Virus record (IMG/VR): IMGVR_UViG_3300035182_001001
Span: 1-43,164 of that record
DNA length: 43,164 nt
Source of the DNA: a virus
Strand: one strand, 5' to 3'
The first letter of the stretch is position 1. Each line of letters opens with the position of its first letter. The notes under the pieces are model-generated. The model made no database searches. It was not told where the DNA came from and saw nothing but the letters and a program-made list of their open reading frames with translations. The position numbers and the translations under genes were made by a program. Shown piece by piece: positions 1 through 43,164 of this stretch.

Positions 1-1704
1 CAGTTCATTTATGGCAATTTCCTTCATCGAAGCTCCAGCTCCCTGAATAGGCACGTTGATAGCAGAGCTTTCAGTTTCCCAACGATGAGTTGCCCACTTG
101 CTCAGTTTGTACCTACGACCACCGAACACATCCACATAACCTTTGGCTTTAGAGTCCCACACTACATCGTCCCAGTAGGCTGGTACTCCTGGATAGGTTC
201 GCTTGAATGTGTTAACCAAGAAGTTACCTGTTTCAACCGTCATGAAGGTTTCGTAATTGACAAATGCCTTTTCACTGAGTGACTTACCACCTATGCGATA
301 GTTACAGGATAGGTTGGTCAGCTTTCCCAATTGGCGCTGCTCAGTGTAATAACCATCACCGTCTTCCTTGTCCCTCTCATCCTCGAATTCGTAGTAGTCT
401 TTACCAATTATGGAAGCCCCAGTCATTGAGTGGAAATTCAAATCATCACGAAAGACTTTTAGCATCGTCTCATCTCCACTACGCAATGCCATCAGACGAG
501 ATTCTTGACCTGAAGCATCTGCTTCATATATGGCCATACCTTCAGGTGGCAACAACATCTCACGAACAGCTTTAGCTTTACGTGGAATTTGATGCAGCGC
601 AATGCCTGTCTTGAACTTGGATTCAGTATCATCCTCAAAATCCTTAGACTTAGTAGTATTGCTGTATGTGAAGCGACCAGTGTAAGTACCAAAAATACGA
701 GGGGCCCCATATATATATCCGTCCGTCGTATGCGTCAAGGCCTCGTAAGTAGTCTTGACATACTTAGACATGAGAGTAGCTACAGTCTTAGCTTCAAGAA
801 TCAAGCTTACCTTTTCAGCATAGTCCTTAGAGCCCATTTTCATCAAGTTATACTGCAGCCACATCAGATCATCCTTAGCACAACCTGGAGCTCCTGCAGG
901 AGTGCGTGACTGTATGGGCAAACCCCACTCATTAAACAGAAGGTTACCTAGTCTCTTTGATGAGGTGAAAATTCCTTCATCCACCCCCAACCTCCTTGCA
1001 AATTCTGTTTTCTGAGCTGCGAGCTTTGGTTGGAGCAAATCTAGTTTTGCCTTGTCTATACGAATGCCCATAATCCAGCTGTTAGCAACTGGCACAATGC
1101 ATTGGAATTCGGTCAACAAACCTGTACGCTGTTCCGCCGGCAACTTGGAATTCAGGAAGTCTGCTAGTCGAGCTGTCATGACGACGTCCAAGTTACCACG
1201 ATTAAGCCAGTATTGCTCATCGATACCAGCATTGACGCCCTTCGCCTTCATCTCTAGGAATGCTGGAGTATCTGGGTCATTAGGCAAAAATGTTTTGACT
1301 AAGTTGGCTAGTGAATAACTGAACCGAGTCTCTTCAGCCAATTGTCCGTTGCACAACCATTTGCACAGCAACTGTGTATCACGCCAGCGAATTCCACGAA
1401 TCAGATCAGGAATAGGTCCAATACGACTAGGTTGCAACTGAGCAATCAACCAAGCCACATCGAACGTGGTATTATGTGCGTAGACCACCTTACCCTGCAA
1501 TTCAGTTAGGACCGCTTTGACCTTATCCAACCAGTCACTACCCGTATTCTGAATCTGAATCACTGAATTGTCAGGCCTACATACAGCAATCGAGGTTATT
1601 TTTCCAAGCCCTTGACGAAGTCTCCATGGTTCCAAACCAGCATGCAGCATAACACTTTGTTTAGTGCCACTAGTTTCGATATCCAAAGTGTAAAAATTTC
1701 TCAT
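1..1704 (-). CDS. DNA polymerase, family A, with 3'-5' exonuclease (partial, C-terminus beyond left edge)
   Basis: Open frame on the minus strand with no stop inside the window; 568 codons are visible. It is the phage replicative polymerase: it extends primers and proofreads. The N-terminal exonuclease shows DIE (D8, E10) for Exo I and HNTTFD (D82) for Exo II. The polymerase domain shows motif A as DASGQESR (D396) and motif B as RQLGKLTNLSCNYR (R457, K461). Motif C (HDE) must lie beyond the left edge. The ATG at 1704 is chosen because it precedes the DIE motif by seven residues and follows an AGAGTAGAGA purine stretch. It is transcribed in the same direction as the primase-helicase upstream of it, with a candidate extended -10 promoter between them. 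Family assignment is firm; the exact subfamily is not determined. Confidence 0.93.
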   Translation of the reverse strand, partial: MRNFYTLDIETSGTKQSVMLHAGLEPWRLRQGLGKITSIAVCRPDNSVIQIQNTGSDWLDKVKAVLTELQGKVVYAHNTTFDVAWLIAQLQPSRIGPIPDLIRGIRWRDTQLLCKWLCNGQLAEETRFSYSLANLVKTFLPNDPDTPAFLEMKAKGVNAGIDEQYWLNRGNLDVVMTARLADFLNSKLPAEQRTGLLTEFQCIVPVANSWIMGIRIDKAKLDLLQPKLAAQKTEFARRLGVDEGIFTSSKRLGNLLFNEWGLPIQSRTPAGAPGCAKDDLMWLQYNLMKMGSKDYAEKVSLILEAKTVATLMSKYVKTTYEALTHTTDGYIYGAPRIFGTYTGRFTYSNTTKSKDFEDDTESKFKTGIALHQIPRKAKAVREMLLPPEGMAIYEADASGQESRLMALRSGDETMLKVFRDDLNFHSMTGASIIGKDYYEFEDERDKEDGDGYYTEQRQLGKLTNLSCNYRIGGKSLSEKAFVNYETFMTVETGNFLVNTFKRTYPGVPAYWDDVVWDSKAKGYVDVFGGRRYKLSKWATHRWETESSAINVPIQGAGASMKEIAINEL

Positions 1705-1735
1705 TTCTCTACTCTCTATTTGATTGAACAAGTTC

Positions 1736-1744
1736 ATTATAACA
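1736..1744 (-). promoter_or_regulatory. Candidate extended -10 promoter for the DNA polymerase gene
   Basis: Read on the minus strand this is TGTTATAAT, an extended -10 element about 30 bases upstream of the polymerase ATG. No good -35 is visible. Prediction only. Confidence 0.4.
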
Positions 1745-1750
1745 TAATAA

Positions 1751-1781
1751 AATGTCAGAATATATCCAATATCCTGACATT
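1751..1781 (-). terminator. Hairpin between primase-helicase and polymerase genes
   Basis: Inverted repeat with 13-base arms (AATGTCAGAATAT / ATATCCTGACATT, one mismatch) and a 5-base loop, directly after the primase-helicase stop. The minus transcript continues with TTTATTATG, so it may be a weak intrinsic terminator or a processing hairpin. Confidence 0.45.
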
Positions 1782-1785
1782 CAAA

Positions 1786-4209
1786 TTATGATACGAGATT
1801 TTGACCTCGACATTTAATCGAAGCTTGACGCCATGAGTTTATAGACGCAATGTTTGATCGCAAGGCTTGCTTTATGAACTCATTATCCACATTGTTGAAC
1901 TCACCGTGTTGGCGACTAGTATAAATAACCCCTTTTTCCTTGGACACTATCTCCATGCCATTAGAGTTCACATTAGGATAATTAGTGACTTGTCGTGTAA
2001 GAGTAGGGGATCCCTTAGCCTTGACCGAGTTGACCATACCTCGTTTACGCAATTCACGGAACGCGTCCTCTGGATTTTCACGCCAACGAGAATTTATCAT
2101 TTGCTCGCTTGTTTCAAGCGCATAGATAATCATCTCTTTGGTTACCAAGGCAGACTTGGAGGCAAGTTTTTCAGAATCTTCAAAATGCGTTATGAACCAT
2201 TCTTCAAGGTCTGTCAACCCTGTCAAATACATTTCGCGCTTCAGATCGTTCATAGGGGCTCTCATCTCAGAAAGATTGAGCCTGGTCTTGTGTTTGTTTA
2301 ACCAGTAACGAATAGAGTTAGCGGTCCTCTGTTTCACTGCAGAAGATACATCGGGTTTGTCAAGGTCGAATAGTTTATCTGCGAGACCCTTTGCCAAGAT
2401 TGGGGCATTGTTATCGATAATCCAAATACGACGGTCCGCTTCTTCGATTGGAAAGTGATTATTGTTGTTACCAGCCATAATCATAGCGGATTGACATGGA
2501 ACCTCGAACGTCGCCCCACCCTTAATTTCAACGCTGATAACTGGAGCGGTGATGAGAGTTTTCAAATGCTTCCAGAAAGACGTAGCTTCCTGACGCATGT
2601 TTCTGTGAGTCGGGAATTGCACCTCATCGAGCATAAGAATCGATGCACCATTGGGGTTGAAGAATCGAGCTCCAATCTCTTCAAGTCGCACACTTCTAGC
2701 TTGGTAGTTACCATCAAGAGAAGTTTCCATAACGTGACGCAGCGCATTTATATAGCACGATTTCCCAACGCCTCGGTGTGCAGATTGCACGAATGGCACT
2801 ACGACTGGTTTATTGCCTGGTTTCTGTAGTACCCATGCAGGCAAGTCTAATCCAAATTGATACTCGTCACTTCCTTCAGCTCCAAATATGCGAGACACGA
2901 TAAATAAGAATTGGTCGTATGCATCGTCATCTATGTCACCATTCTTAATCAGTATGCGTGGATCACGCCATGTATTCAAGAATCGACGACCACCCATTTC
3001 ACTTGACGTGAAAACGGCGTCTGCTCCAGGCTTGAAGCCGATAGTATCCACTTCTTTGTCTTGTCCGATTGTCTTGTCTATAAGGTCCGCAGGGTTTATT
3101 GATTTTTCTTTACCGTTCGCTTGAGGTACATTTCTAGTATAGCGACTGAGAAGTTGCTTGAGAGACGTAATGTCGTGAAAGTTTGTAGATGAGAAATAAG
3201 GATTCTCGTTATAGCACACGTACTTGAGTTTGTTGCCGTGCCCTGTCACTCTATACAGGCCTCGTGCAATTAAATCACGAGCTACATCGAATGGGTTATT
3301 CAAATCCACTTCATAGATTCGTGCAATCATGTCCTCGATATCTACAGATTCGCGCAAGTCTTCTTTTCCCTCAGTAACCTCGATCAACTTTTCTATGTAA
3401 GCCCTGACTGTTTGAGGTCCAAAACCTTTGTTTCGCAATCCATTTATGTAGACGAAGAACCCATGATTGCGAGCTCCACGAGGAAGAACTTTTGGGATTT
3501 CCCCTCGCTTGAGAACATCCATCACCTCGTCAGATTCACCTTCTGACGATGATGAGGCCAAGTTTTCGAGAGGGTCTGAAAAACTCGTTGCACTAAGTGC
3601 TACAATGATTTCGCTTGGCATTTCAGATAATTTGTCACCTGGCTGACCTTTGACCAATGCATAGGTTCCACTAGTCCAAAATTCTTCGTTGCATTCCACC
3701 ATCGGGCCTACAACCATGCCTCCATCACCACGTACGTCAACACCGTCGTACTTTACGCCTCCAATAGAGACGCTAGCCATGGTTTTAACTCGAGTATTTT
3801 TGAATTTCTCAGGTCGTGCATAATACAGGTGAAAACCGCCAGACTTCGACTTCACTACTAGATTTGGTGAAGGAATCTTGTGCTTGGTCATTAGTTTCTT
3901 AAACTCTGCTGACCCGTTCTTTCCGTCTTTGTTGTCAAGGTCAAATATGATGCAACCAATACCTAGCACCCCATAGGAAACAACCTTGGCTCCGTTGTAG
4001 GCAGACCGAATTTTCTCAGGCCATGCATCGATTTCGTTTACATCTGTCGTAGCACGAATAATCTTGTTTCGGTCTACTTCCTCCTTGACTTCATTACGAG
4101 CCCATCCAAAAGGCTTCTGAGGCCCTTTAGCGGATGAGTACATTGGAAATACGTAAAAACCTTTTTCTGCAAATCGTTTTGCAAATTGAATGCTGACTTG
4201 TTCGTCCAT
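1786..4209 (-). CDS. Primase-helicase (N-terminal Prim-Pol domain, C-terminal SF3/DUF5906-type helicase)
   Basis: 807 residues. It likely makes RNA/DNA primers and unwinds DNA at the phage fork. Residues 10-200 look like a bifunctional primase-polymerase domain: acidic catalytic pair FDLD (D90, D92), then SGGFHLYY (123-130) and a GDGGMVVGP stretch (161-169). The C-terminal half is a P-loop helicase: Walker A AHRGVGKS (477-484), Walker B LMLDE (525-529), sensor Asn in AGNNNN (579-584) and arginine finger ADRR (591-594). This arrangement is known from plasmid and phage primase-helicases of the DUF5906 type. ATG 4209 is the first start. It lies upstream of the polymerase in the same direction, so priming, unwinding and synthesis genes are adjacent. 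Confident for domains; the substrate polarity is not visible. Confidence 0.93.
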   Translation of the reverse strand: MDEQVSIQFAKRFAEKGFYVFPMYSSAKGPQKPFGWARNEVKEEVDRNKIIRATTDVNEIDAWPEKIRSAYNGAKVVSYGVLGIGCIIFDLDNKDGKNGSAEFKKLMTKHKIPSPNLVVKSKSGGFHLYYARPEKFKNTRVKTMASVSIGGVKYDGVDVRGDGGMVVGPMVECNEEFWTSGTYALVKGQPGDKLSEMPSEIIVALSATSFSDPLENLASSSSEGESDEVMDVLKRGEIPKVLPRGARNHGFFVYINGLRNKGFGPQTVRAYIEKLIEVTEGKEDLRESVDIEDMIARIYEVDLNNPFDVARDLIARGLYRVTGHGNKLKYVCYNENPYFSSTNFHDITSLKQLLSRYTRNVPQANGKEKSINPADLIDKTIGQDKEVDTIGFKPGADAVFTSSEMGGRRFLNTWRDPRILIKNGDIDDDAYDQFLFIVSRIFGAEGSDEYQFGLDLPAWVLQKPGNKPVVVPFVQSAHRGVGKSCYINALRHVMETSLDGNYQARSVRLEEIGARFFNPNGASILMLDEVQFPTHRNMRQEATSFWKHLKTLITAPVISVEIKGGATFEVPCQSAMIMAGNNNNHFPIEEADRRIWIIDNNAPILAKGLADKLFDLDKPDVSSAVKQRTANSIRYWLNKHKTRLNLSEMRAPMNDLKREMYLTGLTDLEEWFITHFEDSEKLASKSALVTKEMIIYALETSEQMINSRWRENPEDAFRELRKRGMVNSVKAKGSPTLTRQVTNYPNVNSNGMEIVSKEKGVIYTSRQHGEFNNVDNEFIKQALRSNIASINSWRQASIKCRGQNLVS

Positions 4210-4251
4210 CCCTATGCCTCTGTTATGTTTTAATACGTCCAGAGTACACTG

Positions 4252-4348
4252 GACACCGCTTGTTTTGCACCGCCGAAAAGAAACACCTTTAGGTTTAGGG
4301 CCTAAAGGTGTCTAAGACTGTCTGATTGGCCGAACCAGACGCGGTGTC
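4252..4348. repeat. Nested inverted repeat in the primase-helicase leader
   Basis: GACACCGC (4252-4259) and GCGGTGTC (4341-4348) form outer arms around the 4283-4311 hairpin. The leader of the primase-helicase gene could therefore fold as a nested structure. Confidence 0.4.
4273..4311 (-). terminator. Rho-independent terminator after thyX
   Basis: Perfect 11-base stem ACACCTTTAGG / CCTAAAGGTGT with a 7-base loop. On the minus strand it is followed by TTTCTTTT. It sits between the thyX stop and the primase-helicase start. Confidence 0.7.
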
Positions 4349-4355
4349 AAAGTAT

Positions 4356-4364
4356 ATTATACCA
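4356..4364 (-). promoter_or_regulatory. Candidate extended -10 promoter for primase-helicase
   Basis: TGGTATAAT on the minus strand, with a perfect TATAAT and a TG extension, about 147 bases before the primase-helicase ATG. No convincing -35. A transcript from here would cross the hairpin at 4283-4311 before reaching the gene. Confidence 0.4.
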
Positions 4365-4405
4365 CAATGACAACTACAGGAGGTAACCTTATTTAGTGGT
4401 CTTTG

Positions 4406-5236
4406 TTACAGACCTAACTCCGCACGAAACTGAGCCCACTCCTTAAAGTTCCTGTTTACACCTTGAATATCTAGCAAATCCAACGGTCGAGCTACGTGCT
4501 CGAATGGACTAGCATGATACGCATCCTTCAACTTAGTGGCCAGTTCAATGTCTTTTGCTATGTCTGGATTTGTGCCGTCGTGATTTAAGTATGAAACTCT
4601 CGCACAACGCGCCGAAGCTACCAAGCATAGCGTCTTCCAATCCTTGCGAGCCTTGAACTCATCACGCTCTTCATCTGTCACAAACGGCACATGATACTCT
4701 CCATAAGGTGTTTGACGAGGAGTGCTTGAATCCATGGCCTCCTTCATAGCTACGGCCAAAGCTTTGATTTCAGGCTGTGCAAATTCGCTGATTCGCAGCA
4801 TGAAGTAGTTATCCCACTCCGTAGCTGTTACAACCGTCTGCATGATTTGAAACGGCTCAAGAACACGGTTGGCTACCTGTTTATGGAGACCAAGTTCCTG
4901 CATCTTCTCGGCTGTGGCCGCTGCATTTTCTGCCGCGTCAAGCCATAGATTCTTTACCATTGCTAGATCATTGTCAACGAGCTCCTCTCCAGCTTGCATG
5001 CCCGGCTTATTGGAGCCCCAGTAGATTGGCATCGCTGGGTCATTACGAACCTGCTCAATCATCTTGGATACAGGTATTGCCCTGCTACTTGCCGCGTTGC
5101 GACTGAACACTCGATGAGTCATAAACTCTGAGTGAATGAACCGTGGATATTTGATAGCTAATGTGAACAGCTCAGGACCATGGTTACCATGGTCATCGTG
5201 AGCTACACTATGAGCAACGACTTTTGCTTCAATCAT
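4406..5236 (-). CDS. thyX: Flavin-dependent thymidylate synthase ThyX
   Basis: 276 residues from the ATG at 5236. It converts dUMP to dTMP using methylene-tetrahydrofolate, FAD and NADPH, and so feeds phage DNA synthesis. The ThyX signature is seen as THRVFSRNAASSRA (residues 40-53), a variant of RHRxxSxNxxSxR. A second conserved part, around TPYGEYHVPFVTDEE and ASARCARVSY, also fits the family. The frame is open further upstream, but this ATG overlaps the upstream gene stop as ATGA and precedes the conserved fold. With the dCMP deaminase at 42574-43032 it makes a phage route to dTMP. Confident. Confidence 0.92.
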   Translation of the reverse strand: MIEAKVVAHSVAHDDHGNHGPELFTLAIKYPRFIHSEFMTHRVFSRNAASSRAIPVSKMIEQVRNDPAMPIYWGSNKPGMQAGEELVDNDLAMVKNLWLDAAENAAATAEKMQELGLHKQVANRVLEPFQIMQTVVTATEWDNYFMLRISEFAQPEIKALAVAMKEAMDSSTPRQTPYGEYHVPFVTDEERDEFKARKDWKTLCLVASARCARVSYLNHDGTNPDIAKDIELATKLKDAYHASPFEHVARPLDLLDIQGVNRNFKEWAQFRAELGL

Positions 5237-5451
5237 GATATGTCTCCAAATCCAGGTATATCGCGTCGATCTTCGTAGTAAATAGATACAATTGCGCCTA
5301 TCCACCACAGTGCCATCAATGTGTACACGACCCCTTGCACCATGCCTGTCGCCTGTAGTTTTTCTAGCAACAGGTAAACGACGATCGTTGGCCACACAGG
5401 AATACGGGTTGGTATGCTCGATGGCGCTACCACACGTTTCTTTTTCTTCAT
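5233..5451 (-). CDS. Small membrane protein, two predicted TM segments
   Basis: 72 residues. A lysine-rich start (MKKKKR) is followed by two hydrophobic stretches, about residues 18-30 and 40-58 (YTLMALWWIGAIVSIYY), so a two-pass inner-membrane protein is likely. It overlaps thyX by ATGA and its own start overlaps the upstream gene, showing translational coupling. I do not recognise the family. Confidence 0.65.
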   Translation of the reverse strand: MKKKKRVVAPSSIPTRIPVWPTIVVYLLLEKLQATGMVQGVVYTLMALWWIGAIVSIYYEDRRDIPGFGDIS

Positions 5452-5630
5452 ATAACTTTAACCTCCAGGTTTACGGAAACAATGTCACCGTATTCTTTTT
5501 CAATAACCTGCATACGACGAACCAAGGCCATCGTCACAGCTCCTTCAGTCCTCGCCTCAAAGTCTTTCAGAACTTCGAGAATCTTCAGCTCTGTTTCAAG
5601 CTTGAGGCGGCGAATTTCCTTGAGTTCCAT
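5448..5630 (-). CDS. Small charged hypothetical protein
   Basis: 60 residues, rich in Glu, Lys and Leu, predicted mostly helical and possibly coiled coil (ELKEIRRLKLETELKILEVL). It overlaps the next gene by ATGA and begins inside the end of the upstream gene. No family recognised. Confidence 0.55.
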   Translation of the reverse strand: MELKEIRRLKLETELKILEVLKDFEARTEGAVTMALVRRMQVIEKEYGDIVSVNLEVKVI

Positions 5631-5886
5631 CGTTCATACCTCCTAGTTGTGCCGACGCAAGTTGCATTTGCAGTTGGCTATGTTGACCCATTAGGTTCCA
5701 GTAATCCAACTGCATTTTCAGCATGGTGCCTTGGGCTTGCTGAAGCATTTCTGCGGATTGAGCTTTAACCTGCTCTAGTTCGTCCAACGCTTTGGCGGCG
5801 TTGAGCAAAACTTCACGATTTTCAACCGTGCTCGGATCGAACTTCTTGTCCTCGATCAGGGCTTTGAACTTCTCCAGAATCATCAT
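5596..5886 (-). CDS. Hypothetical helical protein
   Basis: 96 residues. A long central Gln/Leu/Met-rich helix (residues about 30-78) suggests coiled-coil oligomerisation, followed by a Gly/Pro/Gln tail. It overlaps the genes on both sides in a leftward small-gene operon, by 35 bases downstream and 65 upstream. Unrecognised. Confidence 0.55.
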   Translation of the reverse strand: MMILEKFKALIEDKKFDPSTVENREVLLNAAKALDELEQVKAQSAEMLQQAQGTMLKMQLDYWNLMGQHSQLQMQLASAQLGGMNDGTQGNSPPQA

Positions 5887-6226
5887 TTGTTCCTTTCAAT
5901 AAATAGCGCATTTCCACTCTCATCGCCGCCTCGCGCAGTCTAGCGGGACTGCTGAGCTTAAATGCCTCTAGTGCTATTGCACAGAAAGTCTCTAGCTCAG
6001 CTCTTTCATCATCGCCCCAGCCTATTAGCTCTGCGATGCATGATTTTAACCTCTCGTCCTTCAATTTGGAAATAGACTTAACTGTATACTCCAAATCATC
6101 ACGAGATAAATTATGTCTTTCTTGAAGAATTTCACTACACCGTTTCGTCCAGTATACGACTACGGCGTCTTGAAACTCTCTTGATGAAAGCTGCTTACTT
6201 AGCTGCTTTGTATTAAATTTTTGCAT
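5822..6226 (-). CDS. Hypothetical protein
   Basis: 134 residues, soluble, helical, with alternating charged and hydrophobic residues and a hydrophilic C-terminus. The last 65 bases overlap the next gene. No motif recognised. It is probably the first gene of the 5233-6226 sub-operon, because a gap with a GCGCTCTGA repeat word precedes it. Confidence 0.55.
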   Translation of the reverse strand: MQKFNTKQLSKQLSSREFQDAVVVYWTKRCSEILQERHNLSRDDLEYTVKSISKLKDERLKSCIAELIGWGDDERAELETFCAIALEAFKLSSPARLREAAMRVEMRYLLKGTNDDSGEVQSPDRGQEVRSEHG

Positions 6227-6290
6227 CTCTAGACGCTCCCATCGCGCTCTGACGCATATAAAAATAGCTGACCTATATTAGCCTACGCAC
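6227..6290. repeat. Partial copy of the CAGAGCG-type palindromic repeat
   Basis: Short gene-free gap with GACGCTCCCATCGCGCTCTGACGC. It carries the end word of the dispersed repeat family but no full dyad, so it looks like a degraded copy. Confidence 0.35.
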
Positions 6291-6578
6291 TTACTTTTTT
6301 ACTCTATTCAGAGCGCTTCTAATTTTCTTACCTATAACATATCCAATATTAACCGTTGGATTCCAGTCCGATTCAACTTTATCATCGACAATTGTACCGT
6401 CGCACTGAGTACACTCATACGAAAACTCATTGCGAATCGATACAAATATCCAAGCTGGAAACCAAACACCTGTAGTAAATACAGTGAGAATTAGGTGTAG
6501 GACATGACTCGTGCTAGGGCCAACGTGCAAGGTTTTACGCTTACACACCTTACAAAAGCGCATGTCCATATTGCTCAT
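6291..6578 (-). CDS. Zinc-ribbon-like membrane protein
   Basis: 95 residues. Two CxxC pairs (C9/C12 in CKVC and a second in CTQC near residue 56) could form a zinc ribbon around one hydrophobic segment (about residues 26-46). A basic C-terminus (KKIRSALNRVKK) follows. It starts by ATGA overlap with the upstream gene. The family is unknown to me; metal binding is inferred from the Cys spacing. Confidence 0.6.
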   Translation of the reverse strand: MSNMDMRFCKVCKRKTLHVGPSTSHVLHLILTVFTTGVWFPAWIFVSIRNEFSYECTQCDGTIVDDKVESDWNPTVNIGYVIGKKIRSALNRVKK

Positions 6579-6934
6579 GTACGTTTACGAATAGCGTTGA
6601 GAATCGACTCAGCTTGCGAAGTGTCCCGCACATCGAACTGCATTTCCTGAATATTGCGTTCATTCTCATCACGGAGAACGACACGTCGCACATCGCGCCA
6701 TTGTTTAATAACATCTGGAGCTTTTTCCAGTATCAATTGCTCAACACGATAAAGCAAGTCATGAGATTCTATGAGCAACACCATATATTGCAGTGTTGTC
6801 ACAAGCTGGTTCGCCACTTGAAACCGCATAGGTTCTGGCATGTCTGTGAATTGGATAAGCTCGAGCATTGTGACTTTGTCACAAATATCCCAGGCTAATT
6901 TATGTATCGTTCGATCAGTAATCGTCATAGTCAT
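6575..6934 (-). CDS. Hypothetical protein
   Basis: About 119 residues, counted from the third ATG in a cluster (6955, 6940, 6934, 6928). The 6934 start has a GAGAG purine run six bases upstream, but the start is not certain. Helical soluble protein without recognised domain. Its stop overlaps the next start as ATGA and its beginning overlaps the end of the upstream gene. Confidence 0.55.
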   Translation of the reverse strand: MTMTITDRTIHKLAWDICDKVTMLELIQFTDMPEPMRFQVANQLVTTLQYMVLLIESHDLLYRVEQLILEKAPDVIKQWRDVRRVVLRDENERNIQEMQFDVRDTSQAESILNAIRKRT

Positions 6935-7217
6935 AATCATCTCTCGTTGGGTCAAGTTCGTATATTTCTTCTAGCATATCCTGCTCTTGTTTCTCTGTTA
7001 GATTGAGCCACTCACAATTGCAACCATCTCGCGTTGTCACACACCAATCATAGATGTATTCACTCATTATTCCGACGTCAGGTTCTGCGGACCCTATAGT
7101 AAACCACACTGTTACTGGGAATCCACCTTTAACTGTCATGTCATGACTATAACAATAATCTCGCCATAGTTGTTTCAATCTTGCCTGCTTCTTAGAAGCC
7201 TTACGGACTTGTTTCAT
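6915..7217 (-). CDS. Hypothetical acidic-tailed protein
   Basis: 100 residues with a basic N-terminus (MKQVRKASKKQARLKQ) and a very acidic C-terminus ending in DDYDYDDY. The ATG has GGAG seven bases upstream and a strong promoter at 7242-7269, so this is the first gene of a leftward transcript. No family recognised. The acidic tail could mimic DNA, but that is only a thought. Confidence 0.6.
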   Translation of the reverse strand: MKQVRKASKKQARLKQLWRDYCYSHDMTVKGGFPVTVWFTIGSAEPDVGIMSEYIYDWCVTTRDGCNCEWLNLTEKQEQDMLEEIYELDPTRDDYDYDDY

Positions 7218-7241
7218 ATCAATCTCCTATCAGATGATATT

Positions 7242-7269
7242 ATTATACCACGCATTTGACCGTTGTACA
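7242..7269 (-). promoter_or_regulatory. Promoter of the TGTACA-N16-TATAAT class
   Basis: Minus-strand TGTACA (7264-7269), 16-base spacer and perfect TATAAT (7242-7247), about 25 bases before the ATG at 7217. One of five matching sites in this window. Confidence 0.7.
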
Positions 7270-7292
7270 CAGCCAAACGCATTGGTCACTGA

Positions 7293-7769
7293 TCAAGATC
7301 GGTTCAGCAATTGGGCCACTTGGGCCTTTTCATCGTCACCCATCTCTCCAAGAATTTGAGTGGCAAATGATTTACGCATGCGCTTCTTATAAGCATTGGC
7401 TGTCACAGACATCAGCTTCTTGTTTCGCTCCAACGTTGCGATGTAGTTGTCCAAGTCAACCTTGTCGATTACCCATGAGTACTCGATATCACTGTTTGGT
7501 TCTATTTCCACCTCATCGTCGACCTTAGTCACTCGGCCAACCTTCGTTTGGAAGTCGAGTTCAGGTTGGTGGTCCGACAACAGTGCGTCCCCAGAAATTA
7601 ACAGTCGAGAGTGAATATCACTTACTCGAATTGGTACGACAACCAAGTCACCGGCTTTTAAGCCCGCCATGTTTGTCACGTACGTGTACTCCTTGGTCTT
7701 TGTTCCTTGAAACTGGACGAGCACTGTATATGCAGATTCGTCCAAAAATGCGGCAATATTCTTATCCAT
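7293..7769 (-). CDS. Hypothetical protein with N-terminal beta-barrel-like segment
   Basis: 158 residues. Residues 13-50 (YTVLVQF...YTYVTNMAGLKAGDLVVVPI) and 75-85 (KVGRVTKVDDEVEI) look like a small beta-barrel seen in several phage proteins and in the N-terminus of PriA-like proteins; this is a resemblance, not a family call. The C-terminus is helical and charged. The gene ends about 24 bases upstream of the promoter at 7242-7269. Confidence 0.6.
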   Translation of the reverse strand: MDKNIAAFLDESAYTVLVQFQGTKTKEYTYVTNMAGLKAGDLVVVPIRVSDIHSRLLISGDALLSDHQPELDFQTKVGRVTKVDDEVEIEPNSDIEYSWVIDKVDLDNYIATLERNKKLMSVTANAYKKRMRKSFATQILGEMGDDEKAQVAQLLNRS

Positions 7770-7783
7770 GATTTTCCTTTCAG

Positions 7784-8062
7784 TTAGGCTTTTTCGCCAT
7801 ACAGGTCTTTACGAACCGCGATCATCGCGGCGATGTTCATGATGTCCACAGGGTCACGACCATTCAGCATTTGATTCTGTAGCAGAAGCCACAAGTCAGA
7901 ATTATTTCGGGTCACACCGTGCCAGCCACCACGTCCTTTGGCGCGAGTCTTTTTCAACTTCGCCACCATTTTCTTCTGGGCCTCTTGAACTAGCAATTCG
8001 TCAGCTTTCACATCAGGCATTGCCGCAATCATTTGGCGTTGAAGTTCATTTAGCTTACTCAT
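7784..8062 (-). CDS. Small conserved phage protein
   Basis: 92 residues. The pattern GRGGWHG...LLLQNQMLNGRDPVDIMNIAAMI resembles small phage hypotheticals with a GRGGW motif followed by a 'GDPVDVANF'-like helix. Role unknown. Basic middle region (KKMVAKLKKTRAKGRGG). It overlaps the upstream gene by eight bases. Confidence 0.6.
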   Translation of the reverse strand: MSKLNELQRQMIAAMPDVKADELLVQEAQKKMVAKLKKTRAKGRGGWHGVTRNNSDLWLLLQNQMLNGRDPVDIMNIAAMIAVRKDLYGEKA

Positions 8063-8336
8063 TTATAGCCTCCACAGATATTTGAGAAATGAGTTTAACC
8101 AACAACTCAGCTGTAGTAGGTATAGGCTTTTCAGGTTCATTTGGCTTATTTTGTACATAAATTCCAAATGACTCAAGACATGGTCTGCAAACCTGCAGCA
8201 TCTTACTCTGCACGAACTTATCGTTCTTGAAGGGGTAATTAACTAATTCTGCATTTACGCCTACATTCCAGAATTGGTCTGGGGTATGTTGCTCAGCCCC
8301 ACAGTTGTCACAAACATAAATTGTCTTGATCGACAT
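8055..8336 (-). CDS. Zinc-finger-like small protein
   Basis: 93 residues with CDNC (residues 9-12) and CRPC (near residues 50-53), a likely four-Cys zinc site. The C-terminus is a helical segment rich in Leu and Ile. Overlaps the downstream gene, so it is in the same leftward operon. No family recognised. Confidence 0.6.
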   Translation of the reverse strand: MSIKTIYVCDNCGAEQHTPDQFWNVGVNAELVNYPFKNDKFVQSKMLQVCRPCLESFGIYVQNKPNEPEKPIPTTAELLVKLISQISVEAINE

Positions 8337-8372
8337 GTCACAGTCCTTTCTTTCTACCTACGAATAAACACT

Positions 8373-8519
8373 TCATTTGCACACATCCTTATCATAATCG
8401 TAATCGAGGTTCTTCTTGGAACACTCCATCATACGCTCATCATGATAGTCCATAGTCCCAGCAATTCCATACAGGCATATTATCAGAAGAAGAATCAACG
8501 CTGTTTTGAATTTTCTCAT
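8373..8519 (-). CDS. 48-residue exported or membrane-anchored peptide
   Basis: Short gene. The product begins MRKFKTALILLLIICLYGIA, a basic start plus a hydrophobic run typical of a signal peptide or anchor, followed by a charged 28-residue part with two Cys (C33 and C47). Its ATG overlaps the stop of the upstream gene as ATGA, the usual arrangement in this operon, and this is the main evidence that it is real. No proper lipobox (the residue before Cys is Ile). Function unknown. Confidence 0.6.
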   Translation of the reverse strand: MRKFKTALILLLIICLYGIAGTMDYHDERMMECSKKNLDYDYDKDVCK

Positions 8520-8806
8520 TCTGATTCTCCCATAAACGTGCGAGGGTCGATGAACCGTTCTACTGGAAACGGAGTAGCGAGCAACATGCCAATCCAGACC
8601 TGGCCTTTTGTTGTCACGCAGAAACCTGAATCATGATTATCTTTAGACGGGCGAAGCATTCCATTTTTAACGAACATGTTGATTGCCTCTTGTACTGCCG
8701 GGGCATCTATACGATCGTGTGGTCGAGGACTTACATAGTAGTGCAGCATCACGTCGATGTCGTTAGGGGTTGTCACCTTAAAACCTAATAGATTAGTTGT
8801 TGTCAT
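8516..8806 (-). CDS. Winged-helix-like phage protein
   Basis: 96 residues. The central part (APAVQEAINMFVKNGML...GFCVTTKGQVWIGMLL) has the helix and beta-wing pattern of small winged-helix proteins that describe 'terminal' or 'C-terminal' wHTH in phage genes. DNA binding is inferred, not shown. Overlaps both neighbours. Confidence 0.6.
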   Translation of the reverse strand: MTTTNLLGFKVTTPNDIDVMLHYYVSPRPHDRIDAPAVQEAINMFVKNGMLRPSKDNHDSGFCVTTKGQVWIGMLLATPFPVERFIDPRTFMGESE

Positions 8807-9116
8807 CTTGCCACTCCACAGATTTGAAATACAATATTATCTCCAAGTCATTTGTGTACTGAGCAGAATAGCGAAGTACGTCGCACAATTCACCGAACTC
8901 CTCCATCACTTGGGACACCGACTTGATGTGTTCATCAGCCAACGCATCTTCTTCCATTTCTTGCGACATGCAAGCCTCGAAGAGGTCAATGATAGCTATA
9001 TTCGCATCCAAACATTTTAGGCTTACGTATCTATATCCCGTCATACTTCGACCACTGTATGGACAAGCTTCGTAGCCTGCAGCCTCGATGAGGTCTTTAA
9101 GCAGTTTCGCTTCCAT
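8793..9116 (-). CDS. Conserved phage hypothetical protein
   Basis: 107 residues from the ATG at 9116, chosen because it overlaps the upstream stop as ATGA. The N-terminal LLKDLIEAAGYEACPYSGRSMTGYRYVSL resembles a small family common in phages ('AGYE..SYSGRGM'). Helical C-terminus. Role unknown. Confidence 0.6.
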   Translation of the reverse strand: MEAKLLKDLIEAAGYEACPYSGRSMTGYRYVSLKCLDANIAIIDLFEACMSQEMEEDALADEHIKSVSQVMEEFGELCDVLRYSAQYTNDLEIILYFKSVEWQDDNN

Positions 9117-9343
9117 CACTTTTGCCCTTTCATGCAATTGGTTACTAACTCCACTACATCATGAGTATAACCTATGATCCCGTTCCACTCTAGGTACGCA
9201 TTCACCACGTCTTGACGGGTGTATAAACGTTTTGACTTATTATCTCGTAGATAATCATCTACGTCCTTTTGAAACTTACCACTAAGATTTTGGTAGGCGT
9301 CTATCGCCTCACTGCTAATCAAATCAGTTATCGATGTTTCCAT
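9116..9343 (-). CDS. Hypothetical protein, first gene of its transcript
   Basis: 75 residues from ATG 9343, which has a strong AAAGGAGA ribosome site seven bases away; a GTG just before it is less likely. Helical, charged, no known motif. A TGTACA-N16-TAGAAT promoter lies 41-68 bases upstream. Confidence 0.6.
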   Translation of the reverse strand: METSITDLISSEAIDAYQNLSGKFQKDVDDYLRDNKSKRLYTRQDVVNAYLEWNGIIGYTHDVVELVTNCMKGQK

Positions 9344-9383
9344 CACTTCTCCTTTCGTTTAACAACGTTTAACAACAATTGCT

Positions 9384-9411
9384 ATTCTATACGCTTTATA
9401 GTCGTTGTACA
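9384..9411 (-). promoter_or_regulatory. Promoter of the TGTACA-N16-TATAAT class
   Basis: Minus-strand TGTACA (9406-9411), 16-base spacer and TAGAAT (9384-9389). It lies in the gap between two leftward genes, upstream of the gene starting at 9343. Confidence 0.55.
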
Positions 9412-9431
9412 TACCATCGCGCAACGACCTG

Positions 9432-9785
9432 CTATCTGAAATCGTACAATGCTTTAATAAAGCCCTTAGCAAAGGCTCTTCGTTCTCTACTCTGTAATTC
9501 GCCTCGCTGTCCAGGCAAAAAGTCAGCTTTTAATATAAGCGCACTTTCTTCGTCCGATGTAAATAACATCAATGCCTCGTGCTCACGCCTTCTAATTCTC
9601 TCCCCAAATATATTTACGATTCGGAGCTTCGTATTCACCACCGATTCGAAACTAGGTACAAGTTTCGGAGGCTCTTGTACAGCTAATCTAATTACTTCAC
9701 CTGCCAGCAATCTGTCCCACAACCATATGGGGATATCTACAACTGTTATAGGCTCTAAAGCGTGGGTGTATAATACTGCTTGCAT
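9432..9785 (-). CDS. Hypothetical protein
   Basis: 117 residues. Hydrophobic and charged pattern of a soluble alpha/beta protein, with an arginine-rich part (GERIRRREHEAL) in the middle. One base separates it from the upstream gene stop. Not recognised. Confidence 0.55.
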   Translation of the reverse strand: MQAVLYTHALEPITVVDIPIWLWDRLLAGEVIRLAVQEPPKLVPSFESVVNTKLRIVNIFGERIRRREHEALMLFTSDEESALILKADFLPGQRGELQSRERRAFAKGFIKALYDFR

Positions 9786-9786
9786 G

Positions 9787-10236
9787 TTATCTCCATTCCT
9801 TAACTAACTTCATCCTCGTGGACGGACTAGGAATCGTCATAGCGTAGTCCACACACACGACGCGCCCCTCATAATAGCCAAAATTAGCTCGCTTAATATC
9901 CGTCAAGAAACTCGGTATCTTATCTGGCAAGAACGTGTTACCAACACCTTCGCACCGTCTCTGTAACAGAATTCGCCCATCAGGAGACATGTATTCGCAT
10001 GGAGCAAGCCACTCCGCGACTTTCTTGTAATGTGCATGGTCGTTCCAGAAATTCATCTCAAGCACATTGGCGAAGTGGCGACAGGTCGTGTCCGACTCAA
10101 CTTTCACTACTAGATCCGGCCGTATATTGCAGGCGAACACCTGTCTGTGAGCACCCTCACCAAGCAATTCCCCACATAGCATATTGAATGCGTCCTCATA
10201 AACCAAATTCTCCATCATCTTAGACCCTTTACTCAT
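9787..10236 (-). CDS. Small protein-kinase-like protein
   Basis: 149 residues. Several motifs of the kinase fold appear in the right order: a glycine-rich loop LGEGAHRQVF (25-34), a beta-3 lysine in VVKVES (K45), a catalytic-loop-like DIKRANFG (D113, K115, N118) and VDYA (D130) in the place of DFG. The C-lobe beyond DFG is almost absent, since a normal kinase has 250 residues or more. It may be a minimal kinase-like or pseudokinase protein that acts on host factors, or a decayed relative. It starts by ATGA overlap with the upstream gene. The motif reading is direct; the activity is inference. Confidence 0.5.
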   Translation of the reverse strand: MSKGSKMMENLVYEDAFNMLCGELLGEGAHRQVFACNIRPDLVVKVESDTTCRHFANVLEMNFWNDHAHYKKVAEWLAPCEYMSPDGRILLQRRCEGVGNTFLPDKIPSFLTDIKRANFGYYEGRVVCVDYAMTIPSPSTRMKLVKEWR

Positions 10237-10472
10237 TCATCCAATCTCACTGTCCGTATAACCTCGCACGTCGCCCTTAGGCGTATCAGTTTCATAACTT
10301 CTGGGTGCTGATACACTAATTTCTGGTCTAGCTCGCCCATAACTGAAGCCTTGTTAATATCACTATCAAAGTCCACGTCTATATGGCGTCCTGTATGAGT
10401 CGCTCGCTCACTCACGCGTAAATACTTACCCTCACAATTCATCCACACAAACCCTTTAATTTCACTCATCAT
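10233..10472 (-). CDS. Hypothetical protein
   Basis: 79 residues; the second ATG (10469) is an alternative start. Starts with a beta-rich part (KGFVWMNCEGKYLRVSER) and ends in a helical part. Ends by ATGA overlap with the kinase-like gene. Unrecognised. Confidence 0.55.
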   Translation of the reverse strand: MMSEIKGFVWMNCEGKYLRVSERATHTGRHIDVDFDSDINKASVMGELDQKLVYQHPEVMKLIRLRATCEVIRTVRLDE

Positions 10473-10512
10473 TTTCTCCTATACAGCCACCCACCCACGC
10501 GGATGCCTCTAA

Positions 10513-11124
10513 TTAACTTGCCACTCTTACTGGGATAATCCGCTGCCAGGTCCCAGCCCCTATTAAACACTCAATCGCTGTCATTTCTTCGCTAGATACA
10601 GGTTTGCATCTCGCACTCGTAGCAATGATCGCGTTCACCCACTCGTCGAACTCTTTCCGGTGTAAAACAAGCATCTCACCAAATGTCTCGAAGCCTAAAG
10701 ACTCCAACCATCGCTGGCTCTCTGTCTTTCGTCGCGCATGCCTGTCACCTTCAAATCGTCTCTCTAGGCGCAAGGTTCGACGCCCGATGACACTTGTGTA
10801 ATCCCCCTGATCATAAATCCTTGATTCCTTGCATAGGTCCATACCAGGACCTTCAAGGTATCCACTGAGGTCTTCTGTGAATCCCTTGAGGAATATTGGC
10901 ATATTAAATTCTAGGAGCGAACGATTACCTACGCCCGTCGCCACTTTATAGTGGTTCTGCTGGGGTATATCGTCCTCCGTCACGTACTGAATAAAGTCCT
11001 TTAGGATTATCGGCACGTGATACAGGTAACCGGTCGTTCCGGAAACCCCAGGCATAGGTCTACGTTCGCATAAAAAGCGAGCAATTAGCACACTTGCAAA
11101 GGCATTCGGGTTCTTTTTCGTCAT
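10513..11124 (-). CDS. Hypothetical protein, possibly from a leaderless mRNA
   Basis: 203 residues, basic, no family recognised. The N-terminus (MTKKNPNAFASVLIARFLCERR) precedes a region of conserved-looking Gly/Pro turns. A strong TTTACA-N17-TATAAT promoter ends six bases before the ATG, so transcription should begin at or next to the start codon and no Shine-Dalgarno sequence would be present. The first gene of the leftward operon at the divergent spacer. Confidence 0.6.
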   Translation of the reverse strand: MTKKNPNAFASVLIARFLCERRPMPGVSGTTGYLYHVPIILKDFIQYVTEDDIPQQNHYKVATGVGNRSLLEFNMPIFLKGFTEDLSGYLEGPGMDLCKESRIYDQGDYTSVIGRRTLRLERRFEGDRHARRKTESQRWLESLGFETFGEMLVLHRKEFDEWVNAIIATSARCKPVSSEEMTAIECLIGAGTWQRIIPVRVAS

Positions 11125-11130
11125 GCTTAT

Positions 11131-11159
11131 ATTATAGCTGCAATGTAATGTCGTGTAAA
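11131..11159 (-). promoter_or_regulatory. Sigma-70-like promoter reading left
   Basis: Minus-strand TTTACA (11154-11159), 17-base spacer and perfect TATAAT (11131-11136). The -10 is six bases from the ATG at 11124. Confidence 0.65.
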
Positions 11160-11452
11160 TGCTTTTGATTAGTGGTCGATGATTTTACAACCCATGTGCA
11201 AGGGCTCATGCTACTACTAATGTTGTCGAGTGTAGCATGGGCGACCAAGTATGGGCTTTTAGTCTGTTTTGCGGAGTTTTATTAAAAATAGGAAAATGGA
11301 CCATGCCCATCGGCCCTCGCACTACGAATACACATAATAGTTAGCGTTCTCGAACCGGTGAACGTCGTAAGTTGTTGTTTTATATATATTTATTTTATAA
11401 TGCTATATACTATACTAAATTAGTATTAAGAGGATAAAGGAGGGTATCAGCA

Positions 11453-11501
11453 CTTTATTATTAGTTATTATAATGGATAATAACAATAACTACTAATAAA
11501 G
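11453..11501. repeat. 17-base inverted repeat, one mismatch
   Basis: Arms at 11453-11469 and 11485-11501 (CTTTATTATTAGTTATT and AATAACTACTAATAAAG), with a 15-base AT-rich loop. The TAGTAGTTA word also occurs in the centre of the palindromic repeats at 27879 and 42486. Confidence 0.7.
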
Positions 11502-11600
11502 TATATAAAAAGTTGAGGGGCTGCAGTTGAACGTAGCGTAGTATGTCGTATTAAATTCATGGACTCTAAATTTAATTATTTTTAGTAGTTATTTACTTGA

Positions 11601-11606
11601 TATAAT
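11601..11606 (+). promoter_or_regulatory. Extended -10 promoter for the gene at 11628
   Basis: TGATATAAT with a perfect TATAAT at 11601-11606; no clear -35. The expected start of transcription is about 15 bases before the ATG, leaving room for the GGAGG site. Confidence 0.5.
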
Positions 11607-11627
11607 ACTATTTTGATCGGAGGCGCT

Positions 11628-12218
11628 ATGCGAATATCTAACCAAACGTTGTCACAATATGATCAAGTTCGACGTGACCGTGAATCTGCGGGTTTTGTTC
11701 TTGAGCCGATGGGCGAGAAGCCTGAATGCTCTTGTATCTTTTGTGATCACTCTGTGTCAAAGAGCATGCAAAGACTGTATGACCCACCTACATCTCATAT
11801 GGACAGCCTTAGACAACAAGACCCTGATTTTAGAGGTCGAGCGGCATGGGTGTGTGTGAAACATTATGGTGCGGCTCGATACCTTATCCAAACTTCCGGA
11901 GTGGTGCCAACATTCGAGCAACTTTACGATTCTTTATATAGAAAGGCCGCCAGTAAGACGTCTTGGTCCGATATGCCTGGTTTTAAGTTCGTGGTTGAAC
12001 CAGGGAAAGACCCTGTTTTGTGGTTCATTAAAACATTGGATGGGATTCCAATAAGGGTAGATTCCACACTGTATACTAGGTTCAAGGACTTTGTTGCTAA
12101 TAGTACCATCAGGGTAAGCCACAAATCTACCCGACGGGCGAGGTTCGATGAGTGGTTGGCCGAAAATGCTTGCGATCATAAATCTCAAATCGCCTTTGAG
12201 TTGTTCTTACAATTGTAG
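11628..12218 (+). CDS. Hypothetical protein with Cys-rich N-terminal part
   Basis: 196 residues from ATG 11628, which follows GGAGG by four bases. Near the N-terminus a CSCIFCDH motif and a later CVKHYG could bind zinc. The C-terminal part is basic (SHKSTRRARFDEWL). It is one of few rightward genes in the early half and is read from its own promoter, away from the leftward operon. Family unknown; a regulatory or host-takeover role is possible. Confidence 0.6.
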   Translation: MRISNQTLSQYDQVRRDRESAGFVLEPMGEKPECSCIFCDHSVSKSMQRLYDPPTSHMDSLRQQDPDFRGRAAWVCVKHYGAARYLIQTSGVVPTFEQLYDSLYRKAASKTSWSDMPGFKFVVEPGKDPVLWFIKTLDGIPIRVDSTLYTRFKDFVANSTIRVSHKSTRRARFDEWLAENACDHKSQIAFELFLQL

Positions 12219-12239
12219 TATATAATAGCTACTAACATA

Positions 12240-12330
12240 CGCTCTGTTGCTATCAAGTGCGCTCTAGAGCGCTCTTTTAGGTAGCTCCTAAGGTAGCATA
12301 TATATTAAACTTGGTGCTCGTTCAGAGCGC
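12240..12330. repeat. Palindromic repeat copy (CGCTCTG ... CAGAGCG)
   Basis: Outer arms CGCTCTG (12240-12246) and CAGAGCGC (12323-12330), with a perfect 14-base palindrome GCGCTCTAGAGCGC (12259-12272) inside. A member of the dispersed repeat family, in the gap between genes. Confidence 0.6.
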
Positions 12331-12351
12331 ATCGGACAAAGGGCGACGTAC

Positions 12352-12456
12352 ATGGTTGAATTACTTAAGGTCATGGTACATTTTGGCTTTACGATAGTCC
12401 GATTTGGATTCGAAATAGTGTTTGTGATTTTAGAGACGATATTGAGGTCCAAGTAA
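12352..12456 (+). CDS. 34-residue hydrophobic peptide, translationally coupled
   Basis: Short open frame (MVELLKVMVHFGFTIVRFGF...) whose stop TAA overlaps the next ATG as TAATG, with an AAAGGG purine site upstream. The product is largely hydrophobic. It may be a small membrane peptide or a leader that controls the next gene. Reality rests on the coupling and the ribosome site. Confidence 0.4.
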   Translation: MVELLKVMVHFGFTIVRFGFEIVFVILETILRSK

Positions 12457-12638
12457 TGAAGACGATCGGGCTTTGCATGCTACTATGGGCGTGGATTGGT
12501 GGAGGTTGGTACTTCGCAGTTTTGGGTTGGATTATCTTTGAATACGGATCATTGAACGAGGAGGTGTACAACACTAGAAAAAGTGGTAAAATTCAAACTG
12601 TACGCAAATTAGATGATGTTGAAAGCAAGGGGCATTGA
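12456..12638 (+). CDS. Small membrane protein
   Basis: 60 residues. One long or two short hydrophobic spans rich in Trp and Gly (about residues 3-30: LCMLLWAWIGGGWYFAVLGW) are followed by a charged C-terminal part. Coupled to the preceding 34-residue peptide. Function unknown; a superinfection or host membrane role would be typical for such phage proteins. Confidence 0.55.
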   Translation: MKTIGLCMLLWAWIGGGWYFAVLGWIIFEYGSLNEEVYNTRKSGKIQTVRKLDDVESKGH

Positions 12639-12647
12639 TCTAAGGTG

Positions 12648-12675
12648 TGTACAAATTGAAAATAGGTAGTATAAT
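12648..12675 (+). promoter_or_regulatory. Promoter of the TGTACA-N16-TATAAT class
   Basis: TGTACA (12648-12653), 16-base spacer and perfect TATAAT (12670-12675), about 57 bases before the ATG at 12733. Confidence 0.7.
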
Positions 12676-12732
12676 TATACTTGCAAGCAATTAAACAGGC
12701 CATCTTGCGGGCCATAACTAAAGGAAAATATC

Positions 12733-13260
12733 ATGACTGAAGCAACTACAGCAACAGCAACAGCAACAGAAGCAGTGGAAAAGAAAGTGAATCCAAACAT
12801 CATCAATGGCCGCATGCCAGTAGCGGTGGTGGCTCAGATTCGTTTCGGTAACAACAAAGGCGATGCCACTAAGGAATTGGCTGCGATGTACGGTACGACT
12901 GTGGGCAAGATCGATGACATCAAGAAGAATCGCAACTTCGCTTACGTAGGTGCGGACTTCAAACCTACACAAGAGCAAATCGACCAAGGTCTTGAATGGT
13001 TGAAGCGTCATCCTAAGTACAACGAAGGCTCTGTGGATAAAATCATCACTGAGTTGGAAACTACCCCAGTGGCTACGGCTGAAGAAGCGGCCAAGTTCGA
13101 AGCTGATCGCGTCGCCGCTCGTGGCCAAAGCGTAACCACCAAGGACGGTGCGGTGGCTGATGGCGGCGGCGGTAATCGTCGCAAGGCCAAAGGTGAGGCG
13201 AAGAGCGAAGAAGCGGCTGCCCCAGCTGAAGGTGCAACGGCCGACGCACTTCTGGCTTAA
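12733..13260 (+). CDS. Putative HTH protein with Ala/Lys/Glu-rich tail
   Basis: 175 residues. The start is a Thr/Ala repeat. Residues about 22-65 hold a helix-turn-helix-like pattern (GDATKELAAMYGTTVGKIDDIKKNRNF) similar to the one in the 13679-14023 product. Residues 80-125 are helical and the tail is low-complexity Ala/Gly/Lys/Glu. It has its own strong promoter and a near-perfect terminator, so it is a single-gene transcript, probably abundant. DNA binding is inferred from the HTH-like pattern. Confidence 0.65.
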   Translation: MTEATTATATATEAVEKKVNPNIINGRMPVAVVAQIRFGNNKGDATKELAAMYGTTVGKIDDIKKNRNFAYVGADFKPTQEQIDQGLEWLKRHPKYNEGSVDKIITELETTPVATAEEAAKFEADRVAARGQSVTTKDGAVADGGGGNRRKAKGEAKSEEAAAPAEGATADALLA

Positions 13261-13270
13261 TACCAGAATC

Positions 13271-13303
13271 GAAGCCGGATGGAACTCCGGCTTCTTTTTC
13301 GTT
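13271..13303 (+). terminator. Rho-independent terminator
   Basis: Perfect 9-base stem GAAGCCGGA / TCCGGCTTC with a 6-base loop, followed by TTTTTCGTTT, ten bases after the stop of the 12733-13260 gene. Confidence 0.9.
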
Positions 13304-13385
13304 TGGATTCCCCAGCGGGTCCAGGAGTTATTGATGGTTGTTGGTAAAGAGCAGCTAAATGGAAGCTGTTCAGAGTAGCCGGATG

Positions 13386-13547
13386 CGCTCTGGTCAGCTT
13401 ATTTTGACTAGTGCGTAGGTATATATTGGTAAAATAATTAAACTGACTGGAGCGATTCTGATGAGAGTAGCTGGATGCGCTCCAGTCAGCGCGAAAGTGA
13501 TGATGCGTAGCTGTATATTGATGAGAAACTGACGCTGACCGGAGCGC
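13386..13547. repeat. Tandem pair of palindromic repeats (four alternating arms)
   Basis: Arms at 13386-13397 (CGCTCTGGTCAG), 13443-13454 (CTGACTGGAGCG), 13477-13491 (GCGCTCCAGTCAGCG) and 13533-13547 (CGCTGACCGGAGCGC). Arms 1/2 match 10 of 12, arms 2/3 match perfectly over 12, arms 3/4 match 14 of 15, so alternative hairpins are possible. No gene is visible between 13304 and 13678. Confidence 0.75.
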
Positions 13548-13607
13548 TTATAGATGACTTGGTGCGAAGTAACAAGGGCATCGAAAGGAGGTTGAAGAAA
13601 CGTAAAC

Positions 13608-13620
13608 GATAATCATTATC
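13608..13620. promoter_or_regulatory. Fur-box-like dyad
   Basis: GATAATCATTATC, a perfect 6-1-6 dyad equal to the core of the enterobacterial Fur box. It lies between a repeat array and a terminator, with no gene directly downstream. Confidence 0.45.
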
Positions 13621-13637
13621 ACTTAAGTTTGACGCAT

Positions 13638-13660
13638 AAAAAAGCCTCCCGAAGGAGGCT
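13638..13660 (-). terminator. Rho-independent terminator after the HTH gene
   Basis: On the minus strand AGCCTCC TTCG GGAGGCT followed by six T. Perfect 7-base stem with a stable tetraloop, 18 bases after the stop at 13679. Confidence 0.92.
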
Positions 13661-13678
13661 CATGTTAAACTTGTTGGA

Positions 13679-14023
13679 TTATTTGGCTTTTTCGCCTTTT
13701 ATCATCTCTTGATAGATTACTTTGAAGGTAAATCCCTTACGAGCTGAGTAGATTTGCCCGTAGGATAATCCGAGTTGTTCCGCTGCATCTTTGTGGGAAG
13801 CTTCCTTTAAGTCTCCCAACATGATGCGACGCGCATCGTCTTCTGTCATAGTGCGTTCTGATTGTGGACCGCGGTTGCGAGTTGCTTGGGGCGAAGATGC
13901 GTTGAGCTTCGTAATTACTTCATTGAGCTTCTCAGCGAGGAGCTTCAAAGTGATTTTATCTTCGATGTTGATGAGTTGGATTTCGTTGGTGATTTCAGCT
14001 ACTTGGGTTGTGACGTTTTCCAT
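13679..14023 (-). CDS. Putative HTH DNA-binding protein
   Basis: 114 residues. The N-terminal half is a coiled-coil-like helix (residues 5-42) and the C-terminal half has a clear helix-turn-helix pattern (KEASHKDAAEQLGLSYGQIYSARKGFTFK, about residues 72-100). It is likely a small regulator, perhaps of the nearby regulatory region. The promoter is at 14075-14102 (TGTACA-N16-TATAAT), the ribosome site AGGAGTTT is upstream and a strong terminator follows, so it is a single-gene transcript. No sequence family named. Confidence 0.65.
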   Translation of the reverse strand: MENVTTQVAEITNEIQLINIEDKITLKLLAEKLNEVITKLNASSPQATRNRGPQSERTMTEDDARRIMLGDLKEASHKDAAEQLGLSYGQIYSARKGFTFKVIYQEMIKGEKAK

Positions 14024-14074
14024 GATAAACTCCTGTTCGTATTTAAGAAATGTGATGTTATCATCACAGTTAGA

Positions 14075-14102
14075 ATTATACTACGCTTTTCAGCTTTGTA
14101 CA
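14075..14102 (-). promoter_or_regulatory. Promoter of the TGTACA-N16-TATAAT class
   Basis: Minus-strand TGTACA (14097-14102), 16-base spacer and perfect TATAAT (14075-14080), about 52 bases upstream of the HTH gene start. Confidence 0.72.
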
Positions 14103-14167
14103 ACTCTTCGATCAAGGGTTGTCGATGATTTTCGATTGGAATTCCCAAATCGATCCTCAAAGAGCCC

Positions 14168-14222
14168 TTAATATATTCAAAATTTCGAAATTTCGAATAT
14201 ATTAAGAACCCCTTTCGGGGTT
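14168..14222 (-). terminator. Double hairpin terminator after the 64-residue gene
   Basis: Reading left: AACCCC GAAA GGGGTT (14207-14222), then TTAATATATTC ... GAATATATTAA (14168-14205) with an inner AATTTCGAAATT palindrome. It separates the 14226-14420 gene from the HTH gene promoter. Confidence 0.7.
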
Positions 14223-14225
14223 ATA

Positions 14226-14420
14226 CTATACTACACAAATGTTATTGTCACCATCTCTAAATTCAAGAACCTCAACGTTTTCAATCTCATCATCTTCATG
14301 ATATAATTCATAAACTTTATCCTCAACTTCACTCTCATCAATGCAATAAACCACAACGCTATCTGCAACAGTTTCACCATCAACGTAGTTGATAACTATT
14401 TGAGCTTCGAAGTATTTCAT
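14226..14420 (-). CDS. Small acidic protein
   Basis: 64 residues, rich in Asp and Glu (IDESEVEDKVYELYHEDDEIENVEV), predicted beta-alpha. The strong negative charge recalls small phage inhibitors that mimic DNA or bind host enzymes, but this is speculation. AAGGAAA ribosome site. It is the gene nearest the three Fur-box-like repeats on the left side and could be controlled by them. Confidence 0.6.
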   Translation of the reverse strand: MKYFEAQIVINYVDGETVADSVVVYCIDESEVEDKVYELYHEDDEIENVEVLEFRDGDNNICVV

Positions 14421-14567
14421 TTTCGTTTCCTTCTTAAACTATTGAACATGTGTTTATTATACTGCATTTTTGGAAAAATAGGTGAATTATTCGTAAATTT
14501 ATATGAATCTGTTGACTAATAGTAAAATGATTCTCTACATTAAAATTAGATAAATGTACACAAGAAA

Positions 14568-14729
14568 ATAATAGTTGACTAAAATAGTAGAGAATTAGAA
14601 TTGATAATCATTATCATCTAGATAATAGTTGACTAAAATAGTAGAGAATTAGAATTGATAATCATTATCGTTTAGATAATAGTTGACTAAAATAGTAGAG
14701 AATTAGAATTGATAATCATTATCGTTTAA
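14568..14729. repeat. Three tandem 54-bp repeats carrying Fur-box-like dyads
   Basis: Near-identical units begin at 14568, 14622 and 14676. Each has ATAATAGTTGACT, then TAGTAGAGAATTAGAATT, then GATAATCATTATC (14603-14615, 14657-14669, 14711-14723). In unit 1 the dyad extends to TGATAATCATTATCA, a perfect 7-1-7. The TTGACT could act as a -35, but the spacing to TAGAAT is 15. The repeats lie in a 620-base spacer between a leftward gene and the late operon. Confidence 0.85.
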
Positions 14730-14745
14730 TATAGTTTCATAATAT

Positions 14746-14791
14746 GACAATCATTCTCACAATGTGAAATATGTAAATGATAATCATTGTC
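14746..14791. promoter_or_regulatory. Two degenerate Fur-box-like dyads
   Basis: GACAATCATTCTC (14746-14758) and GATAATCATTGTC (14779-14791) differ from GATAATCATTATC at two positions and one position. With the three repeats they make five sites within 190 bases. Confidence 0.45.
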
Positions 14792-14811
14792 GTTGTCATT
14801 CTCATAGAGAA

Positions 14812-14874
14812 ATGGGGCCCCATCGGCACCAAGCCCACCGTCCCAGTTTCGGGGGAAATTTTTCAAAACGGGAC
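14812..14874. other. Palindromic GC-rich segment upstream of terminase genes, possible cos or pac region
   Basis: A perfect 12-base palindrome ATGGGGCCCCAT (14812-14823) is followed by an imperfect inverted repeat GTCCCAGTTT ... AAAACGGGAC (14840-14874). The base composition is very different from the AT-rich flanks. The place just before the likely small terminase gene is where cos sites occur in lambda-like phages. Function not shown. Confidence 0.3.
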
Positions 14875-14984
14875 TATTTGCGACAAATGCATGTATCGTG
14901 GCGACGGGCGATGGATTTGGTTATCAGAGAAAAGCACACAGCACCATGCACAAATCCTCGATCATGGTCCGTTGCGTTCAAGCA

Positions 14985-15013
14985 TGTACAAAGACCAGCA
15001 GGTCCTGTATAAT
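14985..15013 (+). promoter_or_regulatory. Promoter for the late operon (TGTACA-N17-TATAAT)
   Basis: TGTACA (14985-14990), 17-base spacer and perfect TATAAT (15008-15013), about 31 bases before the ATG at 15044. Confidence 0.7.
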
Positions 15014-15043
15014 TTATGCAATATTTCGTGTAAAGGAATAGTC

Positions 15044-15361
15044 ATGTTGCTAGTTACAGGTACACGGAGCAGTGCACTAGTATCAATGCTCCATGCTGAA
15101 TTTCCAAATTATCACCCGCTGCTAAGTATTGCGCGCATCGCCCATCATGAAGACGCGGATTTGAAATTGCAATTCGAGTGTCACAAGACGATTGCAAAGT
15201 ACCTCGAACCTGAACTGAAGTCAGTTGAGATTAAGGGAGATATTCGCGAAGAGAAGGTCGTGCGAGTGTCCCTGTTTGACGTCGAAGATGCTGAAGTTCT
15301 GTCTACGAGCGAGAAATCGATATCTAGCCGGGAAACAGCTGTGACCTTATCTAACTGGTAA
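15044..15361 (+). CDS. Putative terminase small subunit
   Basis: 105 residues from ATG 15044, chosen because the promoter at 14985-15013 begins transcription inside the longer open frame and AAAGGA lies seven bases upstream. The pattern HPLLSIARIAHHEDADLKLQFECHKTIAKYLEPELKSVEI resembles phage small terminase-like proteins ('...LR...HKELA.Y..PKLKAVE'). It would recognise the packaging site and recruit the large subunit. Position as first late gene, ahead of the large terminase, supports this, although two virion-like genes lie between. Moderate confidence. Confidence 0.55.
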   Translation: MLLVTGTRSSALVSMLHAEFPNYHPLLSIARIAHHEDADLKLQFECHKTIAKYLEPELKSVEIKGDIREEKVVRVSLFDVEDAEVLSTSEKSISSRETAVTLSNW

Positions 15362-15373
15362 AAGGAGAATTAT

Positions 15374-15712
15374 ATGTTAGTGAATCGGTTTTGGAACGAG
15401 AGTGTAACGCCTCAAGGCGCGTCTGCCACATTGACTGGGGCGACTCGTGATGTAGGTGTTCAGTCAGGACAGAATCACAGTCTGTGCGCATTCAATGCGA
15501 TAGTTGTGAGTGACCAAGCTGGTACTATTCGCATTGAGACATCATTGAACGGCTCGACCTGGTACCGTGCCACTGCGGACGTGGCGGTTGGAGTGAATAC
15601 CCCAGTGGTTTTAAGTGTCCCTGTAGCAAGTCAATTCCATCGGGCTGTTTATGTGAACGGTGCGACGGCTCAGGGTAGCTTCAAGCTTGACACAAGTTAC
15701 ACAGAATCGTGA
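15374..15712 (+). CDS. Putative virion beta-sandwich (decoration-like) protein
   Basis: 112 residues, beta-rich, with Thr, Val and Ser predominating (GASATLTGATRDVGVQSG...). Such short all-beta proteins near the head genes are often capsid decoration or head fibre proteins. AAAGGAG ribosome site. No family recognised. Confidence 0.5.
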   Translation: MLVNRFWNESVTPQGASATLTGATRDVGVQSGQNHSLCAFNAIVVSDQAGTIRIETSLNGSTWYRATADVAVGVNTPVVLSVPVASQFHRAVYVNGATAQGSFKLDTSYTES

Positions 15713-15775
15713 TTCACTTGTAGCTAGAACCAATTAGTGCGCCGCTGACAAACCAGCGATGCCTAAGTACCAGCG

Positions 15776-15816
15776 TGACCGCAAGTAACGTTGGATTTGC
15801 GGTCATCCGCAGTTTT
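15776..15816 (+). terminator. Hairpin with downstream T run, possible terminator or leader structure
   Basis: Perfect 9-base arms TGACCGCAA (15776-15784) and TTGCGGTCA (15797-15805), followed by TCCGCAGTTTTATTTT. It lies between two late genes, so it may give partial termination or mRNA processing. Confidence 0.5.
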
Positions 15817-15841
15817 ATTTTCATATATTTAGGAGAAAACA

Positions 15842-16267
15842 ATGCCGACACTGATGCGGAACGTACAGGGGTTATTTGATACATTGACTAATGATTTTGT
15901 TGGTATTCTTGACCCGATTAGTCGCACTGAGTATTACTTCGAGGTGCAAAAAGGTGGCGCTTACCCAAGTCAGATGGTTGGGGGTAAAGAAACCAAGTTT
16001 CAGGTTGTCAATAGTGACTTATCTGGTACTCCTGGCAACGTTACTAATAACAACCCTGCAGGTATAGTAGCCGTTCCAGCAGGTGGCCAGTCTATCACCG
16101 TCAGCAACAGTTTGGTAACAGCGGCCTCGATAGTCCAAATCACTTTAATGTCTAACGATGGTACAGCTAAATCAGCAGTCGTCGTTGTTTCTGCAGGTAG
16201 CTTCACAATTACCTTGAATGCGGCAGCTACTGCGATAACCAAGATTGGTTACATTGTTATCCTCTAA
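15842..16267 (+). CDS. Putative virion structural protein
   Basis: 141 residues, all-beta, no charge clusters. The C-terminal half (VPAGGQSITVSNSLVTAASI...) is a regular beta pattern typical for small phage head or decoration proteins. AGGAG ribosome site. Its stop overlaps the terminase start as TAATGA, so translation is coupled. Confidence 0.5.
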   Translation: MPTLMRNVQGLFDTLTNDFVGILDPISRTEYYFEVQKGGAYPSQMVGGKETKFQVVNSDLSGTPGNVTNNNPAGIVAVPAGGQSITVSNSLVTAASIVQITLMSNDGTAKSAVVVVSAGSFTITLNAAATAITKIGYIVIL

Positions 16268-17685
16268 TGACTGAGTTCAAGCTATACGCGAAGCAGCAAC
16301 GTGCTCTTGTCACACCAGCGAACGAAATCCTATACGGAGGAGCCGCAGGGGGTGGTAAGAGCTATTTGGCGCGTGTTGCAAGCATCGTGTATAGCCTTGA
16401 GATTCCTGGACTGATTACTTACCTGTTTCGACGTACCTTCAAAGAAGTCCTTGCTAACCATGTGTATACCCCAGGTGGATACATTGAAATGTTGAAGGAT
16501 TTGATAGACTCTGGAGATTGTGTATTCTCTAAATCTGACTTTTCATTTACGTTTTACAATGGAAGTCGAATTCAGCTAGCACATAGTCAGTACGAGAGTG
16601 ACATTTATACCCATCAAGGAGCTCAAATTGGCTTCTTGATCATCGACGAAGCTACTCACTTCACACCCTCAATGGTTCGATTCATACGAAGTCGTGTTCG
16701 ACTAGGTTCGATGAGCGTTCCGGAGCAGTGGAAAGGTCTTTTTCCACGGATTTTGTACACCGCCAACCCCGGAGGCGTCGGTCATCATTACTTCAAGTCG
16801 AATTTTGTCGATATCGGTGCCGGACATGTATTTGTAGCACCTGAAGATGAAGGCTCTATGCGTCGTGAGTACGTTCCAGCTCGTCTGCATGACAACAAGG
16901 TGCTAATTCTTAACGACCCTGAGTACCATCAGCGTCTGAAAGGTATGGGGGATACGGCTACGGTTCAGGCTATGCTTGAAGGTGACTGGGAATCATTGAG
17001 TTCTGGTGGATTTGCAGACGTTTGGCGAGCAAAATACCACGTGGTTAAACCATTTGACATACCTTTTACTTGGCGAATTGATCGTGGGTACGACTATGGT
17101 AGCTCTAACCCCGCGGCTTGTTGTTGGTTCGCTGAGAGTGATGGGTCTGACTTCGTTGACGCGGATGGTAACGAGGCATGGGTGCCCGCAGGTTCGATTT
17201 TCCAAATAGGCGAATTGTATTTTGCAAACAAACGTCATGAAGGATTACGTCTTACAGCTACAGAGCAAGCTAGTCGTATTAAGCAGTATGAGCAAGATGA
17301 AGGATTATGGGGCAAAGTAGAGCCTGGTCCTGCGGATAATAGCATCTTCAGTAGTGAACCTGGTCACACCACTATAGCCGCAGATATGGCAACTGTTGGT
17401 GTGAAGTTCATTAGGTCAAATAAAGCCCCTGGGAGCCGAGTTCAAGGCGTTCAACTATTCAGAGGTTACCTCAAAGCCGCAACTCAAAGACCTATGGAGA
17501 AACCTGGTTACTTTGTCTTTAATACTTGCTATCATACCATTCGCACACTTCCGAACTTGGAAAACGATGAGAAAAATCGTGAAGATATTGACTCAAATGG
17601 TGAGGACCACCTTTGGGACGTTATTCGATATAGGGTCTTGAAGTCTGCAAAGAAAGCCAAGACCACAACCGTAACAGGAGCATAA
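16267..17685 (+). CDS. terL: Terminase large subunit
   Basis: 472 residues. It is the ATP-driven packaging motor and nuclease that cuts the concatemer. Walker A is GGAAGGGKS (24-32), Walker B LIIDE (D127, E128), coupling motif ANPGG (166-170). The C-terminal RNase H-like nuclease starts at DRGYDYG (D272, D276) with further acidic residues near EDHLWD at the end. Length and motif order match phage large terminases. Coupled by TAATG to the gene before and one base from the portal gene. Confidence 0.96.
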   Translation: MTEFKLYAKQQRALVTPANEILYGGAAGGGKSYLARVASIVYSLEIPGLITYLFRRTFKEVLANHVYTPGGYIEMLKDLIDSGDCVFSKSDFSFTFYNGSRIQLAHSQYESDIYTHQGAQIGFLIIDEATHFTPSMVRFIRSRVRLGSMSVPEQWKGLFPRILYTANPGGVGHHYFKSNFVDIGAGHVFVAPEDEGSMRREYVPARLHDNKVLILNDPEYHQRLKGMGDTATVQAMLEGDWESLSSGGFADVWRAKYHVVKPFDIPFTWRIDRGYDYGSSNPAACCWFAESDGSDFVDADGNEAWVPAGSIFQIGELYFANKRHEGLRLTATEQASRIKQYEQDEGLWGKVEPGPADNSIFSSEPGHTTIAADMATVGVKFIRSNKAPGSRVQGVQLFRGYLKAATQRPMEKPGYFVFNTCYHTIRTLPNLENDEKNREDIDSNGEDHLWDVIRYRVLKSAKKAKTTTVTGA

Positions 17686-17686
17686 A

Positions 17687-19054
17687 ATGCCAGTTAGTTC
17701 ACAACATCCTGAATACAAAGCCCGTGCTGAAGACTGGATCAAGTGCCGGGATGCGTTTGAGGGCCAATCGGCTATCAAGGCTGCAGGCGTAAAGTACCTG
17801 CCCAAACTCAGCGAACAAACAACAGACGATTACAACGCCTATAAGACACGTGCGTTGTTCTATTCAATTACAAGTAAGACTATCTCGGCGCTGGTAGGTA
17901 TGGCATCTGCCAAGCGACCTATAGTTACACATCCATCGGAGCTGGACAAATTCTTTCTCGACGATAGTGGAGTTCAGTTTTACGAGATGCTGTCGCAATC
18001 GCTCTCTGAAAACTTACTAATGGGTCGATTTGGAATATTGGTCGACCGCCCTAAATCTGGAGGCTCTCCTGAACTAGTAGGGTATACCGCTGAGGCCATT
18101 ATCAACTGGCGTACGGATGAACATGGTAATCCTACGTTGGTAGTTCTGTCTGAAAACGTGGCCAAGCAAGAATCTAGTGATGAATTTGAAATTGATACAG
18201 AGCCTCAGTATCGTGTACTTCGTCTGACAAACGGCGTGTATACGCAATCAATCTACTCTGAAAAAGGTGATTTTATTGGTTCAGTGACCCCACTGAATAC
18301 AGGCAAAACTATGGATTTCATTCCATTCTTTGTAGTCAACCCATTCGGCGTAGGGTTTGACATGCACAAGCCTCCAGTACTTGACATTGTTGAGATTAAC
18401 ATTTCTCACTATCGTACTAGTGCTGACCTTGAACATGGTCGACATTTTACGGGTTTACCGGTGCCTGTGGTATCTGGCGTTGACTCTTCGACCAAGTTGC
18501 GTGTAGGTTCTATGGTGGCCTGGGTTCTACCAGATCATCAGGCTAAAGCCTACTACTTGGAATTCACTGGTCAGGGTCTGATCAGCCTTGAGAAAGCTCT
18601 CTCTGAGAAGCAATCTCAACTTGCTAGTTTGTCAGCGCGTCTACTTGACAATAGTAAGCATGGTTCTGAAGCTGCTGACACTGTACGCTTGCGCTACATG
18701 TCTGAGACCGCGTCTCTTGCAGCTGTAGCCCGTGCGGTCGAGGCCCTACTGAATAAGGCATACAAAACAGTTGCCATTATGGAAGGCTTGGAAGAAGCCT
18801 CTGTATCTATCAAACTTGACAAAGAGTTTCTGGATGCACGACTGTCTAGTGCAGAACTTCGCGAACTTGTCGGAGCTTACATCTCCGGCGGGATTAGCAA
18901 AGAAACGCTGGTATATAACCTGCGTAGGGGCGACTTACTTTCACCTGATCGTAAAGATTCAGAGGAGGTAAACGCATTGATTGCTGCAGAAAAGGCCAAA
19001 CAAGAGAGCCAACAAAGCAGTGGGACTGGTATTAACATCAATAATGGAGCTTAA
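17687..19054 (+). CDS. Portal protein (DUF4055 type)
   Basis: 455 residues. It forms the dodecameric ring through which DNA enters and leaves the head. The N-terminal YKARAEDWIKCRDAFEG and the following LPKLSEQTTDDYNAYKTRALFY...SALVGM are typical for the DUF4055 portal family. Position between terminase and scaffold supports it. Confidence 0.9.
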   Translation: MPVSSQHPEYKARAEDWIKCRDAFEGQSAIKAAGVKYLPKLSEQTTDDYNAYKTRALFYSITSKTISALVGMASAKRPIVTHPSELDKFFLDDSGVQFYEMLSQSLSENLLMGRFGILVDRPKSGGSPELVGYTAEAIINWRTDEHGNPTLVVLSENVAKQESSDEFEIDTEPQYRVLRLTNGVYTQSIYSEKGDFIGSVTPLNTGKTMDFIPFFVVNPFGVGFDMHKPPVLDIVEINISHYRTSADLEHGRHFTGLPVPVVSGVDSSTKLRVGSMVAWVLPDHQAKAYYLEFTGQGLISLEKALSEKQSQLASLSARLLDNSKHGSEAADTVRLRYMSETASLAAVARAVEALLNKAYKTVAIMEGLEEASVSIKLDKEFLDARLSSAELRELVGAYISGGISKETLVYNLRRGDLLSPDRKDSEEVNALIAAEKAKQESQQSSGTGININNGA

Positions 19055-19056
19055 TC

Positions 19057-19758
19057 ATGAAACTCAAATTCAAACTCGACACTATCGACGGCTTAGAAAC
19101 AGCTATCGCAGGTCTCTATGAGCAAGGCGCTGACGGCGCGTACTACCTGTCTGTAGACGGGGCTGTGGACAAATCTAAACTCGATGAATTCCGCAATAAC
19201 AATGTCAAGTTACTGAAGGACTTGGAAAAATTCAAAGATATGGACCCGGCCAAATATCAGGAACTTCTCGATCTGGCTAAGAAGGCAGATGAGAAGAAAC
19301 TAATTGATGCAGGTGAAATCGATAAGGTAGTCGAACAGCGTGTAGGTGAAATGAAGTCCACTTATGAAACTCAGTTGAAGACCTTGACTGAACAAAATTC
19401 TGTGGCTCAGCGTCAATTGGAATCGCTGCTGATCGACAATGCTGTTCGTGATGCCGCTATTAAATCAGGTGTGCAACCTACTGCCGTGGACGATGTGCTG
19501 CTGCGAGCCAAGGCAACTTTCAAGATCAAGGACGGCAATGCAGTCCCTGTGGACTCGCAAGGTAACGTGGTTTACAGTAAGGATGGCTCTACCCCGATGT
19601 CTGTGGTTGACTGGACCTCCGGACTTAAGAAGCAAGCCCCTCACCTATTTCAAGGCTCTCAAGGTGGCGGCGCTCAAGGTTCTGGCAAGGGTAATGTGGA
19701 TACATCCAAGTTGTCGCCAGCTCAAAAGATTGCTCAAGGGCTTGAGGCCATGGGCTAA
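19057..19758 (+). CDS. Capsid scaffolding protein
   Basis: 233 residues, charged, predicted coiled coil about residues 35-130, with a Gly/Gln-rich linker near 205-220. It lies between portal and capsid, as expected for a scaffold that guides assembly. The C-terminal KLSPAQKIAQGLEAMG may be the capsid-binding end. Confidence 0.75.
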   Translation: MKLKFKLDTIDGLETAIAGLYEQGADGAYYLSVDGAVDKSKLDEFRNNNVKLLKDLEKFKDMDPAKYQELLDLAKKADEKKLIDAGEIDKVVEQRVGEMKSTYETQLKTLTEQNSVAQRQLESLLIDNAVRDAAIKSGVQPTAVDDVLLRAKATFKIKDGNAVPVDSQGNVVYSKDGSTPMSVVDWTSGLKKQAPHLFQGSQGGGAQGSGKGNVDTSKLSPAQKIAQGLEAMG

Positions 19759-19778
19759 CCCTCGATCATGGACCATTG

Positions 19779-19806
19779 ATAGCAGGCTAGCCCTGCTATT
19801 TACTTA
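19779..19806 (+). terminator. Hairpin after the scaffold gene
   Basis: Arms ATAGCAGG (19779-19786) and CCTGCTAT (19792-19799) with a short loop, then TTACTT. A weak terminator or attenuator upstream of the capsid promoter. Confidence 0.45.
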
Positions 19807-19821
19807 TGTATCCTAGCAAGG

Positions 19822-19827
19822 TATAAT
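19822..19827 (+). promoter_or_regulatory. Candidate capsid gene promoter
   Basis: Perfect TATAAT about 114 bases before the capsid ATG, with a poor -35 (TTACTT, 16 bases upstream). It would give additional transcription of the most abundant virion protein. Confidence 0.4.
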
Positions 19828-19940
19828 ACAACCAAGATTAGCAAATTTGAGTTCAGAGAATTCGAAGTTGCGTGTTGTCTCTCCGGTGGGGCAGACGAGT
19901 AGTCAAAATTCGTTTAACTTAGACAAATTGGAGAAATGAC

Positions 19941-20858
19941 ATGGCATCAGTAACACTGGCGGAATCCGCCAAACTATCTCAAGATCTGCTCATCACTGGC
20001 GTTATTGAGAACATAATCTCGGTCAATCCGATTTTTGAGGTTCTACCTTTCATGGAAATCGAAGGCAATGCCCTCGGCTTCAATCGTGAAAACGCATTGG
20101 GTGATGCTCAATATCTAGGTGTTGGCTCTACCATCACTGCAAAAAATCCGAGCTCCTATACTTACGTCACAGCGGGTTTGACCACTTTGCTCGGTGACGC
20201 TGAACTGAACGGACTGATTGAAGCTACTCGCTCAAACAAGCAAGATCAGCGAGCTGCTCAAGTGGCATCTAAGGCTAAATCCATAGCTCGTCAGTTCCAG
20301 GACACGATGATCAACGGTGACGGCACTTCCAATACCTTCCAAGGTATTCTAGCTCTGACGCCGGCAGGTCAGAAAATCTCCACTGGTACGAACGGTTCGC
20401 AATTGACCTTCGACATTCTAGATCAACTGATCGACGTTGTCAAGGACAAGGATGGTCAGGTCGATTACCTTATGATGCCTTTCCGTACCCGCCGCGCTTA
20501 TTTCAACTTGTTACGCACTCTCGGTGGCGCATCCGTTAACGAAGTGATGAACCTGCCGTCTGGTCGTCAAGTGCCTATGTATCGCGGTGTTCCTATCTTC
20601 GTGAACGACTTCATTCCTACCAACCAAACCGTAGGTTCCTCCACCACTTGTACAAGTGTTGTGGCAGGTACGTTTGACGATGGTTCAGGCATGCATGGCA
20701 TTTCAGGTCTGACTGCAATTGGTAACGCAGGTATTCGTGTTGAGAATATCGGTGCTAAAGAAACCGCGGATGAAAAAATCACCCGCGTGAAGTTCTATTG
20801 TGGCTTTGCCAACTTCTCTCAATTAGGCATTGCTGTAGCACCTGGCATAACCAACTAA
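19941..20858 (+). CDS. Major capsid protein (HK97 fold likely)
   Basis: 305 residues. The N-terminal helix (SVTLAESAKLSQDLLITGVIENI) and the later pattern with QFQDTMINGDGTSNTFQGIL and MMPFRTRRAYFNLLRTLGG fit the phage major capsid family that has a HK97 fold. It follows the scaffold, has its own candidate promoter, a GGAG ribosome site and a stable hairpin after the stop. Confident by order and pattern. Confidence 0.9.
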   Translation: MASVTLAESAKLSQDLLITGVIENIISVNPIFEVLPFMEIEGNALGFNRENALGDAQYLGVGSTITAKNPSSYTYVTAGLTTLLGDAELNGLIEATRSNKQDQRAAQVASKAKSIARQFQDTMINGDGTSNTFQGILALTPAGQKISTGTNGSQLTFDILDQLIDVVKDKDGQVDYLMMPFRTRRAYFNLLRTLGGASVNEVMNLPSGRQVPMYRGVPIFVNDFIPTNQTVGSSTTCTSVVAGTFDDGSGMHGISGLTAIGNAGIRVENIGAKETADEKITRVKFYCGFANFSQLGIAVAPGITN

Positions 20859-20863
20859 GCGTA

Positions 20864-20889
20864 AAGGGGCTTCGGCCCCTTACCTGTTT
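20864..20889 (+). terminator. Strong hairpin after the capsid gene
   Basis: AAGGGGC TTCG GCCCCTT with a UUCG loop, five bases after the stop. The T run is poor (TACCTGTTT), so it may be a partial terminator or a 3' stabiliser of capsid mRNA. Confidence 0.65.
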
Positions 20890-20909
20890 CAACAAAATAA
20901 GAGGTAATC

Positions 20910-21248
20910 ATGGCGAAAATAGCGCGATTCAAACTTACCGGTGAACAAGAGGGTCAAACGACTATCATCAATGGTCGTTATCAATTCAACGAAGGTGTTC
21001 ACGAACGAAACGAAGATGACGGCAAGCTGGTGGAAATCATTTTGTGTAATTATTATGGTTGCATCTTGGAGTGGGTGGATGACACTCCAGCGGCGGTGAC
21101 AGATTCGAATGCCGAACCTTCTCTAGCTAAGTCTGAGACTGACGCTGCAGCAAAGGCAAAGGCTGACGCTGAAGCGAAGGCCAAGGCTGACGCTGACACT
21201 GAAGCTAAGGCCAAAGCTGACTCTGAAGCAGCTGCGAAGGCTAAATAA
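20910..21248 (+). CDS. Small head protein with Ala/Lys/Asp repeat tail
   Basis: 112 residues. The first 55 form a compact beta-rich part. The rest is a tandem low-complexity tail of AKADAE-like units, encoded by near-repeated DNA (AAGGCTGACGCTGAAG), so its length may vary. Its position after the capsid suggests a head or connector role. The gene overlaps the next by one base. Confidence 0.5.
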   Translation: MAKIARFKLTGEQEGQTTIINGRYQFNEGVHERNEDDGKLVEIILCNYYGCILEWVDDTPAAVTDSNAEPSLAKSETDAAAKAKADAEAKAKADADTEAKAKADSEAAAKAK

Positions 21249-21787
21249 TGGCCTTGGATGCTACTCTAGGTGGAACCTCTGCGAACAGTTATGTTACTGT
21301 CGCAGAGGCTGACGACTATTTCTCTACGAGTTTTGGTCGTACCTCTTGGAGTAGTACTATATCTGATAATAAGGAAATTGTCCTTATCGAATCAACTCGC
21401 CTTCTGGACCTGCTAGTGTCTTGGAAGGGGTATGTTAAGAGCGATACTCAAGCCCTTCGGTGGCCACGTACATACGTTCCTAACATAGATGGTCCGTATA
21501 ACGGAGTTGACACGGTTATTGAATCGTATATCAGCGATTCTATTGTACCAAAAGACGTCAAGAACGCAGTGTTTGAACTAGCTTATAGTCTGTTATCGAA
21601 TGGCGGATTCCAATCTAGTGAAAATGAGTTGTCGAAGGTACAAGTAGGCCCTGTATCCATTGATTTTTCTGAAACAGTCAAGTCGAATGGGTTGCCTAAA
21701 ATAGTCCGAGACATGATTGCTAGATGGGGGGAGTACACTGTTGGGTCTAGTAATTCTGTACACACCGTGGGATTGTTGAGAACATGA
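21248..21787 (+). CDS. Head-tail adaptor (DnaT-like/Ad1 type)
   Basis: 179 residues. The N-terminus ATLGGTSANSYVTVAEADDYF and the helical pattern after it (EIVLIESTRLLDLL...ALRWPRT) are the signature of the DnaT-like family that acts as head-tail adaptor below the portal. Overlaps the next gene as ATGA. Confidence 0.8.
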   Translation: MALDATLGGTSANSYVTVAEADDYFSTSFGRTSWSSTISDNKEIVLIESTRLLDLLVSWKGYVKSDTQALRWPRTYVPNIDGPYNGVDTVIESYISDSIVPKDVKNAVFELAYSLLSNGGFQSSENELSKVQVGPVSIDFSETVKSNGLPKIVRDMIARWGEYTVGSSNSVHTVGLLRT

Positions 21788-22152
21788 GTGATCTAGCTTC
21801 AACCATTTACAGTGCTGTTATTGGAGCCAAAGGTAAACTAGGCTCATTGGTTATTCAAGTCACGTTGAAGACTGCGGGTGTTGCATCTTATAACGCGGCT
21901 TCAGGTGTTAAATCCACTGCTACGACAGATAAATCTATCGATGTAGTGGTTGACAAGTTTGCTTTCAATGAGATTGATGGCCAACAAGTCAAGAGTTCAG
22001 ATGTGAAACTTATCATGTTTAACAATGATGATACAGTTCCAAGTTTGAGCGACAAAGTTGTGATGAACGGGTTAACATATGATTTAATCAATGTTAACCC
22101 TGTGCAAGCAGGTAGTAAGGTCATTATTTTTATGCTTCAGTTGCGTCGGTAG
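21784..22152 (+). CDS. Head closure protein (putative)
   Basis: 122 residues, beta-rich, beginning MSDLASTIYSAVIGAKGKLG. Between the adaptor and the tail completion gene the usual protein is the head closure/stopper, and the size and beta pattern fit. The end overlaps a palindromic repeat. Confidence 0.6.
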   Translation: MSDLASTIYSAVIGAKGKLGSLVIQVTLKTAGVASYNAASGVKSTATTDKSIDVVVDKFAFNEIDGQQVKSSDVKLIMFNNDDTVPSLSDKVVMNGLTYDLINVNPVQAGSKVIIFMLQLRR

Positions 22153-22164
22153 CGCTCAGGAAGG

Positions 22165-22237
22165 CGCTCTGAATGCGTTCAAAATAGTTAGCTAATGGTA
22201 ACATATAAGCTACCTAAATTGAAACTGAATCAGAGCG
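22165..22237. repeat. Palindromic repeat copy between connector genes
   Basis: Arms CGCTCTGA (22165-22172) and TCAGAGCG (22230-22237), perfect 8-base dyad. Its reverse complement aligns with the copy at 27879 (CTGATTCAGTTTCAA against CTGGTTCAGTTTCAA). Confidence 0.7.
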
Positions 22238-22255
22238 TACTTTAGGAGCGTTTTG

Positions 22256-22633
22256 ATGGGTTTGACAAGTCGATGGGTTGTAAATCCAATGGATTTTATG
22301 AAAACCGTCGATAAGTCGGTGAAGGATAAAGCTAAGGACCTTGCGGAGCAAGTTTTTGATGGTGTCGTTGCAAAGACACCAGTTTGGACAGGAAGAGCTA
22401 GAGCGTGTTGGACGCTGAATGAGGGTGCACCGGTTTTCAAGTCGATTCCTTTGTATGAGGCTAATCCACTGAGTCCGCTACAACCTCCAGAACGACCAAA
22501 CATTTCGAACCTCCCACAGTACCCCAAACTGTATATTTGCAATGGGCAACCTTACTCAGTTAAACTTGAGTATGGGTATTCAGGGCAAGCCCCCGTAGGG
22601 ATGGTTAGAGTAACTTTGGCAGGATTGAAATAA
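22256..22633 (+). CDS. Tail completion/neck protein (HK97 gp10-like)
   Basis: 125 residues from ATG 22256, with AGGAG nine bases upstream. Begins with VDKSVKDKAKDLAEQVFDGVVAKTPVWTGRARACW, a pattern seen in the gp10-like neck/tail-completion family ('...TPVdTGraR..W'). Ends in VRVTLAGLK. Placed between head closure and tail terminator as expected. Confidence 0.75.
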   Translation: MGLTSRWVVNPMDFMKTVDKSVKDKAKDLAEQVFDGVVAKTPVWTGRARACWTLNEGAPVFKSIPLYEANPLSPLQPPERPNISNLPQYPKLYICNGQPYSVKLEYGYSGQAPVGMVRVTLAGLK

Positions 22634-23020
22634 ATGAGTTTTGTAAGCGAAAAAGCCACGATCGAACAATTTTTTCAGGCTCATTACGCTTCGACTCTTG
22701 TGAAGTACGAAAATGACGAGATGAACGATTCATCTGTCAACGAATGGATTCGGGTATCCACTCAGAATGCAGACGGTTTTCAAGCTTCTCTGGGTTCAAA
22801 CCCCTTGTTTCGATATGTCGGAGTTATGTTCGTACAAATTTTCGTTAAACCTGATATCGGTTCTGGAAGGGCCCTTGAATTAGCAGACACAATTACATCT
22901 TTGTTTCGTGCAAAACGTATCAGCGATATAGTTTTTCTCGTTCCTAAAGTGCAAAAAGTAGGCGTGTTCAAAGATTGGTACCAGGTGAACGTGTCAGTTG
23001 AATTTTCTCGAGAGGAATAA
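22634..23020 (+). CDS. Tail terminator protein (DUF4128/gpU-like)
   Basis: 128 residues. It likely caps the tail tube and sets its end. Central FVQIFVKPDIGSGRALELADTITSLFR fits the DUF4128 / gpU-like tail terminator family. Immediately upstream of the tail tube gene. Confidence 0.75.
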   Translation: MSFVSEKATIEQFFQAHYASTLVKYENDEMNDSSVNEWIRVSTQNADGFQASLGSNPLFRYVGVMFVQIFVKPDIGSGRALELADTITSLFRAKRISDIVFLVPKVQKVGVFKDWYQVNVSVEFSREE

Positions 23021-23023
23021 ATT

Positions 23024-23980
23024 ATGTCTAATCTTGGTACATCGAATCGGACCGCTCTTCGCTATGTTCCCGAAGTTACTTTCGGTACAACACCAGCGAC
23101 GCCGGCTTTCAAAGATATTCGCTATACAGGTGAATCTCTGAATTACTCGATCAAGAACGTCGTTTCTAGCGAAATTCGTTCTGATCGTAACACTACCGAC
23201 CTAGTACGTGTGTCTGCAGATGCTGCGGGCGATGTTCAGTTTGAAATGTCGTTCTTATCATTCGATGCTTTCATCGAGGCGGCTCTGTGCAATTCGTTCT
23301 CCGCTCCTGTTTCCAATCTGAGCTCGATTAAGAACGGAACCGCCCTCAAGTCATTTAGCTTGCAAAAGAACTTCCAAGACTTAGACACTCCGGTATTCCA
23401 GACATTCAATGGTTGCCGTGTTGGTGGAATGACTCTGGACTTCAAGACTGGTCAAATTATGACTGGTTCGTTCTCCTTTATGGGTCTTGGTGCAACAGCT
23501 AGTACCACACAGATTACAGGCGCTACGACTTCTGCGTCACCGGGTGTATCTGAAAATGTGATGAACGCGGTCACAGACTTGGTTGAAATAAAGGAAAACG
23601 GTGTCGCATCTACCATGGTGATTCGCTCCATGAGTATGAATCTGAACAACAACCTTCGTGCTCAGGATGCAATTGGTTCACTTCCTCACGTTGGTGTGGC
23701 ACTGGGTAAGCTTGAAATCACTGGAAATATAGAGGCCTATTTCGCGGATTTGACTGCTTACAATCGTTTCATTAACGGCACAGCTTTTGCGTTGTCATTC
23801 AAAGTTAACGACGCTACAGGCGACTACTACCGTTTCACTCTTCCTGCTGTGAAGTACGAATCTGGTCAAGTAGTAGCAGGTGGTATCGACCAAGATTTGG
23901 TGTTCCAAGGTACTTGGCGCGCCATTTACGATCCGATAACCGCATGTATGATTCAAATCGATAAGTTCGATAATCCTTAA
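23024..23980 (+). CDS. Major tail tube protein
   Basis: 318 residues. N-terminal LRYVPEVTFGTTPATPAFKDIRYTGESL is typical for the phage tail tube family of siphoviruses. Beta-rich throughout. It polymerises around the tape measure. Position before the chaperone genes confirms. Confidence 0.88.
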   Translation: MSNLGTSNRTALRYVPEVTFGTTPATPAFKDIRYTGESLNYSIKNVVSSEIRSDRNTTDLVRVSADAAGDVQFEMSFLSFDAFIEAALCNSFSAPVSNLSSIKNGTALKSFSLQKNFQDLDTPVFQTFNGCRVGGMTLDFKTGQIMTGSFSFMGLGATASTTQITGATTSASPGVSENVMNAVTDLVEIKENGVASTMVIRSMSMNLNNNLRAQDAIGSLPHVGVALGKLEITGNIEAYFADLTAYNRFINGTAFALSFKVNDATGDYYRFTLPAVKYESGQVVAGGIDQDLVFQGTWRAIYDPITACMIQIDKFDNP

Positions 23981-24032
23981 TGTGGTAATTGGACAAAATA
24001 GCACAGTGGATTAACATAAAAGGAAAAATATC

Positions 24033-24422
24033 ATGGCAATCATCATAGACCAACAAAACACATCAACCGAAGACGGCGTCTGGACGAAGTTCGGCGGCTC
24101 TGAATTCAAGATTGCACACAGCGGCAATCCGAAGTTTCAGCGTGCGCTAACTCGCCTACAAGCTCCTCATCGTCGCAAAATCGAAAAAGGTACGCTCGAC
24201 CCCGTGGAAAGCAAGGACATCATATGTCAAGCCATGTCTGAGGGCTTAATCCTCGACTGGCGCGGTGTAATTGATTCAAAGGGTTCTGAAGTACAGTTTG
24301 ACAAGTCATTGTGCCGTATGGCTCTGAAGAACAATGACGATCTGCGCGAATTCGTGCAAGAGTTCTCCACTGATCTGGAGAACTTCCGCGCTGAGGAGCA
24401 AGAGCATGAGGGAAACGCCTAA
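24033..24422 (+). CDS. Tail assembly chaperone G
   Basis: 129 residues, helical, charged C-terminus (FRAEEQEHEGNA). Analogue of lambda gpG, it coats the tape measure during tail assembly. A GGGAAAC slippery site (24410-24416) lies at the last codons, from which the -1 product is made. Confidence 0.85.
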   Translation: MAIIIDQQNTSTEDGVWTKFGGSEFKIAHSGNPKFQRALTRLQAPHRRKIEKGTLDPVESKDIICQAMSEGLILDWRGVIDSKGSEVQFDKSLCRMALKNNDDLREFVQEFSTDLENFRAEEQEHEGNA

Positions 24423-24751
24423 GTGAATATATCCAGTGGAGACTGGAATGGGGCGATAAAGAGGAATTCTTAGAGGACTTAGAAGACCAAGGCCTTACAC
24501 CTCAAGCTCTAAACCAGAAACCTACTGTATATGACTGGATGCAAGAGTATATCATAGCGTTTGATATACTATCTTCAAGACGGTCAGTCGGATTTGCACC
24601 TAATCCGATAAGTATGCAGGACATGCTGGCGTATATTCATATATATGGGGTAAGTGATGTAGATTCCTTCGTTAAATACATAATTACGATGGATTCAACG
24701 TTCTTGCAACATGTGACAAAGGACCAGTCTGGGACTAAAGGAAAGACATGA
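24033..24751 (+). CDS. Tail assembly chaperone GT, made by -1 frameshift at 24416
   Basis: Fusion by programmed -1 frameshift, join(24033..24416, 24416..24751), 239 residues. The slippery heptamer GGGAAAC is in the G GGA AAC phase required for tandem slippage. The new frame reads RLSEYIQWRLEWGDKEEF and continues to a stop at 24751 that overlaps the tape measure ATG as ATGA. Without the shift the T part would have no good start. The same design is known for lambda G/GT. Strong. Confidence 0.88.
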
Positions 24752-27700
24752 GCGAATCTTCGACATTGCAGGTAGTAGTTGATGCGGCCCCAGCGGAAGC
24801 TGGAGCATTACGCGTCAAGAATGCTATATCTAGCATGTCGAGCAGCGCGACATCGGCGCTAAATTCTCTGTCTTCCAGCTTCGACCGAATGCAGTCGTTT
24901 CTCAGCCAAAGCAATGCTGGACTCACTGCATTCTTCGCAGCAATTGGCGCTGGTTACGTTCTTAAAAGTTTCCTTGATCGCCTAATCGAGGTAAACACGA
25001 CATTTAATGCGTTCATTGCAACTATGAACGTTGTTACAGGATCTGTAGCCAAGTCAAACGCTGAGTATCAATATTTGCTCGCGTTCTCCAATAAAATTGG
25101 TGTCAGTATTGAAAGCGTGACTAAACAATATGGTCGTCTAGCAGCGTCTATGAAGTCTGTGGATGATACAGGTGAAATGACACGTCATGTGTTTGAGGCA
25201 ATTTCAGAGGCCTCCACGGTGCTGCACTTGAAGGGATATGAGACAAACTTATTGTTCATGGCTTTGGAGCAAGCAGCCTCTAAAGGTAAAGTTAGTCTTG
25301 AAGAATTTCAGCGTCAGTTGGCCAATAAACTACCTGATGCAATGGGACTTGCTTCTCGTGCCATGAGCATGACTCAAGCTCAATTCCGTGACTCAGTGAC
25401 AAAAGGCTCACTCAATGTATACGAGGTGCTGATCAAACTGTCTAATCAGATTAAGAAAGAATACGGCGATTCTGCTGAGATTGCAGCAAACCTGTTTACT
25501 GGTAAGCTCAACGTTATGAAGAATAGCGTGTTTGAATTATATCGTGTGATTGGCCAGTCTGGAGCGATGGATGGCCTTACCAAAATTATCACAGTTATCA
25601 CAGGCCAACTCAATGATTCGTCACTTGGTAAATCCATGGGAGATTCGCTCGGCACTGTATTTGGTCAACTAGCCGATTGGTTGTCTAAGATTACTCAATC
25701 AGATGTGCAAGACTTTTTCCTAGGGTTGTCTGGAATCATCCAATCTTTCACCGTCATTATGAAAGAACTAGTTGGTGCATTTGGTCAAACCGTTGATGGT
25801 AAATCTGACTTCATTGGATTCGGTGAAACAGTAGCAAAAATGATGTTGGTTATGACTGATGCAGCTATGACTTTCCTAGCTGTAATTTTACAACTACCAC
25901 TGTCTATTAACGTCGTTATTCAAGATGTCAATGTAATGTTGGCCGGTCTGAAAGGCATTAAGGATTGGGCTACGGACGGCATTGATGCGGCGGTCAACAA
26001 TATCAATGCGGCTAAAGCGGAGCGTAACAAGGCCTTATCATTGGCTGATACTAATCTATCCATAGTGCTAGGTTCTGATGATTCTCCCATGTCAAAAGCT
26101 TGGAAGAAGACTGATGAAATTTTTGCCAATATTCGCAAGCAAAGGGCCTCTTTGGAAGCGGAAAATAAAGCCATGTCAGGTAAGGCTAAAGTCGACATTC
26201 GTCCAAAAACAGATGCCGAGATGGATAACATGATGAAAGGTTTACCCCCTGTTCCTGGCAAACCTAATAAAGGGATGGAGAGTGCTTACGAGCAAGAACG
26301 AGTCAAGCTTTTCAAGACTGCTGGCGTAGCAGAGCTTGAGTACACTAACATCATGGAAGGTCGGTTGAAGACCGAGGGCAAGAATCGCACTGAACTTGAG
26401 GCTAAGATGCGGTTCGACAAAGATTATATAGCTATGTCGAAAGCCCAAAAGGCAGAACTTCTGTCTATGGCGGACGCTGCAGACAGAGTAACATCTAAGC
26501 GTGTGGCCGCTGAGCAATTCCAGTCAGACATATTGTCCATGAACAAGGCTGTATATCAGTCTGAGATGGACTTGATGGATGTTACCAACAACCGTAACCC
26601 AGTTGAAGAAAAGAATCTGCGACAGTTTGAAGAAAAGCTCAAATTTGATTCAAAATATCTGGCTATGTCAGACCAGATGATTACTATTGAGCGAGAAAAA
26701 GCGAAGGCTGCAGACGCACTAGCTGTATCCATTGAATCAGCTCGTAAAGCTCAAGCTTATCACAACTCTACTCTAATGCAGTCTCTAGACATTCAGCGCC
26801 AGATTGAGCAACTGAAGGGCGGCAGCTACGTGTCAAAATACACTAATGAGTCGCAGATGAAGGACTCATTCAAGTCAGGGGGTGAAAATCAGTTCACCTC
26901 GGAAGCTGACCAGCAGAATATGCTTACAGATGCTCGTCAACGTGATAGCGACATGCGAGCACGTGACCGCGAACAAATGAAGGTTGATGCCGCTGAGAGC
27001 ATGAATCAGATGAAGTTCGAAATGGACATGCAAGGTCAGACGGCTGAGGCCGTTCGTCGTGCGACTGAAGAACGTAAGATTGAGATTGATATTAAGAAGC
27101 TTTCAGCAGGTGCAACAGGGGATGAATTGCTGCAGTATCAAGAACTGGAACAATTCCTCAAAGATCAAATGAGTAGTACTCTGGATGAGTTCTACACCAA
27201 ACAGTCCAGCATGACTGCGGGGTTGCAAGATGGAATTGCCAAGTATCTCGACCAATTGATGGATGTTAGTGGCAAAGTATCTAGCGCGGTTCAACGTAGC
27301 TTCGGTGCTATGGAGGACATGCTGACTAACTTTGTCATGACTGGCAAGTTGAACTTCAAGGACTTCATCAAAGTGATTCTTGGTGAACTGGTTAAATTGA
27401 TGATTCAATTACTAATCATCAAACCACTAATGGCTATGTTTGGTGGAGCATTTGGCGGAGGTGCCGCAGCTGGTGCAGCCGCTGGAGCTACTACGATGGC
27501 TGGCAACACGACCGCTTCTATGTTTGCAGCTAAAGGTGCAGCTTTTCATGATGGCGGTGTGCAGATGTTCGCTAGTGGTGGAGCTTTTACCAATAGTATT
27601 GTGAACAGGCCAACTTCTTTCCCTATAGGGGTTATGGGAGAAGCGGGTCCGGAAGCCATAATGCCGCTTGGCAAAGATGCTCAAGGTCGTCTTGGCATAA

Positions 27701-27810
27701 GAACGTCAGGTGAACAAGGTAGCAACATGGTGAATAACATCTCCATCAATGTATCAATGCAGGATGGGCAGGTTAAAGCTGAAAGCTGTTGTAATTGGTG
27801 TTTTGACTGA
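24748..27810 (+). CDS. Tape measure protein, C-terminus changed by frameshift
   Basis: 1020 residues. It sets the tail length and may form the DNA exit channel. The first 250 residues carry a tape-measure N-domain (NTTFNAFIATMNVVTG...SKGKVSLEEFQRQL), then coiled coils, hydrophobic spans and a lambda gpH-like C-region (FGAMEDMLTNFVMTGKLNFKDF, about residue 850; HDGGVQMFASGG; VMGEAGPEAIMPLG). The reading frame ends oddly in SCCNWCFD. In the +1 frame the next codons give VVIGVLTDELRPGGILAKN (to 27847), the canonical end of this family. A tandem 7-base duplication AAAGCTG (27775-27788) explains the shift: removing one copy restores a 1030-residue protein. Confidence 0.9.
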   Translation: MSESSTLQVVVDAAPAEAGALRVKNAISSMSSSATSALNSLSSSFDRMQSFLSQSNAGLTAFFAAIGAGYVLKSFLDRLIEVNTTFNAFIATMNVVTGSVAKSNAEYQYLLAFSNKIGVSIESVTKQYGRLAASMKSVDDTGEMTRHVFEAISEASTVLHLKGYETNLLFMALEQAASKGKVSLEEFQRQLANKLPDAMGLASRAMSMTQAQFRDSVTKGSLNVYEVLIKLSNQIKKEYGDSAEIAANLFTGKLNVMKNSVFELYRVIGQSGAMDGLTKIITVITGQLNDSSLGKSMGDSLGTVFGQLADWLSKITQSDVQDFFLGLSGIIQSFTVIMKELVGAFGQTVDGKSDFIGFGETVAKMMLVMTDAAMTFLAVILQLPLSINVVIQDVNVMLAGLKGIKDWATDGIDAAVNNINAAKAERNKALSLADTNLSIVLGSDDSPMSKAWKKTDEIFANIRKQRASLEAENKAMSGKAKVDIRPKTDAEMDNMMKGLPPVPGKPNKGMESAYEQERVKLFKTAGVAELEYTNIMEGRLKTEGKNRTELEAKMRFDKDYIAMSKAQKAELLSMADAADRVTSKRVAAEQFQSDILSMNKAVYQSEMDLMDVTNNRNPVEEKNLRQFEEKLKFDSKYLAMSDQMITIEREKAKAADALAVSIESARKAQAYHNSTLMQSLDIQRQIEQLKGGSYVSKYTNESQMKDSFKSGGENQFTSEADQQNMLTDARQRDSDMRARDREQMKVDAAESMNQMKFEMDMQGQTAEAVRRATEERKIEIDIKKLSAGATGDELLQYQELEQFLKDQMSSTLDEFYTKQSSMTAGLQDGIAKYLDQLMDVSGKVSSAVQRSFGAMEDMLTNFVMTGKLNFKDFIKVILGELVKLMIQLLIIKPLMAMFGGAFGGGAAAGAAAGATTMAGNTTASMFAAKGAAFHDGGVQMFASGGAFTNSIVNRPTSFPIGVMGEAGPEAIMPLGKDAQGRLGIRTSGEQGSNMVNNISINVSMQDGQVKAESCCNWCFD
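27775..27788 (+). repeat. 7-bp tandem duplication near the end of the tape measure gene
   Basis: AAAGCTGAAAGCTG. One copy fewer puts the family-typical C-terminus ELRPGGILAKN (stop 27845-27847) back in frame. Confidence 0.75.
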
Positions 27811-27878
27811 TGAATTGCGCCCGGGAGGTATTCTAGCTAAAAACTAAGCTTCAGAGCGTAAAATGCGCTCTGGATGAC

Positions 27879-27951
27879 CGCTCTGGTTCAGTTTCAAAAT
27901 AAGTAGTGCATATATACATATTAACTACTTATTTTAACTGCTCTCAGAGCG
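27879..27951. repeat. Palindromic repeat copy with strongest dyad
   Basis: Outer arms CGCTCTGG (27879-27886) and CAGAGCG (27945-27951); perfect inner arms AAAATAAGTAGT (27896-27907) and ACTACTTATTTT (27924-27935). Further CGCTCTG / GGAGCGC words flank it from about 27850 to 27970. An inverted, closely similar copy is at 39890-39990. It fills the gene-free gap 27811-28007. Confidence 0.8.
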
Positions 27952-28007
27952 CATTCGGAGCGCTACTTTTAGCACTGGTGAGCTACTTTAGTAGGAATTA
28001 AAACAAC

Positions 28008-28340
28008 ATGTCTACTTTTACTTGGTCCGTTTCATATAGCTCATCAAAGAGCGTCAAACCTCGCGTTAAGCAAGCGAAGTTTGGTGACGGATATTCTCAA
28101 GAGTCACCTGACGGTATCAACAATGTGGCTGAAGAGTGGTCTGTATCCTTCGAGAATATAGACGTTAGTACATTCACCAATATAGAGACATTCTTCAAAG
28201 ATCATGGCGGTTACATAGCATTCGACTGGACTACTCCTGATGGTTTAACCGCTCGTTTCAAGTGTCGTGAGTGGCAGTTCTCACATTCTGCTTACCAGCT
28301 TCGTACTGGTACAGCCAAGTTTGAGCAGGTGTTCGAATGA
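28008..28340 (+). CDS. Minor tail protein M
   Basis: 110 residues, like lambda gpM in size and place. Pattern SVSYSSSKSVKPRVKQAKFGDGYSQ...GINNVAEEWSVSF...IETFFKDHGGYIAFDWTTP is typical ('FGDGYsQ'). It forms a part of the tail tip. Overlaps the next gene by four bases. Confidence 0.9.
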   Translation: MSTFTWSVSYSSSKSVKPRVKQAKFGDGYSQESPDGINNVAEEWSVSFENIDVSTFTNIETFFKDHGGYIAFDWTTPDGLTARFKCREWQFSHSAYQLRTGTAKFEQVFE

Positions 28341-29029
28341 GTGTAATAAAAGACATCCAATCACTGTCTCTGTCAGCCATGATTGAGCTGTACGTACTTG
28401 ACATGACGTCCGCTGGAGGAACCTCTGTATATTTCCATGCCGGCACTAATGAACTGAAAACAGCGATAGTATGGCAAGGTGTTACGTACTCACCTATCCC
28501 TATTGAAGTGAGTGGATTTGAGTATCGTGGTCAAGGTAAACTCCCTCGTCCTACTGTACGAGTAGCGAACGTCACTGGCGCAATATCTGCCTTCATTCGC
28601 GATTACGACGATTTGCTTGGTTGCAAAGTGATTCGCAAGCGTACATTGGCTAAATATCTCGATGCCGTCAACTTTACTGCCGGCAATCCAAATGCAGACC
28701 CTAATCAAGCCTTCATGGATGATGTGTTCTTCATTGACAGAAAGGCCACTGAGAACAAGATTCTTGTCGAGTTCGAGCTAGCGGTAGCATTTGATGTTCA
28801 AGGTGTTAAACTCCCTCGTCGTCAAATAATTCAGAACGTGTGCCCTTGGAAATACAAGAGTTCTGAATGTGGGTACGTGCCAGGATTATGGTTTGACTCC
28901 AATGATAAGTCAGTCGGCACTGTGGACCTGGATGTCTGTGGAAAACGAGTAAACTCTTGTAAAATTCGGTTCGGAACAGACGCTGAACTCCCATATGGTG
29001 GATTTCCGGCAGCGGGGTTGACAAAATGA
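28337..29029 (+). CDS. Minor tail protein L
   Basis: 230 residues. N-terminal part matches the gpL pattern (VYFHAGTNELKTAIVWQGVTYSPIPIEVSGFEYRGQGKLPRPTVRVANV). Four C-terminal cysteines (C169, C178, C201, C208) agree with the iron-sulphur cluster known in lambda gpL. It joins gpM and the tip complex. Confidence 0.93.
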   Translation: MSVIKDIQSLSLSAMIELYVLDMTSAGGTSVYFHAGTNELKTAIVWQGVTYSPIPIEVSGFEYRGQGKLPRPTVRVANVTGAISAFIRDYDDLLGCKVIRKRTLAKYLDAVNFTAGNPNADPNQAFMDDVFFIDRKATENKILVEFELAVAFDVQGVKLPRRQIIQNVCPWKYKSSECGYVPGLWFDSNDKSVGTVDLDVCGKRVNSCKIRFGTDAELPYGGFPAAGLTK

Positions 29030-29757
29030 TTGACGAAATTAAAGACGAATTTTTGTCGTATGCAAAAGAGCAATCACCAAAAGAGGCTTGTGCATTAGCA
29101 GTAGTGGTCAAAGGTCGTTTACGTCTTTGGAAATGTGAAAACATGGCCGAGGATAATGATCAGTTTCGCATGCGGTCTGAGGACTGGGTTATGGCGGAAG
29201 ATGCAGGTGAGATTGTTGGTTTGATTCACTCTCATCCAGACGTTTCAAATGAACCGTCAGAAGCTGATCGCGTAGCATGTGAGGCTACAAACATTCCTTG
29301 GCATATTGTTAGCCTAGTAAATGATTCTTGGAATGAGATTAAGCCTACAGGTTATGTACAGCCACTAGTTGGTCGAACATTTTATCACGGTGTTGTGGAT
29401 TGCTACACCTTATGTCGTGATTGGTACAAGCAGGAGCTAAATATAGAGCTTCCAAATTTTCACCGTGACGATGACTGGTGGGCGAAAGGTCAGAACCTGT
29501 ATGTGGAGAACTTCAAATCTGCAGGTTTTGTCCAAATTCCAAAGATTGATGGCGAATTGGATTTTTCACAGGTTAGGATTGGTGATGCATTTCTGATGCA
29601 AATTCAAGCCAATGTGGCAAACCATGCGGCGGTCTACATAGGTGACGGTTTGATTATGCATCATCTATACGGTCGCTTATCTAGCCGGGACGTTTTTGGT
29701 GGTTACTATCAAAAGCATACTACTTACATTTTGAGGCACGAAACATGCGTAAAGTGA
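29026..29757 (+). CDS. Tail tip peptidase K (JAMM + NlpC/P60)
   Basis: 243 residues. The N-domain has a JAMM metal motif (HSHP with H68 and H70, D81), the C-domain an NlpC/P60 cysteine peptidase with VDCYTL (C126) and NHAAVYIGDG (H200). The equivalent of lambda gpK, it assists tail tip assembly and perhaps cell wall passage. Overlaps both neighbours. Confidence 0.93.
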   Translation: MIDEIKDEFLSYAKEQSPKEACALAVVVKGRLRLWKCENMAEDNDQFRMRSEDWVMAEDAGEIVGLIHSHPDVSNEPSEADRVACEATNIPWHIVSLVNDSWNEIKPTGYVQPLVGRTFYHGVVDCYTLCRDWYKQELNIELPNFHRDDDWWAKGQNLYVENFKSAGFVQIPKIDGELDFSQVRIGDAFLMQIQANVANHAAVYIGDGLIMHHLYGRLSSRDVFGGYYQKHTTYILRHETCVK

Positions 29758-30320
29758 AACTATATGGTGAATTGGCTAAGAAATTTGGTCGTGAGTTTAT
29801 GCTCGAAGTTGAGAGCGTGGCTGAAGCTATACGAGCCCTATCTGCCAATTTTCCAGGTTTTGAGAAAGAGCTGATGACTTCACATCTCCGAGGTGTAGAG
29901 TACGTCGTGCGAGCAGACAAACGTGATGTGTCTGAAATAGAACTGAACAACTCGTTGGCTCCACAGGAAACTATTAGGGTCGCACCTATTGCTGTAGGTC
30001 GTAAAAATGGCGGAGTATTTCAAACTATAGTTGGGGCAATCCTGGTTGTTGTAGGATTAGTGCTGACAGCGTACGGCCAAGCATGGGGTAAATACCTGAT
30101 TCAGGCCGGTATTGCACTTGTGGCTGGTGGCATTATTCAAATGCTGGTTCCAGTGCCTAAGACTGATGGCCCATCTGAACGACCTGAGAATAAGCCTAGT
30201 TCTTACTTTAATGGTGCAGTAAACACCTTGGCTCAAGGACATCCTGTTCCATTGGGATATGGTAAATTGATAGTAGGTTCTGCGGTCATCTCTGCAGGCC
30301 TTACAGTGGAAGAAGCATAA
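29745..30320 (+). CDS. Tail assembly protein I
   Basis: 191 residues. A ubiquitin-like N-domain (KVKLYGELAKKFGREFMLEVESVAEAIRALSANFPGF) is followed by two hydrophobic spans about residues 92-140 (VGAILVVVGLVLTAYG; LIQAGIALVAGGIIQMLVP), as in lambda gpI. It helps gpJ to assemble. One-base overlap with J. Confidence 0.9.
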   Translation: MRKVKLYGELAKKFGREFMLEVESVAEAIRALSANFPGFEKELMTSHLRGVEYVVRADKRDVSEIELNNSLAPQETIRVAPIAVGRKNGGVFQTIVGAILVVVGLVLTAYGQAWGKYLIQAGIALVAGGIIQMLVPVPKTDGPSERPENKPSSYFNGAVNTLAQGHPVPLGYGKLIVGSAVISAGLTVEEA

Positions 30321-33300
30321 TGCAAGATATTATCGGCTTTGGCGGTGGTGGGGGAAAAGGTGGAGGTGGCAGCGCTCGTACCCCAGTAGAATCTCCAGAT
30401 AGTCTCCGGAGTAAAGCTATTGCCCGAGTGCTTGACTTGGTTAGCGAAGGGGAAGTAGAAGGTCTAGTAAACGGCTTGCAATCAGTATATCTAGATGAAA
30501 CACCAATCCAGAATGCTGACGGCTCTTACAATTTCAATGGTGTAACCATAGAAACTCGTAATGGTACACAGTCTCAAGAATATATATCCGGTTTTCCATC
30601 TGTTGAGAACGAGGTATCTGTAGACGTTGAGATTAAAGTAACCCAACCTGTGGTTCGTAGCATTTCTAATCCGAGTGTGAACGCGGTTCGTGTTCGCATT
30701 ATGATTCCGCAATTGACATATCAAAACCCTTCTAATGGGGACCTAAGTGGTACGTCTGTTCAATATGCTATTGACACTCAACCTAATGGTGGCGCTTGGA
30801 CGGAGGTCGTCAATCAAACTATCAACGGTAAAACCACAAGTCGTTACGAGCGTCAGCATCGTGTTGAGTTGACAGGTACAAGTCCTTGGAATATTCGTAT
30901 TCGTCGCATAACTGCCGATTCGACTAATGCCAATCTCCAGAACAAGACTTATCTGGCTTCTTATACTGAGATTGTAGATGCTAAGCTACGCTATCCAAAC
31001 AGTGCTTTAGTTGCCCTGACTGTTGACTCAGCTCAGTTTAATTCTATTCCGCGTCGTGGGTACTTGATGAAGTTGTTGCGTATCAAAGTACCTACCAATT
31101 ATGACCCAGTTGCTCGTACTTACACGGGTATTTGGGATGGTTCGTTCAAGATTGCGTGGTCTGATAACCCTGCATGGTGTTTCTACGATTTATTGACTAA
31201 TGCTAGATATGGTCTTGGGGACTACCTAGATACGTCGCAAATTGACAAGTGGTCACTGTATAAAATATCCCAGTATTGTGATGGTCAGGTTCCAGATGGT
31301 TTTGGAGGCTATGAGCCACGGTTTACTTGCAACCTGTACCTTCAGACTCGTGCTGAAGCTTACAATGTGTTGCAAGATATGGCATCAATCTTTCGTGGAA
31401 TGTTGTACTGGCAACAAGGTTCTATCACAGCGGTGCAAGACGCGCCTGAAGATGCCGTGTACCTGTATACTAATGCGAATGTAATTGATGGCCTTTTTAC
31501 TTACTCTGGCTCTAGTCGTAAAGCCCGTCATACAGTAGCTCTTGTCACCTGGAATGACCCAGATGATAATTACAAAGCTAAAGTCGAATATGTAGAAGAC
31601 GTCGAAGGCATAAAGAGATTCGGCGTGGTTCAAACTGAAGTTACAGCTGTCGGCTGTACTTCTCGTGGTCAAGCAAATCGTGTCGGTAAATGGATTCTAT
31701 ATTCTGAACGGATGGAGACAGAGATTCTGGAGTTCAAGACCGGACTAGATGGTGTTGTTGCACGTCCTGGCCAAATCATTAAAGTGGCGAACCAAGACAA
31801 AGCGGGTGCTCGGATTGGTGGTCGATTATCAGCGGTGGCGAGCCCTTCATCATTTACGCTCGATGCTCCGATTACTATGGATAACGGAGCCACGTACTTC
31901 CTGTCTCTAATTACCCCTGATGGCAAAGTTGAAGAGCAACAGCTTATTTCATCTAGTGGCACGTTTTCGGTTGTCACGGCTTCTACAGCATTTTCATTCA
32001 CTCCTACTACTCAAACCATTTGGGTGATGAGGTCGTCTGTGCTCGAACCCGAATACTTTAGAGTGTTGTCAGTTGCTGAAAGTGATAATAACACTTACGC
32101 CATTACTGCGATGGCTCACGAACCTTCCAAGTTCGATGCTATAGAGAACGATCTCCAGTTAGAGTCTCGTACTACTTCTATTCTATCTTCAGTGCCTGGA
32201 GAAATTACCACAGTCAACGTTTCAGAATACTTATACATCGCTCAAGGTGACGTACGGACCATGATGACTGTTAGTTGGGTAGCTCCAACTCAAGCTGCTC
32301 GTTATTCTGTGGAGTATCGCAAGACAAATGGTGGTAATTGGGTGGTGTTACCTGATACTATGTCAACATCTTTAGATATTCAAGACGTTCAAGTCGATTC
32401 ATATCAGGTGCGAATTCGTGCAATTAGTGTTGTAGGATTATACGGGGTATATTCAGACACAGTCACATATTCGGTGCTTGGAAAGACGGCCCCACCCGCA
32501 GATGTAACGGGCTTTACCAATGTGGTGGAGCAGTTCGGTATTAGTCTGAAATGGAATAAAAACGCTGATATTGATTTGGACGCGTACGAAATTAGATACG
32601 GAGGTGCTTCGTGGGATACATCGACCTTCTTGGAAAAGGCTTACACGACTTCGTATAATTGGCAGATCAAAACTGCCGGCACATATCGTGTGTGGATTAA
32701 GGCCATAGACACAACTGGTAATTACTCTACCAATGCCGTAATCACTGATATTTCTATAGGGGTACCTGCTCAGAGTAACTTGACCGCTAGAATCAGTGGT
32801 CCAAACATTGTCCTTGAATGGACTTCTGTTGTTGGGGCTTTCTCCATAGACCACTATGAAGTTCGTCAAGGTTCTACATGGTCATCTGGCACTGATATCG
32901 CAGCACCAATGAGTAATACGCTCCAATTTGTGGCAGATTTTGGAGGCTCTCGTACATTCTGGGTCGCGGGGGTGGACGTAGCAGGAAACGTTGGTACTCC
33001 TACCTCCGTAACAGTTCAAATTCAATCCCCTAGCGTTGCAGGGGCTACAGCTGAAGTTATCGATAATAATGTTTTGCTTCGCTGGCAAGACGGCACTGCT
33101 AGTCTGCCAATTGATTATTACTCTGTTAGTAAAGGGGCGGTTTTCGAATCCGCTACAGAGGTAGGTATAATTTACTCACGATTTGCTGCGTTGTTCGAGC
33201 AAGCTGGAGGCACTTACACTTACTGGATTGTTCCAGTGGATTCTGCAGGAAACATTGGTACGCCTGCAAGTGTTAGCGCGGTAGTTAGTCAGCCACCTGA

Positions 33301-34027
33301 CTATGTGTTGCAATACGATCAGAATTCTACATTGAACGGTACTCGTTCCAATGTTCAGTTGGTGGAAGGTGCGTTACTCGCGGTGCTTCCAGACGAAACC
33401 TGGCAACAGCACTTTGCTAACCGTTCCTGGGCTACAATTCAGGCCCAAATCGATGCTGGGGATCCGTTGTATTTCCAGCCGTCAACCACCTCTGGAACGT
33501 ATGACGAAACTATTGATTATGGGGCTTTAGTTACTCAAGGTACTACTATATCCGTTACGCCGACTTACAATATTATTCGTGGCTCCGTAACTTTCACAAT
33601 TGACTTGTTTGTCAAAGCAAATATCCAAGATGCTTGGATTCAGTTCACAGGCCAGTCGTCTATTTATGCTACAAATTTCAGATATGTCCGTTTTCGTATT
33701 AACTTCACGTCAGGTTCTGGCAGTGACAATCTTATTCAGGTTACGTCGATCAGTACGAAAATGGCGGTCAAGCTTCGAAATGATAACGGTTCAGGATACG
33801 CTGTATCCACTGATGTAGGTGGCACTGTAGTCAATTTCACTCCTGGCACGTTCATCGACGTTAATTCCATTAACGTGACAGCGGCAGTTCCGGCAGGTGG
33901 ACAGCCTATAATTGCTCTGTATGATTTTGTTGATATACCTAATCCGACAAGTTTCAAGGTTTTGTTGTATGATTTGAATGGTAATCGCGTTAGCGGTTCA
34001 TTCTCATGGTCTGCTAAAGGAGTTTAA
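30320..34027 (+). CDS. Tail tip host-specificity protein J
   Basis: 1235 residues. It is the central tip protein (lambda gpJ equivalent). A Gly-rich start (IGFGGGGGKGGGGS) is followed by ARTPVESPDSLRSKAIARVLDLVSEGEVEGLVNG, the classic J pattern, and by WSDNPAWCFYDLLTNARYGLG and the phage_tail_3-like region. From about residue 640 to 1000 there are four fibronectin III-like segments (PGEITTVNVSEYL, APPADVTGFTNV, VPAQSNLTARI, SVAGATAEV). The C-terminal 250 residues are probably the fibre-binding or receptor-facing part. Confidence 0.95.
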   Translation: MQDIIGFGGGGGKGGGGSARTPVESPDSLRSKAIARVLDLVSEGEVEGLVNGLQSVYLDETPIQNADGSYNFNGVTIETRNGTQSQEYISGFPSVENEVSVDVEIKVTQPVVRSISNPSVNAVRVRIMIPQLTYQNPSNGDLSGTSVQYAIDTQPNGGAWTEVVNQTINGKTTSRYERQHRVELTGTSPWNIRIRRITADSTNANLQNKTYLASYTEIVDAKLRYPNSALVALTVDSAQFNSIPRRGYLMKLLRIKVPTNYDPVARTYTGIWDGSFKIAWSDNPAWCFYDLLTNARYGLGDYLDTSQIDKWSLYKISQYCDGQVPDGFGGYEPRFTCNLYLQTRAEAYNVLQDMASIFRGMLYWQQGSITAVQDAPEDAVYLYTNANVIDGLFTYSGSSRKARHTVALVTWNDPDDNYKAKVEYVEDVEGIKRFGVVQTEVTAVGCTSRGQANRVGKWILYSERMETEILEFKTGLDGVVARPGQIIKVANQDKAGARIGGRLSAVASPSSFTLDAPITMDNGATYFLSLITPDGKVEEQQLISSSGTFSVVTASTAFSFTPTTQTIWVMRSSVLEPEYFRVLSVAESDNNTYAITAMAHEPSKFDAIENDLQLESRTTSILSSVPGEITTVNVSEYLYIAQGDVRTMMTVSWVAPTQAARYSVEYRKTNGGNWVVLPDTMSTSLDIQDVQVDSYQVRIRAISVVGLYGVYSDTVTYSVLGKTAPPADVTGFTNVVEQFGISLKWNKNADIDLDAYEIRYGGASWDTSTFLEKAYTTSYNWQIKTAGTYRVWIKAIDTTGNYSTNAVITDISIGVPAQSNLTARISGPNIVLEWTSVVGAFSIDHYEVRQGSTWSSGTDIAAPMSNTLQFVADFGGSRTFWVAGVDVAGNVGTPTSVTVQIQSPSVAGATAEVIDNNVLLRWQDGTASLPIDYYSVSKGAVFESATEVGIIYSRFAALFEQAGGTYTYWIVPVDSAGNIGTPASVSAVVSQPPDYVLQYDQNSTLNGTRSNVQLVEGALLAVLPDETWQQHFANRSWATIQAQIDAGDPLYFQPSTTSGTYDETIDYGALVTQGTTISVTPTYNIIRGSVTFTIDLFVKANIQDAWIQFTGQSSIYATNFRYVRFRINFTSGSGSDNLIQVTSISTKMAVKLRNDNGSGYAVSTDVGGTVVNFTPGTFIDVNSINVTAAVPAGGQPIIALYDFVDIPNPTSFKVLLYDLNGNRVSGSFSWSAKGV

Positions 34028-34029
34028 TA

Positions 34030-35346
34030 ATGGCTGGAGATTTTAACAAACCTGTAGTCACTGATCCATATACATCAGTGCTACAATCTATCAACAACCT
34101 AATTTCCGATTTGGCAAAAGGTTTTGACAATACTAGTACTCTGAACATTCCTACGAATGCTATTCGCTGGTCATCTGCTAATAATCGGTTCGAGAAGTAT
34201 AACGGTTCTACATGGGCTACGTTGGCTAACACTTTCTCTATGGACGTGACATCTGTAGCAGGTAAGGTTCCCGGATTGGCTGCTAATAACCTTCTGTATC
34301 TAGACGGAAATGCCAAAGTACCTCTAAATAAATTGTACACGGGCTCCGGTAACGGATTTGATGCTGACCTATTGGATGGATTGGATAGCACCGCATTTTT
34401 GCGTCGAGATTACCTGGCCTCTCAAAGTTTGACTGATGCCAACTCAGCCGTAGATACAGGGGCTCGAGTATCTTATATAGCTGGTGCTAATAAGCCTACA
34501 GGTACTGATCATGGATTGCTAACCATGGCCTATTCTACTAGTCTAGCCATTCAACTAGCTGGAGATTGGAGAACTAATGAGTGGTATGTCCGTAATGAAA
34601 ACTCCTCAGTTTGGGGCGCCTGGGCCAGACTATTGCACTCAGTAAATGCGCCTGGAGCTCTAAATGCTCAAGCTGCAGGCGTGTACGGGGGTATGAATAT
34701 CACTGGGGCTAATGGAGGTTTTGCTGGATTTCAGTTCAACTCAACGTCCCGCTACTTCTTGAGCTCCGGTGGTCAGACTGGCGAATATGATACTGGGTCT
34801 AATACATGGCAATGGCGTTGGGATAACGGTACTTTGTCGTTCGGCACTGTACCTTGGGCTCGCTTGAGTGGCGTTCCAGCCATGAACTATTTAGCTTTGA
34901 CTGGTGGAGGCTTAACAGGTATGGTTTCTACGGCTGGAAACACTCAGCCGTTCAACTCAGCTAACGATCAGACTATATCTGTTCGTAGTTCTGGTACAGG
35001 AACCGCAGCTGTTATGTCGTTTAATCGCGTAGGTGCTTACGCCATCAACGTGGGTCTGGACACGGACAACGTCTTCAAAATAGGCGGCTGGTCTGCCACA
35101 TCTGCCGTATTCCAGTTGAATATGTCAGGTCAACTTTGGACTTCGAATTATGGCTGGTTACACGATTACTTCACGAGGACTGTTAATGCTGGTAACGGGT
35201 TGACAGGCGGTGGGTCTGGCTCTACTATTACAATCAGTCATCCTGCATACACTGCCATGAGTAGCCCTGCCAACATTCAAGTGGATGCTAAGGGTCATGT
35301 AACTAACTGTAACTGTAACTGTACCAGCAACTGCAACTGTAGCTAA
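34030..35346 (+). CDS. Tail fibre with cysteine-rich C-terminal tip
   Basis: 438 residues. The N-terminal part (FNKPVVTDPYTSVLQSINNLI) and the middle (DADLLDGLDSTAFLRRDYL; VRNENSSVWGAWARLL) are typical for tail fibres. A regular C-terminal beta part ends in IQVDAKGHVT, where many fibres end. Here it continues into a 14-residue tail TNCNCNCTSNCNCS. These five cysteines (C427, C429, C431, C435, C437) are the only ones in the protein. The product is probably the substrate of the radical SAM enzyme encoded two genes later; this is inference from position and sequence. The fibre itself is confident. Confidence 0.9.
   Translation: MAGDFNKPVVTDPYTSVLQSINNLISDLAKGFDNTSTLNIPTNAIRWSSANNRFEKYNGSTWATLANTFSMDVTSVAGKVPGLAANNLLYLDGNAKVPLNKLYTGSGNGFDADLLDGLDSTAFLRRDYLASQSLTDANSAVDTGARVSYIAGANKPTGTDHGLLTMAYSTSLAIQLAGDWRTNEWYVRNENSSVWGAWARLLHSVNAPGALNAQAAGVYGGMNITGANGGFAGFQFNSTSRYFLSSGGQTGEYDTGSNTWQWRWDNGTLSFGTVPWARLSGVPAMNYLALTGGGLTGMVSTAGNTQPFNSANDQTISVRSSGTGTAAVMSFNRVGAYAINVGLDTDNVFKIGGWSATSAVFQLNMSGQLWTSNYGWLHDYFTRTVNAGNGLTGGGSGSTITISHPAYTAMSSPANIQVDAKGHVTNCNCNCTSNCNCS
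35305..35343 (+). other. Asn-Cys repeat motif at the tail fibre tip, putative modification site
   Basis: Codons AAC TGT three times, then ACC AGC, AAC TGC, AAC TGT and AGC before TAA. The hexanucleotide AACTGT repeat could grow or shrink by slippage in steps of one Asn-Cys unit. Five Cys in 13 residues are more than can be explained by structure of an ordinary fibre. Confidence 0.7.
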
Positions 35347-35367
35347 TAAGCTGGCAAGGAGAAGAGA

Positions 35368-36078
35368 ATGATAATAGCAAAAGGCGCTTGTTCAACACAA
35401 CGTGATGAGACTACTTATCCAATGTTCATCATCAGGGAGGATACTGAAAAATTTATAGTTAAACGCGTCAATACTGGTCATGACATAGGGTCTCAAGAAA
35501 TCATTAAATCAGATATACCCGATAGCGGGCGCTTGGTATTTTTCTGGTCTCACTATGGTTTAGGACTAATACCAGCACCTGATTATGACGATTCCAGAGA
35601 GGTTAATGCATTCTATATGCATAAATATGGATGTCAGGAAGGCGCCCCTATTACTGTAGCACGTAGCGGTGATATATCCGTATTGATTTGTACGGCATTT
35701 TGTTATGCAGAAACCGATTTTGTAGTTAGACAAATACCAGGTCCGTCTATCGACCTTGTCGATGAATTCATACCTGGATTTTCTAAAGCTCCTGGGGCCT
35801 CTAAAATTCGCGCAAAAATGGAGCTAATGCGAAGTGTGAACTTATTAGACTCAATTGCGGCTTTGGAAAAACAAATAGACCTTTTGACAGCTTTAGTGCT
35901 TGAACTAGCCATAGCTCAACCTGAAAATGAACAACCTAAATTGATATCGAAAATATCAGATTTAGTCAACGGCCCAACGTCTGTATCTGATTTTGATAAG
36001 ACATTGTCGGATGTCATTACATACAAATCTCGTATTCGTGCATTGCAAGCTCAATATTTTAAGGACCGAAATGGCTAA
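35368..36078 (+). CDS. Unknown protein between fibre and radical SAM genes
   Basis: 236 residues, AAGGAG ribosome site. The N-domain (1-115) is beta-rich with four Cys (C8, C88, C107, C111). The middle (VVRQIPGPSIDLVDEFIPGF) is Pro/Gly rich and the C-terminal 100 residues are helical, with a coiled-coil-like part (LLDSIAALEKQIDLLTALVLEL). Its end overlaps the maturase start by eight bases, so the two are coupled. It could be a partner that brings the fibre to the maturase, a fibre chaperone, or another virion protein. No family recognised. Confidence 0.65.
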   Translation: MIIAKGACSTQRDETTYPMFIIREDTEKFIVKRVNTGHDIGSQEIIKSDIPDSGRLVFFWSHYGLGLIPAPDYDDSREVNAFYMHKYGCQEGAPITVARSGDISVLICTAFCYAETDFVVRQIPGPSIDLVDEFIPGFSKAPGASKIRAKMELMRSVNLLDSIAALEKQIDLLTALVLELAIAQPENEQPKLISKISDLVNGPTSVSDFDKTLSDVITYKSRIRALQAQYFKDRNG

Positions 36079-37372
36079 ATTCAAAATTCACTGTCACGAC
36101 GGTAAAGTGCTCGACTATGACAACTCTCTGTCTACGTTGAGCTGCTATGGCAAACTAATTCGTGCTGAAAAGTTTATGGACTTCGACCACGATACGTCCA
36201 AGTCGAATGATTTGTCAGTTGTCAAGATTCAACTTGGTCTGAACTGCAACTATTCCTGCGACTATTGCAATCAACGATTTGTTCCACATGCTGAGCAAAC
36301 TAACCCTGACAGTGTTCAGCCGTTCCTAGACAAATTACCTAACTGGCTCAAGCCATCTTCACAAGTTAGATTCGAGTTCTGGGGCGGAGAGCCATTAGTG
36401 TATTGGAAAACTCTCAAGCCTTTGGCTGAAGCGCTTCGTAAGTTGTACCCATACTGCCGCATGAGCCTCATTACCAATGGCTCTTTGCTTGACATAGAGA
36501 AGAATGAGTGGATTGATAAGATAGGTCTTGGCATCTCCATCAGCCACGACGGTCCTGGTCAACATGTTCGTGGTCCAGATCCGTTGAACGACCTAATCAC
36601 ACGCGACGCCATACTTGACCTGTATTCTCGACTAGCACCTCAAGGTCGTATTTCATTCGGGTCTATGGTCAATCGCTGGAATACTAGTCGTGCAGCCATT
36701 CAAGAGTTTTTTGTCAAGTTGACAGGGGACAAAAATGTATGTATCGGAGAGGGGGCGTTCATCGACCCATATGATGAAGGTGGTAAATCATCATCGATTC
36801 AATCTTATGACGAAGCTATTGCCTTTCGTCGTCAAGCTCTCAGCGAGCTACGTCAGGGCAAAATTACTAACTTCGACATTGCGTCTAGCAAGATTCAAGG
36901 ATTTATTCGGTCAATTGAGACTGCACGCCCTGCTTCTGCTCTCGGTCAGAAGTGTGGCATGGACCGTAAGAACCAGATTGCAGTGGACTTGAATGGTGAT
37001 GTGTTGACATGCCAAAATGTATCGTCAGTTGCCACTGCGCCTAATGGTAAATCTCACAAGATTGGCTCAGTATATGATTTTGAGTCTATCAAGCTCGATA
37101 CAACTACTCACTGGTCGCAACGCAAAGAGTGCGGAAACTGCCCTGTATTGCAGCTTTGCCAAGGCTCTTGCATGTTTTTGCAAGACGATATGTTTGAACT
37201 AGGTTGCAACAATAGCTTCAACGACAACATTGTGTTTTTCGCAGCTGCAATCGAATACATGACCGGCTCGCTACCTGTCATAATTGAAGGTCCTCAGAGG
37301 TCTGACAGAGTCGACATCTGGGGTTCGACTGTAAAACCCCGCAAGATAATTGATATAAAGGAGATTAAATAA
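36071..37372 (+). CDS. Radical SAM/SPASM peptide maturase
   Basis: 433 residues from ATG 36071, with AAGGA five bases upstream; an earlier ATG in frame lies inside the previous gene. The radical SAM cluster motif is CNYSCDYC (C59, C63, C66), then FWGGEPL (103-109), TNG (135-137) and SISHDGP (156-162). The SPASM domain is complete: C295, G309, C314 (CX13GX4C), then C354, C357, C363, C367 (CX2CX5CX3C) and C379. Such enzymes with two auxiliary clusters modify ribosomal peptides: thioether or carbon-carbon cross-links, epimerisation and others. No such enzyme belongs to a usual tail module. The natural candidate substrate is the Cys-rich fibre tip upstream. The family call is strong; the substrate is inferred. 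Confidence 0.95.
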   Translation: MAKFKIHCHDGKVLDYDNSLSTLSCYGKLIRAEKFMDFDHDTSKSNDLSVVKIQLGLNCNYSCDYCNQRFVPHAEQTNPDSVQPFLDKLPNWLKPSSQVRFEFWGGEPLVYWKTLKPLAEALRKLYPYCRMSLITNGSLLDIEKNEWIDKIGLGISISHDGPGQHVRGPDPLNDLITRDAILDLYSRLAPQGRISFGSMVNRWNTSRAAIQEFFVKLTGDKNVCIGEGAFIDPYDEGGKSSSIQSYDEAIAFRRQALSELRQGKITNFDIASSKIQGFIRSIETARPASALGQKCGMDRKNQIAVDLNGDVLTCQNVSSVATAPNGKSHKIGSVYDFESIKLDTTTHWSQRKECGNCPVLQLCQGSCMFLQDDMFELGCNNSFNDNIVFFAAAIEYMTGSLPVIIEGPQRSDRVDIWGSTVKPRKIIDIKEIK

Positions 37373-37899
37373 TGGACGACAACGTAGTGGTTTATGGAGT
37401 CGACAATCAAGGTAATTACCTTGGTTTGGTCGCCGTAGGTACCCCATTCAAGGAGGTTCTTGGACCCCCTCCATCAAGTGACTGGATGTGGGATTTCAGT
37501 GGTAATACTTGGATTCGCAAAGTTTCACTTGATGCTATAAAGGAGCAAGCTGCGATCGATATAGACAATCAATCAGGTTTGACTCGATCTAAGTATATAA
37601 CGGATGTTCCTGGACAAGCCGCGACGTACTTGCTTAAGGCCGATCAGGCTACAAAGTACAAAGATGCCAACTATCAAGGTGATGTTCCTGGATTGGTACA
37701 ATCTGAAGCAACAGCTCGTGGAATTTCTGCGCAGCTAGCTGCAGACGTAATTATCACTGAGCAAAATCAGTGGATAGCTTTGGCTACGATGGTAGAGACT
37801 GTTCGTCGCCTTGGCAAGGAGAATGTGAAGAAAGCTACGTCTCCTCAAGAGGTGGAAGATATTCGCCTTCAAACAGTAGACCAGTTGAAAGCGATTTAA
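37372..37899 (+). CDS. Tail fibre assembly-like protein
   Basis: 175 residues. The first 50 residues (YGVDNQGNYLGL...GPPPSSDWMWDFSGNTWIRKV) and the following helical region (YITDVPGQAATYLLKADQATKYKD, later QWIALATMVETVRRLGK) look like the small proteins that follow tail fibre genes and act as assembly chaperones (DUF4376-like). Its ATG overlaps the maturase stop as TAATG, so the maturase is translated within the fibre operon. Confidence 0.7.
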   Translation: MDDNVVVYGVDNQGNYLGLVAVGTPFKEVLGPPPSSDWMWDFSGNTWIRKVSLDAIKEQAAIDIDNQSGLTRSKYITDVPGQAATYLLKADQATKYKDANYQGDVPGLVQSEATARGISAQLAADVIITEQNQWIALATMVETVRRLGKENVKKATSPQEVEDIRLQTVDQLKAI

Positions 37900-37901
37900 T
37901 C

Positions 37902-38330
37902 ATGGTAACTATTCAGTTTTCCGCGTCACCTGATTATGGTTCGTACATTATCCGTGCATTCACGTGGAGTGACTTCAGCCATATCGATGTAGTACTGCCT
38001 AATGGCAAACTGTTCGGAGCGCTCACTAAATCTGGGGTATGTGAACATGAGCCTTATCGCTACTCTGCTGTTAGACGTTTTCAGGTCGAAGTTGCCGACG
38101 AGGCCAAACTGTTTGAAATTCTGAAAACCCAAGAGGGCAAGCCATATGATTGGGCTGGTATCATTGGTTTTGGACTCCACCGTAATTGGGAGGATGACGA
38201 CAAGTGGTTCTGCAGTGAATTGGTAGCTTGGGCTTTCAAACAAGCTGGTACACCTTTACTCAACGCAGACGATGCTTTCCGAATAACTCCTCGGGACTTG
38301 CTATTATCTCCACTTTTGAAACCTATGTAA
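37902..38330 (+). CDS. Permuted papain-like peptidase (YiiX/NlpC-P60 type)
   Basis: 142 residues from ATG 37902. His comes before Cys: FSHIDVV (H27) and WFCSELVAWAF (C104), the circularly permuted NlpC/P60 arrangement of YiiX-like amidases. It may cut peptidoglycan, process a lipid or peptide, or assist DNA entry. It stands between fibre and lysis genes, so either a virion or a lysis role is possible. Confidence 0.8.
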   Translation: MVTIQFSASPDYGSYIIRAFTWSDFSHIDVVLPNGKLFGALTKSGVCEHEPYRYSAVRRFQVEVADEAKLFEILKTQEGKPYDWAGIIGFGLHRNWEDDDKWFCSELVAWAFKQAGTPLLNADDAFRITPRDLLLSPLLKPM

Positions 38331-38334
38331 ATAT

Positions 38335-38772
38335 ATGACTATGAGTGCTGAACAACAGGAATTTGCGATTGAGCTCTCTCAGCTCCGTGAGCAAATTAAA
38401 TTCGTGGCTTCTGATATCTGTGATATCAAAACCGCTATTTCACAAATCGTAACATTGGATAAGACGTTGGCGGAGCTGACTATCCATAACCAAACAACGC
38501 AGAAAAATATGGACGCCTTATGGGTTAAATATGATGAGCTAAAAACGAAAACCACTACTATGGATCACGAAGTAAAGTCTTTCGTGAACCGATTCCGTGG
38601 TGGCGCATGGGTCTTAGCCCTTACCGGCGGAGCTGTCCAAGCTGCTGTATTTGGCGTCACGATGTGGGTATTCTCCCATGTCACAGATGGCGACATTGTC
38701 AACAAGCTTCAGCAGCAACGCATTGATCAACTTGAAAAACGATTGGAGGCATACAGTGTTAAACAGCCGTGA
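38335..38772 (+). CDS. Coiled-coil protein with one C-terminal TM segment, lysis cassette
   Basis: 145 residues (ATG 38341 is an alternative start). Residues 10-85 are a coiled coil (ELSQLREQIKFVASDICDIKTAI...), then one hydrophobic segment about 92-118 (WVLALTGGAVQAAVFGVTMWVF) and a charged end. This is like XhlA-type proteins or small phage holin partners. The last 17 bases overlap the endolysin start. Confidence 0.65.
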   Translation: MTMSAEQQEFAIELSQLREQIKFVASDICDIKTAISQIVTLDKTLAELTIHNQTTQKNMDALWVKYDELKTKTTTMDHEVKSFVNRFRGGAWVLALTGGAVQAAVFGVTMWVFSHVTDGDIVNKLQQQRIDQLEKRLEAYSVKQP

Positions 38773-39190
38773 CATTAAGGACTTGCACCCCAAGGTGCAA
38801 ATATTGGCGAATGCGTTTGTAGCCAAATGCAAAGCCAATGGCATCGATGTGCTCATCACCTCAACGTACCGCGATTTTGAGTCCCAACAAGCCTTGTATG
38901 ATCAGGGTCGGTCTATGGCATCCAAAGCACGAGGTGAAAAGATTGTAACCAACGCAAAAGCTGGACAATCTTTTCACAACTGGCGAGTGGCTTTCGATTT
39001 CGTACCTATCATATACGGCAAGGCTTGCTGGAATGACTCATCCATATTCAATCGCTGCGGGGTCATTGCAGAATCGATAGGATTAGAATGGGCTGGTCGC
39101 TGGAGTACATTTAAGGAGTTAGCTCACTGCCAATATACAGGTGGTTTGACGCTAGCGGATCTTCAATCTGGTAAAACATTAGGAGCATGA
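38756..39190 (+). CDS. Endolysin, M15 peptidase (L-Ala-D-Glu or D,D-type)
   Basis: 144 residues from GTG 38756. The GTG has a perfect GGAGG six bases before it; the longer frame starting at 38651 lacks this and would run deep into the previous gene. Zinc ligands are as in M15 enzymes: SFHNWRVAFDF (H74, D81) and ELAHC (H124), with STYRDFESQQALYDQGR preceding. It cuts the stem peptide of peptidoglycan, as the T5 endolysin does. No signal peptide, so it needs the holin. Confidence 0.88.
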   Translation: MLNSRDIKDLHPKVQILANAFVAKCKANGIDVLITSTYRDFESQQALYDQGRSMASKARGEKIVTNAKAGQSFHNWRVAFDFVPIIYGKACWNDSSIFNRCGVIAESIGLEWAGRWSTFKELAHCQYTGGLTLADLQSGKTLGA

Positions 39191-39191
39191 C

Positions 39192-39776
39192 ATGGACTGG
39201 AAAAGTATTGTCAAATCCGTCGCACCAATTCTAGGTACTGCTCTTGGTGGTCCTCTAGCTGGTACGGCAATTAAGGTACTCGGTGAAACCATTCTTGGTG
39301 ACGGCGAAGCTACTGAAACGCAGGTTCAAGAGGCGCTATTGAAGGGTCTAAATCCTGATGCACTCGTCAAGCTAAAAGAAGCCGATCAATCATTCGCTAC
39401 CAAGATGAAGGAGCTGGACATTGATGTGGCTAAGCTCCAACTGAGTGAGAAGAACATGTATGTGTCGGACACTCAGGATGCTCGCAAATACAAGGATGAT
39501 AAAGTCTTTTGGCTTGGCGTCGTCATACTGAGCACTTTCGCCATAATCATGTACGTCGCACTGTTTGGCTCGTATGCATTGCTGAGTGGTAGCATGCCTA
39601 TCAAAGAACCATCGGTTGTCGGTATGGTGTCAGGCTTCGTTGGTACGATTATCGGCTATGCGGCCGCTAATGCTCAGCAAGTCGTTGGGTTCTTCTTCGG
39701 TTCGTCGGCTGGAAGTTCCAAGAAGACAGATGCTATCAGCGACGCATTTGTTAATATGACCGAAAAGGTTAAATAA
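39192..39776 (+). CDS. Holin, 3-TM type
   Basis: 194 residues. An N-terminal amphipathic/hydrophobic part (VAPILGTALGGPLAGTAIKVL), an acidic and charged middle part (residues 40-98), then two long hydrophobic spans about 108-130 and 140-168. It matches the 'holin of 3TMs' family found with gene transfer agents and phages. One base after the endolysin stop, it ends the late operon. Confidence 0.8.
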   Translation: MDWKSIVKSVAPILGTALGGPLAGTAIKVLGETILGDGEATETQVQEALLKGLNPDALVKLKEADQSFATKMKELDIDVAKLQLSEKNMYVSDTQDARKYKDDKVFWLGVVILSTFAIIMYVALFGSYALLSGSMPIKEPSVVGMVSGFVGTIIGYAAANAQQVVGFFFGSSAGSSKKTDAISDAFVNMTEKVK

Positions 39777-39826
39777 GAATCAGTTTCCTTGGTAGTTGCT
39801 TCCCACTGTGGCTTGGTTGCCACTTA

Positions 39827-39858
39827 ACGGCTACGGAGTAATCTGTAGCCGTCTTTTT
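39827..39858 (+). terminator. Rho-independent terminator of the late operon
   Basis: ACGGCTAC / GTAGCCGT perfect 8-base stem with a 10-base loop, followed by CTTTTTATTT, 50 bases after the holin stop. Confidence 0.88.
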
Positions 39859-39908
39859 ATTTACAGTACTAAGTGCGCACTTCTGCGCTAAAAGTAGCGC
39901 TCCGGTTG

Positions 39909-39981
39909 CGCTCTGGAGGTAGTTAAAATAAGTAGTTAATATATAACTATGAGCTTGCTATTTTGAAACTGAACCAGAGCG
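39909..39981. repeat. Palindromic repeat copy, inverted relative to 27879
   Basis: Arms CGCTCTGG (39909-39916) and CCAGAGCG (39974-39981). The reverse complement of about 39890-40010 is closely similar to 27850-27970 across about 110 bases, including TTCAGTTTCAAAATA and TTAACTACTTATTTTAACT. It lies between convergent terminators. Confidence 0.8.
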
Positions 39982-40024
39982 GTCGTCCAGAGCGCTATTT
40001 TACGCTCTGGACGCTCTAAATAAG

Positions 40025-40044
40025 AATGGACCCGAAGGTCCATT
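40025..40044 (-). terminator. Terminator of the leftward exonuclease operon
   Basis: On the minus strand AATGGACC TTCG GGTCCATT then CTTATTTAG. Perfect stem with a UUCG tetraloop, 18 bases after the exonuclease stop. Confidence 0.75.
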
Positions 40045-40062
40045 TTAACGCTCTGAATAAAC

Positions 40063-40590
40063 TTATTTCAAGTTCAGGTTGTAGGTAGTGTTAATCAACT
40101 TCAGATGCTTCATTTGGTGCACCGCATCATCGACTGCATTATGATGGGTACCTTCACGTTTGAGTTCCACTGGGAAACAATTCTTCATGGTACGGAAGCA
40201 TCGATTCTTGTAATACTTCCACGGCATGACCTGACCGACTGCTTTATAGGCATTAGCCAGAATCACGTTGTCAAAGTCTGCGCCATTACCCCACACTCCT
40301 TCAGGGTTATGCTCTTGCACCCAAGCGCCGAACAGCTTCAGTGCACTTTCAAGACTCGAACCTTGCTCTTTGAACATGGCACGAGCTTCGTCCGATTGCT
40401 TGAGCCACCACAACACTGTATCAGGGGACATTGTCAGTCCAGCCTTAACGCTGCTGTTAGCATCGACAGTGAGATACCAAGTTTCATAGACTTCCTCTTT
40501 CTCGAAGTCAAACAGTACCGCACCGATAGATACGATACAGGAGGTGCTAGTGTTATCGAGAGTCTCCAAATCGACCATAATGTGTTTCAT
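40063..40590 (-). CDS. DEDDh 3'-5' exonuclease (DexA/DnaQ-like)
   Basis: 175 residues from ATG 40590, which follows TTAGGA by six bases; an upstream start would overlap the previous gene. The DEDDh residues are visible: VDLET (D7, E9), NGADFD (D105 or D107) and HHNAVDDA (H150, D154/D155). It resembles T4 DexA-type exonucleases, which degrade host DNA or aid repair. It is the last gene of the leftward ligase operon. Confidence 0.88.
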   Translation of the reverse strand: MKHIMVDLETLDNTSTSCIVSIGAVLFDFEKEEVYETWYLTVDANSSVKAGLTMSPDTVLWWLKQSDEARAMFKEQGSSLESALKLFGAWVQEHNPEGVWGNGADFDNVILANAYKAVGQVMPWKYYKNRCFRTMKNCFPVELKREGTHHNAVDDAVHQMKHLKLINTTYNLNLK

Positions 40591-40591
40591 A

Positions 40592-40819
40592 TTATTTCCT
40601 AAAAAGTTTTGCACGTTTTTCATGTGCGGTTTGACATTCGAAACAACGAAACCTTCCAGCTTCGCGTCTCACTACTTCGACTTCTTCACCGCAGTCTTGG
40701 CAATGAATTCCATCAAAATCAGGTGGACTAGGTTCACGGCTAGCAACTAGTTTCGCCATCGCTCCTAATCGTTCTTGCTCTTCGAGTTCAGAGGCGTAAT
40801 CGAGTACATCTGCACGCAT
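40592..40819 (-). CDS. DksA/TraR-type C4 zinc finger protein
   Basis: 75 residues. The helical N-terminus (DVLDYASELEEQERLGAMAKLV) and four-Cys zinc finger CQDC ... CFEC (about 40-61) ending in CQTAHEKRAKLF match the short TraR branch of the DksA family. Such proteins bind the secondary channel of RNA polymerase and change transcription of ribosomal and amino acid promoters in the host. It overlaps the ligase gene by one base. Confidence 0.85.
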   Translation of the reverse strand: MRADVLDYASELEEQERLGAMAKLVASREPSPPDFDGIHCQDCGEEVEVVRREAGRFRCFECQTAHEKRAKLFRK

Positions 40820-41889
40820 TATATGTCCTCCCGCCAGCGAATTGCAGACGGGTGGAATGGTACCCCATCATTGGTTAACTGACTATATTCCACAGTAAGA
40901 TATCTCCCAATGTACTGCTCTTTGGTATTGAGTTGACGCTCTTTCTCTTGCAATGTGCCGGGGGCGCTGGTGCGAAATACGATGCCATTTTTAGCTTTGA
41001 GAACGCAGATACCCCAACCATCACGACTCGGTTCAATGTCTATGCATTCAAACTCATCATCATGGAATTTCTTGACTTTGATCAGTGATGAGCTTCGTTT
41101 TCCGTCCTCATACTTCCGTCCGTCCAGACGAAGCATTAGTCCCTCGAACCCCGCCCCTCGCACTCTGATCAACTCATCGAACATGCCTTCCTCACCTGTA
41201 TATGGAGAGTAAGGCAATACTAGAACTTTGCCATTAGCCTTGGTGTCTACACCTTCAAGAATGTCTTGTATCTCTTCATGTCGGTCCTTGTAGTTGTCGT
41301 TTGATACGATGTCGTAACAGACAAAATTGAGTTCCGCTGTACGAGGCTGCTCACGTTTAATCCATGAGGCCAAGGTCTGCAGTGGCTGACCGTGCACATA
41401 GAGTTCACCATCTAGAGTTACACCTTCAGAAACTCTGTCCGTCAAGGCCTTGATAATGTGCTGAATAGACAGAATTTCCTTTCCCTGGCGAGAGTAGGCT
41501 ATTAGCTCACCATCTTGCTTCGTAATAAGGCAGCGATGGCCGTCAAGCTTTTTCTGTAGGACCGAGCCCTCGTAATTGATGGATGAAACCTTGTCAAGTG
41601 ACTGGGCCAACATTGGGCGAAGAAGGCCAAGTTGATTTGTGCTACTAGCCAGAGCCTGCTCAACTGTATCCTTGTAACCCTTGTCACGCATACGTGATAC
41701 ACGTGAGTTGATGCGAAGTTTAATCTGCTCATAGATGCTTCTTCCACCTAAGCCTTGAGGTACAAGTTCGGTGTGAGTAACCTCACCTCCACCCATTACA
41801 GTGGCGTGGGCTATGTGAATTGTTTGGTCTATATTCCAGATTCGCCACGTACCAATTCCACCAGCGTTTTTGCGATACAGAGTAATCAT
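40819..41889 (-). CDS. ATP-dependent DNA ligase
   Basis: 356 residues. The catalytic lysine motif is KLDGHR (K114), followed by TLDGELY, EGLMLR and SLIKVKKF as motifs III, IV and V. The C-terminal region (GRYLTVEYSQLTNDGVPFHPSAIRWRED) is an OB-fold of phage and bacterial ligases. The first 75 residues (TWRIWNIDQTIHIAHATVMGG...) look like a WGR-like DNA-binding domain. It seals nicks in phage DNA. Starts by ATGA overlap with the upstream gene. Confidence 0.93.
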   Translation of the reverse strand: MITLYRKNAGGIGTWRIWNIDQTIHIAHATVMGGGEVTHTELVPQGLGGRSIYEQIKLRINSRVSRMRDKGYKDTVEQALASSTNQLGLLRPMLAQSLDKVSSINYEGSVLQKKLDGHRCLITKQDGELIAYSRQGKEILSIQHIIKALTDRVSEGVTLDGELYVHGQPLQTLASWIKREQPRTAELNFVCYDIVSNDNYKDRHEEIQDILEGVDTKANGKVLVLPYSPYTGEEGMFDELIRVRGAGFEGLMLRLDGRKYEDGKRSSSLIKVKKFHDDEFECIDIEPSRDGWGICVLKAKNGIVFRTSAPGTLQEKERQLNTKEQYIGRYLTVEYSQLTNDGVPFHPSAIRWREDI

Positions 41890-42125
41890 CGGTCGCTTCT
41901 CACTTTCTCGCGCAGCTCATTATAACCACGTTCTTGTTCACGCTCACGGCGCGCGTCAAACTCACGACGGTCTTCATCCATGCGACGGGCGTTGTCGCGT
42001 TGGACTTCGTATTTCAGGCGGTCGCTGCAGTCATTGCACACATATCGGCCTTCACCGACATATGTCATACAATCTGCCGCTTGGGCGCTGATGGCTATAA
42101 GCAGCGCGGCTATTAAGTATTTCAT
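41886..42125 (-). CDS. Exported small protein with signal peptide
   Basis: 79 residues from ATG 42125 with GAGG upstream. The signal peptide MKYLIAALLIAISAQA has a probable cut after AQA. The mature part has CxxC (CNDC) and three Cys in 20 residues, then a highly charged Arg/Glu helix. Periplasmic location expected; role unknown. Could act in superinfection exclusion or lysis, but this is open. Confidence 0.6.
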   Translation of the reverse strand: MKYLIAALLIAISAQAADCMTYVGEGRYVCNDCSDRLKYEVQRDNARRMDEDRREFDARREREQERGYNELREKVRSDR

Positions 42126-42142
42126 GTTTATACCTCGTAAGA

Positions 42143-42162
42143 AAAGGGCCGAAGCCCTTTGG
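42143..42162 (-). terminator. Terminator or attenuator after the DUF6378-type gene
   Basis: Minus-strand AAAGGGC TTCG GCCCTTT then TCTTAC, in the short gap between two leftward genes. The T run is short, so read-through is likely. Confidence 0.6.
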
Positions 42163-42462
42163 TTAAGATGTTTGCACGCGCTCTTGGAGAGCGATGTAGC
42201 CTGCAATATCCACTTGCGAATCATGGTGCGTAGGGTCGTTGATGAGACGAGCTTGTTTCACCATAATCATCATTTGACACACATCGTCCATCGTCACCTC
42301 GCCGTTGAAGTTGTACTTGTGACGGAGATGAACATTCCAGAAATCTGCAATGGCTTGCAGATTCTTACCTGGTGTACCGTAGGTTTTTTCACGATCACCG
42401 TATATGATTTGTTCAGCTTCTTGCAACAGATTCTGAGTAAGGTGGGGTTTTTTCGTATCCAT
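42163..42462 (-). CDS. DUF6378-type conserved phage protein
   Basis: 99 residues. Pattern EAEQIIYGDREKTYGTPGKNLQAIADFWNVHL ... MMIMVKQARLINDPTHHDSQVDIAGYIAL is typical of DUF6378, small helical phage proteins found near nucleotide metabolism genes. Its fold is reminiscent of MazG-type all-alpha NTP hydrolases, but this is unproven. Confidence 0.8.
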   Translation of the reverse strand: MDTKKPHLTQNLLQEAEQIIYGDREKTYGTPGKNLQAIADFWNVHLRHKYNFNGEVTMDDVCQMMIMVKQARLINDPTHHDSQVDIAGYIALQERVQTS

Positions 42463-42485
42463 GACTGCCTTTCAATTAAATTTAT

Positions 42486-42556
42486 CGCTCTGAATCGTTC
42501 TCATTTTAGTAGTTATATCTGCATATTAACTACTAGCGTATGAGCGCATCAGAGCG
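42486..42556. repeat. Palindromic repeat copy between deaminase and DUF6378 genes
   Basis: Outer perfect arms CGCTCTGA (42486-42493) and TCAGAGCG (42549-42556); inner perfect arms TAGTAGTTA (42507-42515) and TAACTACTA (42527-42535). Confidence 0.78.
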
Positions 42557-42573
42557 TCGTAAGAGCGTTCTAC

Positions 42574-43032
42574 TTATGTCGGTTGAACAAGTAAAAGCTC
42601 ATTTCTAGTAAATTGCACCCAATCCCGACCGGATGCAATCCACAAGTCTTTTGCATCAGAGTGTGGATACTCATCTAGGAATACTATACGTCTGCACGAT
42701 GTATTCAAAAAGAGTTTCGTACACGTTATGCACGGAGAAGCGGTGACATAAGCTGTATCAATCTGGTAAACGTCACGGCACTGTAAAAGTGCGTTCTGTT
42801 CGCCATGAAGAGCTTGACATTTGTCCAGACCTTGTCCAGACGGATAACCTGCACCAGGGCAAGGTGAATCGATACAGTGTGTTTGTCCTGCTGCAACACC
42901 GTTGTATCCTGTTGCCAGGACATGTCCGCGGGTGTTTATGAGAACAGAACCAACCTTGCGGCGAGGGCACGTTGCACGACTGGCGACAAGAATAGCCATC
43001 GACATGAAGTATGTATCAAGGTCTGGACGCAT
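42574..43032 (-). CDS. dCMP deaminase
   Basis: 152 residues from ATG 43032, just after the upstream stop and six bases from GGGGA. It converts dCMP to dUMP, the substrate of the phage ThyX. Zinc site: HGE (H76, E78) and PCITC (C101, C104). Extra Cys/His in the middle (THCIDSPC) suggest the second structural zinc of phage dCMP deaminases. Confidence 0.93.
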   Translation of the reverse strand: MRPDLDTYFMSMAILVASRATCPRRKVGSVLINTRGHVLATGYNGVAAGQTHCIDSPCPGAGYPSGQGLDKCQALHGEQNALLQCRDVYQIDTAYVTASPCITCTKLFLNTSCRRIVFLDEYPHSDAKDLWIASGRDWVQFTRNELLLVQPT

Positions 43033-43033
43033 G

Positions 43034-43164
43034 TTATTCCCCAATCAACCAGTTGCCTAGTTTTCCAGCACGCTCTAGGTTTTTACCACGAGATGCTGCG
43101 ATGAACAAGGCTTCGGACACTGTATCTGGCCAAGGCATATCAATTATCTTAAATTCCTCATAAC
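43034..43164 (-). CDS. Unidentified gene, C-terminal part only (cut at right edge)
   Basis: The last 42 or so codons of a leftward gene: YEEFKIIDMPWPDTVSEALF ... GKLGNWLIGE and stop at 43034-43036. It ends one base before the deaminase ATG. Not enough to recognise. Confidence 0.55.
   Translation of the reverse strand, partial: YEEFKIIDMPWPDTVSEALFIAASRGKNLERAGKLGNWLIGE

Follow-up and report, generated by a model that had tools for sequence, protein, structure and literature searches.

Why should a phage tail fibre end in a run of Asn and Cys, and why should a radical SAM/SPASM enzyme be encoded two genes behind it? The question arises from a virus sequence of 43,164 bases (IMG/VR virus record IMGVR_UViG_3300035182_001001, positions 1 to 43,164), the whole of which we call the window. 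On its plus strand, a lambda-J-like central tail fibre / host specificity protein (30320–34027; phrog_31 'central tail fiber J', E=0; phrog_1727, full length) lies directly upstream of four tightly packed genes of the same orientation. The first of these (34030–35346) encodes a tail fibre of 438 aa, which matches phrog_4900 (tail protein, E=1e-8) and carries the conserved element WTSNYGWLHDYF. The second (35368–36078; gene 2) encodes a 236-aa partner protein; the third (36071–37372), the 433-aa radical SAM/SPASM enzyme, a predicted fibre-tail maturase on the evidence of profile matches, an AF2 model and PDB folds; and the fourth (37372–37899), a 175-aa protein. The enzyme's ATG at 36071 overlaps the end of gene 2 (36078), and the 175-aa gene starts inside the enzyme's stop codon (37372). 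A TTG at 35993, upstream of this ATG and also listed as a start for the enzyme, is unlikely to be used. The 175-aa product matches phrog_8983 (E=3.6e-17; function not named) and, weakly, phrog_8258 (tail fiber assembly, E=0.003), and is possibly related to fibre assembly. A permuted papain-like (YaeF/YiiX, C92) protein, with a weak Pfam match, is encoded at 37902–38330, between the fibre operon and the endolysin.

The fibre contains five Cys in total, at positions 427, 429, 431, 435 and 437 of its 438 residues, hence all within the last 12 (TNCNCNCTSNCNCS, then the stop). Read directly from the ORF, its C-terminus is ...VDAKGHVTNCNCNCTSNCNCS, that is, ...GHVTNCNCNCTSNCNCS. The segment NCNCNCTSNCNCS (35305–35343, plus strand) is the predicted maturase substrate, both from this reading and from the association of such tails with the enzyme across the class. 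The WTSNYGWLHDYF element lies about 60 residues before the C-terminus, and a YGWLHDYF element is common to the relatives. Among the matches listed, 78 distinct tails have N (183), A (47), D (45) or R (10) at X of CXC, and the first C is preceded by N in 73 of the 78. In the relatives, the distal fibre also has Asn-Cys dipeptides at scattered positions upstream of the tail, a feature that the first reading of this locus had not anticipated. Asn precedes 71% of the Cys outside runs in these fibres (284/402, among the matches listed), where the background frequency of Asn is 8%. Comparison within three sets of homologous tails shows only synonymous TGC/TGT changes at Cys codons, but replacement of N by A or D. 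From these patterns, the Asn-Cys unit seems to be under selection.

The enzyme belongs to the radical SAM/SPASM superfamily by motif, spacing and fold. Its radical SAM triad CxxxCxxC is formed by C59, C63 and C66, and the canonical seven-Cys SPASM set follows as C295-x13-G-x4-C314, C354-x2-C357-x5-C363-x3-C367 and C379; all are invariant in 50 relatives. Scores exceed the cut-offs of NCBIfam TIGR04085 for SPASM (35.4 bits versus 27) and Pfam PF04055 for Radical_SAM (30.5 versus 29.5). The sequence-only reading had described five Cys in Asn-Cys repeats near the fibre C-terminus and, in one tightly coupled operon, an intervening protein and a complete SPASM enzyme with seven auxiliary Cys; coordinates, profile scores and residue invariance bear out this description. 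In the AF2 model (pLDDT 92.7), the best PDB folds are CteB, anSMEcpe, ChlB, TigE, SuiB and SkfB, the nearest being the thioether-forming CteB and anSME. All 50 enzymes tested match the model of the PapB-family ranthipeptide maturases. The window enzyme, for which no named family fits better, nevertheless scores 66.9 bits against the PapB equivalog cut-off of 340. Every other NCBIfam equivalog cut-off is likewise far above its score, so the chemistry cannot be read from the family. The enzyme model shows no evident RRE-like domain, residues 1–48 forming three to four strands, and there is no PqqD-like Pfam match.

What, then, might the enzyme make? C-beta thioethers have been published between Cys and Asn in NxxcA and between Cys and Asp in freyrasin (PMC8326336), which makes a Cys to Asn/Asp thioether plausible for an (N/D/A)C repeat. 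On the other hand, Ala occupies 15% of X positions among the matches listed, and Ala is no acceptor in the C-beta thioethers of that work. We regard a thioether product as about an even call. One alternative is that some other radical chemistry acts on the tail, either conversion of Cys to formylglycine, as by anSME, which would leave the tip with reactive aldehydes, or epimerization, giving a D/L ribbon. In its favour, the letter that never varies in the tail is Cys, anSMEcpe is among the nearest folds, and a sulfatase-maturase model matches 49/50 enzymes, with the window enzyme below its cut-off. However, anSME targets the motif CxPxR, which is absent from the tails, and the known epimerases of the polytheonamide type lack a full SPASM domain. 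Moreover, oxidation of Cys alone would not need Asn before Cys, yet the Asn is preserved. We therefore consider this alternative unlikely.

That the tail is the substrate at all depends on how faithfully tail and enzyme keep company, and we approached this from the motif, from the enzyme and from the fibre. Starting from the motif, we searched viral contigs with a DNA pattern for CNCNCNC and kept ORFs that are 60 aa or longer and whose last 35 residues include the tail. This gave at least 50 in-frame ORFs. A radical SAM gene lies downstream on the same strand within 5 kb in 40/40 testable cases among the matches listed; the other 10 of 50 ORFs run out of DNA (<3.2 kb downstream). In a few of the 40 (L171, L178, L188, L255 and L267), the radical SAM gene is more distant and not of the window enzyme's exact family. 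Where the pattern falls outside the ORF frame, none of 62 loci has a radical SAM gene (among the matches listed). This control rules out a chance or low-complexity origin of the tail, as does the synonymous-only variation of its Cys codons. The survey of NC-tailed fibres for a nearby SPASM gene is the check that the sequence-only reading had proposed.

Starting from the enzyme, scans of viral contigs (at least 543 relatives) and genome contigs yielded 160 loci among the matches listed. Within the 116 that have at least 3.4 kb of upstream sequence, a tail is encoded on the same strand as a literal C-terminus in 90 and ahead of a Hint domain in 10 (again among the matches listed). Three more proved to be tailed: L108, where the tail is followed by an acidic linker; L061, where the tail ORF is cut by the contig start, with a gap of about 6 kb; and L158, with a degenerate repeat and a broken enzyme. 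The remaining 13 are tailless, and comprise outgroup relatives (L133, L143, L149, L150, L152, L156), truncated or rearranged enzymes (L049, L130, L151, L154, L163) and two intact genes (L099, L136). With truncated tailless genes set aside, the tail is present in about 103 of 105 in-clade loci among the matches listed. Downstream of the enzyme, by comparison, such an ORF occurs in only 7/119 loci, all resembling out-of-frame chance (among the matches listed). One caveat is that the loci are interrelated, so that these counts overstate independence; at 75% identity, the tailed loci form 37 clusters and the tailless loci 6 (among the matches listed), one of the six being L061, later resolved as tailed. 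Separately, the outgroup enzymes of L133, L143 and L149 are preceded by a protein of 766–813 aa ending in IHPCT, another possible enzyme-substrate pair, and a tandem pair of radical SAM genes lies downstream of the tail protein in L116, L117, L214 and L215.

Starting from the fibre, we collected fibres with the YGWLHDYF element, counting as testable those with at least 3.2 kb downstream. Tailed fibres have the enzyme in 59/61 testable cases. In the two exceptions (L295, L325), the downstream DNA is probably too short; the end of L325 resembles that of L061 with its gap of about 6 kb. L321, like L158, combines a degenerate tail with a broken enzyme. Tailless fibres, a small sample, have the enzyme in 0/3 testable cases and 0/7 overall. 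The enzyme thus goes with tailed and not with tailless fibres, which indicates that the same fibre module takes the enzyme only when it has the tail. Two patterns had been named beforehand as speaking against the idea, Cys-tailed fibres generally without a maturase and the maturase conserved beside other substrates; neither was borne out.

As judged from sequence, then, an Asn-Cys-tailed fibre next to a radical SAM/SPASM enzyme is found in hundreds of bacterial viruses, and the pairing is far beyond chance. These results bear on a further alternative, in which the CxC tail is a metal-binding tip (Fe, Zn or Cu in the trimer) and the enzyme acts elsewhere. Iron binding through HxH is known or predicted for T4 gp37 and other fibres (PMC11705849). 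The geometry of CxC in a trimer would be similar. Like the HxH iron needle of gp37, the window tail repeats residues of metal or thiol type at a fibre's distal end. It differs in being built of Cys, with no His and hence no HxH, and in having a dedicated radical enzyme. Furthermore, a metal tip leaves unexplained why the enzyme tracks the tail and not the fibre body, and why it accompanies the tail at every testable motif-first locus. We consider this reading distinctly improbable. Finally, because phage tail ends are a known site for extra genes, the enzyme might be unrelated cargo (a moron) located in the tail module by chance, but we reject this as very improbable, since it is contradicted by all three tests and by the recurrence of the linkage on changing fibre bodies and in the tail-plus-Hint form.

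The Hint variants were also unforeseen in the first reading. In ten loci (among the matches listed), the tail runs directly up to Cys1 of an intein-like (Hint) domain. The nearest named relatives of the window, Achromobacter phages JWF and 2-1, are of this type, with Hom_end_hint above its cut-off in their fibres. They encode fibre, gene-2 homologue and enzyme in the same order as the window, and their enzymes are 47–49% identical to the window enzyme over the full length (51% in the tblastn match). The fibre of these phages has the sequence ..QNCNCDCNCNCS|CFPAGTMVLMADG.., which leads on into the Hint domain, whereas the NC tail of the window is the literal C-terminus and ends in NCNCS. The annotated records of JWF and 2-1 draw no connection between tail and enzyme. 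An alignment of Hint domains from 11 loci shows the block A Cys1 and a conserved block B His. No C-terminal His-Asn splice junction was seen in the relatives' Hint domains, so N-terminal cleavage would be expected; by analogy with the Hint family, a cut at the Hint Cys would leave the JWF/2-1 tail ending in CNCS. On the enzyme tree, the Hint state and the literal C-terminus switch at least six times, which suggests that the exposed tail is what is kept. A Hint match in phiCbK found in the literature is a terminase intein, and is unrelated.

The other operon genes are less constant. Gene 2 encodes a variable N-terminal part and a C-terminal helical/coiled-coil region (DSIAALEKQIDLLT); its AF2 model has helices in the C-terminal part and a pLDDT of only 56.6, too poor for use of the fold or for judging whether it holds an RRE. 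Its family is common to JWF, 2-1 and 12 other loci, and gene 2 is rejected as a universal partner because these 14 are the only ones among the matches listed; the rest have an Ig-like (Big_1/Invasin-like) protein or none. The lack of a single conserved gene-2 family across operons counts against the cassette explanation proposed below. The Ig-like protein, of 250–315 aa, is present in 76/111 loci among the matches listed. Many relatives also carry, between tail and enzyme, 2OG-Fe(II)-oxygenase-like genes (Pfam PF13759/PF13640, among 77 representatives), which the first reading had not included; purpose-built HMMs, which may be generous, find such a gene in 78/111 loci among the matches listed. 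A role of these oxygenases as collagen prolyl hydroxylases finds no support, as 70 of 84 loci with a 2OG-like gene have no Gly-X-Y run. Neither a 2OG oxygenase gene nor the Ig-like protein of the relatives is present in the window.

The idea that a long fibre carries the tail is not general. That Cys tail and SPASM enzyme form a unit, with the tail as probable substrate, is supported from whichever side the search begins and strengthened by the Hint variants. Against it, some tails are on proteins of 67–133 aa, which are only putative virion components. Several such loci deserve mention in their own right. Viral contigs L178 (11423–11662), L188 (2432–2635) and L267 (6394–6597) encode proteins of 67–79 aa ending in HTHxFxDDYST(A/N)CNCNCNC.. 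and adjoining up to four different radical SAM genes, the same tail in a second, more distant enzyme context. In L171 (2383–3116) and L255 (3956–4318), proteins of 120–123 aa have long CQxCQ repeats and then a CDCNC tail, with an adjoining radical SAM gene (E ~1e-38). In L199 (758–2084), three consecutive small Cys-repeat proteins precede one radical SAM gene. Thalassobacter stenotrophicus has three copies in one genome (L131, L132, L155) of a cassette of small NC-tailed protein, 2OG-like gene and radical SAM gene. Next to the similar L134 are fibres of phage type, one of which has collagen repeats and an S74 chaperone, and putative surface-polysaccharide genes follow downstream. Might this cassette be a prophage remnant, or the fibre locus of a gene transfer agent?

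Taken as a whole, these observations point to a tail-fibre tip modification cassette, which we think likely and which would likely make Cys-based cross-links; that the tail is the enzyme's substrate is, on present associations, highly probable. Since the fibres end in an Asn-Cys repeat beside a kind of enzyme that modifies such peptides, it is probable that the virus remodels this tip, which may be its point of contact with the host. We propose that the SPASM enzyme acts on the exposed repeat at the end of the fibre encoded two genes upstream. Its auxiliary [4Fe-4S] clusters would probably bind Cys thiolates, and the most likely outcome would be Cys-derived thioether cross-links to Asn, Asp or Ala residues, so that a fibre ordinary in other respects would end in a compact tip locked by covalent bonds. 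The tail would be exposed as the literal C-terminus in the window, or by a self-cleaving Hint domain directly behind it in relatives. It would stay on the fibre, and the Hint variants would lose the C-terminal side rather than a leader. In relatives, the 2OG/Fe(II)-oxygenase-like gene product could modify the tip further; the window phage has no such gene. We put a role of the tip, once modified, in either adsorption or stability at about even odds.

The linkage of tail and enzyme suggests that the tail is a RiPP precursor: a ribosomal precursor candidate is genetically linked to a tailoring enzyme. PapB (freyrasin), NxxcB and CteB (thermocellin) similarly have a radical SAM core and SPASM auxiliary-cluster Cys, with a Cys-rich substrate encoded alongside; PapB is the best family match of the window enzyme and CteB its best PDB fold. 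Unlike the ranthipeptide maturases, however, the window enzyme is below every equivalog cut-off and has no evident RRE; where they act on a short precursor peptide, it is predicted to act on the C-terminal end of a structural protein of a phage, and the repeat is (N/D/A)-C with a spacing of one. SPASM-type enzymes that modify a large protein instead of a peptide are exemplified by anSME (anaerobic sulfatase maturase) and QhpD. The window enzyme has a fold similar to that of anSME, and the protein on which it is predicted to act is a phage fibre.

Known targets of radical SAM/SPASM tailoring are natural-product peptides and a few enzymes. For phage virion proteins, and for such a fibre-tip system, we found no report in the open-access literature (PMC); the sequence-only reading, too, took RiPP-like modification of a virion protein to be undescribed. 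The kind of enzyme is known; the substrate class and the place are, as far as we have found, new. We think it probable that a widespread family of phages uses a RiPP-like cassette, often with 2OG oxygenases, to modify a virion protein covalently at its distal tip; the whole fibre would be the carrier and Asn-Cys the site code. If this is true, phage host-recognition tips bear chemistry that neither the genetic code nor structure prediction of fibres reveals, and recombinant fibres produced without the maturase would miss the true tip. For hundreds of phage radical SAM genes there would be a role that can be tested, through an obvious substrate and a mass signature, and the maturation of phage receptor-binding proteins would have a new layer.
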